Shown piece after piece: positions 1 through 64,000 of a stretch of 64,000 bases of DNA. The notes beneath the pieces were generated by a model. It did not search any database and was not told the origin of the DNA. It saw only the letters and a program-made list of their open reading frames with translations. Every line of letters begins with the position of its first letter. Positions within the stretch are counted from its first letter, which is position 1. Origin of the DNA: Streptomyces longispororuber (lineage in GTDB: Bacteria > Actinomycetota > Actinomycetes > Streptomycetales > Streptomycetaceae); NCBI RefSeq assembly GCF_014656095.1, contig NZ_BNBT01000026.1, positions 1 through 64,000 of the forward strand. Direction: 5' to 3'. A program made the position numbers and the translations under genes.

Positions 1-1578
1 GGTCAGCCGGTCGGCGCCGCACACCAGGGCGGTGCGGTCCGGGCCGGCCGCGGCCATGGCGGCGAAGGCGGTGGGCACGTCCGGCGGGGTGCCGGGCACG
101 GCGGGCGGCGCCCAGTCGGCGAGGACCCGATCCACGTCGGCGGTCAGGGGCGCCCGGCCCACGGGGAGGCCGTCGGTGAGGCCGGACAGCAGGGCGCGGA
201 GCCCGGCCAGCTTGCTGTCGACCATGGCCTGGTCGTTGGTGCGGCCGTCGACCTCGAAGCCGAGCAGCAGCCCGCCGTCGCGGGTGGGCAGGACGCTCAG
301 TCCCATGTCCTCGGGAGGGCCGCCCGCGACGTTGCGCAGCACGCCGGTGGCCCCGGCGAAGTCGATGGCCAGGTCGAACGCCTTGAGGTTGATGCCGCGG
401 CCGTGCAGGAGCGCGCCCGCGCCGGGCACGCCGAGGTCGCGGGGCAGGTCCTCGCCGCGGTAGCGCTGGTGGTCGCGCATCTCCTTCATGGCGGCGGCGA
501 CCCGGCGGCCGAGCGCGCCGAACCCGTCGTCGGCGCGTACGGCCACCCGCAGCGGCAGCACGTTGACGGCCATGGCGGGGGTGCGCAGCTCGGTCGAGCC
601 GGTGCGGCACATCAGCGGCAGCGCGAACACCACGTCGGTGCGGCCGAGGACGCGGTGCAGGAACGCGGCGTACCCGGCGATGAGCGCCTCGCCCCAGGTG
701 ATGCCCTCGCGGTCGGCGAAGGCGCGCAGCCGGGCGGTCTCCTCGGGGGTGAGGGCGGCGCGGGCGGTCAGGGTGCGCTCCGGCGGCCCCGCGGCGGTGT
801 CGGTCTCGCCCAGGTCGGGCAGCGGGGTGAACCGCTCGACCCAGTACGCGCGGTCCTCGGCGAACCGCTCGCTGTCGCGGTAGGCCCGGTCGGCGGCGAC
901 GAGGTCGGCGAAGGCGCCGAACGTCGCCTTCGGCGGCTCGGTCCCGCGGACCAGGGCGGTGTAGCGGGCGGCGGTGCGGCGGGCGAGCATGGCGGCGGTG
1001 TAGCCGTCGAAGACCAGGTGGTGGCCGAGCTGGGTGTACCAGACATCGCGGTCGGAGAGCTTGATGACGGTCCGGGCGTACAGCGGCCGGTCGACCATGC
1101 CGCGGCAGGCCTCGGCGGCGCGCGCCCGCTCGGCGGTGACGAGCGCCTCCGCCGCGGCGGCGGGGTCGGCCTCGCCGCTGACGTCGACCACCCGGGGCGG
1201 CTCGACGGGGTCGTCGGCGACGCGCTGGCGCGGCCCGTCCGGGGTCTCGTACACCCGCAGGCGCAGCGTCTCGGCCTCCTCGGTGGTCGCCCGCACCGCC
1301 TCCACCAGCGCGTCGACGTCGACCGGTTCGGCGCCGGATATCTCCACCACGTCGCCGACCAGGTAGTACGGCGAGTCCGGCTCCAGGCGCTGCGCGTTCC
1401 AGATGCCCTCCTGGGCGCTGGTCAGCGGGAGCGACCCGGCCGCGGCGGCCGCACCGGCGGCATCAGCGGCACCGGCGGTACCGGCGGCACCCGCCGGTAC
1501 GGGCTGCCCCTCCGGCGACGCGTCGGCGGCACCGGACGGTCCCGGCAGCCCCTCCGAGGACGCGCTTGTGGTGTTCAA
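1..1578 (-). CDS. Non-ribosomal peptide synthetase, N-terminal part (condensation domain, start of adenylation domain); runs off the window
   Basis: The protein opens with the condensation-domain signature LTSAQEGIWNAQ and has the catalytic HHLVFDG motif at about residues 186-192 (HHxxxDG). After the C domain the sequence PDRTALVCGADRLT is the typical start of an adenylation domain, where the window ends. A C domain at the very N-terminus, with no loading A domain, implies that the first acyl group arrives on a separate carrier protein, as in EntF/DhbF-type siderophore synthetases; the carrier at 6602-6841 fits. The start is read as TTG one base after the ATPase stop, with AAGGAG six bases upstream; the overlapping GTG is followed by an in-frame stop. 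A Gly/Ala-rich stretch with short GGT-GCC repeats precedes the C domain. The siderophore product cannot be deduced from what is visible. Confidence 0.9.
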   Translation of the reverse strand, partial: MNTTSASSEGLPGPSGAADASPEGQPVPAGAAGTAGAADAAGAAAAAGSLPLTSAQEGIWNAQRLEPDSPYYLVGDVVEISGAEPVDVDALVEAVRATTEEAETLRLRVYETPDGPRQRVADDPVEPPRVVDVSGEADPAAAAEALVTAERARAAEACRGMVDRPLYARTVIKLSDRDVWYTQLGHHLVFDGYTAAMLARRTAARYTALVRGTEPPKATFGAFADLVAADRAYRDSERFAEDRAYWVERFTPLPDLGETDTAAGPPERTLTARAALTPEETARLRAFADREGITWGEALIAGYAAFLHRVLGRTDVVFALPLMCRTGSTELRTPAMAVNVLPLRVAVRADDGFGALGRRVAAAMKEMRDHQRYRGEDLPRDLGVPGAGALLHGRGINLKAFDLAIDFAGATGVLRNVAGGPPEDMGLSVLPTRDGGLLLGFEVDGRTNDQAMVDSKLAGLRALLSGLTDGLPVGRAPLTADVDRVLADWAPPAVPGTPPDVPTAFAAMAAAGPDRTALVCGADRLT

Positions 1579-1579
1579 C

Positions 1580-2365
1580 TCACTCTCCTTGCAGTGTGGG
1601 GACGACCATCGGCGTATCCGTCACCGGGTCGGGGACGATGACGCTCGGCAGGTCGAACACGTCCTTGATCAGCGCGGCGTCGACGATGTCCGTGGGGTCG
1701 CCCTCGGCGACCACCCGGCCGTCCCTCATGGCGATCAGGTGGTCGGCGAAGCGGCAGGCCTGGTTGATGTCGTGCAGGACGGCGATGACCGTGCGGCCCT
1801 CGTCGCGCAGCCGGGCCAGCAGGCCGAGCAACTGGTACTGGTGGGTGATGTCCAGGAAGGACGTCGGCTCGTCGAGCAGCAGGCAGGGGGTCTGCTGGGC
1901 GAGCACCATCGCCATCCACACCCGCTGCCGCTGGCCACCGGACAGCTCCCGCACGGGCCGGTCGGCGAGGTCGGCGACGCCGGCGGCGGCCATCGCCGTG
2001 GTGACGGCCTCCTCGTCGTGCGGCGACCACAGGGCCAGCAGCGACTGGTGGGGGAAGCGCCCCCGGCCCACGAGCTGGCGGACCTTGATGTCGTCGGGGG
2101 CCAGCGGGTCCTGGGGCAGGAAGCCGAGCTGCTTGGCGAGCTGCTTGGGCGGGTAGGAGCCGACCTCGCGGTCGTCGAACTCCACGCGCCCGCTCTCGGG
2201 CTTCAGCAGCCGGACGAGGGCGCGCAGCAGCGTCGACTTGCCGCAGGCGTTGGGCCCGACGACGGCGGTGAACCTGCCGTCGGGGACGTCGAGGCTCAGC
2301 CGGGTGGAGACCACCCGGTCTCCGTAGCGCAGGGTGAGGTCCCGCGCGGTCAGGCGTGCGGTCAC
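1580..2365 (-). CDS. Ferric-siderophore ABC transporter, ATP-binding subunit (FepC/FecE family)
   Basis: A 261-residue ATPase that should power import of a ferric siderophore through the two FecCD permeases encoded just upstream. Walker A is GPNACGKST, the signature is LSGGQRQR, Walker B is CLLLDEP, and the H-loop His follows in AVLHD. Length is normal for FepC-like proteins. The GTG start overlaps the permease stop (GTGA), and its own stop lies one base before the NRPS start, so the genes are translationally coupled. It belongs to the iron-box operon starting near 7010. The alternative upstream ATG of the longer open frame would run antisense-like through the permease gene and is not used. 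Confidence 0.95.
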   Translation of the reverse strand: MTARLTARDLTLRYGDRVVSTRLSLDVPDGRFTAVVGPNACGKSTLLRALVRLLKPESGRVEFDDREVGSYPPKQLAKQLGFLPQDPLAPDDIKVRQLVGRGRFPHQSLLALWSPHDEEAVTTAMAAAGVADLADRPVRELSGGQRQRVWMAMVLAQQTPCLLLDEPTSFLDITHQYQLLGLLARLRDEGRTVIAVLHDINQACRFADHLIAMRDGRVVAEGDPTDIVDAALIKDVFDLPSVIVPDPVTDTPMVVPTLQGE

Positions 2366-3585
2366 GCGCGCCTCACCTCCTTGGTCAGCAGCCAGATCAG
2401 GTAACAGCCGCCGATCGCGGTGCTCACCACGCCGACGGGCAGCGCGACGGGCGCGAGCAGCATCTGGGCGAGCAGGTCGGCGCCTTGGAGCAGCACCGCA
2501 CCGGTGAGCGCGGCCGGGAGCAGCGGCACTCCGGCCGCGCCCGCGAGCCGGCGGCCGATCTGCGGGGCGGCCAGGGCGATGAACGCGATCGGTCCGGCGA
2601 CGGCGGTCACCGTGGCCGTGCAGCCGACGCCGACCAGGACCATCAGGAGGCGCAGCCGGTCGAGCCCGACCCCGGTGGCCGCCGCGACCGCGTCGCCCAG
2701 GGACGCCTGGTGCATGGCGTGCGCCTGGGTGGCCATCAGGGCGAACAGCACCGCGATCACCGTGAACGGGATGCCGAGGTCGTCCCAGCCGACGCCGTTG
2801 AGCGAGCCCGCGCTCCAGCCGACGGCGGCGATGGCCACCTCCAGTTCGGCGCGGAGCACGATCCACGAGTTGAGCGCGGTCACCATCGCGTTGATCGCGA
2901 TGCCGATCACCACCAGGCGCAGCCCGGAGAACCCCCGGTCGTACGCGAGCAGGTAGATGGCGGCGGCGACGGCGAGGCCGCCGAGCACCGAGCCCACGGC
3001 GAGTTGGGCGGACGTGCCCGACAGGACGGTGAGGGCGACCAGGGCGCCGGTGTAGGCGCCCGCGTCGAGGCCGATGACGTCGGGGCTGCCCATCGGGTTG
3101 CGGGTGAGGTTCTGGAAGAGCGCCCCGGCCACGCCGAGGGCGGCGCCGAAGACGAGTCCGGCGAGCACCCGCGGCATCCGCCAGTCCCAGATCACCACCG
3201 AGGGCTCGGCGCCGGTGAGGACGTCGAACACCTCGCGCGGCGTGGCCCAGGACGCGCCGTAGCAGAGCCCGAGCAGGCCGAGGGCGAGGATCAGGGGGAC
3301 CAGCGCGGCGACGAGCAGCAGGGTGCGGCGTTCGACGCGCAGCCCGCGCAGGGTGACGGCGCTGCCGCGCAAGGCGGGGGCGGCGGCTTCGGCGGTGACC
3401 GTGGCCGTGTTCGGAGTGGTGGCCGTGCCCGGTGTGGTGGCCGTGCCCGGAGTGGTGGCCGTACCCGGTGTGGTGGCCGTACCCGGTGTGGTGGCCGTAC
3501 CCGGTGTCGTGTTGGTGTCCTGTGTGTTGTTGGTCTGCGGTGTGGCGTTGGTGCCCTGTGGGGTGTTGGTGTCCTGTGTGGTCAC
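2362..3585 (-). CDS. Ferric-siderophore ABC permease, FecCD family (second subunit), with repetitive Thr/Pro-rich N-terminus
   Basis: The last 330 or so residues form a normal FecCD permease with about nine to ten hydrophobic segments and the family motifs LTRNPMGSPDVIG and AGPIAFIALAAPQIGRRL. It would form the membrane channel with the product of 3582-4604. The GTG start overlaps the upstream permease stop (GTGA). Unusually, the first 70 or so residues are a low-complexity Thr/Pro/Asn tail built from six 18-bp repeats (3401-3508), giving repeated PGTATT hexapeptides before the first membrane helix. This tail is absent from the usual family and probably lies in the cytoplasm or is disordered; repeat number could vary between strains. 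Confidence 0.93.
   Translation of the reverse strand: MTTQDTNTPQGTNATPQTNNTQDTNTTPGTATTPGTATTPGTATTPGTATTPGTATTPNTATVTAEAAAPALRGSAVTLRGLRVERRTLLLVAALVPLILALGLLGLCYGASWATPREVFDVLTGAEPSVVIWDWRMPRVLAGLVFGAALGVAGALFQNLTRNPMGSPDVIGLDAGAYTGALVALTVLSGTSAQLAVGSVLGGLAVAAAIYLLAYDRGFSGLRLVVIGIAINAMVTALNSWIVLRAELEVAIAAVGWSAGSLNGVGWDDLGIPFTVIAVLFALMATQAHAMHQASLGDAVAAATGVGLDRLRLLMVLVGVGCTATVTAVAGPIAFIALAAPQIGRRLAGAAGVPLLPAALTGAVLLQGADLLAQMLLAPVALPVGVVSTAIGGCYLIWLLTKEVRRA
3401..3508. repeat. Six 18-bp tandem repeats inside the FecCD permease gene
   Basis: Six consecutive units close to GTGGCCGTACCCGGTGTG start at 3401, 3419, 3437, 3455, 3473 and 3491, with only a few substitutions between them. They stay in frame with the permease and encode the PGTATT hexapeptides of its N-terminal tail. 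A more degenerate GTGTTGGTGTCC-like stretch continues to about 3580. Confidence 0.9.
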
Positions 3586-4604
3586 AGCGCCCCCGCCCCG
3601 TGGCGGCGTACCGCCCAGATCAGCATGGGGCCGCCGAGGAACGCGGTCACGATGGCCACCGGCACCTCGCCGGTGGGCAGCAGCACCCGCGACCCCATGT
3701 CGGCGATCAGCAGCAGGACGGGGCCGAGCACCATCGAGTAGAGGATCAGCCACGGCACCGAGCCCGCCGCGGGCCTGCGGACCAGGTGCGGCACCATCAG
3801 GCCGACGAACAGGATCGGCCCGGCCACCGCGGTGGCCGCCCCGCTGAGCACGGTGATGAGGACGAGCGCGGCACCCCGCACCCGGCCCACGCCCGCGCCC
3901 AGGCTGTGGGCCACGTTCTCGCCCAGCGCCAGGGCGTTGAGCGCCCGGCTCAGCAGCAGCGCGCCGGCCAGGGAGACCGCGATCGCCGTCAACGGCAGGG
4001 CCAGCGGCGCCTGTTCGCGGGCCGCGAGCGAGCCGACCGACCAGAACCGGTACGCGTCGAACACGTCCGGGAGCATCATCCGCATGCCGAGCGCGACGCC
4101 GTTGAGCACCGCGGTCAGGGCCACGCCGGTGAGCACCAGGCGCAGCGGGGAGCGGCGCCCGACCGCGGCGACCAGGAGCGCCGCGAGCACCGAGCCGACG
4201 AGCGCGCAGCCGAGCTGGCCCGTCTGCCCGGCGGCCAGGCCGACGCCGGAGCCGAGGGTGATGGCGAACCCGGCGCCCGCGGTGACGCCGAGGATGCCCG
4301 GTTCGGCCAGCGGGTTGCGGGCCAGTGTCTGGATGAGCGCGCCCGCCACCGCCAGGGCGGCGCCCACGGCGACGGCGAGGAGCGCGCGGGGCGCCCGGAC
4401 GTCCCGCACGATGACGTGGTCGTCGGTGCCCTGGAAGTGCAGCAGCGCGCGCACGACCTCGGCGGGCGGGATCGGGCGGGCCCCGACGCCGATGCTGACC
4501 ACGGCGACGGCCGCGAGGAGCACCAGGCCGCCGGCGAGCAGGCCGGCGCGCGGCACGGCCCGCCGGGTTCCCGCCGCCTCGGCCGTGCGGCTCCCGGCGG
4601 TCAC
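3582..4604 (-). CDS. Ferric-siderophore ABC permease, FecCD family (first subunit)
   Basis: A 340-residue polytopic membrane protein with FecCD motifs: QTLARNPLAEPGILGVTAGA in the first third, AGPILFVGLMVPHLVR in the last third, and a C-terminal helix ending ILIW-like. Length is normal. It pairs with the permease at 2362-3585 and the lipoprotein at 4601-5596. The GTG start overlaps the lipoprotein stop (GTGA). A much longer frame continues upstream antisense to nothing but parallel to the lipoprotein gene in another frame; GC-biased coding makes that a shadow. Confidence 0.94.
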   Translation of the reverse strand: MTAGSRTAEAAGTRRAVPRAGLLAGGLVLLAAVAVVSIGVGARPIPPAEVVRALLHFQGTDDHVIVRDVRAPRALLAVAVGAALAVAGALIQTLARNPLAEPGILGVTAGAGFAITLGSGVGLAAGQTGQLGCALVGSVLAALLVAAVGRRSPLRLVLTGVALTAVLNGVALGMRMMLPDVFDAYRFWSVGSLAAREQAPLALPLTAIAVSLAGALLLSRALNALALGENVAHSLGAGVGRVRGAALVLITVLSGAATAVAGPILFVGLMVPHLVRRPAAGSVPWLILYSMVLGPVLLLIADMGSRVLLPTGEVPVAIVTAFLGGPMLIWAVRRHGAGAL

Positions 4605-5596
4605 CGCTTCAACAGCGGCGCGAACGACGTGTCGATCGCGTCCAGCGTCTGCATGGCCTGCCCGTAGGTCGCGGCCTCGGTGTAGCGGATGGGGAAGGTC
4701 TTCTTCGCCTTGACGGCGGGCAGGTTCTTCCACAACTTGGAGTCCATGACGTACTTCACGGACGGCGGCACGCTGCCGTCGGCGTTGACGGTGTACGTGA
4801 TGGCGTCGGCCTCGCGCAGGGAGGCGGGCAGCTCCTCGATCGAGGGGTACTCGCTGACGGCGCGGGAGCCGGGGCCGGGCTTCTTGACCTTGCCGTAGTA
4901 CGTCGCGCCGACGTCCTCGGCGATGTTGGTGCCCCAGGAGCGGCCGAACTCGCGCTGGAAGGTGCCCTTGGCGACCTCGCCGTACGCGCCGAGGTGGCCG
5001 AACTCGATCCCGGACAGCGCCTTCTCGTACTTCTTGGCGAGCCCGGCGGCCTTGGCGTCGTACTTCTCCTTGACCGTGTCGAACGTCTTCAGGGAACCGG
5101 CGGCGTCGGCCTGCTTGCGGGAGAGGTCGCGCCACGCGGACGGCACGGTCGGGCCGATCGCCACGACGGGGGCGATGGACTCCAGGCGCTTGACGTCGAT
5201 GTCGCCGAGCACCGGCGCGGGCACGCCGATGACGATGAGGTCCGGCTCGGCCTCGGCGACCGCCTCGTAGTTGGTCTCCGACGCCGCCTCGCCCGCCACC
5301 TTGGGCAGCTTCTTGTACGTGGCCAGGTCCTTCTTGCTCATCATCGGCTCGCCGCGCTTCCACGACGAGATGCCGACGAGCGGGGCCTCGGCCTCGATCA
5401 TGGCGGGCACGGCGTAGCCGGTGGCTACCACGCGCTTCGGGTCGGCGGGGATCTTGATCTTGCCGTTGTCGGCGGCGAACACCCGGGTCCCGCCCTTCCC
5501 CGAGTCCGCCTTGTCGCCGTCCGACGATCCGCACCCGGTCACGGCCAGGGCGAGGGCCACGGCGCCGACGAGAGCCGACGATCTGCGCAGGGACAT
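4601..5596 (-). CDS. Ferric-siderophore substrate-binding lipoprotein
   Basis: A 331-residue Peripla_BP_2-type binding protein. The N-terminus MSLRRSSALVGAVALALAVTGC has a lipobox (AVTGC), so the protein should be anchored to the outer face of the membrane by the Cys. Family features include IPADPKRVVATGY near residue 50 and PDLIVIGVPAP near residue 125. The ATG at 5596 is preferred over the one at 5608 because GGAG sits six bases before it (5603-5606). It delivers ferric siderophore to the two permeases downstream, with which it is stop/start coupled. The ligand is not predictable, although the neighbouring carrier protein and C-domain-first NRPS favour an aryl-capped siderophore. Confidence 0.93.
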   Translation of the reverse strand: MSLRRSSALVGAVALALAVTGCGSSDGDKADSGKGGTRVFAADNGKIKIPADPKRVVATGYAVPAMIEAEAPLVGISSWKRGEPMMSKKDLATYKKLPKVAGEAASETNYEAVAEAEPDLIVIGVPAPVLGDIDVKRLESIAPVVAIGPTVPSAWRDLSRKQADAAGSLKTFDTVKEKYDAKAAGLAKKYEKALSGIEFGHLGAYGEVAKGTFQREFGRSWGTNIAEDVGATYYGKVKKPGPGSRAVSEYPSIEELPASLREADAITYTVNADGSVPPSVKYVMDSKLWKNLPAVKAKKTFPIRYTEAATYGQAMQTLDAIDTSFAPLLKR

Positions 5597-5666
5597 GTGA
5601 TGCTCCATGATGCTGGTTGCTGGGGGTGGTTGATGCAGGTTCGCGTTCGCCGGCCGACGGCTCGGC

Positions 5667-5760
5667 GGCCGCCGTACGGGGCAGGCCGCTGCACGGTGTC
5701 AGCCGCTGCCCGGTCGGCCGCTGTACGGGGCGGCCGCTGTACGCGATCGGCCGCTGTCAG
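5667..5760. repeat. Array of six degenerate 16-18 bp units between siderophore genes
   Basis: Units resembling GGCCGCTGTACGGGGC start at about 5667, 5684, 5701, 5716, 5732 and 5749. They fill most of the 160-bp gap between the siderophore-interacting protein gene and the lipoprotein gene and include the last codons of the former. On the mRNA the array can fold in several registers; whether it acts as a processing or attenuation site inside the operon is unknown. Confidence 0.75.
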
Positions 5761-6605
5761 TGGTCGTCGTCGAAGTCGGCGACGCCGCGCTTCCAGTAGC
5801 CGGTGATGTCGTAGTCGGCCTTGTCCAGGCGGAGTTCGTCGCGGACCCACCGGCGCAGCGGCTTGAGCCGGCCCGCCTCACCTGCGGCCCACACGTACAG
5901 CCGCTCGCCCTCGGGCACCGTCACCGCGGTCACGGCGTCCGCCAGGGCGTCGCCGGTGCCGGCCGGGCGGTCACCGCGGTGCAACCAGCGCACCTCGACA
6001 CCGCCGGGCGCGGACAGCTCGATCTCCTCCGCGGCGTCGGCGACTTCGACGAACGCCCAGCCACGGGCGGTACGGGGCAGCTCCTCAAGCCAGCGGGCGA
6101 TCGCGGGCAGCGCCGTGAGGTCGCCGGCCAGCAGGTAGCGGTCGTAGGCGTGCGGCACGACGAGGCCGCCGGGCGGCCCGGCGACGTGGACGACGGCGCC
6201 CGGTGCGACCGCGCGCGCCCAGTCGGAGGCGAGGCCGCCGTCGTGCAGGGCGAAGTCGATGTCGATCTCGGCCGCGGCCGGGTCGTAGCGGCGCACGGTG
6301 TACTCGCGGGACGTGGGCGCGGGGCGCGGCCAGCGCAGCATCGTCCCGTCCTGCTCGGGCAGCCGCAGCGAGCCGTCCGGCTCGGGGAAGAGCAGCTTCA
6401 CGTGCTCGTCCGGCGCGTGGGCCTCGAACCCCTGGGCGCCGGGCCCGCCCAGGGTCACCCGCAGCAGACCGCCGCCGACCATGGCGGTGCGGACGACCTC
6501 GGTCCGCCGGACGCGGATCGGGTAGCCCACCTTCTCGGCGTGGCGGCCCGCCCGGACCTCCGCGATCCGCTCCAGGTGCCGGTGCCTGTGGTCTTCCCGC
6601 GTCAT
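5757..6605 (-). CDS. Siderophore-interacting protein (FAD-dependent ferric-siderophore reductase, ViuB family)
   Basis: A 282-residue cytoplasmic flavoprotein expected to release iron from the imported siderophore by reduction. The FAD-binding RxYT motif is at residues 100-103 (REYT), followed by the NAD(P)H domain (HDGGLASDWA, LLAGDLTALPAI) and the family C-terminus ITGYWKRG. Length and domain order match the family. Its ATG overlaps the stop of the carrier protein gene (ATGA), so the two are coupled as the first two genes of the iron-box operon. Domains FAD_binding_9 (about 30-145) and SIP C-terminal (about 150-275) are inferred from motif order. Confidence 0.95.
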   Translation of the reverse strand: MTREDHRHRHLERIAEVRAGRHAEKVGYPIRVRRTEVVRTAMVGGGLLRVTLGGPGAQGFEAHAPDEHVKLLFPEPDGSLRLPEQDGTMLRWPRPAPTSREYTVRRYDPAAAEIDIDFALHDGGLASDWARAVAPGAVVHVAGPPGGLVVPHAYDRYLLAGDLTALPAIARWLEELPRTARGWAFVEVADAAEEIELSAPGGVEVRWLHRGDRPAGTGDALADAVTAVTVPEGERLYVWAAGEAGRLKPLRRWVRDELRLDKADYDITGYWKRGVADFDDDH

Positions 6606-6841
6606 GCGGCGCCGCCCGTCAACAGGGCTGTCCAGTGTGCCAGTTCGGGCCGCTCGGCCAGGTCGGGGAACTCCACGGCGGCGGCCCCGGCGGCGCGCCA
6701 GCGCTCGATCAGCGTCATGATCCGTACGGAGTCCAGGCCGAGGTCGATCAGGTTCTCCTCGGGCTCGATCTCGGACGGGTCGCAGTCGAGGAGTTCCGCG
6801 ACGTCGGCGCGTATCCGTTCGGGCGAGAGGGTCTGGTTCAT
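6602..6841 (-). CDS. Stand-alone acyl/aryl carrier protein of the siderophore pathway
   Basis: A 79-residue phosphopantetheine carrier. The 4'-phosphopantetheine attachment motif is DLGLDSVRIM, with Ser near residue 38. The sequence is most like the aryl carrier domain found fused to isochorismatase in EntB/DhbB, but here no isochorismatase domain is attached. The ATG at 6841 has AGGAG eight bases upstream (6850-6854); a longer open frame reaches 6982 but crosses the promoter. It is the first gene after the iron box. Inference: it presents an aryl or acyl starter to the C domain of the NRPS at the end of the operon. The activating A protein is not in the window. Confidence 0.85.
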   Translation of the reverse strand: MNQTLSPERIRADVAELLDCDPSEIEPEENLIDLGLDSVRIMTLIERWRAAGAAAVEFPDLAERPELAHWTALLTGGAA

Positions 6842-7002
6842 CGGGTTGGCTCCTGCGGGGATCGGCGCCGGGCGCGCGGCGGGCACGGCGGCGGCGGTGG
6901 TCACGACGCCCCGGCGCGGGGCGTGCCGGGACGCGGCGCGCCGTGCGCGCGCCTCGGCGTGGCGTGCGGATAGGGGGTGCACCCGGCGTACCGGCCGCTT
7001 GG

Positions 7003-7021
7003 CTAGGTAAGGCTAACCTAA
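7003..7021 (-). promoter_or_regulatory. Iron box (DmdR1/IdeR operator)
   Basis: The 19 bases match the actinobacterial iron-box consensus TTAGGTTAGGCTAACCTAA at 17 of 19 positions. In Streptomyces such sites are bound by DmdR1 with ferrous iron, repressing siderophore genes. The box overlaps the -10 element of the leftward promoter, a standard arrangement for iron repression. Confidence 0.93.
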
Positions 7022-7044
7022 CTAATGACGGGGTCGCCGTGCAA
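7015..7044 (-). promoter_or_regulatory. Promoter of the siderophore operon
   Basis: On the minus strand TTGCAC (7044-7039) is followed by an 18-bp spacer and TAGGTT (7020-7015). The -10 lies inside the iron box. The predicted leader to the carrier-protein ATG is about 165 nt. Confidence 0.6.
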
Positions 7045-7110
7045 GCGATCTTCAGGCCAGATGGCCGCGCACGGCGGGTGGGGCAGGGGTCGAACCTCCG
7101 CCGGGCCGCG

Positions 7111-7124
7111 ACGTGACGTCACGT
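7111..7124. promoter_or_regulatory. Perfect 14-bp palindrome ACGTGACGTCACGT
   Basis: A self-complementary 14-mer upstream of the siderophore promoter and downstream of the STAS-ANTAR gene. It resembles a regulator binding site, but there is no direct indication of which protein binds. Confidence 0.4.
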
Positions 7125-7207
7125 CAGGAAATGACCCGCAGCCCAGGCTGGGGCCCGGATTCCGCCCGCCTGCTCAGGTGGCGACCGGCGCGCCTAGGGA
7201 CCCAGGC

Positions 7208-7268
7208 CTGGATCGCGGGGCGCAGGACTGGATCGCGGGTCGGGGGACTGGATCGCGGGTCGGGGCCG
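7208..7268. repeat. Three 20-bp direct repeats (CTGGATCGCGGG core)
   Basis: GGATCGCGGG recurs at exactly 20-bp spacing (7210, 7230, 7250) with similar flanks in the non-coding gap just beyond the 3' end of the STAS-ANTAR gene. Confidence 0.8.
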
Positions 7269-7283
7269 CGGTATCAGACTCCC

Positions 7284-8084
7284 CTACGTCGCCGAGGAGG
7301 AGCGGGCCGCGCTCGTCTTGACGACGGCGGCCACGAGTTGCTGGTGCACCGCCTCGGGCAGGGCCTCCCCCCGCACGGTGCCGACCAGGTCGCCCGCAAG
7401 GCGGTGCAGCTTCGTGTTGGTGTTCTGCGACGCGGCGACCAGGACGTCCCAGGCCGCCTCCGGACTGAGCCCGAAGGAGGACATCAGGATGCCGCGGGCC
7501 AGGTCGATGGTCGGCCGGGTCCGCATGGCGCGCCGCAACTGGGCCACCACCACCCGCAACTCCTCGTCGGAGTCCTCGCGCACGCCGCCCTCGCGCGCCG
7601 CGGGCGGGAACGGCTCGCCCCCCGGGTCCCCGTCCTCCGGGCCCGGCGGCGCGAACAGCGGGCGGGTGCCGGTCAGGTCGAGCAGTCGGTCGACCGCCCG
7701 GCTGCCGGTGCGGACGGCGACGGTCTTGCCCTGCCGCACGGCTTCCTGACGCAGGCTCAGCAGAAGGTTGAGCCCGGAGCAGTCGCAGAAGTCCACTCCG
7801 CCCAGGTCCAGGTCCACGCCGTCGGCCGAGCCCTTGAGGGCGCGGAACAGGCCGACCCGGAGCCGCTGGGCGGCGTCGAGGTCGAGCTCCCCCGCCAGGG
7901 GCACGCGCGCGCGGGCATCACGCGGCAGGGCGCCACGCAGGGCCCCCTCGCGCGGCAGGAAGTCATACGGCGCGGCGTCGCCGAGCCCTTCCGGCAGGGG
8001 CGCCCGAGGAGCATTGCCGAGCCCGCCGCCGCTCTTCCCCGTCTCCCCCGTGGGGCCGCGTTCAGCGTGCGTGGGCTTCGGCAT
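7284..8084 (-). CDS. STAS-ANTAR fusion protein
   Basis: A 266-residue cytoplasmic regulator. Residues about 55-150 form a STAS (anti-sigma antagonist-like) domain, with VDLDLGGVDFCDCSGLNLLLSL holding the conserved D-C-S-G-L phospho-acceptor motif. Residues about 185-250 form an ANTAR domain (RTRPTIDLARGILMSSFGLSPEAAWDVL), which in other proteins binds paired hairpins in RNA to prevent termination. The ATG at 8084 has GGGAG upstream. It may link a partner-switching cascade to antitermination; the target is not evident. The gene is divergent from the winged-helix regulator at 8210. Confidence 0.85.
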   Translation of the reverse strand: MPKPTHAERGPTGETGKSGGGLGNAPRAPLPEGLGDAAPYDFLPREGALRGALPRDARARVPLAGELDLDAAQRLRVGLFRALKGSADGVDLDLGGVDFCDCSGLNLLLSLRQEAVRQGKTVAVRTGSRAVDRLLDLTGTRPLFAPPGPEDGDPGGEPFPPAAREGGVREDSDEELRVVVAQLRRAMRTRPTIDLARGILMSSFGLSPEAAWDVLVAASQNTNTKLHRLAGDLVGTVRGEALPEAVHQQLVAAVVKTSAARSSSAT

Positions 8085-8173
8085 GGCTGCTCCCTCTCGT
8101 CCGCCTACCGCGGTTCCAGGCCGCCTTCCCCCTTTCACACACGTCAACCAATACAGGAAACACAGTACGTGTT

Positions 8174-8203
8174 TTGGAAAGCGCGTATGCCACGTCCTAG
8201 AGT
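8174..8203 (+). promoter_or_regulatory. Putative promoter giving a leaderless mRNA
   Basis: TTGGAA (8174-8179), an 18-bp spacer and TAGAGT (8198-8203) stand immediately before the ATG at 8210. Transcription would begin at or next to the A of the start codon, which fits the lack of a Shine-Dalgarno sequence there. Confidence 0.5.
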
Positions 8204-8209
8204 TGGCAC

Positions 8210-8560
8210 ATGGATGGAGTGCCCGAGCCCTACACCGGATGGACGTTCCTCACCAACCACGCCCGGGTGCTGGCAGCCATCGCGGACAACCGCACCGCCC
8301 GCATCCGCGACATCGCCGCGCACTGCCGACTCACCGAGCGTGCCGTACAGAAGATCATCGCCGACCTGGAGCGGGACGGCTATCTGTCCCACACCCGGGA
8401 GGGCCGCACCAACAGGTACCGGGTCGACCGGGGCAAGGTGCTGCGACACCCGGCCGAATCCGGCCTCGCGGTGGCCTCCCTGCTCTCCCTGCTCGTCCAG
8501 GACGAGGCCCACCGCGCCACGCCCCCGGAGGCCGAGGACCGCCGCCGCGCCCGGGCGTGA
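8210..8560 (+). CDS. Winged helix-turn-helix (MarR-like) regulator
   Basis: A 116-residue DNA-binding protein. The recognition region is RIRDIAAHCRLTERAVQKIIADLERDGYLSHTREGRTNRYRV (about residues 30-72), a winged HTH with beta wing. The rest is a short Ala/Arg-rich tail without a ligand domain. Members of this type are often called helix-turn-helix domain-containing proteins in Streptomyces; the regulated genes are unknown. It is divergent from the STAS-ANTAR gene. Confidence 0.85.
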   Translation: MDGVPEPYTGWTFLTNHARVLAAIADNRTARIRDIAAHCRLTERAVQKIIADLERDGYLSHTREGRTNRYRVDRGKVLRHPAESGLAVASLLSLLVQDEAHRATPPEAEDRRRARA

Positions 8561-8632
8561 CCCCGCTCCGGCGCGGCCGCGCCCGGGCCGCCCGGACGCG
8601 CGGTGCCGCAGCCGCCCGTCGGCCCCGCGCAC

Positions 8633-8647
8633 GTGACGCCGCGTCAC
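8633..8647. terminator. Hairpin between convergent genes
   Basis: GTGACGC-C-GCGTCAC is a perfect inverted repeat with a one-base centre, lying between the converging winged-helix and ion-channel genes. There is no T-run, so this may be a terminator or an unrelated operator. Confidence 0.35.
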
Positions 8648-8659
8648 CTGGGGTGGCGG

Positions 8660-9643
8660 TCAGCGGCGCGCCCCCGGCAGCCGCGCAAGGCTCTCCTCCA
8701 GCTCGTCCAACGCCCGGCGCGCGGTGGCGATCCGGGCGCGCAGCTCGTGCTCGGCTCCGTCCGGCGCACCCGGTTCCGGCGCCGCCGCTTCCGTCTCCGC
8801 CTCCGCCCGAGGGCCCACGCCGGATTGCGCGCCCGCGCCGGCGCGAGGGTCCGCGCCCGCTCGCCGTCGCGCGTCCTCGTCGTACCGCTCCTCCATGGTG
8901 CGCGCCTCGTCGAGCGAGGTGATCACCACCCCGATCAGTACGTTGACCAGGACGAAGGACGCGATCAGCACATACGAGGCGTAGTAGACGATGCTCCAGC
9001 GCGAGATCTCCAGGCCCGCCCGGACCGCGTCGCCGAGCCCGTCGAGGGTCATCAGGAGGAACAGCGTCAGCACGGCCCGGCCGATGGAGCCGAAGTGCCC
9101 GGGGTCGTGGGCGGCGAAGAAGACCCAGCCGACCATCGCGTACACGTACAGCACGAGTGCGCCCACGAGCAGGAAGCTCACCGTGCCTGGCAGGCTGCGG
9201 CCCACCGCGACCAGCACGATGCGCAGTTGGGGCAGGAAGCGGGCGGTGCGCAGCACGCGCGCCAGGCGCAGCAGCCGCAGCACGGTGGTGTTCTCCCGCG
9301 CGAACGGCAGGAAGGCGCACAGGACCACGGCCAGGTCGAAGACGTTCCACGGGTCGCGGAAGAAGGCGCGGGGCCGGTCGGCGTACGCCCCGAGGCGCAG
9401 CAGCACCTCGCCGGTGAAGAGCACCAGGAACCCGTGCTCGACGAGCTTGAGCTCCCCCTGCCAGCGGTGCACGACGCCGGTGTACGTCTCCACGCCCAGC
9501 ACCGCCGCGTTGGCGAGGATGAGGGCGAAGACCGTGAGGCCGAACCAGCGGGCCTCGGTGAGGGCGCGGCAGCGCGCTGCCACCGCCCGTCTGCCGCCGC
9601 TGCCCGGGCGTGTCGTCCCGTCGTGCCTCATCGGGTATCGCAC
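8660..9643 (-). CDS. Voltage-gated cation channel, single-domain (BacNav-like, Ion_trans family)
   Basis: A 327-residue six-helix channel that should work as a homotetramer. S4 is explicit: arginines at 123, 126, 129, 132 and 135, every third residue (LRLLRLARVLRTAR). The pore helix and filter are at about 193-205, LTLFLLMTLDGLGD. In classical NaChBac-type sodium channels the filter is TLESWAS with a Glu; here the equivalent is TLDGLGD with Asp, so selectivity may differ. The last 75 or so residues include an acidic/Ala linker and a heptad-like helix (ELRARIATARRALDELEESLARL) suited to tetramerisation. The GTG start has GAGGGG close upstream; an in-frame ATG follows four codons later. Confidence 0.9.
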   Translation of the reverse strand: MRYPMRHDGTTRPGSGGRRAVAARCRALTEARWFGLTVFALILANAAVLGVETYTGVVHRWQGELKLVEHGFLVLFTGEVLLRLGAYADRPRAFFRDPWNVFDLAVVLCAFLPFARENTTVLRLLRLARVLRTARFLPQLRIVLVAVGRSLPGTVSFLLVGALVLYVYAMVGWVFFAAHDPGHFGSIGRAVLTLFLLMTLDGLGDAVRAGLEISRWSIVYYASYVLIASFVLVNVLIGVVITSLDEARTMEERYDEDARRRAGADPRAGAGAQSGVGPRAEAETEAAAPEPGAPDGAEHELRARIATARRALDELEESLARLPGARR

Positions 9644-9758
9644 TGCCCCTCACCGGAATGCCGTATGCCCATGACCGGAAGTTGATCTTACGATCAGCGC
9701 GTCCGGGCATACGGCCGGGGCGGCCGGGGCTCGTGGGGCGGCCGGGGCCCCTGGAGCA

Positions 9759-9777
9759 GCCGGGGCGCCGCCCCGGC
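9759..9777 (-). terminator. GC-rich hairpin downstream of the kinase gene
   Basis: GCCGGGGCG-C-CGCCCCGGC is a perfect inverted repeat just after the kinase stop codon on the minus strand. There is no U-tract, as is common for Streptomyces terminators. Confidence 0.45.
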
Positions 9778-9791
9778 CCGTCGGACAGGGC

Positions 9792-11423
9792 CTAAGGCTT
9801 CCGCCAGATCGTCATGTCCGCCGTCAGGAAGCTGAACCCGCCGCGCGGCAGCGCCGTCGACTTCACCTGCACCACGAGCAGCGCGATGTCCCCCGAGCGG
9901 TGCTTGACGCAGATCTCGCTGCCGGCGGCCACCCCGGCCAGCGGCAGCCTGCGGCTGTCGGCGCCGTCGAGCGCGATCCGGCAGGCTTCGAGGTCGGCGC
10001 CGGGCTTGCCGTACAGCATGGTGATCACGCTGGTGCGGCTGTCCAGGTAGCAGTTGTCCCCCTCGCAGCCGAAGCGGATGTCCCCCTTGTGATTCTTGCG
10101 CTCGACCGGCTCCGCGAAGCTCACGGACTTCTTCGCGTCCAGCCACACCTGGGGGTACGGGAGGGGCCGCGGCTTCCCGGAGTCCCGCGTGGACCGGTCA
10201 GGCCCGCCCGACCCGTGGGCCCCATCCTCCTGTTCGCGCTCGGTTGCCGCTGTCGGCGCCGCCTCGCCCGCGGCCCCCGTACCACCGGACGCCGGATCAG
10301 AGGCGCCGGTCCCGGCGGTCGGGGAAGTGGCCGCGCGGCGCTCGCGGGACCCGTCCGCCTCCATGACGCGCCAGGTCAAGCCGCCGAGGACCAGCAGCCC
10401 GGCCGTCACGGCCGCGGTCGCGACGAGCCCGGTACGCCGTCGGCGCGCCCGGCCCCCGTCCGGGCCCACGGGCGCGGGCCGGGTGGGCCACAGCGCCGTG
10501 GGCGCCGCGGGGGGCTCGGGGAGCGGTCCCGGAACGGCGACCTCCGGGCCCATGACGTCCCGCCAGACGGCCGGTCCGGCGCCCGCGTCGGCGTCGCGCC
10601 CCAGCTCCTGGCGGCACCACGCGACGATCTCCGCCGGGGTGGCCCGCTCCGTGGGGGCGGCGGCGAGGCACCGGGTGATCAACGGCCGCAGCGGCGCGGG
10701 CAGCCGGGACAGGTCGGGCGCGTCGTGCACGATCCGGTACAGCACGCCGACCGCGGAGCCCTCCCCGTACAGCGGCTCGCCGAGCGCGGCGAAGGCCGCC
10801 GTCTGCCCCAGCGCGAAGACGTCCGTCGCCGCCGTGACCTCGCCCCCGGAGGCCTGCTCGGGCGCCATGAACTGGGGCGTGCCGACGGCGGAGCCCGTGG
10901 CGGTGTACGAGCTGAACTCGGCGGCCAGCGAGATGCCGAAGTCGATGACGCGCGGCCCGTCGGCGGCGAGCAGCACGTTCGACGGCTTGAGGTCCCGGTG
11001 CACGATGCCCGCGCCGTGGACGGCCTCCAGCGCCTCGGCCACCCCCGCCATCAGCCACAGCACCGCGGGCACCGGCAGCGGCCCGCGCCGCGCCACCGCC
11101 TGGGCCAGGGAGGGGCCGGGCACGTAGAGGGTGGTCAGCCACGGCGGCGTGCCGTCCGCGTCGGCGTCGACCAGCTCGGCGGTGTAGGCGCCCCGCACCC
11201 GCCTGGCCGCCTCGACCTCCCGGCGGAACCGCCGCCGGAAGCCCGGGTCGTCGGCCAGCTCCGGCCGCACCACCTTGATGGCCACCGGCCTGCCGCCCCG
11301 CGTGTGCGACAGGTACACCCGTCCCATGCCGCCGGCACCGATCCGGGCGGCGAGGCGGTAACCGGCCACGACGGGCGGATCGTCCGCCTGCAACGGCCGG
11401 AACGCGTCTGTCGCCTCGTGCAT
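9792..11423 (-). CDS. Receptor-type Ser/Thr protein kinase (PknB-like), single membrane span
   Basis: A 543-residue Hanks-type kinase. The Gly-rich loop is IGAGGMGRVY (29-38), the ATP lysine K50 (AIK), the catalytic loop HRDLKPSN (142-149, Asp144), then DFG at 161-163 and APEQ near 187. A juxtamembrane stretch rich in Pro leads to RRRR and one helix at about 331-351. The extracellular part is a Ser/Thr/Gly linker followed by a compact C-terminal domain with several Cys (FGCEGDNCYLD, SEICVKH), with no PASTA repeats, so it senses an unknown signal. The gene appears monocistronic. Confidence 0.93.
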   Translation of the reverse strand: MHEATDAFRPLQADDPPVVAGYRLAARIGAGGMGRVYLSHTRGGRPVAIKVVRPELADDPGFRRRFRREVEAARRVRGAYTAELVDADADGTPPWLTTLYVPGPSLAQAVARRGPLPVPAVLWLMAGVAEALEAVHGAGIVHRDLKPSNVLLAADGPRVIDFGISLAAEFSSYTATGSAVGTPQFMAPEQASGGEVTAATDVFALGQTAAFAALGEPLYGEGSAVGVLYRIVHDAPDLSRLPAPLRPLITRCLAAAPTERATPAEIVAWCRQELGRDADAGAGPAVWRDVMGPEVAVPGPLPEPPAAPTALWPTRPAPVGPDGGRARRRRTGLVATAAVTAGLLVLGGLTWRVMEADGSRERRAATSPTAGTGASDPASGGTGAAGEAAPTAATEREQEDGAHGSGGPDRSTRDSGKPRPLPYPQVWLDAKKSVSFAEPVERKNHKGDIRFGCEGDNCYLDSRTSVITMLYGKPGADLEACRIALDGADSRRLPLAGVAAGSEICVKHRSGDIALLVVQVKSTALPRGGFSFLTADMTIWRKP

Positions 11424-11959
11424 CGTTCCCCTCCCCCGGCCGCCTCGCTCCGGGAGGCGACCGACGTCAGCACCCTAAGCGGGCGCCGACCGGCACCTTT
11501 CGGAGGGGGCCCTCGGGCGGCGCCCCGCCGACGACAGCGGCAGCCGTCCCCCGCTCCCGCTTCCCGCGGTGACCGGCGCGGCCGCGCCCCACACGACGTC
11601 CCGCACCGCTCCGGCCCACACCACGTCCTGGCCGCCCCGGCCCCACACGACGTCCCGCGTGGCCCGGCGCCGGACGAGGTCGCGCACGGCCCTGGCCCCC
11701 ACCACGTCGCGTCCGCCGTCGGCGCGCTCCGGCGCGGGCAGGCGCCCGGACCCGCCACCACGCGGCGTTCGTCGTCACGCGGTCACCGTCACGCGGTCAC
11801 CGGCGCGCGCCCCGGCCCTCGGCGCCCCGGCCCCCGTGGCGTACGGCGCCCGTCTCCCCCAGCCGGTGTCCGGCGGCTCGGCGCCGGGGACCTCCCCCGA
11901 GGCCGGCGCCGCGTCGCCCCACCGCTCGCCCCCGCCGCGCTCGACGTGTCCCGAGGAGT
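11424..11959. other. 536-bp non-coding gap dominated by repeats
   Basis: No convincing gene lies here. Besides the 27-bp array listed separately, a GTCACGCGGTCACC motif is directly repeated at about 11774-11801. Open frames through the region are artefacts of GC content; one gives repeated RDVVWG peptides from the array but has no ribosome binding site. Confidence 0.6.
11588..11722. repeat. Five degenerate 27-bp tandem repeats
   Basis: Units beginning CCCACACGACGTC start at 11588, 11615, 11642, 11669 and 11696; the GACGTC-like core recurs at exactly 27-bp steps. The fourth unit is the most diverged. The array lies upstream of the kinase start and downstream of the ATPase gene. Confidence 0.8.
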
Positions 11960-12424
11960 TCAGGGCCCTGTCTCCGGTGCGGTCAGCGGGAGTTCCGCCC
12001 AGACGACGTGGCCGGAGCCGTCGTGGGCGGGCGTCACGCCCCAGTCGAGGGCCAGCGCGGCGACCAGGGCGAGGCCGCGGCCGCTCTCGCGGGCGGGGTC
12101 CGGTGCGCGGCGGACGGGGACCGTCCGGCCGCGGGCCTGGTCCTCGACCTCGATCCGGAGCCGGTGGCCGGTCACGCGCACGCGGCACAGGACCTGGTCG
12201 CCGAAGGCGTGCGCGACCGCGTTGGTGACGAGTTCGGAGACCACGAGCGTCGCGTCGTCGCCCACCTCGGGGTCGATGCCCCACGCGGCCGTCGTGTCCC
12301 GTACGTGCCCGCGGGCCGCGCGCACCGACGCGGGGACGGCCGGTAAACGGAACACGGTGGCCCGGTGCCCGGACAGGGCTCCGCGCAGAAGATCCGAAGG
12401 CGTGGGGTGGGTGGGGGAAACCAC
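11960..12424 (-). CDS. ATP-binding anti-sigma-like regulator (HATPase_c, RsbW/SpoIIAB type)
   Basis: A 154-residue GHKL-fold protein. The N-box region is ATLVVSELVTNAVAHA (about residues 60-75) and the G1-like box ESGRGLALVAALA follows near residue 114. Such proteins are abundant in Streptomyces, usually encoded next to XRE-DUF5753 and DUF397 genes, as here. The GTG at 12424 is preferred (AAAGG eight bases upstream); an ATG at 12475 in the same frame has no visible ribosome binding site. It is divergent from the XRE gene at 12745. It could bind a sigma factor or phosphorylate an antagonist; no partner is encoded in the window unless it is the STAS protein at 7284. Confidence 0.85.
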   Translation of the reverse strand: MVSPTHPTPSDLLRGALSGHRATVFRLPAVPASVRAARGHVRDTTAAWGIDPEVGDDATLVVSELVTNAVAHAFGDQVLCRVRVTGHRLRIEVEDQARGRTVPVRRAPDPARESGRGLALVAALALDWGVTPAHDGSGHVVWAELPLTAPETGP

Positions 12425-12624
12425 GTGGGTCGCCTTTCGTCTGCCGTCACCACACCGCCGGTGCCGGTCATGCACCGCGGCTCACGGCGCGTCACGGCCA
12501 CGGCCCTTCCAGGGGCCCGTACCCGGCCATGACGGTCTGTCAACTCCGTGCCGTCGGCCAGCCGTTCGTCACGATCACCGTGCGCCCACTGTGACACCTG
12601 TGAAGAGCGCACTGCAACAGCCCA

Positions 12625-12639
12625 GTTGAAAATTTCAAC
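12625..12639. promoter_or_regulatory. Inverted repeat GTTGAAA-A-TTTCAAC in the divergent promoter region
   Basis: A perfect 7-bp dyad with one central base in an AT-rich island between the anti-sigma-like ATPase gene and the XRE regulator gene. Position and symmetry suggest the binding site of the XRE protein; this is inference. Confidence 0.55.
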
Positions 12640-12744
12640 TCGACAGGCGCATGCTGCTCTCAACAGACGATGATCGTGACAGACTGCGATCGAGGCAGGC
12701 CCCGGTGCGGGCGTGAACGTGGTACGGGTGCGGGGAGGCGGGGC

Positions 12745-13620
12745 GTGACAGCGGACACCGCGTGGGGCGGGGCTCCCTCGGTCCTGCGCATGATCCTCGG
12801 CAAACAGCTCGAGGAGCTGCGCACGCGTGCGGGCCTGACGTACGAGCAGGCGGGCGAGGCGATCGGCGTCAGCCACTCGACCATCCGCCGCCTGGAGGCC
12901 GCCAAGGTGGCCCGCCTGCGCCTGCCCGACGTCGAGAAGCTGCTGCGCACGTACGGCGTCACGGACCAGCACGAGATCGACACCTTCCTGCAGTCGGCGC
13001 GCGAGGCGAACAAGCGCGGCTGGTGGCACACGTACCGTGACGTGATGCCGGACTGGTTCGCGGCGTATCTGAGCCTGGAGCAGGCGGCGCACCAGATCCG
13101 GGCGTACGAGGCGCAGTTCGTGCACGGCCTGCTGCAGACGGAGGACTACGCCCGCGCCCTGCTCACCGCAGGGAACCCGCACGCACCGGCCGACGCCACG
13201 GAGCGCCGGGTCGCCCTGCGCATGGAGCGCCAGGAGCTGTTGAGCCGCGCCTCTCCCCCGCACCTGTGGGTGGTGATGGACGAGACCGTCCTGCGCTGGC
13301 CGGTGGGCGGGCCCGCCGTGATGCGGGCCCAGATCGACCATCTGATCGCCGTCACCTCGCTGCCCCATGTGACCGTGCAGATCATGCCGTTCAGGAACGG
13401 TCCGCATCCGGCCATGCGGGCCGGGGCGTTCCACATCTTCCGGTTCCGCGCCCCCGAGCTGCCGGACATCGTCTACCTCAACGGCCTGGTCGGGGCCGTC
13501 TATCTGGACAAGGGCGACGACGTCGTGGTCTACCGCGAGGCGCTGGACCGGCTGGGCGCCCAGGCGGCGCCCGTCAGGAAGACCGAGGCGCTGCTCGGCG
13601 CGATTCGCAAGGAGCTGTGA
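12745..13620 (+). CDS. XRE-family regulator with DUF5753 domain (WhiJ-like)
   Basis: A 291-residue DNA-binding protein. The N-terminal HTH is LGKQLEELRTRAGLTYEQAGEAIGVSHSTIRRLEAAK (about 17-53), followed by the DUF5753 domain (WFAAYLSLEQAAHQIRAYEAQFVHGLLQTEDYARALL and onward to the C-terminus). WhiJ and its many Streptomyces relatives have this layout and pair with a DUF397 protein. The GTG at 12745 has GGGAGG six bases upstream; the longer open frame lacks a site. It is followed immediately by the DUF397 gene. Likely controls its own divergent promoter. Confidence 0.92.
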   Translation: MTADTAWGGAPSVLRMILGKQLEELRTRAGLTYEQAGEAIGVSHSTIRRLEAAKVARLRLPDVEKLLRTYGVTDQHEIDTFLQSAREANKRGWWHTYRDVMPDWFAAYLSLEQAAHQIRAYEAQFVHGLLQTEDYARALLTAGNPHAPADATERRVALRMERQELLSRASPPHLWVVMDETVLRWPVGGPAVMRAQIDHLIAVTSLPHVTVQIMPFRNGPHPAMRAGAFHIFRFRAPELPDIVYLNGLVGAVYLDKGDDVVVYREALDRLGAQAAPVRKTEALLGAIRKEL

Positions 13621-13857
13621 GTGGACCACCCGATACGCAACGGCATGCCGTCCCGGGACCTCGGCGCCCGCGGCTGGCGCAAGCCGTGGAGCGACGACGC
13701 GGGCGGCGCCTGCGTCGAGGCGAAGAAGCTGCGTGACGGGCGGATCGCGCTGCGCCAGTCGACCGATCCCGGCGGCCCCGCGCTGATCCTCACCCGGGGC
13801 GAGATGGCCCGTTTCCTCGCGGGCGTGAAGGCGGGGGACGCGGACTTCCTCTGTTAG
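13621..13857 (+). CDS. DUF397 protein, partner of the WhiJ-like regulator
   Basis: A 78-residue protein with the DUF397 pattern: W near residue 24, GGACVEAKKLRDGRIALRQSTDPGGPALILT and a final GEMARFLAGVKAGDADF. Family members such as AbaA ORFD-like proteins act with the XRE-DUF5753 regulator. The GTG start begins right after the upstream stop (TGAGTG), so it is translationally coupled. Confidence 0.9.
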   Translation: MDHPIRNGMPSRDLGARGWRKPWSDDAGGACVEAKKLRDGRIALRQSTDPGGPALILTRGEMARFLAGVKAGDADFLC

Positions 13858-13861
13858 CCAC

Positions 13862-13887
13862 GGCCCCGGGCCGCGGGGCCCGGGGCC
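13862..13887 (+). terminator. Terminator hairpin after DUF397 gene
   Basis: An 11-bp perfect stem, GGCCCCGGGCC / GGCCCGGGGCC, with a four-base loop (GCGG), five bases after the stop codon. Confidence 0.65.
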
Positions 13888-13963
13888 CGACCGTTCCGCG
13901 CACGGCGCGGCCGTGACCGGAGCGGTCCACCGAAACGCAAGCCACGACCTGACAGGAGGAGCC

Positions 13964-14809
13964 GTGTCCCACGACGACGGCTGGCCGGCCGACCGGATCG
14001 ACACCGAGAACGCGCACTCCGCGCGCATCTACGACTACATCCTCGGCGGCAAGGACTACTACCCGGCGGACAAGGAGGCCGGGGACGCGATGGCGCAGGA
14101 GTGGCCCGCGCTGCCGATCCACATGCGGGCCAACCGCGACTTCATGAACCGTGCCGTCCGGTACCTCGCGCAGGAGGCGGGGATACGCCAGTTCCTGGAC
14201 ATCGGCACCGGCATCCCGACGTCGCCGAACCTGCACGAGATCGCCCAGGCGGTCGCCCCCGACTCGCGGGTCGTCTACGTGGACAACGACCCCATCGTCC
14301 TCACCCTGTCCCAGGGCCTGCTCGCCAGCACGCCGCAGGGCATGACCTCGTACATCGAGGCCGACATGCTCGACCCGGACACCATCCTGGGCGCCCCGGA
14401 GCTGCGGGAGACCCTCGACCTGGGCAAGCCGGTCGCCCTCACCGTCATCGCAATCGTGCACTTCCTCCTCGACGAGCACGACGCGCCCGGCATCGTCAGC
14501 CGGCTCCTGGAGCCGCTGCCGTCGGGCAGCTACCTGGCGATGTCGATCGGCACCGCCGACTTCGCGCCGGACGAGGTGGCGCGGGTGGCGCGTGAGTACG
14601 CGGCCCGGGACATGCCCATGCGGCTGCGCACCCACGCCGAGGCGGGACGGTTCTTCGAGGGCCTCGACCTGGTCGAGCCCGGGATCGTCCAGGTCCACAA
14701 GTGGCGCCCGGACGCCACGGGGAGTGGAATGGCGCAGAACACCACGGACAGCGCGGACATCAAGGATTCGGACATCGCCATGTACGGCGCGGTCGCCCGC
14801 AAACCGTAG
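13964..14809 (+). CDS. SAM-dependent methyltransferase, DUF574 family
   Basis: A 281-residue protein with the family N-terminus ARIYDYILGGKDYYPADKEAG and a Rossmann SAM motif FLDIGTGIPTSPN (about residue 80), then VVYVDNDPIVL (acidic ribose-binding loop). DUF574 methyltransferases are numerous in Streptomyces, often near XRE/DUF397 loci, and mostly uncharacterised; small-molecule or protein methylation are both possible. GTG at 13964 with AGGAGG four bases upstream is preferred over an earlier in-frame start at 13913. Confidence 0.88.
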   Translation: MSHDDGWPADRIDTENAHSARIYDYILGGKDYYPADKEAGDAMAQEWPALPIHMRANRDFMNRAVRYLAQEAGIRQFLDIGTGIPTSPNLHEIAQAVAPDSRVVYVDNDPIVLTLSQGLLASTPQGMTSYIEADMLDPDTILGAPELRETLDLGKPVALTVIAIVHFLLDEHDAPGIVSRLLEPLPSGSYLAMSIGTADFAPDEVARVAREYAARDMPMRLRTHAEAGRFFEGLDLVEPGIVQVHKWRPDATGSGMAQNTTDSADIKDSDIAMYGAVARKP

Positions 14810-14860
14810 GGTCCGGCCCGTCGTGGCCCGCCCGGAAACCATAGGGTCCGGCCCGTCGTG
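14801..14860. repeat. 25-bp direct repeat at the methyltransferase 3' end
   Basis: AAACCGTAGGGTCCGGCCCG (14801 onward) recurs as AAACCATAGGGTCCGGCCCG at 14836, both followed by TCGTG; period 35 bp. The first copy contains the stop codon, so the second looks like a small downstream duplication. Confidence 0.8.
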
Positions 14861-14991
14861 AGGGGGCCGTGGCTGCGGCCACGGCACCTGGTACGAGACC
14901 CTTGCCACAAGCCATGAAACATTGAATCACTGACCCGGACACAAGATCGGCCGATTGCTCGGCCGCCCGGCTCGGACGGGGGGTATCGCCC

Positions 14992-16293
14992 ATGGCGCGT
15001 ACACCGGCACTCCTGGACGCCGCGGAGCGGCTCGGTCGGGAGGAACTCGCAGCGCTGCAGCTCGAGCGCCTCCAGGACACGTTGCTGCACGCGTACGAGA
15101 ACGTTCCCTTCTACCGCGCCGCGTTCGACGCGACGGGGCTCGGCCCCGACGACTGCCATACGCTCGCCGACCTGGCCCGCTTCCCGTTCACGACGAAGGC
15201 GGACCTGCGGGCCAACTACCCCTTCGGGATGTTCGCCGTGGAGCAGTCGGAGCTGCGGCGGCTGCACGCCTCCAGCGGCACCACCGGACGCCCCACCGTC
15301 GTCGGCTACACCGAGCAGGACCTGTCGATGTGGGCGGACGTCGTCGCCCGCTCGATCCGCGCGGCGGGCGGACGGCCCGGGCACAAGGTCCACGTCGCGT
15401 ACGGGTACGGCCTGTTCACGGGCGGGCTCGGCGCGCACTACGGCGCGGAGCGGCTCGGCTGCACGGTGATCCCCGCCTCCGGTGGCATGACCGCGCGCCA
15501 GGTGCAGCTCATCCTGGACCTGCGCCCCGAGATCATCATGGTGACGCCCTCGTACATGCTGACGCTCCTGGAGGAGTTCGAGCGGCAGGGCATCGATCCG
15601 CGCACCACCTCGCTCCAGGTGGGGATCTTCGGCGCGGAGCCGTGGACGGAGGAGATGCGGCACGAGATCGAGGAGCGGTTCGCGATCGACGCCGTCGACA
15701 TCTACGGCCTCTCCGAGGTGATCGGCCCCGGCGTCGCGCAGGAGTGCGTGGAGACCAAGGACGGCCTGCACATCTGGGAGGACCACTTCTACCCCGAGGT
15801 GGTGGACCCCGTCACCGGGGAGGTGCTGCCCGACGGCGAGCTCGGCGAGCTGGTCCTGACCTCCCTCACCAAGGAGGCCATGCCCGTCATCCGGTACCGC
15901 ACCCGGGACCTGACGCGGCTGCTGCCCGGTACGGCCCGGGTCTTCCGCCGCATGGAGAAGGTCACGGGCCGCTGCGACGACATGGTGATCGTGCGCGGGG
16001 TGAACCTCTTCCCCACGCAGATCGAGGAGATCGTCCTGCGCACCCCGGGCCTGGCCCCGCACTTCCAGCTCCGGCTCACCCGCCAGGGGCGCATGGACGC
16101 CCTCACGGTGCGCGTCGAGTCCCGCCCGGACACGCCGCCGGGCCGCCGCGTCACCGCAGCCCGGGAGATCGAGTGCGCGGTGAAGGACAGCATCGGCGTC
16201 TCCGTCACGGCCGAGGTCGTGGCGCCGGAGACGCTGGAGCGGTCCGTCGGCAAGATCAAGCGCATCGTGGACCTGCGGAACGACCCGGCCTGA
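14992..16293 (+). CDS. paaK: Phenylacetate-CoA ligase
   Basis: A 433-residue AMP-forming ligase that activates phenylacetate to phenylacetyl-CoA. The P-loop motif SSGTTGRPT is at residues 94-102, with YGLSEVIGPGVAQEC near 240 and the C-terminal lysine region SVGKIKR near the end. Length and motifs match PaaK closely. It stands alone: no paaABCDE ring-epoxidation genes are in the window, so it may act on another aryl acid or serve genes elsewhere. The ATG at 14992 is the annotated-looking start; no strong Shine-Dalgarno is visible. Confidence 0.9.
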   Translation: MARTPALLDAAERLGREELAALQLERLQDTLLHAYENVPFYRAAFDATGLGPDDCHTLADLARFPFTTKADLRANYPFGMFAVEQSELRRLHASSGTTGRPTVVGYTEQDLSMWADVVARSIRAAGGRPGHKVHVAYGYGLFTGGLGAHYGAERLGCTVIPASGGMTARQVQLILDLRPEIIMVTPSYMLTLLEEFERQGIDPRTTSLQVGIFGAEPWTEEMRHEIEERFAIDAVDIYGLSEVIGPGVAQECVETKDGLHIWEDHFYPEVVDPVTGEVLPDGELGELVLTSLTKEAMPVIRYRTRDLTRLLPGTARVFRRMEKVTGRCDDMVIVRGVNLFPTQIEEIVLRTPGLAPHFQLRLTRQGRMDALTVRVESRPDTPPGRRVTAAREIECAVKDSIGVSVTAEVVAPETLERSVGKIKRIVDLRNDPA

Positions 16294-16311
16294 TCTGCCC
16301 CGCGCCCCGGG

Positions 16312-16671
16312 TCACCGCCGCGCCAGGAACGCCAGGACGGCCGCGGCGAAGCCCTCCGGGTCGGTCTCGTGCACGGTGTGCCCGGTGTCCAGCTCCACCA
16401 GCCGGGTCCCCGGCCGCCGCCCGGCCATGGCCCGCGCCTGCCCGGCGGCGAAGTGGCCGTGCAGGGCGAGCAGGGCCGGGCCGGGGCCGCCGTGATCGCG
16501 GCAGTACAGGCGCCTGCCGTCGGCGAGGGGCACGCGGACGTGGGCGGGAGCAGGGGTCACAGGGGCGTCGGCGGGGCGGGGGGGCACAGGGAGGACGTGG
16601 CCGGGAGCGAGAGGCACACGGACGTGGGCGGGAGCGGCGTGAAGGCCGGGTAGCGAGGTCATTGAGGGCAT
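16312..16671 (-). pseudogene. Remnant of an alpha/beta hydrolase with a large internal deletion
   Basis: The frame joins an alpha/beta hydrolase N-terminus (VRVPLADGRRLYCRDHGGPGPALLALHGH, the oxyanion-loop HG) directly to a hydrolase C-terminus (GTRLVELDTGHTVHETDPEGFAAAVLAFL, the catalytic His region). The nucleophile elbow and cap, roughly 130-150 residues, are missing. The N-terminus also carries an 83-bp partial duplication (APAHVRVPLA occurs twice; DNA copies near 16530 and 16613). Such a protein could not fold as a hydrolase, so this is read as a decayed gene. A short translated product cannot be ruled out. Confidence 0.75.
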
Positions 16672-16685
16672 CAGGGGGGCGGGCG

Positions 16686-18194
16686 TCAGGTGTTCGCGAA
16701 GCGGTCCCGCAGCTCTCTCTTGAGGATCTTGCCGCTGGCGTTGCGGGGCAGCTCGTCGACGAACAGGATGCGTTTAGGGGCCTTGAAGGCGGCCAGGCGC
16801 GCGCGGGCGTGGGCGACGAGGTCGGCCTCGGTGACGTCCGGGGCCGCCGCGCCGCGCACCACCACGGCGGTGACGGCCTCGATCCAGCGGGGGTCGGGCA
16901 GGCCGATCACCGCCGCCTCGGCCACCCCGGGGTGGGTGTAGAGGGCGTCCTCGACCTGGCGCGACGCGACCAGCACACCGCCGGAGTTGATGACGTCCTT
17001 CACCCGGTCGACGACGGTGAAGTAGCCCTCGGCGTCGCGCACGGCGAGGTCGCCGGAGTGGAACCAGCCGCCGCGGAACGCCTCCGCGGTCTCCTCGGGC
17101 TTGTCCCAGTAGCCCTCGCACAACTGCGGGGAGCGGTAGACGACTTCGCCCTGCGTGCCGTCGGGCACCTCCTTGCCGGAGTCGTCGACGACCTTCGCCT
17201 CCACGAACAGCACGGGCCGCCCGCAGGAGTCCATCCGCCCCTCGTGCTCGTCGGGGCCGAGGACCGTGGCGAGCGGGCCGATCTCGCTCTGGCCGAAGCA
17301 GTTGTAGAAGGCGAGTCCCGGCAGCCGCGCCCGCAGCCGCTCCAGGACCGGCACCGGCATGATCGACGCGCCGTAGTAGGCCTTGCGCAGCGCGCCCAGG
17401 TCGCGGGTGGCGAACTCCGGGTGCTGGGAGAGGCCGATCCACACGGTGGGCGGCGCGAACAGGCTGTCGGCGCGGCCCGCCGCCACGAGGTCGAGGATCC
17501 GGGTGGCGTCCGGCGCGTCGAGGATCGTGTTCTCGGCGCCCACCGCCAGGTACGGCAGCAGGAACACGTGCATCTGCGCGGAGTGGTACAGCGGCAGCGA
17601 GTGCAGCGGCCGGTCGCCCTCCTTCAGGTCCAGGGCGTGGACGGCGCTGACGTACTCGTGGACCAGGGCGCTGTGGGTCATCATCGCGCCGCGCGGCAGC
17701 GCCGTGGTGCCCGAGGTGTACAGGAGCTGCGCGAGGTCGTGCGTGGCGGGCCCCGCGCCGTCGTACGGCGGGGCGGTGGCGAGCCGGGTGAGCAGGGAGT
17801 CGGCCGTGTCGCGCAGGGGCAGCACGCGGACGCCGTCCGGCAGGCGGGGCGCGAGGCCGGGGTCGGCGAGGACGAGCCCGCTGCCGGACTGCCGGACGAT
17901 GTAGGCCAGGTCGTCGCCGGTGAGGTTCTGGTTGACCGGCACGTGGACGAGGCCCGCGCGGGCGCAGGCGAGGAAGCCGATGAGGTAGGCGTCGGAGTTG
18001 TGGGCGTACGCGCCGACGCGGTCGCCGGGGGCGAGCCCGCTCTCCCGCAGCACGCGGGCCGCCCGCGAGACGGCGTCGTCGAGTTCGGCGTACGTCCACG
18101 CGCGGTCGCCGTAGCGCACGGCGGTGCGGTCCGGGGTGCGGCGCGCGCTGCGCCGCAGGACTCCGTCGACGGTGCTGCTGCGGACATCTGCCAT
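16686..18194 (-). CDS. Acyl-CoA synthetase (AMP-forming; FadD / aryl-CoA ligase type)
   Basis: A 502-residue ANL-superfamily ligase. Motifs in order: LLYTSGTTALPRGAMMTH (P-loop, about 160-177), YNCFGQSEIG (A5), GWFHSGDLAVRDAEGYF (A7), VVDRVKDVINSGG (A8 hinge), and PRNASGKILKREL with the catalytic Lys near residue 490. It activates a carboxylic acid as CoA ester; sitting beside an aldehyde dehydrogenase and pca genes, a phenylpropenoate (feruloyl/coumaroyl) or other aryl substrate is plausible but not shown. The ATG at 18194 has AGGA seven bases upstream. Confidence 0.9.
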   Translation of the reverse strand: MADVRSSTVDGVLRRSARRTPDRTAVRYGDRAWTYAELDDAVSRAARVLRESGLAPGDRVGAYAHNSDAYLIGFLACARAGLVHVPVNQNLTGDDLAYIVRQSGSGLVLADPGLAPRLPDGVRVLPLRDTADSLLTRLATAPPYDGAGPATHDLAQLLYTSGTTALPRGAMMTHSALVHEYVSAVHALDLKEGDRPLHSLPLYHSAQMHVFLLPYLAVGAENTILDAPDATRILDLVAAGRADSLFAPPTVWIGLSQHPEFATRDLGALRKAYYGASIMPVPVLERLRARLPGLAFYNCFGQSEIGPLATVLGPDEHEGRMDSCGRPVLFVEAKVVDDSGKEVPDGTQGEVVYRSPQLCEGYWDKPEETAEAFRGGWFHSGDLAVRDAEGYFTVVDRVKDVINSGGVLVASRQVEDALYTHPGVAEAAVIGLPDPRWIEAVTAVVVRGAAAPDVTEADLVAHARARLAAFKAPKRILFVDELPRNASGKILKRELRDRFANT

Positions 18195-18466
18195 GGCGTG
18201 ATCCTGCGGGGACCGGGGACGGGGGGTCAAGACACGTGCGGCGGGCGGCCTGACCCGGACGGCCGCCCTCACCTGCTCCTCGAGCGGCTTTCGAGCGAGG
18301 CGGGCCGTGCCGCCGGGGCGTCGTCGAGGGGGCCCGCCCCGAGGCGCCCGCATGGCACTGGCGGGAAGGGGCGTCGGGCAGGCGCGGGTGCGGTGCCTGC
18401 CGGCGGACGCGCGCAACGGACGCGGCGGCGGGGCGCTTTCGGCCCGGCCGAGGGAGACGACGCCGC

Positions 18467-19942
18467 TCAGAACGGGTAGTGGGCGTGGCCGTGTGCCTGG
18501 ACGGTGACCCAGCGGGTGTCGGTGAAGGCGTCGACGCCCGCCTGGCCGCCGAACCGGCCGTAGCCGGAGTCCTTGACGCCGCCGAAGGGGGCCTGCGGCT
18601 CGTCGGCGACGGTCTGGTCGTTGACGTGGACGATGCCGGTGCGCAGTCGGCGGGCCACCGCGATGCCGGCGGCGAAGTCCTCGGTGATCACACCGGCGGT
18701 CAGGCCGTAGGGGGTGTCGTTGGCCAGGTCGACGGCCTCGTCGACCGAGTCGACGACGTGCACGACGGTCGCCGGGCCGAAGATCTCCCCGTAGTAGATG
18801 TCCATGTCCTTGGTGACACCGGTCAGGACCACGGGGGCCAGGAGCGTCCCGGCGTCGCCCTCGACCTGGCCGGTGCCGGCCAGGAGCCGTGCGCCCTTGC
18901 CGGTGGCGTCCTGGATCAGCGCGGCGATGCGCCGGGCGGCACGGGCGCTGACGACCGGGCCGACGACGGTGGCCGGATCGGACGGGTCGCCGTAGGGCAG
19001 GGACTCGACCTTCGCGGCGAGCTTGCGGGTGAACTCCTCGGCGCGGTCGCGAGGGACGATGACGCGGTCGGCGGACATGCAGATCTGGCCGGAGTTCATG
19101 AAGGAGCCGAAGGCGGCGGCGTTCACCGCGTGGTCCACATCGGCGTCGGCGAGCACCACCAGGGCGTTCTTGCCGCCGAGTTCGAGGACGGCGGGCTTGA
19201 GGTGCTCGGCCGCCAGCACACCGACGCGGCGGCCGACGGCGGTGGAGCCGGTGAAGTTGACGAGCCGGACGCGGGGATCGGCGATCAGGGTGGCGACGAC
19301 CTGGGGGGCGTCGGCGAGGTCGTTGGTGACGACGTTGAGGACGCCCGCGGGCAGCCCTGCTTCGTGCAGGACGTCGGCGAGGAAGAGGCCGCAGGCCAGC
19401 GGGGCGTCCTCGCTGGGCTTGAGCACGACGGTGTTGCCCATGACCAGCGGCATGGCCACGGCGCGGATGCCGAGGATCAGCGGGGCGTTCCAGGGCGCGA
19501 TCGCCGCGACGACGCCGACCGGCACCCGTACGAGCATCGAGTACGCGCCGGGGGTGTCGGTGGCGAGGAGCTGCCCGGTGGGCTGGGTGATCGCGGCGGC
19601 GGCCTCGCGCAGGATCCCGGCGGCGAGCGCGGCGTTGAAACCGGCCCAGGGGGCGGCGCCGCCGACCTCGGCGGCCATCAGCGCGACGGCCTCGGGCGTG
19701 CGGGCTTCGAGGAGTTCGGCGGCGCGCAGGAAGATCGCACGCCGACGGGTGGGGGCCAGGGCCGCCCAGTCAGCGGCGGCCGCGTCGGCGGCGTCGACCG
19801 CGCGGGTGACGTCCTCAGGGGTGCCCGCGGCGACGTGCGCGTACGGGGTGCCGGTCCAGGGGTTGGTGTCGGGGGTGGTGCGGCCGGAGGAGGCGGGGAT
19901 CTCCCGGCCTCCGATGATCAGCCCACGGGTGAGGGAGGTCAT
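18467..19942 (-). CDS. NAD(P)-dependent aldehyde dehydrogenase (vanillin/benzaldehyde dehydrogenase-like)
   Basis: A 491-residue ALDH. Catalytic residues are visible: APWN (Asn152), VVLKPSE (Lys175), LELGGKN (Glu254) and GQICMS (Cys288). The sequence GAYSMLVRVPVGVVAAIAPWNAP resembles aromatic aldehyde dehydrogenases (vanillin, salicylaldehyde) more than betaine or retinal types. Its ATG at 19942 has AGGAG seven bases before it. Divergent from the doubled IclR regulator and next to an acyl-CoA ligase and the pca operon, it probably oxidises an aryl aldehyde to an acid feeding protocatechuate. Confidence 0.9.
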   Translation of the reverse strand: MTSLTRGLIIGGREIPASSGRTTPDTNPWTGTPYAHVAAGTPEDVTRAVDAADAAAADWAALAPTRRRAIFLRAAELLEARTPEAVALMAAEVGGAAPWAGFNAALAAGILREAAAAITQPTGQLLATDTPGAYSMLVRVPVGVVAAIAPWNAPLILGIRAVAMPLVMGNTVVLKPSEDAPLACGLFLADVLHEAGLPAGVLNVVTNDLADAPQVVATLIADPRVRLVNFTGSTAVGRRVGVLAAEHLKPAVLELGGKNALVVLADADVDHAVNAAAFGSFMNSGQICMSADRVIVPRDRAEEFTRKLAAKVESLPYGDPSDPATVVGPVVSARAARRIAALIQDATGKGARLLAGTGQVEGDAGTLLAPVVLTGVTKDMDIYYGEIFGPATVVHVVDSVDEAVDLANDTPYGLTAGVITEDFAAGIAVARRLRTGIVHVNDQTVADEPQAPFGGVKDSGYGRFGGQAGVDAFTDTRWVTVQAHGHAHYPF

Positions 19943-20063
19943 GGGGAAACTCCTGAACGGTTCTGTCGGACGCCGTGCCGGGTCCGCTGGACAGGGGGTG
20001 AGGGATGCGCGGTGCGAGGTGAGGGGGTGAGGCCGTCCGTGCCCGGGCACCTCGTCCCATGTG

Positions 20064-20100
20064 TTCGCTCAACGAAACTTCTTTCGCTGGCGGGTTGAGC
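20064..20100. promoter_or_regulatory. Cluster of overlapping dyads between aldehyde dehydrogenase and IclR genes
   Basis: CGAAA-CTTC-TTTCG (20073-20086) is a perfect 5-bp dyad; TTCG at 20064 adds a third half-site, and GCTCAAC (20067-20073) pairs with GTTGAGC (20094-20100). Three spaced half-sites are reminiscent of operators of IclR proteins such as PcaU/PcaR, so this is probably where the product of 20194-21840 binds. Confidence 0.55.
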
Positions 20101-20193
20101 CGAGTGTGCGGCACCGCGGTCGCGACCGTCAATGGGCGGCCGGGTATCTTCCACACACGCGGTGATCAGGACATGGAGCGAAGGAGGTCAGGC

Positions 20194-21840
20194 ATGTCGG
20201 GAGAGGCCGTCGGCCCTCTGGAGCGCGGCCTCGCCGTCCTCCGCGCCATGGCGGCGAACCCCACTTCGCGGATGCGGCGCAGCGATCTCACCGCCGCCAC
20301 CGGCCTGCTCCGCTCCCCCGTCGACCGGATCATCGCCACGCTGCTGCGGCTCGGTTACGTCCGCGCGGAGGGGCGGGACGTGCTCCTGGCCCCGCGTGTG
20401 ATGGAGCTCGGCAACGCGTACCTCGCCTCCTGCGGCCTCGTCGACGCCCTGGAGCCGTACGTCGTGGACCTGGCCGACGGACTCGACGCATCCGTGTCCC
20501 TGGCCGTTCCGGACCGCGACGGCGCCCGGCTGATCGCGCAGGCCGTCCGGCGCCGCGCGATGTACCTGGCCTTCCACATCGGCGACCTGCTGCCGGCCGA
20601 GCGCAGCGCCGCCGGGGTGGTCCTGGCCGGCGGGTGGGAGGAAGCGGAGTTCCAGGCCTGGCGTGCCCGGCGGCGTGCGGACCCCCTGGACGCGGGCTTC
20701 CCCGCGGTACCTCCCCGCGACCGCGCCGAGGCCCTGACGGAGGACGAGTCGGAACGCCTCCTCCGCTCCCGCGCGGCCGCGGCCCGCCGGGCCGGCTGGG
20801 CGCTGGACGAGGAGTGGGTCGAGCCCGGCCTGCTGGCCCTCGCCGCCCCCGTCCGGGACCCGGCCGGCCGCGTCCTGGCCGCGGTCAGCGTGCTCACGCA
20901 CACCAGTCGGCACTCCGCCGCCGACTTCCCCGGACACGTCATGCCCCGGCTTCGGGCGGCCGTCGGCCGGATGGAGGCCGCGCTCCACCAGGCGCCGCGG
21001 CCCGCCGGCCGCCCCACGCCCACCGCCCAGGACCTGAGCGCGTCCAAGGACGAACTGGGCATGGAGTTCCTGGAGTCGCTCGCGCGCGGCCTCGCCGTGC
21101 TGTCCGCCTTCCGTGGCGCCGGTGGCGGACTGACCATCAGCGCGGCCGCCGCGGCGACCGGGCTGTCCCGGGCCACCGCACGACGCGCCCTGCTCACCCT
21201 GCGACACCTCGGGTACGCGGACAGCCAGGGGCCGACGTACCACCTGCTGCCCCGTGTCCTGGACCTCGGCTACGCCCGGCTCTCCTCCCTCACCCTCACC
21301 GACATCAGCCGCCCGCACCTGGCCGAACTGGCCGCGCTGCTGGGCGAGTCCGCCTCGGTCGCCGTCCTCGACGAGGACGACATCCGCTATCTGGCCCGGG
21401 CCGCGACCTCCCGCATCCTGCGCATGGACATCACATCGGGCACCCGCCTGCCCGCCCACCTGACCTCCATGGGACGCGTCCTGCTCGCGGCGCTGCCACC
21501 CGCCGAGCTGGCCGCCCGCATCGCCCGGACCGAGCGGCGGCCCCTCACCCCGTGCACCCTCACCTCACCGCGCGCCCTCACCGCCGCGGTCGGCGCGGCG
21601 GCCAGGGACGGCTACGCCCTGGTCGACCAGGAGCTGCAGGAGGGGCTGCGGTCCCTGGCCGTACCGCTGCACGACCGGGACGGGCGTGCGGTCGCCGCCC
21701 TGAACGTCGCGGTGCACGCCGGCCGGAGCACGCCCCAGGAGACCCTTGAGCGCGTGCTCCCGGCCCTGCGGGACACCGCTTCCCGCATCGAGGCCGAGCT
21801 GGCGACGGCCTTCGCGTACGCGCCGCTCGTCATGGGCTAG
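20194..21840 (+). CDS. Tandem-duplicated IclR-family regulator
   Basis: A 548-residue protein containing two complete IclR units: HTH plus effector domain at about 1-265 (ERGLAVLRAMAANPTSRMRRSDLTAATGL) and again at about 288-548 (ARGLAVLSAFRGAGGGLTISAAAAATGLSRATARRALLTLRHLGY). IclR proteins are normally about 250-280 residues and dimerise; a fused copy would give a covalent pseudo-dimer. The second half is closer to PcaR/PcaU-type protocatechuate or beta-ketoadipate regulators. ATG at 20194 with AGGAGG six bases upstream. It converges with pcaV, leaving 18 bp between stops, and is divergent from the aldehyde dehydrogenase. Confidence 0.9.
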   Translation: MSGEAVGPLERGLAVLRAMAANPTSRMRRSDLTAATGLLRSPVDRIIATLLRLGYVRAEGRDVLLAPRVMELGNAYLASCGLVDALEPYVVDLADGLDASVSLAVPDRDGARLIAQAVRRRAMYLAFHIGDLLPAERSAAGVVLAGGWEEAEFQAWRARRRADPLDAGFPAVPPRDRAEALTEDESERLLRSRAAAARRAGWALDEEWVEPGLLALAAPVRDPAGRVLAAVSVLTHTSRHSAADFPGHVMPRLRAAVGRMEAALHQAPRPAGRPTPTAQDLSASKDELGMEFLESLARGLAVLSAFRGAGGGLTISAAAAATGLSRATARRALLTLRHLGYADSQGPTYHLLPRVLDLGYARLSSLTLTDISRPHLAELAALLGESASVAVLDEDDIRYLARAATSRILRMDITSGTRLPAHLTSMGRVLLAALPPAELAARIARTERRPLTPCTLTSPRALTAAVGAAARDGYALVDQELQEGLRSLAVPLHDRDGRAVAALNVAVHAGRSTPQETLERVLPALRDTASRIEAELATAFAYAPLVMG

Positions 21841-21858
21841 GCACCGGAGCGGCGGCGG

Positions 21859-22326
21859 TCACGACGGCCCCGTGGACGCGGGCTCCTCCGGAGCCCGCAG
21901 CCCCTCCGCCGCGTCCGAGACGCGACGGATCAAGGCCAGGAAGAGTGCTTGTTCCTCGGCGGACAGCGGCGCGAGGAAGACCTGGTTCATCCGGGCCGTG
22001 CGCACCGTGAGCTTGCGATGCGTCCGGGCGCCCTCGTCGGTGAGCCGCAGCAGGAACCGGCGGCCGTCGCCGGGGTCCCTGACCTTGTCGAGCAGCCCCC
22101 GGCGGCTGAGCCGGCTGACGACCTCGGCGATGGTCGAGCGGTCGAGCCCCACCCGCTCGCCGACCGTCCTCTGATCGAGGCCGGGCTCGGCCGTGAGCGC
22201 GTTGAGCACGCCGAACTGGGGGGAGGTGATCTCCTCGGAGACCATCGTCGTCCACAGCAGGTGGTGCGCCTGCTGCAGTCGCCGGGCCAGGTGCCCAGGG
22301 TGGGTGGTCAGGTCGACCGCGGACAT
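21859..22326 (-). CDS. pcaV: MarR-family repressor of the protocatechuate operon
   Basis: A 155-residue MarR protein: helices then HTH (DQRTVGERVGLDRSTIAEVVSRLSRRGLL, about 50-78) and wing (KVRDPGDGRRFLLRLTDEG). It is divergent from pcaI, exactly the arrangement of PcaV in S. coelicolor, where the repressor is released by protocatechuate. An Arg at position 15, important for ligand and DNA binding in that PcaV as far as I recall, is present. The ATG at 22326 follows AGGAGG. A TCAGTGCACTGA palindrome lies in front of each divergent gene, consistent with repression of pcaI and of itself. Confidence 0.88.
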   Translation of the reverse strand: MSAVDLTTHPGHLARRLQQAHHLLWTTMVSEEITSPQFGVLNALTAEPGLDQRTVGERVGLDRSTIAEVVSRLSRRGLLDKVRDPGDGRRFLLRLTDEGARTHRKLTVRTARMNQVFLAPLSAEEQALFLALIRRVSDAAEGLRAPEEPASTGPS

Positions 22327-22349
22327 GGCGTCCCTCCTCTTCGCTTCTG

Positions 22350-22361
22350 TTGGTGCACTGA
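22350..22361 (-). promoter_or_regulatory. Second, imperfect PcaV operator copy (autoregulatory)
   Basis: TTGGTGCACTGA matches the perfect palindrome at 22492-22503 at 10 of 12 bases and lies 24 bp before the pcaV start codon. Confidence 0.6.
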
Positions 22362-22491
22362 GGGTACCGTCCGGCCGCCTTGCCGCTTCGCCTTTCGGCA
22401 AGGCGTCGATCTGCTGATTGACCTGCTGGTACACGCGATCTATTGACGGCCGGTACGCCTGATGCCAGCATGGCGGGGCCCGACACAATAG

Positions 22492-22503
22492 TCAGTGCAC
22501 TGA
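22492..22503 (+). promoter_or_regulatory. PcaV operator upstream of pcaI
   Basis: TCAGTGCACTGA is a perfect 12-bp palindrome about 65 bp upstream of pcaI, of the size and symmetry expected for a MarR dimer. Confidence 0.72.
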
Positions 22504-22567
22504 GTAACTCGGGGCTCGAACCCTCGGGAAGCCCTCGGGAAGCCCCCAGGAGAGCGGAGGCTCTGGT

Positions 22568-23356
22568 ATGGACAAAGTGGTCGCCACCGCCGCTGAGGCG
22601 GTGGCCGATGCCCGGGACGGGGCGACACTCGCGGTGGGCGGCTTCGGCCTGAGCGGTGTACCCAACGTACTGATCGAGGCCCTGTACGACCTGGGCGTGA
22701 AGGATCTCGGCGTGGTGTCCAACAACTGCGGCGCGCTGGACTCCGGGCTCGCGGTCCTGCTCTCCGCGGGCCGCATCGCGCGGGTGACCGGGTCCTACAT
22801 CGGTGCGAACAAGGAGTTCGCCCGCCAGTACCTCGGCGGCGAACTGGAGGTGGAGATGATTCCGCAGGGCACGCTGGCCGAGAGGCTGCGGGCCGGGGGG
22901 CTCGGCATCCCGGCCTTCTACACCCCGGCGGGGGTCGGCACCCAGGTAGCCGACGGCGGGCTCCCCTGGCGGTACGACGGCCAGGGGGGCGTCGCGGTGG
23001 CGTCACCGCCCAAGGAAGTACGCGTCTTCGACGGTACCGAGTACGTCCTGGAGCACGGCATCCGCACCGACTTCGCGCTGGTGCGCGCGGCCAAGGGCGA
23101 CCGGCACGGGAACCTGGTGTTCAACAAGTCGAGCCGGAACTTCAACCCGCTGGCCGCGATGGCCGGGAGAGTGACGGTGGCCGAGGTGGAGGAGTTGGTG
23201 GAGCCCGGCGGGATCGACCCCGACCAGGTGCACCTGCCCGGCGTCTTCGTCCAGCGCGTCGTCGCGCTCACCCCCGAGCAGGCGGCGGCCAAGGGCATCG
23301 AGCGGCGCACGGTCTCCGCGCCGTCGGCGCGCGGGACCGGGACGGTGGGCGCCTGA
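22568..23356 (+). CDS. pcaI: 3-oxoadipate CoA-transferase, subunit A
   Basis: A 262-residue alpha subunit of the CoA transferase that moves CoA from succinyl-CoA to 3-oxoadipate. It has the CoA-transferase family 1 signature [18 protein letters not shown] near the start, [14 protein letters not shown], and [25 protein letters not shown] about nine bases upstream supports the ATG. It is the first gene of the rightward pcaIJFHGBL operon, divergent from pcaV. The final base of its stop overlaps the pcaJ start. Confidence 0.95.
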
Positions 23357-24009
23357 TGGCCTGGACACGCGAGCAGATGGCGGCGCGCGCGGCGCGTGAG
23401 CTGGCGGACGGACAGTACGTGAACCTCGGCATCGGGCTGCCGACGCTGATCCCCAACCACCTCCCGGACGACGTCGAAGTCGTGCTCCACTCGGAGAACG
23501 GCATCCTCGGCGTGGGGCCCTACCCCGGCGAGGACGAGGTCGACCCGGACCTGATCAACGCCGGCAAGGAGACGGTCACGGTGGTGCCCGGCGCCTCCTC
23601 CTTCGACTCCTCCCTCTCCTTCGGGATGATCCGCGGCGGGCACATCGACGTGGCCGTGCTCGGTGCCATGCAGGTGTCCGCGCGGGGCGACCTCGCCAAC
23701 TGGGCCGTCCCCGGGAAGATGATCACCGGGATCGGCGGGGCCATGGACCTGGTGCACGGTGCCCGGACGGTCGTCGTGGTCATGAACCACACGGCCAAGG
23801 ACGGCTCCGCGAAGATCGTTCAGGAGTGCTCCCTGCCCCTGACCGGCAGGGCCTGCGTCAACCGGATCGTCACCGACCTCGGCGTCCTCGACGTCACCGG
23901 CGACGGCCTCGAACTGGTCGAGACCGCCCCGGGCGTGACCGCCGGGGACGTCGTGCGGCAGACGGCCGCGGACATCCGTATCCCTCCCGCTTCGGAGACA
24001 CCGTCATGA
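23356..24009 (+). CDS. pcaJ: 3-oxoadipate CoA-transferase, subunit B
   Basis: A 217-residue beta subunit. The catalytic glutamate that forms the CoA thioester is in [11 protein letters not shown] (about residues 45-55), with [12 protein letters not shown] before it and GAMDLVHGA later, all standard for the family. It forms a heteromer with PcaI. Start and stop overlap with pcaI (TGATG) and pcaF (ATGA), so the three are translated in concert. Confidence 0.95.
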
Positions 24010-25214
24010 GCCTGCGCGACGTCTACGTCCTGGACGCCCTCCGGACCCCGATCGGCAAGTACGGCGGCGGCCTCGCGGGCGTACGCCCCGACGACCTGGC
24101 CGCCCATGCCATCCGCGAACTCCTCGCCCGGACACCGGACCTGGACCCCGCCCGCATAGGCGACGTCTACTTCGGCAACGCCAACGGAGCGGGCGAGGAG
24201 AACCGCAACGTCGGCCGGATGGCCGGCCTGCTCGCGGGACTGCCGACCTCCGTGCCGGGGGTCACCGTCAACCGGCTGTGCGCCTCCGGCCTCGAAGCGG
24301 TCATCCAGGCGGCGCGGGCCGTCGCGGTCGGCGACGCCTCCGTCGTGCTGGCCGGCGGGGTCGAGTCGATGACCCGCGCGCCCTACGTCCTGCCCAAGAG
24401 CGACCGGGCGTTCCCCGCGGGCCACACCGAGCTGTACTCGACCACCCTGGGCTGGCGCATGGTCAATCCGCGGATGGAGCCGCAGTGGACCGTACCGCTC
24501 GGCGAGTCGGCCGAACTGATCGCCGACAAGCACGGCATCACCCGCGAGCAACAGGACGCCCTGGCCCTGGCGTCCCACCGCAAGGCGTCCGCCGCGTGGC
24601 ACGGCGGTCTTTTCGACGCCGAGGTGGTGCCGGTGCCGGTCCCGCGGCGCAAGGGCGACCCGGTCCTCCTCGACCGCGACGAGTGCGTACGGGAGAACGC
24701 CTCCCTGGAGGCGATGGCCACGCTGAAGCCGTCCTTCCGCACGGACGGGGGCACCGTCACGCCGGGTAACGCGTCCCCGCTCAACGACGGCGCCGCGGCA
24801 CTGCTCCTCGTCGACGAAGAGGGGCTGCGGGCCACCGGGCGCGAACCGCTGGCCCGCATCGCGGCCACCGGCGTGGCCGCGGTCGACCCGCACCACTTCG
24901 GCCTCGGTCCCGTCGAAGCCGTCCACCGCGCCCTCGCCAGGGCGGGCCGGTCCTTCGGCAACCTGACGACGCTGGAGCTGAACGAGGCGTTCGCCGCCCA
25001 GGTCCTGGGCTGTGTCGCCGAATGGCCCGAGTTCGACCCGGCGATCCTCAACCCGTACGGCGGCGCCATCGCCCTCGGCCACCCGCTGGGGGCCTCCGGC
25101 GCCCGCCTGGCCGGCACCGTGGCCCACCAGCTCGCCCGCAGCGGCTCCGGCACCGGCGTCGCCACCCTCTGCGTCGGCGTCGGCCAAGGACTCGCCCTCG
25201 TCCTCGAACGCTGA
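24006..25214 (+). CDS. pcaF: 3-oxoadipyl-CoA thiolase
   Basis: A 402-residue thiolase that cleaves 3-oxoadipyl-CoA to succinyl-CoA and acetyl-CoA, the last pca step. The nucleophilic Cys is in [12 protein letters not shown] (about residue 90), the His in [19 protein letters not shown] and the second Cys in [14 protein letters not shown] near the C-terminus. Length is normal. The ATG overlaps the pcaJ stop. Confidence 0.96.
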
Positions 25215-25316
25215 GCACCCGCGCCGGGCGCGGACCGTCCGCTCCCCCGCGCACCGCCCGCGCACCGGCACCTCATGGACTCGCGTACGCACGTACCAGG
25301 AATTCCGGGACACCTC

Positions 25317-26087
25317 ATGACTCATGCCCAGTCGGACATCGACACCGCGATGGACGAACTCCAGCACGCCTACGACGAGGCGCTGGCGGCGGGCGCGCCC
25401 GCGCGCCACCACCCGCGGCGCGACTACGCGCCCTACCGCAGCTCGCTGCTTCGCCACCCCAAGCGGCCGCTCGTCCCCGTGACCGGCGGCGACCCCGAGA
25501 CGGTCGAGCTGTCCGGTCCGGTGTTCGGCCCGACCGACGTCACGGAGACCGACAACGACCTCACCGTCCAGCACGGCGGTGAGCCGCTCGGCGAGCGCAT
25601 CACCGTGTCGGGGCGGCTGCTCGACCGCGCCGGGCGCCCGGTGCGCGGGCAGCTCATCGAGCTCTGGCAGGCCAACGCCTCCGGCCGCTACGCGCACCTG
25701 CGCGACCAGCACCCGGCGCCGCTCGACCCCCACTTCACCGGTGCCGGACGCACGCTGACGGACGACGAGGGCCGGTACACGTTCACCACGATCAAGCCGG
25801 GCGCCTACCCGTGGCGCAACCACACCAACGCCTGGCGCCCCGCCCACATCCACTTCTCCGTCTTCGGCACCGCGTTCACCCAACGGCTCGTGACGCAGAT
25901 GTACTTCCCGAACGACCCGCTGTTCCCCCACGACCCGATCCTGCGCTCGGTCACCGACCGGGCCGCCCGCGAACGCCTGGTCGCCACCTACCGCCACGAG
26001 CTGTCGCGGCCCGAGTTCTCCCTCGGCTACGAGTGGGACATCGTCCTCGACGGTCCCGCCGCCACCTGGATCGAAGAAGGGCGCTGA
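25317..26087 (+). CDS. pcaH: Protocatechuate 3,4-dioxygenase, beta subunit
   Basis: A 256-residue non-heme ferric subunit that opens the protocatechuate ring between the hydroxyls. The four iron ligands are visible with the classical spacing: Tyr125, Tyr164, His177 and His179 (YPWRNHTNAWRPAHIHFSVF), matching the 39-, 13- and 15-residue intervals of the Pseudomonas enzyme. The start is less sure than for its neighbours; ATG 25317 gives the usual N-terminus, while an in-frame ATG at 25275 would add 14 residues and neither has a strong ribosome site. It follows pcaF by 102 bp and is closely followed by pcaG. Confidence 0.95.
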   Translation: MTHAQSDIDTAMDELQHAYDEALAAGAPARHHPRRDYAPYRSSLLRHPKRPLVPVTGGDPETVELSGPVFGPTDVTETDNDLTVQHGGEPLGERITVSGRLLDRAGRPVRGQLIELWQANASGRYAHLRDQHPAPLDPHFTGAGRTLTDDEGRYTFTTIKPGAYPWRNHTNAWRPAHIHFSVFGTAFTQRLVTQMYFPNDPLFPHDPILRSVTDRAARERLVATYRHELSRPEFSLGYEWDIVLDGPAATWIEEGR

Positions 26088-26092
26088 GTGAC

Positions 26093-26656
26093 ATGGCGGA
26101 AACGTTCCTGCCCACACCGTCCCACACCGTCGGCCCCTTCTACGGGTACGCGCTCCCCTTCCCCGAGGGCGAGCAGATAGCGCCGAAAGGCCACCCCGAC
26201 ACGATCGTGCTGCACGGCTACGTCCTCGACGGCCACGGCGACCCGGTGCCCGACGCCCTCCTGGAGTTCTGGCAGGCGGCCCCGGACGGCTCCCTCACCG
26301 GCGCACCCGGGTCGCTCCGCCGCGACCCGGTGACCGGCGGCCACCTCGGCCGCAACGGCACCGACTTCACCGGCTTCGGCCGGGTCGCCACGGACGCCGA
26401 CGGCCACTACGCCCTCCACACCCTTCAGCCCGGGAACGCCGGACCGCCGTACATCAGCGTCTGCGTCTTCGCGCGCGGCCTGCTGCACCACCTCTTCACC
26501 CGCGCCTACCTCGCGGACGGCGCCGACCCGCTGCTCGACTCGGTGGAGCGGGAGCGCCGGGCCACGCTGCTCGCGCGGCCCGGTGAGAACCGCTCCTACC
26601 GTTTCGACATCCGCCTTCAGGGTGAGGGCGAGACAGTGTTCCTGGAGTTCACGTGA
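26093..26656 (+). CDS. pcaG: Protocatechuate 3,4-dioxygenase, alpha subunit
   Basis: A 187-residue alpha subunit: PSHTVGPFYGYALPFP at the start, LLEFWQAAPDGS, FTGFGRVATDADGHYALHTLQPG and YISVCVFARGLLHHLFTRAY. It lacks the metal ligands, as alpha subunits do, and assembles with PcaH. It starts six bases after the pcaH stop and its stop overlaps the pcaB GTG. Confidence 0.95.
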   Translation: MAETFLPTPSHTVGPFYGYALPFPEGEQIAPKGHPDTIVLHGYVLDGHGDPVPDALLEFWQAAPDGSLTGAPGSLRRDPVTGGHLGRNGTDFTGFGRVATDADGHYALHTLQPGNAGPPYISVCVFARGLLHHLFTRAYLADGADPLLDSVERERRATLLARPGENRSYRFDIRLQGEGETVFLEFT

Positions 26657-28080
26657 CATCCCCCGAGACCGAGACCGAGACCGGGACCGGCACCGGCACC
26701 GGCACCGGCATTGACACCGACACCTACAGCGGCGGCAACGCCACCATCGACCACGGCCTCCTCGCCCCCGGGCGGGCGGGCTCCCCCGCCGAGGCCGCGA
26801 CGTCCGACACCGCGTTCCTGCGGGCGCTGCTCGACGCCGAGGCGGCCCTCACCCGCGCCCAGGCGAGCCTCGGCCACGCCCCGGCCGAGGCCGCCCGGGC
26901 GGTCACGGCCGCGACCGCCTCGGCCCGCTTCGACGCCGGTGACCTCGCCCACCGCGCCCGAGGCGGCGGCAACCCCGTCATCCCGTTGGTGGCGGACCTG
27001 ACGGCAGCGGTCCCCGACGAGTTCGGCCCGTACGTGCACCGCGGGGCGACCAGCCAGGACATCCTGGACACCGCCACCATGCTGGTCGCGGCCCGCACCG
27101 TGGACCTCGTCCTCGCAGACCTGCGGCGCACCGAGCGGGCGCTGTCCCGCCTCGCCGCAGCCCACCGGGACACGGTGATGCCCGGCCGCACCCTGACCCA
27201 GCACGCGGTACCGACGACCTTCGGCCTCAAGGCGGCCGGCTGGCGCTCGCTGGTCCTCGACGCACGGGACCGGCTGCGCGGAGTACGCGCCGGGCTCCCC
27301 GTCCAGCTCGGTGGCGCCGCCGGCACCCTGGCGGCCTTCGGCCGTGACGGCGACGCGGGCGACCCGGACACCCCGCTACGGCTCACCGCCGCCTACGCCC
27401 GTGAGACCGGTCTCGCTCCGCCGGACCTGCCCTGGCACACCCTCCGGGCGCCCGTCGCGGACCTGGCGGGCGCCCTCGCGTTCGCCGCGGGGGCCCTCGG
27501 CAAGACGGCGGCCGACGTCCTCACCCTGTCCCGCACCGAGATCGCCGAGCTGTCGGAGGGCACCGGCGGAGACTCCTCGGCCATGCCCCACAAGAGGAAC
27601 CCGGTGCGCGCCACGCTCATCGCCGCGGCCGCCCGCCGCGCCCCGGGCCTCGCCGCCACCCTGTACGCCTCGATGGTCGCGGAGGACGAACGCCCCGCCG
27701 GAGCCTGGCACGCGGAGTGGGAGCCCCTGCGCGACCTGCTGCGGCTGGTCGGCGGGGCCGCCCGGGACGGCGCCGAGCTGGCCGAGGGTTTGCAAGTCCA
27801 CCCGGACGCCATGCGCGGGCATCTGCACCTGACGGCCGGGCTGATCGTCTCCGAGCGGCTGGCCGCCGCCCTCGCCCCGGCCCTGGGCCGGGCCCGGGCC
27901 AAGGCGCTCCTCACGGATCTCGCCGCCCGCGCCCGGACCGAGGGCAGGACGCTCGCCGAGCTCCTCGCCGCACAGCCCGAACTGGACGGCCTGGCCCTCG
28001 ACATCGACGACCTCACCGACCCGACGCGCTACACCGGCGCCGCCGGAATCCTCACCGACCGTGCCCTGGAGCGACCTTGA
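26653..28080 (+). CDS. pcaB: 3-carboxy-cis,cis-muconate cycloisomerase
   Basis: A 475-residue fumarase/aspartase-superfamily enzyme that lactonises 3-carboxy-cis,cis-muconate. The superfamily signature GGDSSAMPHKRNP is at about residues 304-316; the catalytic-site region GATSQDILDTATML and RTLTQHAVPTTFG are also present. GTG start overlapping the pcaG stop. The first 28 or so residues are odd: a hexanucleotide-repeat stretch encodes alternating Glu-Thr then Gly-Thr residues before the true domain begins at GLLAPGRAGS. Confidence 0.95.
   Translation: MTSPETETETGTGTGTGTGIDTDTYSGGNATIDHGLLAPGRAGSPAEAATSDTAFLRALLDAEAALTRAQASLGHAPAEAARAVTAATASARFDAGDLAHRARGGGNPVIPLVADLTAAVPDEFGPYVHRGATSQDILDTATMLVAARTVDLVLADLRRTERALSRLAAAHRDTVMPGRTLTQHAVPTTFGLKAAGWRSLVLDARDRLRGVRAGLPVQLGGAAGTLAAFGRDGDAGDPDTPLRLTAAYARETGLAPPDLPWHTLRAPVADLAGALAFAAGALGKTAADVLTLSRTEIAELSEGTGGDSSAMPHKRNPVRATLIAAAARRAPGLAATLYASMVAEDERPAGAWHAEWEPLRDLLRLVGGAARDGAELAEGLQVHPDAMRGHLHLTAGLIVSERLAAALAPALGRARAKALLTDLAARARTEGRTLAELLAAQPELDGLALDIDDLTDPTRYTGAAGILTDRALERP
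26663..26725 (+). repeat. Hexanucleotide repeats in the 5' end of pcaB
   Basis: GAGACC is repeated about three times, then GGGACC/GGCACC four to five times, encoding the Glu-Thr/Gly-Thr tail. In-frame expansion or contraction would change only the N-terminal tail. Confidence 0.75.
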
Positions 28081-29225
28081 CCAGCACACCGAGCACCACC
28101 CCGGACCGCGGGCTGCTCCACCACCGCGCGGAAGGCCCGTCCACCGCCCCTCCCCTGCTCCTCGGCCCGTCGCTCGGCACCTCCACCGCCCTGTGGGACG
28201 CCGTCGCGCCCGAACTGTCCGTCACGCACCGGGTCGTACGCTGGGACCTCCCCGGCCACGGCCACTCCCCCGCCGACCTCATCGGTCCGGGCGCGACCGT
28301 CGGCGAGCTGGCCGGCCTGGTGCTCGCGCTCGCCGACTCGCTCGGCATCCACCGGTTCGCCTACGCCGGCGTCTCGCTCGGCGGGGCCGTCGGCCTGCAC
28401 CTCGCCGTGCACCACCCGGAACGTGTGGAGAGCCTCGCCGTCATCTGCTCGTCCGCGCACTTCGGCGGCTCCGCCCCGTGGGAGGAGCGGGCCGCCCGCG
28501 TACGCCGCGAGGGCCTGGCCGCGCTCGCCGACAGCGCGCCGTCCAGATGGTTCACGCCCGGTTTCACCGTGCCCGGCCTCGTGGCCGACCACCGCGCGGC
28601 CGACCCTGCCGCCTACGCGGCGTGCTGCGACGCGCTCGCCGCGTTCGACATCCGGGACGGGCTCTCCTCGATCACCGCTCCCACCGTGCTCCTCGCGGGG
28701 CGCGAGGACCCCGCGACGCCGCCCGCGCACCTGCGGGAGATCGCCGACGCGGTACCCGGTGCCGCGCTCACGGAGATTCCGGACGCCTCCCACCTCGCAC
28801 CGTGCGAGCGGCCCGAAGCCGTCCTCGCCGCGCTCCGCTCCCACTTCTCGGGGGCCCCGAAGCGCGGGACGGCGGTGCGCCGCCAGGTGCTCGGGGACGC
28901 GCACGTCGACCGTGCGCAGGAGCGGCAGAGCGGCTTCACCGCTCCGTTCCAGGACTTCATCTCCCGCTACGCCTGGGGGGAGATCTGGGCCGACGGTACG
29001 CTCTCCCGCCGCGAACGCAGCCTGATCACCATGACGGCCCTCGTGGCGCAGGGCCAGTACGAGGAACTCGCCCTGCACATCCGGGCGGCGCGGCGCAACG
29101 GCCTCTCGGACGACGAGATCGGCGCGGCACTGCTGCAGACGGCGGTCTACTGCGGTGTCCCGGCAGCCAACTCCGCGTTCGCCGTGGCCCAGCGCGTGCT
29201 GGCGGAGGACGACACCGGCCGGTGA
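28077..29225 (+). CDS. pcaL: Fused 3-oxoadipate enol-lactonase / 4-carboxymuconolactone decarboxylase
   Basis: A 382-residue bifunctional protein. Residues 1-260 are an alpha/beta hydrolase (PcaD) with nucleophile Ser100 in GVSLGG and a late DASHLA histidine; residues about 262-382 are a carboxymuconolactone decarboxylase (PcaC: QDFISRYAWGEIWADGTLSRRERSLITMTALVAQGQYEELALHIRAARRNGLSDDEI). The fusion, PcaL, is typical of actinobacteria. Start is read as TTG overlapping the pcaB stop (TTGA) with GGAG upstream; no ATG or GTG is available at the domain start. Last gene of the operon, before a strong terminator. Confidence 0.93.
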   Translation: MTSTPSTTPDRGLLHHRAEGPSTAPPLLLGPSLGTSTALWDAVAPELSVTHRVVRWDLPGHGHSPADLIGPGATVGELAGLVLALADSLGIHRFAYAGVSLGGAVGLHLAVHHPERVESLAVICSSAHFGGSAPWEERAARVRREGLAALADSAPSRWFTPGFTVPGLVADHRAADPAAYAACCDALAAFDIRDGLSSITAPTVLLAGREDPATPPAHLREIADAVPGAALTEIPDASHLAPCERPEAVLAALRSHFSGAPKRGTAVRRQVLGDAHVDRAQERQSGFTAPFQDFISRYAWGEIWADGTLSRRERSLITMTALVAQGQYEELALHIRAARRNGLSDDEIGAALLQTAVYCGVPAANSAFAVAQRVLAEDDTGR

Positions 29226-29289
29226 CGGCGGCCGCCGTGCCGCACACCACCATCATTGTGCGGTGACCGCCGCGCGGAAGCCGTGGGAT

Positions 29290-29331
29290 GGCGCCTGACA
29301 GGGAGAAGGCCGTGTCAGGCGCCTTTTGTTG
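29290..29331 (+). terminator. Rho-independent terminator of the pca operon
   Basis: An 11-bp perfect stem GGCGCCTGACA / TGTCAGGCGCC (29290-29300, 29313-29323), 12-base loop, followed by TTTTGTTGT. One of the few in this window with a true U-tract. Confidence 0.92.
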
Positions 29332-29394
29332 TGCCTTGGGCCTGGAGCGGCCACCGGCCGCCGGCCATCGGCCGCCCCGGCGCCGTCGCCGTGG

Positions 29395-30375
29395 TCAGTC
29401 CGGGCGGCCGGGCGGGGCCGGGCGCAGCTCGCCCGGGGTCCGCCCGTACCGCTCGCGGAAGACGCGGGTGAAGTGCGACTGGCTGGCGAAGCCCCACACA
29501 TGGGCGATGTCCGCCACCGTCAGCCGCGCCGAGCCGGGGTCGGTGAGCTGCTCGTGGGCCCGTGTCAGGCGGCTTTCCAGGATGTGGCGGGAGGGGCTGA
29601 GCCCGGCCTGCCGGAAGACGCGGCTCAACTGCCGGGTGGAGACGCCCACCGCGTCGGCGACGTGCTCCGCGCACAGCCGGGGGTCGGACAGGTGCTGGTC
29701 GATGTACTCCTTGGCGAGCAGCAGCCGGGTGCCCTGGTCGTCCCCGGGCCGCCCGCCCCCCACCTGGGACGCCGCGAGCGAGCGCACCAGGCCGAGCACG
29801 GTGCCCTCGGTGCCCGCCACGTCGCCGGGCTCCCGCTGGGCGAACCAGCCGGACAGCACGGACTCCAGGGCCCGCACCGCCGGGGCGTCGGCCGACGACC
29901 GCCGCCCGAAGACCAGCGGCACCGGAAGCTCGGCGGACAGGCAGCGCTCGGCGAAGACCTCCCGGGGGATGTCCACCAGGAGCTGGCGCATGGTGGTGGG
30001 GAAGCCGAGCAGGTAGGAGCGGCGGGTGTCGTACAGCACCAGGTCGCCCGCGCCGAGGCTGAGGCAGCCGCCGCTGTGGAAGAACACCGCCTGCCCCGAG
30101 ACCAGCAGGGTCGCGAAGACGGAGTCCTTGGGCGTCTCCCGGCACAACCGCGCGTTGCGCTCGATGACGTGCTCGTTCCCGGCGATGTCGGCCAGGCGCA
30201 GGCTGCCGAGGCTGACGTTGGCCTGGGTGGCGAGCAGCCCGTCGTCGGAGTACGGGGAGCAGGTCAGGCCGACCAGGGCCTGCCGGTTGTAGTCCTCCCA
30301 CAGGTCCACGCGGTCCGCCTGGTCGACCGACCGCGTCGACACCCGGGAGAACACGGTGGCGGGGTGTCCGGTCAA
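29395..30375 (-). CDS. AraC-family transcriptional regulator
   Basis: A 326-residue regulator with an N-terminal AraC_binding_2-like ligand domain (ERNARLCRETPKDSVFATLLVSGQAVFFHSGGCLSLGAGDLVLYDT) and a C-terminal AraC DNA-binding domain at about 215-320 (HLSDPRLCAEHVADAVGVSTRQLSRVFRQAG and IAHVWGFASQSHFTRVFRERYG). The start is read as TTG at 30375 because AAGGAGG stands five bases upstream (30381-30387); the frame is open further with no better site. It lies downstream of, and on the same strand as, the SDR-ADH-MFS-cupin genes and probably activates them. Confidence 0.88.
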   Translation of the reverse strand: MTGHPATVFSRVSTRSVDQADRVDLWEDYNRQALVGLTCSPYSDDGLLATQANVSLGSLRLADIAGNEHVIERNARLCRETPKDSVFATLLVSGQAVFFHSGGCLSLGAGDLVLYDTRRSYLLGFPTTMRQLLVDIPREVFAERCLSAELPVPLVFGRRSSADAPAVRALESVLSGWFAQREPGDVAGTEGTVLGLVRSLAASQVGGGRPGDDQGTRLLLAKEYIDQHLSDPRLCAEHVADAVGVSTRQLSRVFRQAGLSPSRHILESRLTRAHEQLTDPGSARLTVADIAHVWGFASQSHFTRVFRERYGRTPGELRPAPPGRPD

Positions 30376-30620
30376 CTCGGCCTCCTTGCTGCCGTGCCGT
30401 GAGCCAGTGTCCTGCGCGCCCCGGGGAGTGCGCCTTCGCAGCCGGCGCCGCCGGGCCGAAGGCACCGGGCGGGCCCCGCCGGAGCGGTTGCGCCGGGAGC
30501 GGGCCCGGCCGGTGTTCCCGCGCGCGCCGTGCCCGTCCGCGAAGGGTACTCGGCGACGCGGCTGCGGTCACGGCCCGACGGCGGACCCGTCCGACGGCCC
30601 GGGCCGGCCGGGGGCGGGGC

Positions 30621-31421
30621 TCAGACCGCCGAGTAGCCGCCGTCGACGGGGATCACCGCTCCGTTGACGTACGCCGCCGCCGGGCCGCACAGGAACGCGA
30701 TGACCGAGGCGACCTCCCGGGGCAGCCCCAGGCGCCCCATCGGGACGCGGGCGAGCACGGCACCGGCCGCCGCCGGGTCGTCGAGCACGCCGCGTGCCAG
30801 CGGGGTGACGACGAAGCCCGGCGCCACCGCGTTCACCCGGATGCCGTCGGACGCGTACTCGGCCGCCAGGGACCGGGTGAGCTGGGAGACGCCGCCCTTG
30901 CTCGCGCTGTAGGCGGGCCGGTCCCGGCTGCCGAAAAGGGCGAACATGGACGACACGGTGACGATGGAGCCGACGGAGCCGCCCCGGCGGGCCAGCAGCG
31001 GCCGGGCCGCCTCGCACGCCGTCATCGCCGCGCCCAGGTTGACCGCGAGCACGCGGTCCCAGGTCGCGGGCTCGTACTCGGCGCGGTCCGCGCTCATGCC
31101 CGCGCAGACCACCAAGTGGTCCAGGGTGCCGGTCTCCGCGATGCGGCGGGCCAGCCCCTCCCGGTCGGTCACGTCCTGTTCGACGACGCGCACCCGCGCG
31201 TGCCGGGGCGGTTCACCGCCGGGCGCGGGCGGCAGGCCCAGGGCGTACACCCGCGCGCCCAGCTCCGCGAGGAGTTCGGCGGTGGCGGCCCCGATGCCCG
31301 AGGTGCCGCCGGTGACCAGCGCGGTACGGCCCGCGAAGGCGTCGGGGCCGGGGAACGGCGGGGCGGCGGGGGCGGTGCCCGTGGCGGGCGGTACGGGCCC
31401 GGTCGGTGCGCCGGTGGTCAT
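30621..31421 (-). CDS. Short-chain dehydrogenase/reductase
   Basis: A 266-residue classical SDR: TALVTGGTSGIG (33-44), NAG-like CAG at 106-108, Ser158 and YSASK (Tyr171, Lys175), PGFVVTPLA and the C-terminal DGGYSAV. The first 28 residues are a Pro/Ala-rich tail. The ATG overlaps the stop of the alcohol dehydrogenase gene (coupled). Substrate unknown; the operon context suggests oxidation or reduction of an aryl ketone or alcohol. Confidence 0.9.
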   Translation of the reverse strand: MTTGAPTGPVPPATGTAPAAPPFPGPDAFAGRTALVTGGTSGIGAATAELLAELGARVYALGLPPAPGGEPPRHARVRVVEQDVTDREGLARRIAETGTLDHLVVCAGMSADRAEYEPATWDRVLAVNLGAAMTACEAARPLLARRGGSVGSIVTVSSMFALFGSRDRPAYSASKGGVSQLTRSLAAEYASDGIRVNAVAPGFVVTPLARGVLDDPAAAGAVLARVPMGRLGLPREVASVIAFLCGPAAAYVNGAVIPVDGGYSAV

Positions 31422-32569
31422 CGGCTGTCTCCTTCCCGTCCGGCGTGCGCCGGGGCCGTCGGGGTGTGCTCCTGCGAGGCCGGATCCGACGCCGGATACG
31501 AGGCCTGGGCGGGGGCCGAGGGCGACACCAGGATCTTGATCTGATCGCCGCCCCCGTTCAGCAGCGCCGAGAACCCCTCGCCCACCACGTCGTCGAGGGC
31601 GATGACGGACGTCACCACGGGGCGGAGGTCCAGGCCCTCCGTCCCGACGAGCCGGATCAGCTCCGGGTAGGTGTCCCGGTAGCCGACGCTCGCCACGATC
31701 GAGTGCTCGTTGTCCACCAGCGCGGCGGAGTCGAAGCTGAGGCGGCGCCCGAGGCCCACAAGGACCGTCCGCCCGCCCCTGCGGGTCGCCGCCAGGCAGG
31801 TGTCCAGGGCCGCCTGGGAGCCGACCACCTCGAAGGCCACGTCGGCGCCCTCACCGCCGCAGGCGGCCCGCACCCGCAGCCCCGCGTCCCCGTCCCGGGC
31901 GTCCCGGGCGTCCACCACCTCGGTCGCGCCGAGGCGCGCGGCGAGGGCGAGCCGGGCCGGGTTGACGTCGGCGGCGACGATCCGCCGGACTCCCCGCCGC
32001 GCGGCGAGCAGCACGGTGAGGAGTCCGACCGGGCCCAGGCCCACGACGGCCACGCTGTCGGCGGCCCCGCCGCGCCGCAGCGCGTGCAGCGCGACCGAGG
32101 CCGGTTCGAAGAGGGCCGCCTGCTCCAGCGGCACCTCGTCGGGCAGCCGGTGCGCCATGTACGCGGGCACCGTGGCGTACTCGGCGAGCCCGCCGTGGCC
32201 CATGAGGCCGGCGAAGCCGAAGTGGCGGCAGATGTTGTACTCGCCCGCCCGGCAGCGCGGGCAGGCGCCGCAGCGGTAGTGCGGTTCGACCGCGACGCGG
32301 TCACCCGCCGCGAGGCCCCGCACGGCTGATCCCACGGCGGTGACCGTGCCGCAGAACTCGTGCCCGAGGACGAGGGGGGCGCGGGCGCCCGAGGCCGGGT
32401 GGGCCTCGCCGACCGGCACCGAGTGCGGGCCGTCGGCGTACTCGTGCAGGTCGCTGCCGCAGATCCCGCAGTACGCCACCGACAGCAGCACCTCGTCCGG
32501 GCCCGGGGGCCGCACCTCCCGCTCGGTGACGCGTACGTCGCGCGCTCCGTACCAGACCGCGGCCTTCAC
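31418..32569 (-). CDS. Zinc-dependent alcohol dehydrogenase (MDR; butanediol/sorbitol dehydrogenase type)
   Basis: A 383-residue medium-chain dehydrogenase. Catalytic zinc ligands are in YCGICGSDLHEY and GHEFCG, the structural zinc site is CGACPRCRAGEYNIC, and the Rossmann motif is VVGLGPVGLLTVLLA. The C-terminal 25 residues are Pro/Ser-rich and extra to the fold. ATG overlaps the MFS stop, and its stop overlaps the SDR start, so the genes are a tightly coupled operon. Confidence 0.92.
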   Translation of the reverse strand: MKAAVWYGARDVRVTEREVRPPGPDEVLLSVAYCGICGSDLHEYADGPHSVPVGEAHPASGARAPLVLGHEFCGTVTAVGSAVRGLAAGDRVAVEPHYRCGACPRCRAGEYNICRHFGFAGLMGHGGLAEYATVPAYMAHRLPDEVPLEQAALFEPASVALHALRRGGAADSVAVVGLGPVGLLTVLLAARRGVRRIVAADVNPARLALAARLGATEVVDARDARDGDAGLRVRAACGGEGADVAFEVVGSQAALDTCLAATRRGGRTVLVGLGRRLSFDSAALVDNEHSIVASVGYRDTYPELIRLVGTEGLDLRPVVTSVIALDDVVGEGFSALLNGGGDQIKILVSPSAPAQASYPASDPASQEHTPTAPAHAGREGDSR

Positions 32570-33921
32570 AGCGCACCCCCCGAGGTGGGAACCGGTGTGG
32601 CGTCGTGTGCGGGCCCGGCGTCGGCGGCGCCCCTGCGGCGCAGCACCGCGGGAGCGGTCTCCCGCAGCCCGAGGGCGAGCAGCACCACGGCGACGGCGCC
32701 GCCGGAGGAGATGAACATCGCCGCGTCCAGACCCCAGACGTCCGAGGCGAGACCGGCGACCAGGGGGCCGATGAACCCGCCCGCCAGCTCACCGACGCCC
32801 ATGACCAGGCCGAGGGCGACGGTCAGCGTCCGGCGCGGCACGGTCTCGGCGGGAATGGTCGCCATGATCAGCGTGAAGCAGCCCAGGCCGGTGTAGCTGA
32901 GCACCACGACGCCGCCGAGCAGCACCGGGTCGTCGACGTACACCACGGCCAGCGGGCACAGCGCCGCCACGACGGTGAAGGCGATGAGCGCGCTCCGCCG
33001 GCCGATCCGGTCGGACACCGCCGGGGTCAGGAAGCCCCACAGCACCCAGGCCACGCCGAAGCAGGTCATGACGTGGCTCATCGTGCCGGAGGAGAAGCCC
33101 TTCTCGTCCTCCAGGTAGGTGGGCGTGAAGGTGATGATGACCGTGAACCAGGTCAGGTAGAAGCAGGCCGCCAGGACGCACAGCACGATGTTGCGGTGCG
33201 CGAGCACCTCCCGCAGCACCTCGCGCAGCGGGGGTGCGGCCTCCTCCCGCGCGGTGGCGTCCGGCACGCCGGGGAGCACCGGTACGGGCGGGCGCTCGCG
33301 CACCGAGCGCGCGATCCACACGGCGATCAGCAGCCCGGGGACGATGGTCACCAGGAACGCCGTCCGCCAGTCGTGGTGCTCGGCGATCCAGACCACGACC
33401 AGCGGGGCGACGACGCCGCCGAGCAGCCCCGCCGACGAGCCCTGGAGCAGGCCCATGTTCAGGCCCCGCCGGTGCTCCCGCGAGGCCTCCACCATCAGCG
33501 ACTGCGCCAGCGGGAGGACCGCGCCCTCCGCCAGGCCCATCAGGGCCCTGGCGATCAGCAGACCGGCGAAGCCGGTCATCAGGCCGCCCGCGGCGGAGAA
33601 GCAGGAGAACAGCACGACGGCGGCGATCAGGACCGGGCGGCGGCCGTACCGGTCCGCCAGCCTGCCGCAGACGAGGCCCGACAGCGCCCACGTGAGCGCC
33701 AGCACGCCGGACAGGACGCCCAGGGCCGTGTGCGAGAGGTGGAAGTCGTCGGAGATGAACGGGGCGAGGAAGGTCAGCGCCTGGCGGTCGAAGAAGACGA
33801 AGCCGAAGGCCGCGAAGAGGACGAGCAGCAGACGGTGCTCGTAGCGGCGGGCCTCGGCGTCCCCGGGTGCCGCCACCGGGTCCGGCGCCGCGGCGCCGGA
33901 CCGGGAAGGTGTTCTGGTCAT
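32566..33921 (-). CDS. MFS transporter (aromatic acid or organic anion permease-like)
   Basis: A 451-residue protein with 12 predicted helices. The MFS loop motif between helices 2 and 3 is GRLADRYGRRPVLI, with a D-R-x-G-R-R repeat later (SDRIGRRSALI). The N-terminus FGFVFFDRQALTFLAPFI carries an Asp in helix 1 as in aromatic acid/H+ symporters. Given the neighbours, import of an aryl ketone or aromatic acid is likely but not proven. Follows the cupin gene by 46 bp. Confidence 0.88.
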   Translation of the reverse strand: MTRTPSRSGAAAPDPVAAPGDAEARRYEHRLLLVLFAAFGFVFFDRQALTFLAPFISDDFHLSHTALGVLSGVLALTWALSGLVCGRLADRYGRRPVLIAAVVLFSCFSAAGGLMTGFAGLLIARALMGLAEGAVLPLAQSLMVEASREHRRGLNMGLLQGSSAGLLGGVVAPLVVVWIAEHHDWRTAFLVTIVPGLLIAVWIARSVRERPPVPVLPGVPDATAREEAAPPLREVLREVLAHRNIVLCVLAACFYLTWFTVIITFTPTYLEDEKGFSSGTMSHVMTCFGVAWVLWGFLTPAVSDRIGRRSALIAFTVVAALCPLAVVYVDDPVLLGGVVVLSYTGLGCFTLIMATIPAETVPRRTLTVALGLVMGVGELAGGFIGPLVAGLASDVWGLDAAMFISSGGAVAVVLLALGLRETAPAVLRRRGAADAGPAHDATPVPTSGGAL

Positions 33922-33967
33922 GGCGACCTCATGTCGGGTTCGGGACTCGGGTTCCGGACGCTGCCGG

Positions 33968-34501
33968 TCAGCGGAACAGGGAGTTGACGTAGTCGGCGCC
34001 GATGCCGACCTCGTCGTAGTGGCGGCGGCACATCTCGATGTAGTCGTGCACGTCGAAGAAGCCGGTGGGCTCGCCGTCCTCGTCCAGCCAGATGAGCGGG
34101 CCCTTGACGATGAACAGCGCCTTCATCGGCTCCTCGCTCTCGTACGCGACCAGGGTGTGGCCCTCGCCCGGGGCCTCGTACACGAAGTCACCGGCACCGG
34201 CCGTCCAGGGCCGCTCCAGGTAGCCCCACTTGCCGGAGATGGTGTACGCGAACACCTCGTGCGGGTGGTAGTGGCGGTTGACCAGGCCCGCCTCCTTGGC
34301 CCGCAGGATGTCGGACCAGGTGTTGTCCTTCACGTTGATCCACAGCGGGCGGGAGCTGACGGTGTCGGTGAAGGGCGCGTAGTAGCGGTCGTCGTCGGTG
34401 GCGGCGTCGGAGAGGTAGACCTCCGGCAGCGCGTCCGGCTTGAACGAGTTCTCGATCGGCTTGAGGTTCTTCCAGAACTCGTTCTTCGGCTGCTCAGGCA
34501 T
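33968..34501 (-). CDS. 2,4'-dihydroxyacetophenone dioxygenase-like cupin
   Basis: A 177-residue single cupin. The metal motif RHYHPHEVFAY gives His77, His79 and His81, and EGHTL gives His115; this matches the three-His iron site described for the Alcaligenes dioxygenase, which is also about 178 residues. That enzyme cleaves 2,4'-dihydroxyacetophenone to 4-hydroxybenzoate and formate. ATG at 34501 has GGGAG eight bases upstream. It is the first gene of a leftward operon with MFS, ADH and SDR, and 4-hydroxybenzoate would feed the pca pathway next door. The family also contains homologues of unknown substrate, so the reaction is inference. Confidence 0.8.
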   Translation of the reverse strand: MPEQPKNEFWKNLKPIENSFKPDALPEVYLSDAATDDDRYYAPFTDTVSSRPLWINVKDNTWSDILRAKEAGLVNRHYHPHEVFAYTISGKWGYLERPWTAGAGDFVYEAPGEGHTLVAYESEEPMKALFIVKGPLIWLDEDGEPTGFFDVHDYIEMCRRHYDEVGIGADYVNSLFR

Positions 34502-34570
34502 GGCACGGACTCCCTCGGCTCGTTCATCGGGTGGTTGGCGGGAAGTCAATCCCGCGACGCCTGTCCTGTC

Positions 34571-34586
34571 TGTCCCGTACGGGACA
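34571..34586. promoter_or_regulatory. Perfect 16-bp palindrome TGTCCCGTACGGGACA
   Basis: It lies 70 bp upstream of the cupin start in the divergent region between the dihydroxyacetophenone-type operon and the acylase gene. Symmetry suggests a dimeric repressor such as TetR or GntR type, distinct from the AraC regulator, whose sites are usually direct repeats. Confidence 0.6.
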
Positions 34587-34766
34587 CCCTTCTTTGCCTG
34601 TTCCGGACGTCCGCACCGCCCGCGCCGTCCGCGTCGGTGCCACCTCCCGCGCACCGCCCTCGCCACCCTCGCCTTCCGGCCACTCCCCCACGCACCCCTC
34701 CAGACACGTCCGCCTGCCACTTGTACGCTCCAACCGCCCCTTCCCTCACGCCAGTTGGGAGGCACG

Positions 34767-37181
34767 ATGCGCTTGCGTACCAGATCCGCCGTGGCGGTCG
34801 GCACGGCGTTCCTCACGGTGTCGGCACTGCTTCCGGCCATCGCGGCGGCCGCGCCGGACCGGGCCGAGCGGCCCTCCGGTGGTGGTCTTTCGGCCACGAT
34901 CCGCTACACCGAGTACGGCGTCCCGCACATCCTCGCCGAGGACCACGCGAACCTCGGCTTCGGCACCGGCTGGGCGCAGGCCGCCGACCAGGTGTGCGTG
35001 CTCGCGCGGGGCTTCGTCACCGTCCGCGGGGAGCGCTCGCGCCACTTCGGTCCTGACGGCGACCCGGGTGGCGAGCTGTCGTCGGCGGCCACGAACCTCT
35101 CCAGCGACCTGTACTTCCGGGGCGTACGGCAGGCGGGCACCGTGGAGAAGCTCATGCGGCAGCCCGCGCCGCGCGGTCCGAGCCGCGCCCTCAAGGAGCT
35201 GACGCGGGGCTACGCCGCGGGGTACAACGCGTGGCTGCGGCAGCACCGGGTCACCGATCCGGCCTGCGCGCGGGCCGACTGGGTGCGGCCGGTGTCCGCG
35301 CTGGACGCGGCCCGCCTCGCCTACGCGGTGTCGGTCCTCGGCGGGCAGGGCCGCTTCTCGGACGGCATCACCGCGGCCCGTCCCCCGGCCGTCGCGGACA
35401 CGCGCCGCGCGCCCGACCCGCGGCGGGCCGCCCAGGCGGCGCATCGGCTGCTCGCCGCCGGGGCGGACGGCGCCGACATGGGCTCGAACGCGGTGGCGTT
35501 CAGCGGGCGGACCACCGCGTCCGGCCGCGGTCTGCTGCTCGGCAACCCGCACTACCCCTGGCACGGCAGCCGCCGCTTCTGGCAGGCGCAGCAGACCATC
35601 CCGGGCGAGCTGAACGTCTCGGGCGCCGCGCTGCTCGGCACCCCCGTCGTCAACGTGGGCTTCACCCGGCACGTGGCGTGGAGCCACACCGTGTCCACCG
35701 GCGTCCCCTTCACCCTGCACGAGCTGACGCTCGACCCCGCCGACCCGACCGCGTACCTCGTCGACGGCGAGCGGGAGCGGATGACGCGGCGCACGGTGAC
35801 CGTGCCGGTGCGGGGCGGCGCCCCGGTGACCCGCACCCAGTGGTGGACCCGCTACGGCCCGGTCGTCACCTCGCTCGGCTCGCAGCTCGCGCTGGACTGG
35901 ACGGCGCGTACGGCGTACGCCCTGAACGACCCCAACGCGGCGCAGTTGCGCGCCGGTGACGTCGGCCTGCGCCTCGGCGCGGCCCGTTCCGTCCGGGACG
36001 TGCGGCGCGTGCTGCGGGAGCGGCAGGGCCTGCCGTGGGTCAACACGGTCGCCGCCGACCGCGACGGGCGCACGCTGTACACCCAGTCGCAGGTCCTGCC
36101 GCGTGTCACCGACGGCCTCGCGGCGCGCTGTTCCACGCCGTTGGGCAAGCAGACGTACCCGGCGTCCGGGGTGGCCGTCCTCGACGGCGCGCGGCGCGCG
36201 TGCGCGCTCGGCAGGGACAAGGACGCCCTCCAGCCCGGTGTCTTCGGCCCGTCGCGGATGCCCACGCTCACGGACGCGCCGTACGCGGAGAACTCCAACG
36301 ACAGCCCGTGGCTGGCCAACGCCGACCGGCCGCTGACCGGGTACGAGCGGATCTTCGGGACCGTCGGCACGGAGCGCTCGCTGCGTACCCGCGGGGCCGT
36401 CGAGGACGTGTCCGCGATGGCGCGCAGGGGCGGGCTGACGGTGGCGGACCTCCAGCGGCAGCAGTTCGCGAACCGGGTGCCCGCGGGGCACCTGGCCGCG
36501 GCCGACGTCGCGCGGGCCTGCGCGGCGCTGCCCGGGGGCTCGGCGCCGGGCAGCGACGGCCGGCCGGTCGACGTGCGCGAGGCCTGCGGCGTGATCGAGG
36601 CATGGGACCGCACGATGGACACGGTCTCGCGGGGCGCGCTGCTCTTCGACCGGTTCTGGCGCGCGTTCACCGCGAGGGTGCCGGGCGCGCAGCGGTGGAA
36701 GGTGCCGTTCAGCGCCGCCGACCCGGTCCGCACACCGCGAACGCTCGACACCGGCGCGCCGGGCTTCGCCACCGCGCTCGCGGACGCCGTGGCGGAGCTG
36801 CGCGCGGCGGGCATCCCGTTGGACGCCCGCCTCGGTGACCACCAGTTCCTGGTACGTGGGGGCGAGCGGCTGCCCGTGCACGGCGGCCCGAACACGCTCG
36901 GCGTGTGGAACATGATCGAGGCCACGTGGCAGCCGCGGGCCGGCGGCTACACCGAGGTCAGACACGGCTCCAGCCACATCCAGGCCGTCGGCTGGGACGC
37001 CTCCCCCTGTCCGCGGGCCCGCACCCTCCTCACGTACTCCCAGTCGTCGGACCCGGGCTCGCCGCACCACGCGGACCAGACGCGCCTGTTCTCCGCCGAG
37101 CGCTGGGTGACCTGGCGGTTCTGCGAGAAGGACATCCGCGAGGCGCCGGGCCTGAGGGTGGTGCGGGTACGCGAGCACTGA
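34767..37181 (+). CDS. Secreted penicillin/cyclic-lipopeptide acylase (Ntn-hydrolase)
   Basis: An 804-residue preproprotein. Residues 1-29 form a Sec signal peptide ending AIAAAA. The alpha chain runs to about residue 230; the autoproteolytic site is GADMG|SNAVAFSG with Ser240 as the nucleophile of the beta chain; the conserved LLLGNPHYPW follows. Pattern and size resemble aculeacin-A acylase and AhlM of actinomycetes, which remove acyl chains from lipopeptides, penicillins or acyl-homoserine lactones. ATG with GGGAGG four bases upstream. No partner genes nearby; probably an independent secreted enzyme. Confidence 0.92.
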   Translation: MRLRTRSAVAVGTAFLTVSALLPAIAAAAPDRAERPSGGGLSATIRYTEYGVPHILAEDHANLGFGTGWAQAADQVCVLARGFVTVRGERSRHFGPDGDPGGELSSAATNLSSDLYFRGVRQAGTVEKLMRQPAPRGPSRALKELTRGYAAGYNAWLRQHRVTDPACARADWVRPVSALDAARLAYAVSVLGGQGRFSDGITAARPPAVADTRRAPDPRRAAQAAHRLLAAGADGADMGSNAVAFSGRTTASGRGLLLGNPHYPWHGSRRFWQAQQTIPGELNVSGAALLGTPVVNVGFTRHVAWSHTVSTGVPFTLHELTLDPADPTAYLVDGERERMTRRTVTVPVRGGAPVTRTQWWTRYGPVVTSLGSQLALDWTARTAYALNDPNAAQLRAGDVGLRLGAARSVRDVRRVLRERQGLPWVNTVAADRDGRTLYTQSQVLPRVTDGLAARCSTPLGKQTYPASGVAVLDGARRACALGRDKDALQPGVFGPSRMPTLTDAPYAENSNDSPWLANADRPLTGYERIFGTVGTERSLRTRGAVEDVSAMARRGGLTVADLQRQQFANRVPAGHLAAADVARACAALPGGSAPGSDGRPVDVREACGVIEAWDRTMDTVSRGALLFDRFWRAFTARVPGAQRWKVPFSAADPVRTPRTLDTGAPGFATALADAVAELRAAGIPLDARLGDHQFLVRGGERLPVHGGPNTLGVWNMIEATWQPRAGGYTEVRHGSSHIQAVGWDASPCPRARTLLTYSQSSDPGSPHHADQTRLFSAERWVTWRFCEKDIREAPGLRVVRVREH

Positions 37182-37241
37182 CACCCGCCCGGGCCGGGCG
37201 GCCCTCGCCCTAGGGTCCGGGGGCGGCCCGGCCCGCATGCG

Positions 37242-37288
37242 CCCGGAGGGGCCGACGGACCGAGACCCGGCCCGTCGGCCCCTCCGGG
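37242..37288. terminator. Strong bidirectional terminator between acylase and chitinase genes
   Basis: A perfect 17-bp stem (37242-37258 with 37272-37288; CCCGGAGGGGCCGACGG and its complement) with a 13-base loop lies in the 126-bp gap between two convergent genes. Confidence 0.88.
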
Positions 37289-37307
37289 GCTTCGTTCACT
37301 TCCTCCG

Positions 37308-39074
37308 CTACGGAAGGCTGTGCACCTTCGGGCCGACGGCGTTCGACCACACGTGGCCCGCCGTCGCGTCCCAGTTCGTCGACCACGTCATGGCGCCGCG
37401 CAGCGACGGGTACGTCTTCGACGGCTTGAAGGAGCCGCAGCCGGTGCCGCGGGTCAGGCAGTCGAGGGCGTTGTTCACGACCGACGGGGCCACGTAGCCG
37501 CTGCCCGCGCCGCGCGTCGACGCCGGGACGCCGATCCCGACCTGCGAGGGGTCGAGGCCGCCCTCCAGTTGGATGCAGGCGAGCGCGGTCAGGAAGTCCA
37601 CGCTGCCCTGGCTGTAGACCTTGCCGTCGCAGCCGAGCATCGAACCGCTGTTGTAGTACTGCATGTTGACGACCGTGAGGATGTCCTTCACGTTCAGCGC
37701 CGTCTGGAAGTACCCCCCGGACGTGGACTGCATGTCGATGGTCTGCGGCGCCATCGTGAGCACCAGCTTCGGGCCGGCCTTAGCGGAGAGCTGGCGCAGC
37801 GCCTTCGTCATGTAGGTGGGGTTGATCCCGTTCTCCAGGTCGATGTCGACGCCGTTGAACCCGTACTCCTGCATCAGCGCGTAGGCGCTGTTGGCGAACG
37901 CGGTCGCGGAGGCGTCGCTGTTGACGGAGATGGTGCCCTTCTCGCCGCCGACCGAGAGGATCACGGACTTGCCCGCGGCCTTCTTCGCGGCGATGTCCGC
38001 CTTGAAGTCGGCGGTGGAGGCGTAGCCGACGGCCGGGTCCAGGTTGAAGGTGATCTGGCCCGGCGTGTTGGTGGCGTCGGCGAACGACACGGCGATGATG
38101 TCGTACTGCGAGGACACGTCCCGCAGCTTCTGCACGGTCGCGCCGTTGTCGAAGTTCTGCCAGTAGCCGGTCAGCGCGTGCCGGGGCACGGTGCCGTCAC
38201 CGCCGCCGTCGCCCTTGGGGGTCCGTACGGACACCGGGGCCGACTTCGCCGACTCGCCCGCCGCGTTCGAGGCGCTCACCTGGAAGCTGTACGTGGTCTC
38301 CGGCGTGAGCCCGGTGACGGTCGCCGAGGCCCCGCCGGCCGAGGCGACCTTCGTGCCGTCGCGGTAGACGGTGTACCCCGTCGCCGTGGACGACGGCGTC
38401 CAGGACAGCTCCACCGACGTGGGCGTCGTCGTGCCCGCCGCGAGCCCGGCCGGGACGGGCGGTATCTCGACCGGGTCGGGGCCGCCGCCCCCGTCGGGCC
38501 CGAAGACGCTCACGTCGTCCACGTAGTACGCGCTCTGCCCGTACCAGCCGTGGGTGTACACGGTGACCGAGGTGGTGTTCGCGCCGGTGGTGAAGCTGGT
38601 GGAGAGCTGCTGCCAGGAGGAGGTGCCCGGCGTCCAGGTCGACACGTCGGTGGTGCCGGTGCCGCGGGCGCCGAGGTAGGCGTAGCTGCCCTGGACCCAA
38701 CTGCTGAGCTTGTACGTCGAGTTCGGCTTCACCGCGACGATCTGCGAACACTCGGCGGTGCCCTGGCCGGACGGGGTGGCCTTGAGCGCCTTCGCGCCGC
38801 CGTGCACGGGGGACGTGACGGCGGCTCCGCTGTTCGCGGCGCAGGTCCAGTTGCTCAGGTCCGCCTCGAACCCGGCGTTCTTGGCGACGTTGACGTCCGC
38901 CGCCACGGCACCGGCGGCCTTGGTGCTCGCGGCCTTGGCGCCGGCCGCGCCGGTGTCCGCCGACTGCGCGGGCGCGGCGAGCGCGGTGACGGCGAGCGCG
39001 GCGGCCGCGCCGACGGCCATTGCCGCGCTGATCCTCCGGCGGACGCCGGGTCTGTCCTGACGTACACGGCTCAC
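37308..39074 (-). CDS. Secreted family 18 chitinase with carbohydrate-binding and fibronectin III domains
   Basis: A 588-residue secreted enzyme. Signal peptide to about residue 38 (LAAPAQSA), then a carbohydrate-binding module (about 60-205, NAGFEADLSNWTC and YYVDDVSVFG), an FnIII domain (about 217-300) and the GH18 barrel. The catalytic motif is FNGVDIDLENG: Asp410, Asp412 and acid/base Glu414, but the first Asp of DxxDxDxE is replaced by Asn407. GTG at 39074 has GGAGG six bases upstream. A dre-like DasR site overlaps its promoter, so it should be controlled by N-acetylglucosamine signalling. Confidence 0.93.
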   Translation of the reverse strand: MSRVRQDRPGVRRRISAAMAVGAAAALAVTALAAPAQSADTGAAGAKAASTKAAGAVAADVNVAKNAGFEADLSNWTCAANSGAAVTSPVHGGAKALKATPSGQGTAECSQIVAVKPNSTYKLSSWVQGSYAYLGARGTGTTDVSTWTPGTSSWQQLSTSFTTGANTTSVTVYTHGWYGQSAYYVDDVSVFGPDGGGGPDPVEIPPVPAGLAAGTTTPTSVELSWTPSSTATGYTVYRDGTKVASAGGASATVTGLTPETTYSFQVSASNAAGESAKSAPVSVRTPKGDGGGDGTVPRHALTGYWQNFDNGATVQKLRDVSSQYDIIAVSFADATNTPGQITFNLDPAVGYASTADFKADIAAKKAAGKSVILSVGGEKGTISVNSDASATAFANSAYALMQEYGFNGVDIDLENGINPTYMTKALRQLSAKAGPKLVLTMAPQTIDMQSTSGGYFQTALNVKDILTVVNMQYYNSGSMLGCDGKVYSQGSVDFLTALACIQLEGGLDPSQVGIGVPASTRGAGSGYVAPSVVNNALDCLTRGTGCGSFKPSKTYPSLRGAMTWSTNWDATAGHVWSNAVGPKVHSLP

Positions 39075-39141
39075 GGGGTGCCTCCTGGGGGGAAGAGGTG
39101 GAGCACACAAGCGACGACGGTGGCCACCGCCGCTCCGCGCA

Positions 39142-39170
39142 AAGTTGGTCCAGACCAATCGAGTTGTCAA
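39142..39170 (-). promoter_or_regulatory. Chitinase promoter with overlapping DasR-type operator (dre)
   Basis: On the minus strand TTGACA (39170-39165), a 17-bp spacer and CAACTT (39147-39142) form a promoter. TTGGTCTGGACCAA (39158-39145) is a 6-bp dyad that fits the dre consensus TGGTCTAGACCA with one central mismatch and lies across the spacer and -10, so bound DasR would block transcription. Confidence 0.8.
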
Positions 39171-39198
39171 GACCTCAGGAGAGGAGAACCCGCACGAA

Positions 39199-39499
39199 GC
39201 ACGCGGCGGCGGTAACCGAGCCGTCGTCGATGCGAGGGCACTGGCCCCTACGGCGAAGCGCCGGTCCCGCCGACGAGCTCACGGTCTCCCAGATCCGGAG
39301 GAGCCTCGCGGTCCTCCAGGTCCGGAGGAGCAGGGAGAGGGCGGCCGGGCCGCCGGGGCCGGCCAGGGATGCAACGCCCGGAAGCCGACGATCGGGGGCG
39401 ACACCGGTAGCACGATACTGACGCACCCAGCACGTGCGGCTCAGGGCCGATCACACGACCGACCGCAGGGCGCGCCACACCGGAGAACGGAGACACGCA
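39199..39499. other. Gap upstream of the chitinase promoter without a recognisable gene
   Basis: GC-rich with short GGTCCGGAGGAGC-like direct repeats near 39280-39335 (CTCCCAGATCCGGAGGAGC and CTCCAGGTCCGGAGGAGC). No coding signal or tRNA was seen. Confidence 0.5.
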
Positions 39500-39800
39500 G
39501 TGAGTTCAGCAGAACCCGAAGGTCCCGCCACCCCAGTTCGCCTACTTCCACGACGACCGCTATGTGTGCGGCTTCGACATGTAAATGCACACCTGGTCGC
39601 AGGAGGTCACCGGCCCCGGCGCCGACCTCGTCCGCGCTGACATCGTCGCCGCCGGAATCCCGGAGGAAACCGAGAGGGACACGGCGCACCGTGCCTCTCT
39701 CGCGGTACTCGAGCAGCGCTTCGAACTGGCACTGCCGCGTGAGCTGATCCTCGGTGCGCCACGGCCGACTGCGCTCGTCGGAGGGCAGCTCCTGCGATGA
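39500..39800 (+). pseudogene. Decayed small gene (possibly DUF6461-like)
   Basis: A GTG at 39500 behind GGAGACACGCA starts SSAEPEGPATP, but the natural continuation PQFAYFHDDRYVCGFDM lies in another frame and ends in TAA at 39582-39584. The same frame then resumes MHTWSQEVTGPGADLVRADIVAAG to a stop at 39800. One frameshift plus one nonsense change would explain this. The peptide pattern (short strand, Y-V-x-x-F-D, then PGADL...AAGI) reminds me of DUF6461 proteins, but that is only an impression. Confidence 0.4.
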
Positions 39801-39914
39801 ACCGGCGCGGTGGCGGCCGCAGTGGCACGCGGTCCCGGTCCCGGCAGGCGCTCGCTGAGCCGGGTCGTCGCCCAGCATCGTGTGGTGCGGTCGGCGCCAG
39901 GGAGGTGGGGGTTC

Positions 39915-40598
39915 TCAGTCTCGCTGTGCGGGGCCGAGGGCGGGTGGGCTCTCGTCGTCCCCGGCGGGGCCGCTGTGGCCGTCCTTCCACTTGGGGTCGT
40001 AGGCGCAGGGCACGGAGGTGCCGCCGGTGAAGTACTCGCGGTCCGGGTACCAGGAGAAGGACATCCGCTCCTCGCCGTCGTGCCGCTGGACCAACAGGTC
40101 CCAGGACCCGCCCCGCTCGCCCTCGCGGTAGGACGTGACCCGCCAGCCCTCGCCCCCGAGGTACCGGTGCAGGCGGCGGAGGCCGGGGACCGCCTGGCTC
40201 GCCGGGACGTGGTCCAGTGCCCACGTGTGACTCATCGAGTAGGCGCCGTCGACGATCTTGTCCTCGATCCCCAACAGGCCGTTGTCGTAGCAGAAGTTGG
40301 AGCTGAGCGTGTTCTGCGTGCTGACGCCGGCGTCCCTGACCCCGGGCTCTATGGTGCGCTTGAAGCCCATGACGGTGTAGGCCTCCTGGGAACGCTGGAC
40401 GGCACGGTCCGCCATCTCCGCGGGCGCCACGCGGGGAAAGTCCGTCGCCGCCCAGGAATTCCATGCGAGCGTGCCGGCCACGAGGAGCACCCCGACGAGT
40501 ATGACGCCGCCACATCCCGCGCCGAAGGAGCCGGAGGGGGCCCCGGGCTCGGGCGCGTCAGGGGCGGGTGCAGGGCTGGGCGTGGTCTCTTCGGGCAT
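39915..40598 (-). CDS. Membrane-anchored protein of unknown function
   Basis: A 227-residue protein. Residues 1-27 are Pro/Ala-rich, residues about 28-48 form one hydrophobic helix (CGGVILVGVLLVAGTLAW), and the rest is an extracellular domain with two Cys (NFCYDNG, SVPCAYD), Trp-rich strands and an acidic tail. N-terminus inside, C-terminus outside is likely. I do not recognise the family. ATG has a weak AGGG upstream. Transcribed toward the decayed gene. Confidence 0.75.
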   Translation of the reverse strand: MPEETTPSPAPAPDAPEPGAPSGSFGAGCGGVILVGVLLVAGTLAWNSWAATDFPRVAPAEMADRAVQRSQEAYTVMGFKRTIEPGVRDAGVSTQNTLSSNFCYDNGLLGIEDKIVDGAYSMSHTWALDHVPASQAVPGLRRLHRYLGGEGWRVTSYREGERGGSWDLLVQRHDGEERMSFSWYPDREYFTGGTSVPCAYDPKWKDGHSGPAGDDESPPALGPAQRD

Positions 40599-40741
40599 AC
40601 GAGCACCCTAGGAAGGGGCGGTGGCGTGGCGGATGGGCGCGGTGACCACCTCGGTGTGAGCACGCGTACTCAGGTGGCCCGCGCAAGGGCGCGTACCAGG
40701 CTCGTGTGCAGGCCGGAGCGGAGCGGGCACCGCTCGTCGCC

Positions 40742-40765
40742 GCGTGCCACGCCCTCGTGGCACGC
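40742..40765 (-). terminator. Hairpin after the methyltransferase gene
   Basis: A perfect 10-bp stem, GCGTGCCACG / CGTGGCACGC, with a four-base loop, about 70 bp beyond the methyltransferase stop. Confidence 0.65.
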
Positions 40766-40832
40766 CGGACCGAGTTCGCGCCAGTGCACGGCGTCGCCGA
40801 CAGTGTCCCGGGCGTCTTCGGCGCGGCGGAAC

Positions 40833-41573
40833 CTACGGCTTGTGCGTCACCCAGAGAAGTTCCGCCGGCCAGCGGTGTGCCCAGTCGGGTGGGTCGGTCT
40901 CGTTGTAGCCGTTGGGGGTTCCGGGTCCGGGCCGCGGCTCGATGAGGTCGTCGATGACGAGGCCCGCGCCGCGCAGGACCCTGACCCAGTCGCCGTAGGT
41001 GAGCTGGTAGCTGGTCGCGCCGTCATCCTCGGCGATGGTGTGCAGCCCGAAGTAGTCCTGCCGCAGCGTCGTGGTCACGCGGCTGGCGGCTTCGTCGTAG
41101 CAGGCTTCGAACCAGGGGCTTGCGACGTTGAACACCAGGCGCCCGCCGCGGCCCAGGACGCGGGCGGCCTGCGGGACGGCCAGGTGCGGGGGCGCCCAGC
41201 TCAGCCCGCCGAAGTCGCAGAACACCAGGTCGAAGCTGTCGGCGGCGAAGGGGAGTTGTTCGGCGGCGCCCTGCACCAGCGGGTAGCGGGCCGCGCCCAT
41301 CGCGCTCGCGGCCGCGGCGAGCTGGGCTTCGGACAGGTCGAGCCCGACCACGGTGGCGCCCTCGGCGGCGAGCGCCCTGGACCACTGGCCTGCGCCGCAG
41401 CCGAGTTCGAGGACGCGCTTGCCGGTGACGTCGCCCAGGGCCCGCAGGTGCGCGTCAGGGAGGGAGTACATGCCCCACAGGCGGGGTGTGGCGCCGATGC
41501 GCGGGTCGTGTTCGTCCTGGTAGGCGCTGCTGATCCGGTTCCAGAACCGCCGGTTGGCGGGGATGCTGTCCAC
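40833..41573 (-). CDS. Class I SAM-dependent methyltransferase
   Basis: A 246-residue protein with Methyltransf_11 motifs: RVLELGCGAGQWSRALA (about 52-68), VVGLDLSEAQLAAA, FDLVFCDFGGLSW and a post-motif LGRGGRLVFN. Substrate unknown. GTG at 41573 with GGAG seven bases upstream; the longer frame further upstream is a shadow of the divergent secreted-protein gene. Confidence 0.88.
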   Translation of the reverse strand: MDSIPANRRFWNRISSAYQDEHDPRIGATPRLWGMYSLPDAHLRALGDVTGKRVLELGCGAGQWSRALAAEGATVVGLDLSEAQLAAAASAMGAARYPLVQGAAEQLPFAADSFDLVFCDFGGLSWAPPHLAVPQAARVLGRGGRLVFNVASPWFEACYDEAASRVTTTLRQDYFGLHTIAEDDGATSYQLTYGDWVRVLRGAGLVIDDLIEPRPGPGTPNGYNETDPPDWAHRWPAELLWVTHKP

Positions 41574-41679
41574 GCCTCGACTCCAGCACTGCCGACCGGG
41601 AGCGGTCAACACGATTAAAGAGGCACCGGCACCGGCACCGGCGCCGAGACGCCCGCGGTGTCGACCCGCGCGTGAGGGT

Positions 41680-41695
41680 GGTTGTCCGTACAACC
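41680..41695 (+). promoter_or_regulatory. Palindrome GGTTGTCCGTACAACC, possible ECF-type promoter element
   Basis: A 6-bp dyad with a four-base spacer, 59 bp upstream of the secreted-protein start. ACAACC followed 16 bases later by GGTCGA could be the -35 and -10 of an ECF sigma promoter; which sigma is unknown. Confidence 0.4.
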
Positions 41696-41753
41696 ATTCA
41701 CTCCCTCCACGGGTCGAACGCGCGACACACTGGCAACACCCGATGGGGGAGCT

Positions 41754-43361
41754 TTGAAGAAGTTCACGGCAGTGCTGGCCACGAGCCTCGTGGCCTCCTC
41801 TGCCACGCTGATCGCCGTGCCCGCGGCGCACGCGGGCGGCGGCGACTCCCGCGGCCGGACGGAGACGGTGCAGGAGGGCGGCAAGATCTACGCCTCCTAC
41901 GAGCACATGTCCTCCGGCTTCCGCCCGGAGGACGTCACGCTCAAGATCCACGAGAAGAACAAGTCCGAGGTCCTCGCCAGCGTCCGTCTCGTAGGCACCG
42001 ACAAGTGCCCCGCGACGAGCGACTGTTACGAGAGCGTCTTCCGGTCCGAGCCCGTCACCCTGCCCGCCATGGGCTCCTACGTGATCGACGTCGTGGCCAG
42101 GGAAGGACAGGCGAACGAGGTCGTCCAGCAGTCGACCGGCTACCTCAACTACGGCCTCAACCCCAGGCTGACCCTCAGCAGCGACCGCCCGTGGGCCTCC
42201 TACGACCACCGCACCGTCAAGGTGTCCGGATCGCTGGTGGCCGAGGACCCGCGCACCCACGAGGTCAAGCCGTTCACCGATGTGGGCATCTACTACCGCG
42301 CCCAGGAGACCCGTGCCCAGGGGTGGGTGTGGACGAACGACGCGGGGCGCTTCACCACCACCGAGTACTACGACGAGAACAGCCCCGCCACCACCAAGTT
42401 CGAGTACATGTTCGACGAGCAGTACGCGTCGCTGAGCCTGCCCTTCCGCAAGCAGGAACTGAAGTTCACGGTGGACGCCCCCACCGGCACGGTCACCGCC
42501 CCGTACGGCAGTGAGATCCCCGTCCGGGGCAAGCTCACCCGTGTCGCGGACGACGGCACCGAGAAGCCCCTCGCCGCGGAGGTGCGGATCGGCACCGGTT
42601 CCGGCGCCGACAGCGTCGTGACGACCGGCGAGGACGGCGTCCTGGCCACGGGGTACACCGTCGTGCAGGGCGGGCGGGTGAGTGTCCGGCCGACCGAGTC
42701 GAACTGGTTCACCGCGCCGGCCCCGCACTCCTTCACGGTGGCCGGGCCCTCCCGGACGAGCAAGCTGTCGAAGGTCAAGGGCACGGTGGACAAGTACCGC
42801 AAGGTCACCTTCACCGGCGAGCTCGGCGTCACGGAGGGCTCGTACCCGGCGGGCACCAAGGCGAAGATCTCCATCGACCGCCGCTCCTCGGGCGGGTCCT
42901 GGACGAGCACGGGCACCTTCGACGCCGCGTACGGCGCCTCCTTCAAGGCGTCCTCGCCGAAGAAGGCGGACTCCGGCGCCCGGTGGCGGCTCCGCCTCGT
43001 CAACGCGGGCGTGACCGGTACGGGCGTCACGCTGGGGCGCACGTACACGAAGATCTGGAACGACGGCGTCTCGCCCGAGGGCGTGCGCAAGGGCGCGACG
43101 CTCACCGCCAAGGGCGGCCTGATGCACAAGCCGGGCTCCACCTGGCGGCCGTACGCCGGGCACAAGGTCCGCGTCTGGTTCAAGGCCAAGGCCGCCGGTT
43201 CCGCGTGGAAGGAGCTGGGCAGCACCACGACGCTGAGCGACGGCACGTTCAGCAAGAAGTTCACCGCGAAGCAGGACGGCACCTGGCAGATGCGGTACAC
43301 GGACACGGCCTCGACCCACTACGCGGACCACGGGAGCGAGGACTACGTCGACGTCCGTTGA
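41754..43361 (+). CDS. Secreted multi-domain protein with Ig-like beta domains, function unknown
   Basis: A 535-residue secreted protein. Read from TTG at 41754 it starts with KKFTAVLATSLVASSATLIAVPAAHA, a textbook signal peptide, behind GGGGGAG (the spacing is short). The mature part is rich in Thr/Lys/Gly strands and seems to hold three or four Ig-like/bacterial Ig modules; two Cys (KCPATSDC) near the N-terminus may form a disulfide. The C-terminal repeats (WKELGSTTTLSDGTFSKKFTAKQDGTWQMRYTDTAST) resemble cell-surface or matrix proteins common in Streptomyces. No catalytic motif was found. Confidence 0.82.
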   Translation: MKKFTAVLATSLVASSATLIAVPAAHAGGGDSRGRTETVQEGGKIYASYEHMSSGFRPEDVTLKIHEKNKSEVLASVRLVGTDKCPATSDCYESVFRSEPVTLPAMGSYVIDVVAREGQANEVVQQSTGYLNYGLNPRLTLSSDRPWASYDHRTVKVSGSLVAEDPRTHEVKPFTDVGIYYRAQETRAQGWVWTNDAGRFTTTEYYDENSPATTKFEYMFDEQYASLSLPFRKQELKFTVDAPTGTVTAPYGSEIPVRGKLTRVADDGTEKPLAAEVRIGTGSGADSVVTTGEDGVLATGYTVVQGGRVSVRPTESNWFTAPAPHSFTVAGPSRTSKLSKVKGTVDKYRKVTFTGELGVTEGSYPAGTKAKISIDRRSSGGSWTSTGTFDAAYGASFKASSPKKADSGARWRLRLVNAGVTGTGVTLGRTYTKIWNDGVSPEGVRKGATLTAKGGLMHKPGSTWRPYAGHKVRVWFKAKAAGSAWKELGSTTTLSDGTFSKKFTAKQDGTWQMRYTDTASTHYADHGSEDYVDVR

Positions 43362-43401
43362 CGAGCGGTCGACGCCCGCCGGCGAGCGGCAAGCGCGTAC
43401 G

Positions 43402-43438
43402 AGGCGGCCCTTCCGGAATCCCTCCGGCGGGGCCGCCT
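43402..43438 (+). terminator. Terminator after the secreted protein gene
   Basis: AGGCGGCCC (43402-43410) pairs with GGGCCGCCT (43430-43438), a 9-bp stem about 40 bp after the stop. Confidence 0.6.
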
Positions 43439-43577
43439 TCGCCGGTTACCGCGCGGGAGCGGCGGCATCAGCGCATCCCGCGGCGGACCACCCGCAGCGG
43501 CACCGCCGCGGGCCGGGTCCCCGCCGATGGCCTCGGGGCGCTGGTGCGCGCCCGCCCTCATGTGATTGTCTGGCTCC

Positions 43578-43652
43578 ATGACCGTGCTCGTGACCCGCCG
43601 CCACGTTGACTACGGGCGTGTCACCACCACGTGTTGTCCGGCCGTGAGCTGA
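43578..43652 (+). CDS. Cysteine leader peptide upstream of metY-metX
   Basis: A 24-codon ORF: MTVLVTRRHVDYGRV followed by TTT, two adjacent Cys codons (TGT TGT) and PAVS. The core RRHVDxxRVxxxxC is the pattern of the short actinobacterial putative leader peptides found before sulfur genes. In a genome that prefers TGC, paired TGT codons are striking. It ends 154 nt before metY and is followed by the hairpin at 43689-43746. There is no good Shine-Dalgarno, so the mRNA may be nearly leaderless. Inference: ribosome stalling at Cys codons under cysteine shortage alters folding downstream and raises metYX expression. Confidence 0.75.
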   Translation: MTVLVTRRHVDYGRVTTTCCPAVS

Positions 43653-43688
43653 GTCCGCGCTCCGGTCCCGACCAGTTCCCTCCCTCCG

Positions 43689-43746
43689 CACAGGGTCAGC
43701 CGCCGCCCGCGCTCCGGGCGTGACGGACAGCCCTGTGGTTCTTTCG
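43689..43746 (+). promoter_or_regulatory. Candidate attenuator hairpin in the metY leader
   Basis: CACAGGG (43689-43695) pairs with CCCTGTG (43731-43737), enclosing an inner stem CGCCCG / CGGGCG (43704-43709, 43715-43720). The outer stem is followed by GTTCTTTCG, a pyrimidine-rich tail. Position between leader peptide and metY suits a conditional terminator. Confidence 0.6.
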
Positions 43747-43806
43747 CGCCTTCCCGCACCCCCGCACCAGGGGACGACCCCGCCTTCCGCGCAAGGGAGC
43801 ACCACC

Positions 43807-45168
43807 ATGAGCCAGCCCATCGACTCCGTCACCGCCGGCCACACCCCCGACGAGCCGCCCACCGGGCCCGACACCTCGGCCTGGTCGTTCGAGACCAAGC
43901 AGATCCATGCCGGGGCGGCGCCCGACCCGACGACCGGGGCCCGGGCGACACCGATCTACCAGACGACGTCGTTCGTCTTCCGGGACACGCAGCACGCCGC
44001 CGACCTGTTCGCACTGGCCGAGCCCGGCAACATCTACACCCGTATCCACAATCCCACCCAGGACGTCTTCGAGCAGCGCGTGGCGGCCCTGGAGGGCGGT
44101 GTCGCGGCCGTGGCGCTCTCCTCCGGCCAGGCGGCGGAGACCCTGGCGATCCTGACGCTGGCGGGTTCCGGCGACCACATCGTCTCCAGTACGTCGCTGT
44201 ACGGCGGCACGTACAACCTGTTCCGGCACACGCTGCCGAGGCTCGGCGTCACGGTGTCGTTCGTGGACGACCCGGACGACCTCGAGGCGTGGCGGGCGGC
44301 GATCCGGCCGAACACCAAGGCCCTGTTCGCGGAGACGCTGGGCAATCCCCGGGGCAACGTGCTCGATGTACGGGGGGTCGCGGACGTGGCGCACACGGCG
44401 GGGCTGCCGCTGATCGTGGACAACACGGTCCCGACCCCCTATCTGCTGCGGCCCGTCGAGCACGGCGCGGACATCGTCGTCCACTCGGCGACGAAGTTCC
44501 TCGGCGGGCACGGCACGGCCATCGCGGGCGTGGTCGTCGACGGGGGCACCTTCGACTTCGGGGCGCACGCCGAGCGGTTCCCGGACTTCACCGAGCCCGA
44601 CCCCAGCTACCACGGGCTGCGGTACTGGCCCGCGCTGGGACCGGGCGCGTTCGCCGTCAAGCTCCGCGTGCAGTTGCTGCGCGACCTCGGTCCCGCCCTC
44701 TCCCCGCACTCCGCCTTCCTGCTCCTGCAGGGCGTCGAGACACTCAGCCTGCGCATCGAGCGCCACTCCGCCAACGCCCAGGCCCTGGCCGAGTGGCTGG
44801 AGGAGCGGGACGAGGTCGCCGCCGTGCACTATCCGGGGCTCACGTCGAGCAAGTGGTACGCGGCGGGGCAAAGGTACCTGCCGAACGGTGCCGGCGCCGT
44901 GGTCTCCTTCGAGCTGCGGGACGGCGTCGAGGCGGGCAAGCGGTTCGTGGACGCCGTGGAGCTCTTCAGCCACCTCGCCAACATCGGTGACGTGCGCAGC
45001 CTCATCATCCACCCGGCGTCCACCACGCACAGCCAGCTCGACGAGGAGCAGCTCGCGGCCACCGGCACCTCCCCCGGCCTGGTGCGCCTGTCGGTCGGCA
45101 TCGAGCACCTCGCCGACCTCAAGGCCGACCTGGAGGCGGGGTTCCGCGCGGCGAAGGGCGCGTCCTGA
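43807..45168 (+). CDS. metY: O-acetylhomoserine sulfhydrylase (bifunctional O-acetylhomoserine/O-acetylserine type)
   Basis: A 453-residue PLP enzyme that makes homocysteine from O-acetylhomoserine and sulfide. The PLP lysine is Lys230 in HSATKFLGGHG; NPTQDVFEQRVAALEGG and SSGQAAETLAIL are characteristic of the family. ATG at 43807; an in-frame upstream start would run through the attenuator. Preceded by a Cys leader peptide and coupled to metX, giving direct sulfhydrylation of homoserine. Confidence 0.95.
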   Translation: MSQPIDSVTAGHTPDEPPTGPDTSAWSFETKQIHAGAAPDPTTGARATPIYQTTSFVFRDTQHAADLFALAEPGNIYTRIHNPTQDVFEQRVAALEGGVAAVALSSGQAAETLAILTLAGSGDHIVSSTSLYGGTYNLFRHTLPRLGVTVSFVDDPDDLEAWRAAIRPNTKALFAETLGNPRGNVLDVRGVADVAHTAGLPLIVDNTVPTPYLLRPVEHGADIVVHSATKFLGGHGTAIAGVVVDGGTFDFGAHAERFPDFTEPDPSYHGLRYWPALGPGAFAVKLRVQLLRDLGPALSPHSAFLLLQGVETLSLRIERHSANAQALAEWLEERDEVAAVHYPGLTSSKWYAAGQRYLPNGAGAVVSFELRDGVEAGKRFVDAVELFSHLANIGDVRSLIIHPASTTHSQLDEEQLAATGTSPGLVRLSVGIEHLADLKADLEAGFRAAKGAS

Positions 45169-46316
45169 ACACCGTCCTGACGCCGTCCGAGGTCCCCCTC
45201 CCGCCGGCCTCCGGGGCCTGGCGGGAGGGGGACCCGCCCGGGCGTCGCCAGTGGTACGAGCGTGACGCGCCGCTTCCCTTGGAGGCCGGCGGTGAACTCC
45301 CGGGCGTACGGCTCGCGTTCGAGACGTGGGGGCGGCTCGCTCCCGACCGTGCCAACGCGGTCCTCGTCCTGCACGCCCTGACCGGTGACAGCCACGTCGC
45401 CGGGCCCGCCGAGCCTGGGCACCCCACCCCGGGCTGGTGGGACGGGCTCATCGGCCCGGGGCGCGCCCTCGACACGGGCCGCTGGTTCGTCGTGGCCCCG
45501 AACGTGCTCGGCGGCTGCCAGGGCAGCACCGGGCCGGTGTCCCTCTCCCCGAGCGGACGCCGCTGGGGTGGTGGGTTTCCCCGCCTGACGCAGCGTGACC
45601 AGGTGGCCGCCGAGGCGGGCCTGGCCGACGCGCTGGGCATCGACCGCTGGGCCCTGGTCGTCGGCGGGTCGATGGGCGGGATGCGGGCGCTGGAGTGGGC
45701 CGTGTCGCACCCGGGGCGGACGCGGGCGCTCCTGCTGCTCGCGACGGCGGCCGCGGCGAGCGCCGAGCAGATCGCCTGGGCGAGCGTCCAGCTCCATGCC
45801 ATCCGCGGCGACCCGCACTGGCGCGGCGGCGACTACCACGACGCCGGCCCCGGACGCGGCCCGCACGCGGGACTCGGCCTCGCTCGTCGCCTCGCCCACG
45901 TCACCTACCGCAGCGAACGGGAGCTCCAGGTCCGCTTCGGCCGGGCGCCGCAGGGCACGGAGGACCCCTGGAGCGGCGGCCGGTACCAGGTGGAGTCCTA
46001 CCTCGACCACCACGCCGCCAAGCTCGTGCGCCGCTTCGACGCGGGCAGCTACGTCACGCTGGCGGAGGCCATGAACCGTCACGACGTCGGTCGCGGCCGA
46101 GGCGGTACGCGCGCCGCCCTGAGCCGTGTGACGGCCAGGACCCTCGTGGCGGGCGTCGACTCGGACCGCCTCTACCCGCTGTCCCAGCAGGCGGAGCTGG
46201 CGGCCGGGATACCCGGGGCGGATCGCGTGCGGGTGGTCGAGTCCCCGTACGGTCACGACGGCTTCCTCATCGAGGTGGAGCAAGTGGCCGCGCTCGTGCG
46301 GGAGCTCGTCGGCTAG
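45165..46316 (+). CDS. metX: Homoserine O-acetyltransferase
   Basis: A 383-residue alpha/beta-hydrolase-fold enzyme acetylating homoserine for MetY. Nucleophile Ser169 is in VGGSMGGM; NVLGGCQGSTGP and the terminal YGHDGFLIE (catalytic His) are diagnostic. The conserved N-terminal region (GRRQWYERDAPLPLEAGGELPGVRLAFETWG) begins well upstream of the first standard start codon (TTG 45279). The only suitable start is CTG at 45165, which overlaps the metY stop (CTGA) and has AAGGG seven bases before it. A rare CTG start with translational coupling is therefore proposed. Confidence 0.88.
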   Translation: MNTVLTPSEVPLPPASGAWREGDPPGRRQWYERDAPLPLEAGGELPGVRLAFETWGRLAPDRANAVLVLHALTGDSHVAGPAEPGHPTPGWWDGLIGPGRALDTGRWFVVAPNVLGGCQGSTGPVSLSPSGRRWGGGFPRLTQRDQVAAEAGLADALGIDRWALVVGGSMGGMRALEWAVSHPGRTRALLLLATAAAASAEQIAWASVQLHAIRGDPHWRGGDYHDAGPGRGPHAGLGLARRLAHVTYRSERELQVRFGRAPQGTEDPWSGGRYQVESYLDHHAAKLVRRFDAGSYVTLAEAMNRHDVGRGRGGTRAALSRVTARTLVAGVDSDRLYPLSQQAELAAGIPGADRVRVVESPYGHDGFLIEVEQVAALVRELVG

Positions 46317-46346
46317 ACCGTGCCCGAGACCCGCGTGGGCACGGTC
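46316..46346. terminator. Terminator between convergent metX and FMN reductase genes
   Basis: GACCGTGCCC and GGGCACGGTC form a 10-bp perfect stem with an 11-base loop directly at the metX stop. Confidence 0.78.
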
Positions 46347-46416
46347 ACGGCTCGCGGCCGGCCCGGGCGGCGGCCGCTCCGACGTCGCGGTGGGAGCCCG
46401 CGCCGCCCGTCCCCGC

Positions 46417-46974
46417 TCACCCGGCGGCCGCCAGCAGCGTCGTACGGCCGCCCAGCGCGGCCGAGAACTGGTCCGTCACCTGGGCGAGGGCCTCCGCCGA
46501 GCCGGGCGCGACGGTCAGTGTGCCGTCCTCCCCCACCGTGATGTCCTTGTCGAGCGTGAACCATCCCGGCGTGATGTGCGCGGGACCCATGGAGGCGAGG
46601 ACCGGGCGCAGGGCGTAGTCGATGGCCAGGACGTGGGCGGGGGAGCCGCCGGTGGCCAGCGGCAGGACCGTCTTGCCCGCCAGGCCGTACTGCGGGAGCA
46701 GGTCGAGCAGGGACTTCAGCAGCCCGGAGTAGGCGGCCTTGTAGACGGGGGTGCCGATCACGACTCCGTCCGCCCGCTCGAACAGGGCGGTGGCCCGGAC
46801 GATCTCCGGGTGGCCGAAGTCGGCCCCGAGCAGCGCCTCGGCGGGCAGGGTGCGGACGTCCAGAGCCGTCACCTCGTGCCCCTGCGCGACGAGCCGCGCG
46901 TCCAGGTGGCGCAGCAGCCGAGCGGTGCGGGAGGTGGCGGAGGGGCTACCGGAGACGGACAGAACAGTGGCCAT
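46417..46974 (-). CDS. ssuE: NADPH-dependent FMN reductase of the sulfonate system
   Basis: A 185-residue flavodoxin-fold reductase with the FMN phosphate loop SGSPSATSRT (8-17), IGTPVYKAAYSGLLKSLLDLLP and LPLATGGSPAHVLAIDYALRPVLASM, all SsuE/MsuE hallmarks. It would supply reduced FMN to the LLM monooxygenases encoded upstream in the same direction. Last gene of the leftward run, 111 bp after the previous gene. Confidence 0.88.
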   Translation of the reverse strand: MATVLSVSGSPSATSRTARLLRHLDARLVAQGHEVTALDVRTLPAEALLGADFGHPEIVRATALFERADGVVIGTPVYKAAYSGLLKSLLDLLPQYGLAGKTVLPLATGGSPAHVLAIDYALRPVLASMGPAHITPGWFTLDKDITVGEDGTLTVAPGSAEALAQVTDQFSAALGGRTTLLAAAG

Positions 46975-47085
46975 GGGAGGACCTCTCGGTTCGTCGTTTC
47001 GTGTGCGGGCCGTGGTCGGGCGCGGGCGGCGGGGCGGGCCGCGCCGGAGCGGCGCGTGCGGCCGGTCGGGGGGTGGTTCCGGGCG

Positions 47086-48234
47086 TCAGCCCGGCTGGAG
47101 GGCGTGTCCGCGTCGGCGCCACTCCTCCGCGAGCAGTTCGTACGAACGGACGCGGTCCGCGTGGTCGTGGGTGATCGTCGTGATGAGCAGCTCGTCGGCG
47201 CCGGTGGCCTCCTGGAGCTGTTCGAGCCGGTCGGCCACCCGGCCCGGTGCGCCCACGAACTGGGTGTCGAGGCGGTCCTGGACGAGGGCCCGGTCCTCCT
47301 CGGTCCACGGGTGGGCGCGCGCTTCCTGCGGCGTCGGGAACGCGATGGCGCCCTCGGCGGTGCGGATGCTGCGGACCCACAGGGCGTAGCCGGTGGCGAG
47401 GGTGCGGGCGGTGGCGTCGTCCTCGGCGACGACGACGTCCGCCGAGACACTGACGTACGGCTTGTCGAGGAACGCGGAAGGCCGGAAGAAGGACCGGTAG
47501 CCTTCCACCGCCTCCAGGACCGTGGCCGGGCTGACGTGGTAGTTCGCCGCGAACCGCAGACCGTTGCGGCCCGCGACGGCGGCGCTCTGACCACCGCTGC
47601 TGCCCAGGATCCACACCTGCAGGTCGGCGCCCTCCCCCGGCACGACGTGCGCCTCGACGCCCTCCGGGGAGCGGTAGGTGCCGGCGAGCAGGGCGAGGAG
47701 GTCGTCGATCTGCTCGGCGTAGTCCGGTGACTCGGCGCCCGGCAGCAGGAGCAGCCTGCGCTGGAGTGCGACGCGGGGTGAGGCGAGCAGGTGCGCGAAG
47801 GAGAAGCGGGGCGGGATCACCAGGCCGTTCGGGGTGCGGCCGTCGACGACCGGGGTCGCCGTCGGCAGCGGTGCGGCCGGCTGCTCCGGCGGGCGGCCGC
47901 CCGAGCGGCCGAGGCCCAGGTCGAAGCGGCCCGGGTGCGCCGCGTCGAGCAGGCCGAACTCCTCCACGGTGGACAGCGCCGTGCGGTGTCCGAGCTGCAC
48001 GGCGCCGGAACCGAGCCGGATGGTGGAGGTGGCGGATGCGGTCAGGGCCAGGACGACCGCCGGGGACGTGCCCGCCACGCCGGGGTTGAGGTGGTGCTCG
48101 GCGAACCAGTAGCGGGCGTATCCGAGGCGCTCGGCCCGCTGTGCGAGGTCGACGGAGTTGCGCAGGGCATCGGCCGCCGTCGCGCCGGAGGGGATCGGGA
48201 CCAGGTCGAGGACGCCGAGGGCGGTGTCAGACAC
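47086..48234 (-). CDS. LLM-class flavin monooxygenase (MsnO8/luciferase-like)
   Basis: A 382-residue luciferase-like enzyme: VLDLVPIPSGATAADALRNSVDLAQRAERLGYARYWFAEHHLNPGVAGTSPAVVLALTA near the N-terminus, RFDLGLGRSGGRPPEQ, and ADELLITTITHDHADRVRSYELLAEEW at the C-terminus. GTG start with AGGAG seven bases upstream, overlapping the previous gene by eight bases. In this operon it probably cleaves a C-S bond, using reduced flavin from SsuE; the exact substrate is unknown. Confidence 0.88.
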   Translation of the reverse strand: MSDTALGVLDLVPIPSGATAADALRNSVDLAQRAERLGYARYWFAEHHLNPGVAGTSPAVVLALTASATSTIRLGSGAVQLGHRTALSTVEEFGLLDAAHPGRFDLGLGRSGGRPPEQPAAPLPTATPVVDGRTPNGLVIPPRFSFAHLLASPRVALQRRLLLLPGAESPDYAEQIDDLLALLAGTYRSPEGVEAHVVPGEGADLQVWILGSSGGQSAAVAGRNGLRFAANYHVSPATVLEAVEGYRSFFRPSAFLDKPYVSVSADVVVAEDDATARTLATGYALWVRSIRTAEGAIAFPTPQEARAHPWTEEDRALVQDRLDTQFVGAPGRVADRLEQLQEATGADELLITTITHDHADRVRSYELLAEEWRRRGHALQPG

Positions 48235-49318
48235 GGGCGGACTCCTGGATGAGCGGGGGCGCCGGGAGCACGGGTGCCCAGGCGAACGGCGGGTCGGGGA
48301 TCTCGCGGCGCAGCACGGGGGCGACCTCGGACTGGAACAGCTCCAGGGAGGCACGGTGCCGGTCCTCCGGCAGCCCGCCGGCCTCGGCGGGCAGATGCAG
48401 CACGGTGTGGCCGAACTGTTCGTGGTAGCGGTGCACCTTGTCGACGACCTGCTGCGGGCTGCCGATCAGCGCGGAGCTGCGCTCGACGAAGTCCTCCAGC
48501 GTCTCGAAGACGACCGGCAGGCCCGCCTGTTCGAAGAAGGCCAGGTTGGCCTCGAAGACCGGCCGGTACGCGGCGAGGGCCTGCTGGGAGGTGGGGGCGA
48601 CGTGGACGCCCGCCGTGCCCGCGCCGACGGCGATCCGTGCCGGGTCGTGGCCGTGGTGCTCCCAGCGCTCGCGGTAGTGGCGGATCAGCTCGGCGTACGG
48701 CTCGATGGGGTGGGTGACGTTCGCCGAGAACAGCGGGTCGCCGTAGCGGGCGGCCAGGTCGACCGACTCCTTGCTGGTCGCGCTGCCGTGCCAGACCCGG
48801 ACCGGCCGCTGGTAGGGCCGCGGCCACACCTCGGCGTCCGTCAGCGGGGGGCGGAAGCGGGTGTCGGCGGTGACCTTGTCCTGGCGCCAGATGGTCCGGA
48901 AGACCTCGTAGCTCTCGGCGTTGCGGTCCCACTGGTCCTCGGGCGTGACGTGGAACAGGTCGCGCTGGGCGGCGCCGTTGCCCTTGCCGATGATCAGGTC
49001 GAGGCGTCCGCCCGACAGGTGGTCGAGGGTGGCGTAGTCCTCGTACGCGCGCACCGGGTCCAGCAGGCTGAGCGTCGTGACGGCCGTGAACAGGCGGATC
49101 CGCCGCGTCAGGGCGGCCACGTGGCTGAGGACGACGGTCGGGGACGAGGAGAGGAACGGCCGCTCGTGGCGCTCCCCCACGCCGAAGCCGTCGAAGCCCA
49201 GCTCCTCGGCGAGCAGCGCGCTGTCGAGCACCTCGCGGAAGCGTTCGTGGGTCGGCTTCGGCACGCCGGTGACGGGGTCCGGGCGGTGGACGATCAGGGT
49301 GATCGCGAGGAACTTCAC
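48227..49318 (-). CDS. LLM-class flavin monooxygenase
   Basis: A 363-residue luciferase-like protein (ALLAEELGFDGFGVGERHERPFLSSSPTVVLSHVAALTRRIRLFTAVTTLSLLDPVRAYEDYATLDHLSGGRLDLIIGKGN). It has the NtaA/SnaA/SsuD-superfamily flavin site. GTG start overlaps the stop of the upstream monooxygenase (GTGA). Part of the sulfur-scavenging operon. Confidence 0.87.
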   Translation of the reverse strand: MKFLAITLIVHRPDPVTGVPKPTHERFREVLDSALLAEELGFDGFGVGERHERPFLSSSPTVVLSHVAALTRRIRLFTAVTTLSLLDPVRAYEDYATLDHLSGGRLDLIIGKGNGAAQRDLFHVTPEDQWDRNAESYEVFRTIWRQDKVTADTRFRPPLTDAEVWPRPYQRPVRVWHGSATSKESVDLAARYGDPLFSANVTHPIEPYAELIRHYRERWEHHGHDPARIAVGAGTAGVHVAPTSQQALAAYRPVFEANLAFFEQAGLPVVFETLEDFVERSSALIGSPQQVVDKVHRYHEQFGHTVLHLPAEAGGLPEDRHRASLELFQSEVAPVLRREIPDPPFAWAPVLPAPPLIQESARV

Positions 49319-50685
49319 GATGCCACCCGGTCGTCCACGGAGTCGGGGTGCGCGAGGCCGAGGTGGTCGCGGAGCGTCGTGCCCGCGTACTCGGTGCGGA
49401 ACACGCCCTGTTCCTGCAGGAGCGGGACGACCTTGTCGGCGAAGGCGTCCAGGCCGGTGGGGGTGAGGTGCGGGACGAGGATGTAGCCGTCGCTGGCATC
49501 GGCCTGGACGTGGTCGTTGATGGTCCTCGCGACGGTGGCCGGGGAGCCGACGAAGGTCTGCCGGTTGCCGGTGTTGATGACGAGGTCGCGGATGGACCAG
49601 TGGTGCGCGGTGGCCAGTTCCCGCCACTCGCGGGCGGTGGCCAGGGGGTCGCGGTACATCCGGACCTGGGCGCGGCCCTGGGAGATGTGGTCGGTGCCGA
49701 CGTCCGGGTCGATGTCGGGCAGCGGGCCCTCGGGGTCGTAGGAGGACAGGTCCCGGTTCCAGACGAACTCCAGGTGCTTGATGGCGGTGGCACCGCTGAC
49801 CTGCTGTCGGCGCACCTCCTTGGCCAGTTCCCCGGCCTCTTCGTCCGTGTCGGCGAGGACGAAGGTGGCGGCGGGCAGGATCAGGAGCTCGTCGTGGCGG
49901 CGGCCGTACGTGGCGAGGCGCCTCTTGACGTCCGTGTAGAAGGCCTTGCCGCCTTCCAGGGTGGCGTGCCGGCTGAAGATGGCGTCGGCGGACGAGGCGG
50001 CGAACTCGCGGCCCTCCTCGGAGTCGCCGGCCTGGAAGACGACGGGGCGGCCCTGCGGCGAGCGCGGGACGTCGAACTGGCCGTGGATGTCGAAGTGCCG
50101 CCCGCTGTGGACGAAGGAGCCGGCTTTCGCGTCCCGCAGGAAGACGCCGGTGGCCTGGTCGGCGAGGATCTCGTCGGCGCCCCAGGAGTCGAACAGCTCG
50201 GTCGCCGTGGCCAGGAACTCCTTGGCGCGGGAGTAGCGCTCCTGCTGGGGGAGGAAGCCGCCGCGGCGGAAGTTCTCGCCGGTGAAGGCGTCCCACGAGG
50301 TGACGACGTTCCAGGCGGAGCGGCCGCCGGAGAGGTGGTCGAGGCTCGCGAACTGGCGGGCCACCTCGTACGGCTCGTTGAAGGTGGAGTTGATGGTGCC
50401 GGTCAGGCCCAGGTGCTCGGTGACGGCGGCGAGCGCGGCGAGGACCGTGAAGGTGTCGGGGCGGCCGACGACGTCCAGGTCGTAGATCTCCCCGCCCTGT
50501 TCGCGCAGCCGCAGGCCCTCGGCGAGGAACAGGAAGTCGAACTTGGCGCGTTCGGCGGTCCGCGCGAAGTAGGCGAAGGAGCTGAACTCGATGTGGCTGC
50601 CGGCCCTCGGGTCGCTCCACACGGTGGTGTTGTTGACGCCGGGGAAGTGCGCGGCCAGATGGATCTGCTTCAGCGGCTTGCTCAT
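49315..50685 (-). CDS. NtaA/SnaA/DszA-family flavin monooxygenase
   Basis: A 456-residue LLM enzyme of the longer NtaA/DszA type: HLAAHFPGVNNTTVWSDPRAGSHIEFSSFAYFARTAERAKFDFLFLAEGLRLRE, SGGRSAWNVVTSWDAFTGENFRRGG and PQGRPVVFQAGDSEEGREFAA. Members oxidise aryl sulfones, aminopolycarboxylates or related organosulfur compounds with reduced FMN. The ATG stands 21 bases from the preceding gene's stop. Desulfurisation is inferred from the neighbours. Confidence 0.9.
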   Translation of the reverse strand: MSKPLKQIHLAAHFPGVNNTTVWSDPRAGSHIEFSSFAYFARTAERAKFDFLFLAEGLRLREQGGEIYDLDVVGRPDTFTVLAALAAVTEHLGLTGTINSTFNEPYEVARQFASLDHLSGGRSAWNVVTSWDAFTGENFRRGGFLPQQERYSRAKEFLATATELFDSWGADEILADQATGVFLRDAKAGSFVHSGRHFDIHGQFDVPRSPQGRPVVFQAGDSEEGREFAASSADAIFSRHATLEGGKAFYTDVKRRLATYGRRHDELLILPAATFVLADTDEEAGELAKEVRRQQVSGATAIKHLEFVWNRDLSSYDPEGPLPDIDPDVGTDHISQGRAQVRMYRDPLATAREWRELATAHHWSIRDLVINTGNRQTFVGSPATVARTINDHVQADASDGYILVPHLTPTGLDAFADKVVPLLQEQGVFRTEYAGTTLRDHLGLAHPDSVDDRVAS

Positions 50686-50706
50686 GGCGGGTGCGGTCCT
50701 TCCGGC

Positions 50707-51918
50707 TCAGGCGGTCGCGGCGTAGCGGTTGGCGGGGCGGGCGAGGCCCAGCAGGCCGCGCAGGGTGCCGGCCTCGTAGGCGGTGCGGAAGACACCCCGG
50801 CGCTGGAGTTCGGGGACCAGGGCGCGGGTGATGCCGGGCAGGTCGTGACCGGCGACGGCCGGCCGCAGCCGGAAGCCGCTGAGCCCCGCCTCGGCGAACT
50901 CCTGGAGCAGGTCGGCGAGTTGCGCGGGCGTACCGGCGAAGATCCGGGCATCGCTGGTGTACGGCTCCCCCGCGAGGGCGTCGAGGCGAGCGCGGCGGTC
51001 TTCCGCGGCGGTCCGCTCGTCGTCCAGGAAGACCACCACGTCCCCGAAGACGTGGAGGGGGTCGTCCGCCCGTCCGGCGCTCTCCTGCGCGGTGCGGATC
51101 TCGGCGACGAGGGCGCGGGCCTGGTCGGCGTCGTGCGGGGTGACGTAGCCGACGTCGGCCTGGCGGGCCACGAGCCGGTACGGAACGGCCTGGTGGGCGA
51201 GGGCGGTGACCAGCGGCTGGCCCTGGGGCGGGCGCGGGGTGATGGACGGGCCCTTGACGCTGAAGTGCTTGCCCTCGAAGTCGATGTGGTGCAGCTTGTC
51301 CCGGTCGATGAAGCGCCCGGTGGCCACGTCGCGTATCTCCGCGTCGTCCTCCCAACTGTCCCACAGCCGCCGTACGACCTCGATGTAGTCGGCGGCCTCG
51401 TCGAACAGCTCGGTGAGGCGCTCCTGTCCGGCGGGATCCTGGAGTTCCGCCGTGGTGATGGGCGGGAAGGCGCGGCGGCCGAAGTGGGCGGCCTCGTGCG
51501 GGCGGGCGGAGACCTGCACCCGCAGGCCCGCGCGGCCGGTGCTGACGTAGTCGAGGGTGGCGATCGCCTTGGAGATGTGGAACGGCTCCGTGTGCGTGGC
51601 GGTCACCGTCGGCACCAGGCCGATGTGACGGGTGAGGGGGGCGACGCGGGAGGCGGTCAGTACGGCGTCGAGCCGGCCGCGCACCTGGTCCGTACGGCCG
51701 TCCGGCTCGCCGTACCGGGAGGACTGCAGGGCGAGGCCGTCCTCGAAGGTGACGAAGTCGAGCAGGCCGCGCTCGGCCTCGGCGACCAGATCGGCCCAGT
51801 ACCCGGCGGTGAACAGGTCCCGGGGGCGGGCGGCCTGCTCGCGCCAGGAGGCGGGGTGCCAGCCGGTGCCGTCCAGGGCGACCGCGAGGTGCAGTTGGGC
51901 GGGGGGAGTTGAGGACAC
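50707..51918 (-). CDS. LLM-class flavin monooxygenase, first enzyme of the desulfonation operon
   Basis: A 403-residue NtaA/SnaA-type protein (LHLAVALDGTGWHPASWRE, LDFVTFEDGLALQ, HIGLVPTVTATHTEPFHISKAIATLDYVSTGRAGLRVQVSA, KHFSVKGPSITPRPPQGQPLVTALAHQ). GTG with AGGAAGG seven bases upstream. It follows the Cys leader peptide at 51991-52098 by only 72 nt, so it should be directly controlled by it. Confidence 0.88.
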   Translation of the reverse strand: MSSTPPAQLHLAVALDGTGWHPASWREQAARPRDLFTAGYWADLVAEAERGLLDFVTFEDGLALQSSRYGEPDGRTDQVRGRLDAVLTASRVAPLTRHIGLVPTVTATHTEPFHISKAIATLDYVSTGRAGLRVQVSARPHEAAHFGRRAFPPITTAELQDPAGQERLTELFDEAADYIEVVRRLWDSWEDDAEIRDVATGRFIDRDKLHHIDFEGKHFSVKGPSITPRPPQGQPLVTALAHQAVPYRLVARQADVGYVTPHDADQARALVAEIRTAQESAGRADDPLHVFGDVVVFLDDERTAAEDRRARLDALAGEPYTSDARIFAGTPAQLADLLQEFAEAGLSGFRLRPAVAGHDLPGITRALVPELQRRGVFRTAYEAGTLRGLLGLARPANRYAATA

Positions 51919-51990
51919 GAGGGTGCCTTCCTGGAGGTCCGTAGGGGATCGCCGGCCCGCGGGAACGGGGCGCACGGCGCTGGGAACGGG

Positions 51991-52098
51991 TCAGGAACAG
52001 GAGCGACAGAGGGCGCCGGCCACGCGCTGGAGGTCGATGTGGGGCCGGCCGTGGAGGCGCACGGCACGCGGGGCAGTCGTCACCCGGCCCACCTCCAT
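51991..52098 (-). CDS. Cysteine leader peptide upstream of the monooxygenase operon
   Basis: A 35-codon ORF with AAGG seven bases before its ATG. The peptide ends GRPHIDLQRVAGALCRSCS, with both Cys encoded by TGT in the last five codons. The RPHIDLxRVxxALC core matches the leader before metY and the one before the ABC transporter. Between its stop and the next gene lies a GC-rich segment able to fold (CGCCG ... CGGCG around CCCGCGGG). Inference: cysteine-responsive attenuation of the flavin monooxygenase genes. Confidence 0.78.
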   Translation of the reverse strand: MEVGRVTTAPRAVRLHGRPHIDLQRVAGALCRSCS

Positions 52099-52274
52099 GT
52101 CATCGCCTTCGACAAGCACAACGGCGCGGGGATGCCGTTTCTTCCAGGACGGCGGCTCGGATCGCCGAGGGTGGTGACGGACATGGTCAGGCGGTCTCCG
52201 GGGGGGGCGGCTCGGGGTGTCCGAGCGGCGGGGACGTCGTCGCGGGGCGCCGGTGCGGCCCCGCCACACGGCGG

Positions 52275-53300
52275 TCAGGAGTTGTCGAGCGGCAGGCCGG
52301 GCGGGTTCACCTCGGACGTGGCGACGGCCTCGTTGGTGAGGTCGTACGCCTTGAGCCACTGGGCGTACTGTCCGTTCTTGATCAGGTGGTTGATCGCGGC
52401 GGCCAGCGGTTCGGCGAGGCCGCTGCCCTTCTTCGCCGTCGCCGCGATCAGGCCCTGCAGGCTCGCGCCGGCACCGGAGTAGGTGCCCGCGGTGCGGGTG
52501 GCGTGGGGCGTGCCGGCCGTCTGGCGGTTGTGGTAGGCGGCGCCGGGGTGGGGTCCGAAGGAGGCGTCGACCTTGCCGCTGTTCAGGGCCAGGTAGGTAC
52601 TGGCGCTGTCCTGGAAGTACTTGACGGTGAGTTTCTTGCCTTCCTCGGCCAGCTTGTCCTTCCACTCCAGGAGGATCTTCTCCTGGTTGGTGCCGGAGCT
52701 GACGGCGATCGTCCTTCCGGCGAGGTCCTCGTGGTCGCCGTCGAAGTTCCAGGTGCTCTTCTTCGGCACGACGAAGGCGAGGTCGTCCTTCCGGTAGGAG
52801 GCGAACTCGTACTTCCTCTTGCGCTCCTCGGTGTCGGTGACGTTGGAGAAGGCCACGTCGACCTTGCCGCTGTCGATGCCGACGAAGAGGTTCTCCCAGG
52901 TGGAGTTCCTGATCTCGGTCTTGAGCCCGAACACCGCGGCCACCAGGCGGCCGAGGTCGGGCTCGGAGCCGGTGAGGGTCTTCTGGTCGTCGCCGACGTA
53001 CTCCAGCGGCGGGGACCCGTCGGGCAGGGCGCCCACGCCGATCACCAGCTTGCCGCTCTTCCTGACGTCGGCGGGCAGCGCGGCGCTGATGGACTCGACC
53101 TCGGAGACCTTGACGGTGGTCCGGGTGGCGGCGCCGTTGGAGACCCGTCCGATGACCACCTCCCCTGCCGTGGCCGCGTCGGTGGAGGTGGCCGCGTCGC
53201 TGTCACCGCCGCAGGCGGCGAGCCCGGTGGCGAGGGAGGCGACGGTGATCGCCGCGGTGAGGCCGCGTATCAGGCCGTGTCGGGTGAGGTGGGTGCGCAT
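52275..53300 (-). CDS. ABC transporter substrate-binding lipoprotein (polar amino-acid family)
   Basis: A 341-residue SBP_bac_3-type protein. Lipobox at TGLAAC (Cys about residue 30), then a Thr/Ala-rich linker, and the binding domain GKLVIGVGALPDGSPPLEYVGDDQKTLTGSEPDLGRLVAAVFGLKTEIRN with NLFVGIDSGKVDVAFSNVTDTEERKRKYEF. Operon with a His/Gln-type ATPase and permease; flanked by sulfur genes and a Cys leader, so cystine, sulfonates or another organosulfur ligand is likely. Confidence 0.9.
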   Translation of the reverse strand: MRTHLTRHGLIRGLTAAITVASLATGLAACGGDSDAATSTDAATAGEVVIGRVSNGAATRTTVKVSEVESISAALPADVRKSGKLVIGVGALPDGSPPLEYVGDDQKTLTGSEPDLGRLVAAVFGLKTEIRNSTWENLFVGIDSGKVDVAFSNVTDTEERKRKYEFASYRKDDLAFVVPKKSTWNFDGDHEDLAGRTIAVSSGTNQEKILLEWKDKLAEEGKKLTVKYFQDSASTYLALNSGKVDASFGPHPGAAYHNRQTAGTPHATRTAGTYSGAGASLQGLIAATAKKGSGLAEPLAAAINHLIKNGQYAQWLKAYDLTNEAVATSEVNPPGLPLDNS

Positions 53301-53329
53301 GGCCGTTCCTTGTCACTGGGGTGGGGTGG

Positions 53330-54166
53330 TCAGAGGACCTTGCTGAGGAAGTCCCGGGTCCGCTCGTGCCGCGGTCTGTCGAGGACCTCGGAGGGCGGGC
53401 CCTGCTCGACGATCCTGCCGCCGTCGAGGAAGACGACCCGGTCGGCGATCTCGCGGGCGAAGCCGATCTCGTGGGTGACGATGACGAGCGTGGTGCCGCC
53501 GGCCGCCAGGTCCTTGATGACGGCGAGGACCTCACCCACCAGTTCCGGGTCGAGGGCGGAGGTGGGCTCGTCGAAGAGGATGACGCCGGGGCGCAGGGCG
53601 AGGGCGCGGGCGATGGCGACGCGCTGCTGCTGCCCGCCGGAGAGCCGGCGGGGGTAGGCACCGGCCTTGTCGGCGAGGCCGACGCGGCCGAGGAGTTCGC
53701 GGGCGAGTTCCCGCGCCTCGGCCTTGCCGAGCCGGCCGGTGGCGGCGGGGGCCGCGGCCACATTCTCCAGGGCGGTCAGGTGGGGGAAGAGGTGGAAGTT
53801 CTGGAAGACGAAGCCGATGCGGCCGCGCTGGGTGAGGATGGTCCGCTCGCTCAGCTCCTTCAGCCTCCCCCGGTCCTCGGCCGTGGGGACCCCCGTCCTC
53901 CTCCGGCCGCCCCGCCGCTTCACGCCGATCAGTTCGCCGTTGACGCTGACGTGACCGATGTCCGGCTTCTCCAGGTGGTTGATGATCCGCAGCAGGGTGG
54001 ACTTGCCGGAGCCGGAGGGGCCCAGGACGACGGTGACCTCACCGGGGCGGACGGTCAGGTCGATGCCGCCGAGGACCAGGTGGGTGCCGTACCACTTGTG
54101 CACGTCGTGGACCTCGACGGTGGCGGCCGGGGCGTCCGCCGGGGCCTCGCGCGGCGTGGCGGTCAT
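53330..54166 (-). CDS. ABC transporter ATP-binding protein (polar amino-acid family)
   Basis: A 278-residue ATPase: Walker A GPSGSGKST, signature LSGGQQQR, Walker B VILFDEP, H-loop IVTHE. Between Walker A and the Q-loop (FVFQNF) is an Arg/Gly-rich insertion (KRRGGRRRTG) longer than in typical GlnQ-like proteins. ATG overlaps the permease stop (ATGA). Confidence 0.93.
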   Translation of the reverse strand: MTATPREAPADAPAATVEVHDVHKWYGTHLVLGGIDLTVRPGEVTVVLGPSGSGKSTLLRIINHLEKPDIGHVSVNGELIGVKRRGGRRRTGVPTAEDRGRLKELSERTILTQRGRIGFVFQNFHLFPHLTALENVAAAPAATGRLGKAEARELARELLGRVGLADKAGAYPRRLSGGQQQRVAIARALALRPGVILFDEPTSALDPELVGEVLAVIKDLAAGGTTLVIVTHEIGFAREIADRVVFLDGGRIVEQGPPSEVLDRPRHERTRDFLSKVL

Positions 54167-55143
54167 ACGGCGGCCTCCCGGCGGATGCGGGCCCGCAGCT
54201 CGGTGACGCCGGTACGGAGCCTCCGCAGCGGCGTCGGCGGCAGCTCCCGGGTGGCACCGCGGGCGTAGTGCCGCTCGACGTAGAACTGGATGACGGAGAC
54301 GACGCTGGTCAGGATCAGGTACCAGACGGTGACGACCAGCAGCAGCGGCACGATGTCGCCGGGGTAGGTGGAGCCCATGGTCTGCGCGGAGCCGAACAGG
54401 TCGAGCAGGGAGACGTAGAAGACCAGCGAGGTGGCCTTGATCAGGCCGATGAGCTGGTTGACGTAGTTCGGGACGATCGAGCGCAGCGCCTGCGGCAGGA
54501 CGATCCTGCGGAACTGGTAGCGCTTGGGCAGGCCGAGCGCCGCGGCCGCCTCGTGCTGGCCCTGGTCGACGGAGAGGATGCCGCCGCGCACCACCTCGGC
54601 CGCGTAGGCGGCCTCGTTGAGGCTGAGGCCGACGACGGCGACGGCCATGTCGGTGGCGAGTCGCGACCCGTCGAAGGAGAAGAAGGCCGGGCCGAAGGGG
54701 ATGCCGACGCTCAGCGTCTCGTACAGGGCGCTGACGTTGTAGAGGAAGAGCAGCACCACGATGAGCGGGATGGAGCGCAGGGCCCAGATGTAGGTCCAGC
54801 TCACCGCGCGGAGCACCGGGCTCCTCGACAGCCGGCCCAGGGCGAGGACGATGCCGCCGGCGAGGCCGAGGACCGCGCTGTAGGCGGTGACTTCGAGGGT
54901 GATCAGCAGACCGTCGAGGATGCTGGGGCGCAGGAACCAGTAGCTCCAGCGGTCCCACTGGTAGAAGGGGTTGGTGGCCAGTCCGTGCGCGAACTGGGCG
55001 ACGAGAACGAGCACGACCGCGGTGACGATCCAGCGGCCTGGCCGCCGCAACGGCACAACACGCTGCGCTCGCAGGGGTTTTGACGGTCCGTCGGTGCTCG
55101 GCGCCTCGGCGAGGGCGACGGCGGCACCAGGGGGTTCACTCAT
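54163..55143 (-). CDS. ABC transporter permease (polar amino-acid family)
   Basis: A 326-residue inner-membrane protein with about six helices. The EAA loop is EAAAALGLPKRYQFRRIVLPQALRSIVPNYVNQLIGLIKATSL. The N-terminal 38 residues are cytoplasmic and Pro/Ser-rich. ATG at 55143 has GGAG upstream. First structural gene of the operon behind the leader peptide at 55289-55450. Confidence 0.92.
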   Translation of the reverse strand: MSEPPGAAVALAEAPSTDGPSKPLRAQRVVPLRRPGRWIVTAVVLVLVAQFAHGLATNPFYQWDRWSYWFLRPSILDGLLITLEVTAYSAVLGLAGGIVLALGRLSRSPVLRAVSWTYIWALRSIPLIVVLLFLYNVSALYETLSVGIPFGPAFFSFDGSRLATDMAVAVVGLSLNEAAYAAEVVRGGILSVDQGQHEAAAALGLPKRYQFRRIVLPQALRSIVPNYVNQLIGLIKATSLVFYVSLLDLFGSAQTMGSTYPGDIVPLLLVVTVWYLILTSVVSVIQFYVERHYARGATRELPPTPLRRLRTGVTELRARIRREAAV

Positions 55144-55235
55144 GGTGGGCTCCGGCTGGGTGGGAGCACCCCGGAAGCACGGCGGCGCGCGGCGGCGCAC
55201 ACGCCGGCGGGGTACCGGGGGCGGGGAGGGCGACG

Positions 55236-55259
55236 GCACACCGCGCGGGTGCGGTGTGC
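55236..55259 (-). promoter_or_regulatory. 9-bp hairpin in the leader of the ABC transporter operon
   Basis: GCACACCGC (55236-55244) and GCGGTGTGC (55251-55259) enclose a six-base loop, about 30 nt after the stop of the Cys leader ORF and 93 nt before the permease start. There is no U-tract; it could be a pause site or part of alternative folding. Confidence 0.5.
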
Positions 55260-55288
55260 GTCAGGAGGTGCGGGGCCGCGGGGAGGTG

Positions 55289-55450
55289 TCAGCCTCGGCA
55301 GCGGGCGCGGCCGCCCGGCGTGGTACACAGCGCGCTGTTCACGCGGAGCAGGTCGACGGCACGATCGGCGACGAGCGGGGGCAGCGGGCTCGCGTACGGC
55401 TGTACGCGGCCCTGGGGGCGGCGCGTCGCCGTCCGGGGGGCTGCGTCCAT
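55289..55450 (-). CDS. Cysteine leader peptide upstream of the ABC transporter operon
   Basis: A 53-codon ORF beginning MDAAPRTATRRPQGR; its distal part reads DRAVDLLRVNSALCTTPGG and ends RARCRG. The VDLLRVNSALC core is the same as in the other two leaders of this island. Cys codons are TGT and TGC. The exact start is uncertain because no clear Shine-Dalgarno is present; the conserved segment lies in the last 24 codons. Inference: cysteine-responsive control of organosulfur uptake. Confidence 0.68.
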   Translation of the reverse strand: MDAAPRTATRRPQGRVQPYASPLPPLVADRAVDLLRVNSALCTTPGGRARCRG

Positions 55451-55792
55451 GGCGTCACCGTCACCGTTCCGGCCCCAGGGGCCTCGCGCTTACCGAACAT
55501 CATCGGCCGGGTCGTCACCTGGGGCACCCCACCGCGGGGGGAGGGTTGCCGGTCAGCAAGCCAGGGCTTCTCGCTGACGCTCATGACCGTTCCGTGCGGT
55601 AGTCAAGACAACCGCACGCACGGATGTCAACGCCGGTCCAGCAGGTGGAACGGCTGGACGGACGGCGTGGGCCGCCCTCCCCCGCGGCCCGTTGGCGGCG
55701 TGCCCCGGCGGTGCGGGTGCGCCGCCGGGGGGGGGCGAGTGTGCCGCCGGGGGGGCGAGTGTGCCGCCGGAAAGCGGGGCGTGTGCGCCGGG
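55451..55792. other. Intergenic region between the ABC operon leader and haloperoxidase gene
   Basis: The promoter of the ABC operon should lie here. CCGTGCGGTAGTCAAGACAACCGCACG near 55592-55618 holds the dyad CGTGCGGT / ACCGCACG (8 bp, about 10-base spacer), a candidate operator. No gene was found. Confidence 0.5.
55731..55770. repeat. 20-bp direct repeat after the haloperoxidase gene
   Basis: GGGGGCGAGTGTGCCGCCGG occurs twice without spacing (55731-55750, 55751-55770), with a partial third copy before it. Confidence 0.9.
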
Positions 55793-57034
55793 TCAGCGCG
55801 GAGCGAGGAGGCGTCCCGGGTTCTTCAGGACGTACCGTGCCACGTCCGTGCCGAGCGCGATCCCCGCCTCGTCGGCCGACCGGGTGTGGATGCCGGAGAG
55901 GACCCGGGCGTCGACGTTCTCGTCCGAGAGCTGCTTCCACGTGGTGTAGGTCCGGGTCACCCCGGGCGCGGTGGGGCTGGTCAGGGCGAACGGAGCGGTT
56001 CGCGGGCCCACGAGCGCCGACAGGACGGTCTGCGCGGCGCCCGCGTAGGTGGTGTGGCCACTCGGGTAGTCCGGGTGCGCGGGAGTGGTGTGCAGCGGCG
56101 TCCAGTCGGGATCGGGGTCGATGCCGCCGGTGCGGATCGCGGTCACGGGGCGCCAGCGTTCGTAGGCGTACTTGCTGTCGGAGGTGGCGATCTGCGTGTC
56201 CACCAGCGCGACGTGGAACAGCGCGACCAGCCGCGCCTGCCCGGCGATCCCCTGGTCCGTGCGGGAGAGCGCCACACGCAGCGGCTCGGTGTAGAGGGTC
56301 AGGGATGAGCCGAGCCAGAAGGTGGCCGTCCCGGTCTGGTGAGCGCTGCGCACCGTACTGTCGACGGCGCCGTACGCCCGCACCTCCGCGAGGTCGGCGG
56401 CATAGCGCCGCGAGTCCAGGGCGGGCGGCGGGCCGAGCCGGAACTGGCTCTGCGTCCTGAGCAGGAACGGCTCGGCGAGACGGTTGCCGTACTGGATCGC
56501 CGGCGCATGGGCCGGTGGCGTCGGCTGCCACACCCCCGGCGCCGCGGGCTTCACCGGATAGGGGGCGTTGACCGAGGCGGGGTCGAGCCCGTCGCCCTGC
56601 CTCGACGCGAGGACGAGGTCCGCCTGTCGCTCTCCGGCAGTGACGCCCCGCGCTTCGGCCGGGCCGTCGGGGATCGCGTCGAGGGTCTCCTTGAGCGTGG
56701 CGTCGAGCTGCTCCTTCCGGCTCGGGGTCAGCGTCACCAGCGCGCGGTGCACGGCCCCGGCGAGCGCCGCCTCCTGGTACGCGCCGCGGTCGACACCGGC
56801 GGGCACGCTCCGGACGGCCCGGGCGGCCGCGAGCCAACTGATGGCCCAGGTGCGGCTGTTGGTGACCTGGGTGGGTGCCCCGGCCGTCGCGATGGTCTCG
56901 GCCGTCGCGTCGTACCAGGCGAGGGCCGTCGGCGTACGGTCGGCCGCCGAGGCCTGGGGAACGGCGAGGGACGCGGTCAGCAGCGCGGCCGCGCCCAGGG
57001 CGACGAGGGCGGGCCGGGTTCTGGACGGACTCAC
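55793..57034 (-). CDS. Secreted vanadium-dependent haloperoxidase-like / PAP2-superfamily protein
   Basis: A 413-residue protein with a signal peptide ending VPQASA (about residue 30). The vanadate/phosphate-binding triad is complete: KxxxxxxRP (Lys288, Arg295, Pro296), PSGH (Ser325-Gly-His327) and RxxxxxH (Arg377, His383). Size and secretion match Streptomyces vanadium-dependent haloperoxidase homologues; acid phosphatase activity is an alternative. ATG with GGAG upstream. The gene stands alone. Confidence 0.9.
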   Translation of the reverse strand: MSPSRTRPALVALGAAALLTASLAVPQASAADRTPTALAWYDATAETIATAGAPTQVTNSRTWAISWLAAARAVRSVPAGVDRGAYQEAALAGAVHRALVTLTPSRKEQLDATLKETLDAIPDGPAEARGVTAGERQADLVLASRQGDGLDPASVNAPYPVKPAAPGVWQPTPPAHAPAIQYGNRLAEPFLLRTQSQFRLGPPPALDSRRYAADLAEVRAYGAVDSTVRSAHQTGTATFWLGSSLTLYTEPLRVALSRTDQGIAGQARLVALFHVALVDTQIATSDSKYAYERWRPVTAIRTGGIDPDPDWTPLHTTPAHPDYPSGHTTYAGAAQTVLSALVGPRTAPFALTSPTAPGVTRTYTTWKQLSDENVDARVLSGIHTRSADEAGIALGTDVARYVLKNPGRLLAPR

Positions 57035-57590
57035 GGGTAGCTCCTTCGGCTGGGGTGAGGGTGCCTGCGGGGTGCGGCACCCGCGCCACGGGAAGGCTGT
57101 GGGCCGGCCCTGGGGTTTCCCTCAGGGCAGGGCTGACGCGGGCGCCGCACGGCTACGCCCGACGAGCGGCTGCTCGACGGCGAGAGATGACGGCGGGCAG
57201 GGGAAGAAGAGCGCGAAGAGGGAGAAGAGAGAAGAGAGAAGAAGACGGCGAAGAGTCAGGCGAGCGGGATCGCGGGCCGGTGTACGGCGATCAGCAACAG
57301 ACCTCGTCGAACTGGTCGGCGCGGCGGCTCACCCAGAACGGGTCGAGCAGCACCGTGTGTGCCGGGCCAGTGGTCTCCATGTGCGGATCAAAGCACAACA
57401 GGGAAGGATGCGTCCACCATGCGTCCACCAAGCGTCCCAGCGGCGACGAGGTCAGCCCCGCCTGCACCTGCCCGTCCCCAACTCCCCGACGTACAGAGCC
57501 GGGAGCCCCGCGTCCGGCATCCGGCACCCGGCGCCCCCGGCTACCGGTGACACCGCGCGGGGTGAGCGCGCGCGGACGCGGGGCCGGGCC
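57035..57590. other. 556-bp intergenic region with a GA-rich tract
   Basis: A purine-rich stretch of GAAGAG/GAGAAG repeats runs from about 57205 to 57257, and an 11-bp direct repeat (ATGCGTCCACC) is found at about 57408-57430. One small ORF is listed separately. No other coding signal was seen. Confidence 0.6.
57291..57380 (-). CDS. Possible 29-residue peptide ending in two cysteines
   Basis: ATG at 57380 opens METTGPAHTVLLDPFWVSR and continues to a C-terminal DEVCC before TGA. Codon choice is Streptomyces-like and the surrounding DNA is less GC-rich than its neighbours. There is no Shine-Dalgarno, and it does not share the leader motif of the sulfur island. Function unknown; may not be real. 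Confidence 0.25.
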   Translation of the reverse strand: METTGPAHTVLLDPFWVSRRADQFDEVCC

Positions 57591-59888
57591 TCACCGCGCT
57601 GCGCGAGGCGGTTCGAGGCGGACGACGATGCCCTTCGACGTGGGCTGGTTGCTGATGTCGGCGACGCTGTCCAGCGGCACCAGGACGTTCGTCTCCGGGT
57701 AGTAGGCGGCGGCCGAGCCCTTGGCGGCGGGGTAGGACACGATCTCGAAGTTCTCGGCACGGCGCTCGGTGCCGTCCGCCCAGACGCTCACCAGGTCGAC
57801 GCGGTCGCCCTGGGCGAGGCCGAGTTCGGTCAGGTCGGCCGGGTTGACGAGCACGACGTGGCGGCTGCCGTGGATGCCGCGGTAGCGGTCGTTGTTGGTG
57901 TACGGGACGGTGTTCCACTGGTCGTGCGAGCGCAGCGTCTGCAGCAGCAGGTGGCCCTGCGGCGCCCGGGGGACGACGCGCTCGTTGCAGGTGAACAGGG
58001 CCTTGCCGACCTTGTTGGGGAAAACGCCCTCGTTGACCGGGTTCGGCAGGCGGAAGCCCCCGGGGCGGGTCACCCGGGCGTTGTAGTCGTGGAAGCCCGC
58101 CACGACGCGGGAGATGCGGTCGCGGATGGTGCCGTAGTCGCCCTCGAACGTCTCCCAGGGGATGTCCGGCTTGCCGTCCAGGGTGCGGCGCGCGAGGCGG
58201 CACAGAATGGCGACTTCGCTGAGCAGCAGCGGGGAGGCCGGCTCCAGGCGGCCCTGGGAGGTGTGCACCTCGCTCATGGAGTTCTCGACGGTGACGAACT
58301 GCTCGCCGTCGGCCTGGACGTCACGCTCGGTGCGCCCCAGGGTGGGCAGGATCAGCGCGGTGTCGCCGCAGACGGTGTGCGAGCGGTTGAGCTTGGTGGA
58401 GATGTGGGCGGTCAGCCGGCACGAGCGCATCGCCTCCTCGGTGACCTCGCTGTCGGGCGCGGCCCGCACGAAGTTGCCGGCCAGGGCGAGGAAGACCTTG
58501 ACCCGGCCCTCGCGCATCGCCTTGATCGCGTTCACCGAGTCCAGGCCGTGCGGGCGCGGCGGGTCGAAGCCGAACTCCTTCCGCAGGGCGTCGAGGAAGG
58601 TGTCCGGCATCTGCTCCCAGATGCCCATGGTGCGGTCGCCCTGGACGTTGCTGTGGCCGCGCACGGGGCAGGCGCCGGTACCGGCGCGCCCCAGGTTGCC
58701 GCGCAGCATCAGGAAGTTGACGATCTCGCGGATGGTGGGCACGCCGTGCTTGTGCTGCGTGATGCCCATCGCCCAGCAGACGACGACGCGTTCGCTGCGC
58801 AGGACCTCGTCGCGTACCTTCTCGATCTCCTCGCGGGTCAGTCCGGTCGCGGCGTGCACGTCGTCCCAGTCGACGGTACGGGCGTGCGCGGCGAACTCCT
58901 CGAACCCGGCGGTGTGGGCGTCGATGAAGCCGTGGTCGAGGACGGTGCCGGGCCGGGCGTCCTCGGCTTCGAGCAGCAGCCGGTTGAGGGCCTGGAACAG
59001 GGCGAGGTCGCCGCCCGGCTTGATGTGCAGGAAGCGGTCGGCGATCTGGGTGCCGCGTCCGATGACCCCGCGCGGTTTCTGCGGGTTCTTGAAGCGCCGC
59101 AGCCCGGCCTCCGGCAGCGGGTTGACCGCCACGATCCGGCCGCCGTTGCGCTTGGCCTCCTCCAGGGCGGAGAGCTGGCGCGGATGGTTGGTGCCCGGGT
59201 TCTGCCCGACCAGGAAGATCAGGTCGGCGTGGTGGAGGTCGTCGAGGCTGACGGTGCCCTTGCCGGTGCCCAGGGTCTCGCTCAGGGCGAAGCCGCTGGA
59301 CTCGTGGCACATGTTGCTGCAGTCGGGCAGGTTGTTGGTGCCGAAGGCGCGGGCGAAGAGCTGGAGGACGAAGGCGGCCTCGTTGCTGGCGCGGCCGGAG
59401 GTGTAGAAGACGGCCTCGTCGGGTGAGGCGAGCGCCTTCAGTTCCCGCGCGAGGACGCCCAGGGCGTCGTCCCAGGTGATCGGCTCGTAGTGGTCGGAAC
59501 CGGGCCGTTTGACCATCGGCTCGGTCAGCCGCCCCTGCTGGTTGAGCCACATGTCGGAGCGGGCGGCGAGGTCGGAGACGCTGTGCTCGCGGAAGAAGTC
59601 GGCGGTGATCCGGCGCGTGGTGGCCTCGTCGTTGATGTGCTTGGCGCCGTTCTCGCAGTACTCGTTGCGGTGGCGCTCGCCCGGGGCCGGGTCCGCCCAC
59701 GCGCAGCCGGGGCAGTCGATCCCGCCCACCTGGTTCATGGTCAGCAGGTCGACCCCGGTCTTCTTCGGGGAGGTCTGCTCCAGGGAGTACTCCAGCGCGT
59801 GCACGACCGCGGGGACCCCGGCGGCCCACTTCTTCGGTGGTGTCACGGAGAGGGTGGTCTCCGGCTCCTCACCGGACGGGTTCTGCAT
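57591..59888 (-). CDS. FdhF/YdeP-family molybdopterin oxidoreductase
   Basis: A 765-residue member of the formate dehydrogenase-like YdeP family (bis-MGD enzyme). The N-terminal CPGCAW (Cys59, Cys62) replaces a full four-Cys 4Fe-4S loop; DCSNMCHESSGFALSETLGTGKGTV holds Cys194-His195 in the region of the molybdenum ligand. Later motifs include RGNLGRAGTGACPVRGHSNVQGDRTMGIWEQMP and the C-terminal molydop-binding domain (VLVNPADLTELGLAQGDRVDLVS). No transmembrane segment or Tat signal, so cytoplasmic. ATG at 59888 with GAGG. Electron acceptor and substrate are unknown; formate is only a family-based guess. Confidence 0.9.
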   Translation of the reverse strand: MQNPSGEEPETTLSVTPPKKWAAGVPAVVHALEYSLEQTSPKKTGVDLLTMNQVGGIDCPGCAWADPAPGERHRNEYCENGAKHINDEATTRRITADFFREHSVSDLAARSDMWLNQQGRLTEPMVKRPGSDHYEPITWDDALGVLARELKALASPDEAVFYTSGRASNEAAFVLQLFARAFGTNNLPDCSNMCHESSGFALSETLGTGKGTVSLDDLHHADLIFLVGQNPGTNHPRQLSALEEAKRNGGRIVAVNPLPEAGLRRFKNPQKPRGVIGRGTQIADRFLHIKPGGDLALFQALNRLLLEAEDARPGTVLDHGFIDAHTAGFEEFAAHARTVDWDDVHAATGLTREEIEKVRDEVLRSERVVVCWAMGITQHKHGVPTIREIVNFLMLRGNLGRAGTGACPVRGHSNVQGDRTMGIWEQMPDTFLDALRKEFGFDPPRPHGLDSVNAIKAMREGRVKVFLALAGNFVRAAPDSEVTEEAMRSCRLTAHISTKLNRSHTVCGDTALILPTLGRTERDVQADGEQFVTVENSMSEVHTSQGRLEPASPLLLSEVAILCRLARRTLDGKPDIPWETFEGDYGTIRDRISRVVAGFHDYNARVTRPGGFRLPNPVNEGVFPNKVGKALFTCNERVVPRAPQGHLLLQTLRSHDQWNTVPYTNNDRYRGIHGSRHVVLVNPADLTELGLAQGDRVDLVSVWADGTERRAENFEIVSYPAAKGSAAAYYPETNVLVPLDSVADISNQPTSKGIVVRLEPPRAAR

Positions 59889-59905
59889 CGCTTCGCCTCT
59901 CACTT

Positions 59906-60033
59906 TCCGCTCGTCCCGCGCTGTCCGCTCGTACCGCTCGTACCGCTCTTCCGCACTTCCCGCTGCTCCGCCCTTCCCGCTCCTCCGCCCTTCTCGCGCT
60001 GTCCCCTCCTCCGCTCGTCCCGCGCTGTCCGCT
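59906..60033. repeat. 24-bp exact direct repeat upstream of the molybdoenzyme gene
   Basis: The 24 bases 59906-59929 (TCCGCTCGTCCCGCGCTGTC and four more) recur exactly at 60010-60033. Between them lie shorter CGCTCGTACC and CCGCCCTTCCCGCTCCT repeats, making the whole 170-bp gap repetitive. Confidence 0.85.
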
Positions 60034-60055
60034 GTTTCCCCGTACGGAACGTCAC

Positions 60056-60682
60056 TCAGCCGACGGGCCAGTGGGCCACGCGGCTCCGGGGCGGTTCCGG
60101 GTGGTCGTGCTGCACGCGGCCGTTGCGGATGGTGCCGCGCCAGGCCCCGCCCTCCTGGCCGAGGCCCTCGATGAACCGCTTGAAGTGCAGCAGTTCGCCG
60201 CGCACGAGGCGGGCGGCCAGCCGGGTCACCCGGCCGGAGCGGGTGAGGGCCCGCGCGGCTCCCCGCGGCTCCAGGAGCATCCGGACGGTGATCGCCGTGC
60301 CGCCGGACCGCGTCGGCGTGAACTCGACCTCGCCCTCGTGCGAGGGGTGCTGCCGCAGGCCGCGCCAGGCCAGGTAGGCGTCGGGGTCCTGCTCCACGAT
60401 CTCGACCGCGAAACGGCGGCGCAGGGGCCCGTAGCCGAGGGTCCAGACGGTCACGGTGGGCCTGACCTGTGCGACGTCGCGCACCACGCCGGAGAAGCGC
60501 GGGAAGGACTTGAACTGCGTCCACTGGTTGTACGCCGTCCGCACCGGCACCGCGACCTCGACCGTCTCCTCGACGTGCTGCTCGCGCAGCGGCCGACGGC
60601 GCGTGCCGCCGTCACCACCGGCAGGCGTGCCCGGCGGTGTGCCCGGCAGGGCCTGCTGGGCGTCGTCTTCGTGCGTCGCCAT
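60056..60682 (-). CDS. SRPBCC-fold (polyketide cyclase/dehydrase-like) protein
   Basis: A 208-residue protein. VEETVEVAVPVRTAYNQWTQFKSFPRFSGVVRDVAQ (about 40-75) is the typical start of an SRPBCC ligand-binding fold, followed by AYLAWRGLRQHPSHEGEVEFTP. Ligand unknown. ATG has GGAGGAGA upstream. It is upstream of and parallel to the molybdoenzyme gene, separated by the repeat-rich gap. Confidence 0.85.
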   Translation of the reverse strand: MATHEDDAQQALPGTPPGTPAGGDGGTRRRPLREQHVEETVEVAVPVRTAYNQWTQFKSFPRFSGVVRDVAQVRPTVTVWTLGYGPLRRRFAVEIVEQDPDAYLAWRGLRQHPSHEGEVEFTPTRSGGTAITVRMLLEPRGAARALTRSGRVTRLAARLVRGELLHFKRFIEGLGQEGGAWRGTIRNGRVQHDHPEPPRSRVAHWPVG

Positions 60683-61158
60683 CGTGGTCTCTCCTCCGGG
60701 CGGAGGACCGGGCGTCCGGGGACCCGGCCTCCGCTCGCGCGTCGGGGCTTGTTTCCGGTACCCCCGTCGTGGGCTTTGAGTCAGCGGTCGCGTTCAGTTT
60801 CACCCCCTGCGGGTCCTCCCGCCACTCACCGTGATCATGTGCGTGATCGACGACGTGTGCTCCTGGGCGGTGCGCCCCCGCGGGGGTGCGTGATTGGCCA
60901 ATTCCCGACTCGGCTCCGCGTCGACTACATGGACATGTCAGCACGGAAGGTGGTGACGTAGTGCGTGGGCACTTCTGGTGCGGCGTTCGGTTCGCGGGAG
61001 GAACGGGACGGCGGCGGAGGAAGCAGCCCGAGCCGATCACGCGGTCCACGGAGTCGCGTGCGTGCCCTGGTAGGTGTGCGTGCCCTGGTAGGTGTGCGTG
61101 CCCTGGTGCGTGTGCGACGCGGGACCACCGCAGTGAGGCCGAGGCGAAGGGACGATCG
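60683..61158. other. Divergent intergenic region (476 bp) with an 18-bp tandem repeat
   Basis: Contains promoters for the SRPBCC and SGNH genes. ATTGGCCAAT (60893-60902) is a 10-bp palindrome. Three 18-bp units close to GTGCCCTGGTAGGTGTGC lie at 61062-61079, 61080-61097 and 61098-61115, ending 43 bp before the SGNH start; they would be in its mRNA leader. Confidence 0.7.
61062..61115 (+). repeat. Three 18-bp tandem repeats upstream of the SGNH hydrolase gene
   Basis: Units GTGCCCTGGTAGGTGTGC (twice, identical) and a third with two changes. Confidence 0.9.
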
Positions 61159-62730
61159 ATGAGCGACCGGACGCACAGCACATCATCGAACCGGGACACG
61201 GGGCCCATGGCCCCCGGGGCCCCACACGGCGGGAAGGACCTCCCCTGGTGTCGGCGCACGAGCGCGGCGCCGCATCGGCGGCCCCGGACGACGGCCCGCC
61301 CGTTGACGGTCCTGGTGGCCGCGGCGGCGCTGCTGGCCGTCCCCCTGCTGCCGCTCCCGACGGCCCACGCGGACGCACGGGTCACCGCGGCGGCGGCCAC
61401 GGGCGGGACGACGGCCGCCGACAGGGCAGCGAAAGCCGACACGGGGACGAGCCCCGACACGGGGGCGAGCGACGGCACGGGAACGAGCCTCGACACGGAG
61501 GCGAGCGACGGCACGGCGTCGGCCACCGTCGGCCGGTCGCGCGAGGCGGCGCGTGGCGGTGCCGCCCGAGGACGCGACGGCGACGGGTGGCGGGGCGCCT
61601 GGGCGACCTCCGTACAGCCGCCGGGGCGGACGCTCCTGCCCAACTGGTCGCAGGAGGGCTTCAAGCAGCAGTCGCTGCGCCAGGTCGTGCGGGTCAGCAC
61701 CGGTGGCACCGCCCTGCGCTTCAAGCTCTCCAACCGTTACGGCTCCACCTCGTTGCGGGTGGCCGGGGCCGCGGTCGGGCGGACGGGCAAGGGCGCGGCG
61801 GTGCGTGCGGGCACCAGCCGGGCCCTGGCCTTCGGTGAGGAGAAGGCGGTGACCGTCCCGGCCGGTGGCGAGGTGTTCAGTGACGCCCTGCGGATGCGGG
61901 TCGGGCCGCTGGAGTCGCTGACGCTCACGCTGTACCTGGCCGAGCCCACCGGCCCGGCCACGTACCACATGTCGGCCTTGACCACGAGTTACCGGGCGCC
62001 GGGTGACCTGCGATTCGAGGAGAGCGGCGAGGCGTTCACCGACACCTCCGTGTCCTGGTACTACGTCGCGGACGTCGAGGTCAGGGGCGGCCCGACGGGG
62101 CGCGGGAACGGGGTGGTGACGTTCGGGGACTCGATCACCGACGGTTTCGCCTCCACCGTGGACGCCGACAATCGCTATCCGGACGAATTGGCGGAGCGGT
62201 ACGCCCGCGAGGGACGGCCGCGCGGCGTCCTCAACCACGGCATCAGCGGCAACATGATCACCTACGGTACGCCGGGCACGGGCGAGAGCGGCGTCAACCG
62301 CTTCAAGAAGGACGTGCTCCCCGAGCCGGGCGTCAGCACGGTCGTCGTGCTGGAGGGCATCAACGACGTCGGCTTGAGCGAACTGCCGGGGAGCTCGGTG
62401 CCGGACATCTCGGTCGAGCAGCTCATCGCGGCGCACCGCGACATCATCCGGCAGGCCCGCGCCAAGGGTCTCAAGGTGATCGGCGCGACCCTCACCCCCT
62501 TCAAGGGCGCCGTGTACTTCAGCGAGCGCGGCGAGGCCAAGCGGGACGCGCTCAACGAGTGGATACGGACCTCCGGCGCGTACGACCGCGTCATCGACCT
62601 GGACCGGGCACTGGCCGACCCCGCCGACCGGGACCGGCTCGTCCCCGCGTACGACAGCGGCGACCACCTGCACCCGAGCGACGCGGGCTACCACGCCATA
62701 GCCGAGGCGATCGACGTCGACTCGCTGTAG
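61159..62730 (+). CDS. Secreted SGNH/GDSL hydrolase
   Basis: A 523-residue esterase-like protein. A signal sequence lies inside a long N-region (LTVLVAAAALLAVPLLPLPTAHA, about 48-70), followed by a low-complexity stretch of Thr/Ser/Asp/Gly repeats (about 85-125). A beta domain precedes the catalytic domain: FGDSITDG (Ser325), NHGISGN, VVVLEGINDVG and the Asp502-x-x-His505 pair in SGDHLHPSD. ATG at 61159 with GAAGGGACG upstream. Likely deacetylates or de-esterifies a polysaccharide or lipid. Confidence 0.9.
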   Translation: MSDRTHSTSSNRDTGPMAPGAPHGGKDLPWCRRTSAAPHRRPRTTARPLTVLVAAAALLAVPLLPLPTAHADARVTAAAATGGTTAADRAAKADTGTSPDTGASDGTGTSLDTEASDGTASATVGRSREAARGGAARGRDGDGWRGAWATSVQPPGRTLLPNWSQEGFKQQSLRQVVRVSTGGTALRFKLSNRYGSTSLRVAGAAVGRTGKGAAVRAGTSRALAFGEEKAVTVPAGGEVFSDALRMRVGPLESLTLTLYLAEPTGPATYHMSALTTSYRAPGDLRFEESGEAFTDTSVSWYYVADVEVRGGPTGRGNGVVTFGDSITDGFASTVDADNRYPDELAERYAREGRPRGVLNHGISGNMITYGTPGTGESGVNRFKKDVLPEPGVSTVVVLEGINDVGLSELPGSSVPDISVEQLIAAHRDIIRQARAKGLKVIGATLTPFKGAVYFSERGEAKRDALNEWIRTSGAYDRVIDLDRALADPADRDRLVPAYDSGDHLHPSDAGYHAIAEAIDVDSL

Positions 62731-62884
62731 GGGCCGGGCTTCGGCGTCCGGCACCTGTCCCCCGGTACGCCCGGTGCGGTGCCCCGTCCGAGGCCCGTTC
62801 GCCGGTTGCCGCCATGCGTCGCGCCGTCCTGCCGCGGTGGACGGGGAAGTGGAACGGCAGGGCGGCGCGGTGTCCGCGGCAACG

Positions 62885-63496
62885 CTACGACTCGCCGGTG
62901 ATCCTGGCCGAGCCGATCGTCGCCGCGGCGATCTCCCTGGCGGCGGTCCGTGTCGTCGAGCTGGAGTTCAGGTTGGTCAGCGATGCCTGGTCGAGCGCGT
63001 GGACGACGAACTCGTAGGTGTTCACCGTCGAGGGCGAGCACGGCCCCTGGTAGCCGTAGAGGCTCGCGCTGCCACGGTAGTAGACCTGCCTGGCGCCCGC
63101 CGGGACCGAGGGCTGGTACTTGTGGTCGACGTTCTGGGGCAGCGAGGTCGTGCTCGCCGGGATGTCGTAGATGACCCAGTGGATGAGGTTGGCGTTGTCG
63201 AGATCGCGCATGACGATCGCGTAGCTCTTGGCGGCGGCCGGCGCACCCGACCAGGTCAAGGGCGGGGATTCGTTCCGCTTGGCGGGGTCGCTCCCTCCGC
63301 CGCTGGTGCACTCATGGACCTTGGGGATGACGCCGCCGTTGGCGAATGCGGTACTGGACAGGGCGAACGCGCTCCGACTCTCCGACGAGGCCGATGAGGC
63401 GGATGGGTCTGATGAGGCCGACGAAGCGGTGGCCGGTGCGAGACCGGCGGCCCCGGTGACGAGCAGAGCGCACAGCGCGACTTTCGCACTTCTCAC
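62885..63496 (-). CDS. Secreted YbhB/YbcL (PEBP, Raf-kinase-inhibitor-like) protein
   Basis: A 203-residue protein with a signal peptide (to about residue 25) and a Ser-rich spacer, then the PEBP domain: NESPPLTWSGAPAAAKSYAIVMRDLDNANLIHWVIYDIPASTTSLPQNV, YRGSASLYGYQGPCSP and YEFVVHALD. The D-x-D and GxxGPCxP ligand-binding motifs are present. GTG start with GGGAG six bases upstream. Function of bacterial secreted PEBPs is unclear. Confidence 0.9.
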   Translation of the reverse strand: MRSAKVALCALLVTGAAGLAPATASSASSDPSASSASSESRSAFALSSTAFANGGVIPKVHECTSGGGSDPAKRNESPPLTWSGAPAAAKSYAIVMRDLDNANLIHWVIYDIPASTTSLPQNVDHKYQPSVPAGARQVYYRGSASLYGYQGPCSPSTVNTYEFVVHALDQASLTNLNSSSTTRTAAREIAAATIGSARITGES

Positions 63497-63928
63497 TGGA
63501 GGCTCCCGAGGATGCTTGTGGTCGCTTGGGTGTCCGTGACGCGAGAGGGGTATTCACGCATCGAACGAGCCTAGGAACCCCGGGTCCTGCGGTCATGTCA
63601 CTTACCGACGCGATCGATGTACTTTTCTCGCTCTCGGCTGTGTCATCCCGGACGGGATGGTCAACTCGACGGCGTCAACTCGAAGGCTCCGAGCCGCATG
63701 TCGTCGACACCCCCCAAGGCGGAATCAGACACATTCACCATTTCCCACATGCGTTTTTTTCGACACGGGCCGTGCGTGGTGAGTGAGTTCGCGGAGGCGT
63801 TCGTAACGGATCAGGGCCGTCGGGAGGCCGACGGCGTGCGGAGGGAGAGGGCCGTCGGCCCGGAGGCCGGGTGGCCGCCGGGCCGACGGTTCAGTGTCGA
63901 GCGTGTCGGTGACCGGCGGTGAGGCCGG
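63497..63928. other. 432-bp intergenic region with a strong hairpin
   Basis: GGCCGACGGC (63826-63835) pairs with GCCGTCGGCC (63851-63860), a 10-bp stem and candidate terminator for the gene entering from the right. A T7 run lies near 63755 in a locally AT-rich stretch (63690-63770) that may hold a promoter. No gene was seen. Confidence 0.6.
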
Positions 63929-64000
63929 TCAGACCCAGATGGACAGGCGGGCGGCGGTGGGCGTGGCGTCACAGAAGTAGCTGACCGCCTGGCCGCGGGC
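63929..64000 (-). CDS. C-terminal fragment of a gene entering from the right edge
   Basis: The last 23 codons before a TGA at 63931-63929 read ARGQAVSYFCDATPTAARLS then IWV. Too short to identify; codon bias and the downstream hairpin support a real gene. Confidence 0.6.
   Translation of the reverse strand, partial: ARGQAVSYFCDATPTAARLSIWV

Follow-up and report, generated by a model that had tools for sequence, protein, structure and literature searches.

In the window (the whole 64-kb stretch of DNA that was analyzed), the metY and metX genes are preceded by a short upstream open reading frame (uORF), two hairpins and a C-rich spacer (Table 1). A first-pass annotation of this region had read the leader as a transcription attenuator built of paired Cys codons and a nested hairpin, and all elements that it named were found where it had placed them. 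Its paired Cys codons are codons 19 and 20 of the uORF (TGT TGT, 43632-43637), and the preference of the genome for TGC was borne out by 101 TGC and 19 TGT codons in 37 ORFs of the window, an approximate count based on a simple ORF caller. That no SAM riboswitch lies upstream of metYX also held, as the sole Rfam match in the 64-kb window at gathering thresholds was a SAM-IV riboswitch located elsewhere (55481-55588, - strand).

Table 1 Features of the metYX locus and its leader in the window.
Feature	Position	Strand	Basis or remark
-10-like hexamer TTGTCT, 6 nt 5' of the uORF ATG	43566-43571	+	predicted leaderless promoter
uORF, 24 codons + TGA, MTVLVTRRHVDYGRVTTTCCPAVS	43578-43652	+	stop TGA 43650-43652
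uORF GCTCGTG, complement of CATGAGC (43806-43812) at the metY start	43586-43592	+	
Cys codon 19, TGT	43632-43634	+	not conserved
Putative sensor Cys codon 20, TGT	43635-43637	+	
H1 hairpin across the uORF end	43641-43666	+	43641-43649 pairing with 43659-43666
C-rich spacer, possible Rho loading region	43653-43792	+	base composition
H2 nested hairpin	43689-43737	+	predicted fold
H2 outer arms, CACAGGG and CCCTGTG	43689-43695, 43731-43737		
H2 inner arms, CGCCCG and CGGGCG	43704-43709, 43715-43720		
GTTCTTTCG, directly 3' of H2	43738-43746		
metY Shine-Dalgarno, AAGGGAG	43793-43799	+	read from sequence; conserved in the alignment of relatives
metY, O-acetylhomoserine/O-acetylserine sulfhydrylase	43807-45168	+	NF005872, E 3.2e-249, over cut-off
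metX, homoserine O-acetyltransferase, start uncertain	45279-46316	+	NF047917, E 4.5e-160, over cut-off

The uORF before metY and its relatives

The GTDB species collection was scanned for MetY, the best 80 of 538 confirmed loci were taken, and the uORF was recognized by the strict motif RRH[VI]D[YF] at most 600 nt upstream of metY. By this motif, the uORF was present before metY in 50 of the 80 relatives (51 leaders when the window is counted), and this conservation lifts the leader above chance. The strict motif was absent from 30 of these best 80 of 538 loci, including L040 with 47 nt of upstream sequence. Inspection of 29 of the 30 by eye revealed degenerate forms of the uORF in at least six (L021, L033, L067, L069, L073, and L076). 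Twenty of the 30 loci lacking the strict motif were run through Rfam, which matched no SAM riboswitch in any of them. A promoter-like stretch of the GTGCTTACCTCGTCGCA type was seen by eye near metY in the uORF-less loci L038, L048, L056, and L059, and a similar one in L015, L023, L027, L031, and L049, as if the leader had been lost and the promoter kept. In S. sulfonofaciens, the leader (L064:2864-3004) lacks the usual stop and overlaps the metY start.

Codon 20 was TGT in 50 of the 51 metY leaders, with one CGT (L046), and codon 19 encoded Cys in only five. The adjacent Cys pair emphasized by the first-pass annotation is thus present in this leader but is a minority trait of which only the second Cys is conserved, and we rejected it as the key feature. 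The codon for Arg14 was CGT in 44 of the 51 leaders, a codon that accounts for 4% of Arg codons in the metY genes of this set.

Among the 50 ATG-starting metY leaders, T was found at -12 in 48 and at -7 in 48, and none carried a Shine-Dalgarno-like run before the uORF start. A scan with a generic sigma-70 consensus called no promoter site at the leader. The promoter-like spacing and the lack of a Shine-Dalgarno-like run fit a leaderless uORF transcript, as predicted from the sequence.

The leader was compared with three leader peptide models and scored below the cut-off of each: NF042936 (Ms4527A; 26.9 bits, E 2.7e-6, cut-off 45), NF042934 (18.5 bits, or 16.3 bits in the genome-wide search, cut-off 27), and NF042933 (Ms5788A; 15.9 bits, cut-off 45). 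Searching its own genome with NF042934 gave 21 places at E values up to 10, seven of them over the cut-off, and 11 leaders of the uORF type were read, many before sulfur genes. According to Pfam, the genes after the ten other leaders include those for a PLP-dependent enzyme (477 nt away), a luciferase-like monooxygenase, a nitrite/sulfite reductase, a cysteine dioxygenase, a sulfatase, a rhodanese, a flavin reductase, an SDF symporter, and two ABC permeases. The leaders of this genome link metYX with transport and sulfur-scavenging genes. With 11 such leaders and two SAM-IV riboswitches in the genome, the earlier suggestion that the metY leader may be the main sulfur control is overstated.

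Some of these loci showed further features. In the window, the Cys leader HGRPHIDLQRVAGALCRSCS, followed by a stop, lies before a luciferase-like monooxygenase gene (52006-52062, - strand). The SAM-IV riboswitch (55481-55588) is followed by the Cys leader RAVDLLRVNSALC, with TGT, before an ABC permease gene (55325-55588, - strand), forming an apparent two-input leader for SAM plus cysteine. In a survey of 32 SAM-IV places, two of which yielded no locus, this pair was found at seven of nine lower-scoring loci (L219-L227) and at none of 21 top-scoring ones (L198-L218). Another Cys leader (L084, on contig C1 of the own genome) precedes the gene for a type I cysteine dioxygenase, an odd place for induction by cysteine shortage; this leader may regulate in the opposite direction, or a different thiol may be the substrate of the enzyme.

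Codon choice at the putative sensing cysteine

We defined the putative sensor as the Cys at +11, counted in residues from the one that opens the (H/A)VD motif. A further 67 leaders were read in 12 congeneric genomes (27 loci and the next 40 over the cut-off by rank), and others came from a class-wide search, in which the family was present in 57 of 79 genomes, five of the 79 belonging to the same genus. The class-wide search added 29 new loci, of which 25 were parsed with TGT (three from the same genus), three were unparsed and one was in the wrong frame.

The +11 Cys was encoded by TGT in all 11 leaders of the own genome, for which the chance probability is 1.6e-9 at p = 19/120. When the congeners were included, 77 of 78 leaders could be parsed, and +11 was TGT in 72, TGC in two and a Ser codon in three. 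The Ser codons (AGT or AGC) replace the sensor Cys in L150, L157, and L161, two of which have a Cys four residues earlier. Over all loci, covering Streptomyces and other actinomycetes, Cys was found at +11 in 99 of 107, written TGT in 97 and TGC in two. The other Cys codons in the stretch that was read, from eight codons before the motif through the stop, were 104 TGC and 27 TGT. In the genus set, they numbered 34 TGC and 11 TGT on the 5' side of the sensor and 27 and 6 on its 3' side; in the class-wide set, the numbers were 30 TGC and 5 TGT before the sensor and 13 and 5 after it. Some upstream Cys codons, such as five TGT at -8, may precede the start codon, so that the contrast is conservative. 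The sensor differed from the other Cys codons at 9e-37 (Fisher's test), a value that ignores relatedness, many of the leaders being orthologues. Loci were picked by a protein model and a Cys at +11 was required; neither step sees the codon.

The peptide itself was also strongly conserved in the 99 leaders, with near-invariant residues at -5 (L, 97/99), -2 (R, 98/99), +3 (L, 97/99), and +5 (R, 99/99), and with D at +2 in 99/99, which was required by the search expression. The codons of these residues varied. Arg at -2 was encoded by CGG (42), CGC (28), AGG (11), CGT (9), and CGA (8), and four to five synonymous codons each were used for R -2, R +5, and L -5. Because almost only one codon is used at +11 while the near-invariant residues vary in theirs, we infer that the L, R, D, L, and R positions are selected as peptide and the Cys at +11 as codon. 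The near-invariant UGU beside freely varying codons separates selection at the codon level from that at the peptide level within a 20-residue uORF. That L, R, D, L, and R are strongly conserved as residues while their codons vary would also suit a peptide that works in trans from a leader that does not regulate metY, but the near-fixed TGT (97/99) points to decoding rather than to the product, and the motif recurs at 11 places in one genome, many before sulfur genes, which makes this explanation very improbable.

RNA pairing was considered as a cause of the TGT and rejected. In the 99 leaders, the third base of the sensor codon was paired with a mean probability of 0.50 compared to 0.59 for all bases, and the longest downstream complement was 6.64 compared to 6.63 in shuffles. 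Two tRNA-Cys genes were found on different contigs (L238:386-459 and L254:53-127), both with anticodon GCA, in a check of 40 stretches covering 66 tRNA matches, 65 of which were confirmed by ARAGORN. Since both genes have GCA, UGU is presumably read through G-U wobble with tRNA-Cys(GCA). Decoding by G-U wobble is slower. With the same anticodon in both tRNA-Cys genes found, selective charging of isoacceptors, an existing theory (outlined in PMC1183508), gives no direct explanation of the TGT.

We advance, as a tentative proposal to which we give rather less than an even chance, that the actinobacterial leader family senses cysteine by one codon and not by a run. The conserved stretch L-x-x-R-x-H-V-D-L-x-R, which lies 6 to 16 residues ahead of the Cys, would prime the ribosome from within the exit tunnel, and UGU, read by wobble only, would make this one decoding step hypersensitive, so that UGC would weaken or abolish regulation even with the peptide unchanged. 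If this single-codon reading is true, the functional part of the sensor lies in the third base of a single codon. Actinobacterial cysteine leaders themselves are known, and the question raised here is how a single cysteine codon could act as a sharp sensor. A TGT to TGC change permits a one-base test of the sensor, and a UGU leader offers a simple rule for locating sulfur-regulated operons. We met no statement of such a UGU rule in the literature on these leaders or on regulatory codons, as far as its accessible texts go.

RNA structure and the manner of control

The fold of H2 (-31.7 kcal/mol; z -1.57) was equalled or bettered by 18 of 200 shuffles and is alone not beyond chance, and the folding energy of the whole leader gave a z of 0.07. 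Across 48 leaders, the fold of the uORF was ordinary (mean z 0.16) and was discarded as a signal, and that of the sequence after the uORF was mildly below shuffles (mean z -0.99).

Covariation in H1 and H2 was moderate. In H1, 77.7% of cells were paired in 50 leaders (L064 was left out). Double changes occurred in 12 of its cells, against 4.3 for shuffles (0 of 500), but H1 did not exceed shuffles in the number of pairs showing such changes (58 of 500) or in that of pair types (200 of 500). In H2, 71.5% of cells were paired and 19 cells had double changes compared to 8.9 in shuffles, both in 19 leaders hand-picked from the 51 for a visible hairpin; pair types were not above shuffles (253 of 500), and sliding by one column equalled the covariation score. 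RNAalifold kept four outer pairs of H2, none with double changes. Of the covariation that the first-pass annotation had proposed to look for in the stems, the excess of double changes was thus found and an excess of pair types was not.

Mean pairing probabilities over 34 leaders of 220-290 nt indicated H1, a helix within the uORF, H2 weakly, and pairing between the uORF and the metY start (GCTCGTG/CATGAGC, about 0.22-0.24 at the core pairs). No helix competing with H2 exceeded a mean probability of 0.12 in these leaders, and the folding check for alternative structures thus found no antiterminator. The terminator scan called no intrinsic terminator in the leader; T makes up 5 of the 8 letters of the tail GTTCTTTC, which however follows a stem outside the loop limits of the scan. 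The three results, namely no terminator call, no antiterminator and the four pairs of RNAalifold, do not bear out the classical terminator attenuator of the first-pass annotation. Another leader-like uORF of this genome, L088, which scores under the family cut-off, also speaks against it, with just 43 nt separating its stop codon from the next ATG. An intrinsic-terminator attenuator would have H2 as its terminator, to be disrupted by an antiterminator that a stalled ribosome favours. It could draw on the H2-like hairpins followed by GGTTCC-like tails in some of the family, on the double changes in H2, and on the complementarity of TGTCCG (43635-43640) to CGGACA (43724-43729) within the 3' half of H2; set against the three results above, it is improbable.

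In a translational effector, the metY start would be closed by pairing with uORF RNA and kept open by ribosomes within the uORF. The complementarity of GCTCGTG in the uORF to CATGAGC agrees with such pairing, and codon 4, which was CTC in 39, CTT in 10, CTA in one and TTT in one of the 51 metY leaders, never ended in G (0/51), while CTG or TTG occurred in 41 of 99 other leaders. CTG, never used here, makes up 65% of Leu codons in the metY genes of the relatives. The lack of a general terminator points the same way. However, CATGAGC is also coding (MSQP), which gives another cause for its conservation, and the predicted access to the metY start was not raised by a single stalled ribosome. When one stalled ribosome was masked, access fell from 0.47 to 0.44 and rose in only 14 of 45 leaders, and pairing between the uORF and the metY start went from 0.25 to 0.50; a switch of start-codon access by one stalled ribosome was therefore rejected. 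With a queue of ribosomes over the whole uORF, access was 0.51 and rose in 30 of 45 leaders. M. smegmatis cysteine genes are described, citing Canestrari 2020, as under translation attenuation (passage in PMC13236596), and because of this we weighted the translational effector up and Rho-dependent and intrinsic termination down. We regard the translational effector as a realistic candidate, a little short of an even chance.

Rho-dependent termination in the C-rich spacer after the ribosome leaves the uORF is rather unlikely, though a real candidate. The spacer has a C/G ratio of 1.72 here, in the top 2% of 140-nt stretches on both strands of the window, and was C-rich and G-poor in 50 of 50 metY leaders counted, with a mean ratio of 1.92. 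On the 3' side of the ten other own-genome leaders the ratio was 1.1 to 2.1, including two of only 1.1 and 1.3, and base composition is a weak sign. Rho was suggested for mycobacterial cys leaders in 2005 and called weak there (in the part of PMC1262725 that treats them). Translational control and Rho may act together, and either would fit better than intrinsic termination.

Taken together, the metY leader is likely a cysteine-responsive uORF attenuator, judged from its sequence and that of its relatives. In the best reading, the putative stall site is UGU codon 20 of a leaderless uORF. This is favoured by the conservation of the uORF, its likeness to Cys-rich leader families, the near-invariant UGU, the conservation of the peptide, the 11 leaders of the genome, many of them before sulfur genes, the promoter-like spacing, the lack of a Shine-Dalgarno-like run, the C-rich spacer, and the double changes in H1 and H2. 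Against it stand the 30 of 80 relatives without the motif, the lack of a called terminator or sigma-70 site, the ordinary folding of the uORF, the hand-picked H2 set with its equal score after a one-column slide, the masking result, the CGT in L046, the three Ser members, and the odd place of a leader before a cysteine dioxygenase gene. That a Cys-coding leader controls metY, as first proposed, is likely in view of the uORF conservation and the family similarity, and this leader is related to described cysteine leader peptides.

In the cysteine-responsive attenuator, transcription would start at or beside the uORF ATG, giving a leaderless message. When Cys-tRNA is scarce, the ribosome would pause at UGU codon 20 with L-x-x-R-x-H-V-D-Y-x-R in its exit tunnel, and the stalled and queued ribosomes would prevent the uORF RNA and the spacer from folding back on metY or ending before it, so that low cysteine would lead to expression of metYX. 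With ample cysteine, the ribosome would complete the uORF and leave at the stop codon, and expression would drop. This drop would most likely come from metY translation being held back by pairing of the uORF RNA with the metY start, followed by Rho acting at the untranslated C-rich spacer.

Comparison with known systems

The metY leader is real, conserved and of a known kind; what is new is the codon, and neither the Cys pair nor the hairpin. For cys operons of mycobacteria and some other bacteria, a comparative paper of 2005 predicted leader peptides that lack obvious terminators (the relevant part of PMC1262725). Conserved cysteine-rich leaderless uORFs before cysA2/Msmeg_5788 and nirA/Msmeg_4527 were described by Shell 2015 (excerpt of PMC4633059), and the NCBIfam models Ms4527A and Ms5788A bear the locus numbers of these M. 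smegmatis uORFs. Canestrari 2020 is cited for cysteine-responsive attenuation (passages of PMC9094748 and PMC13236596). In the accessible part of a reannotation of S. lividans (PMC8079986), eight leader peptides are listed, of which none depends on cysteine, and metY goes unmentioned.

Similar to Ms4527A and Ms5788A (NF042936 and NF042933), the metY leader is a short uORF, predicted to be leaderless, that combines the core R-x-(H/A)VD-x-x-R with a Cys near the peptide end and has a sulfur gene downstream (nirA and cysA2 in those cases). It differs from them in scoring below both cut-offs, in having one conserved Cys and not a run, and in preceding metY; it also has Tyr after HVD, where most leaders of the family have Leu. 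It shares the motif register of NF042934, annotated as a putative leader peptide (cis_reg_atten), but lies under the cut-off that seven places in its own genome exceed.

Among systems with described Cys codons, uORFC-8-2 before cysS of Rhodobacterales is likewise a uORF with a putative stall, thought to arise at its Cys codons for want of Cys-tRNA; it differs in having two conserved tandem Cys codons, mostly UGC, and a U-run terminator (as portrayed in the available text of PMC8632094). The conserved metY uORF carries a Cys codon close to its end and precedes a sulfur gene, and it probably senses cysteine shortage, as in mycobacteria. If this is right, its working would be that of the mycobacterial polycysteine leaderless uORFs, as these are represented in texts citing Canestrari 2020. 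Unlike these uORFs, it has a single conserved Cys codon, UGU. What is surprising is that the relatives examined nearly always use UGU, otherwise a rare codon, for the putative sensing Cys.
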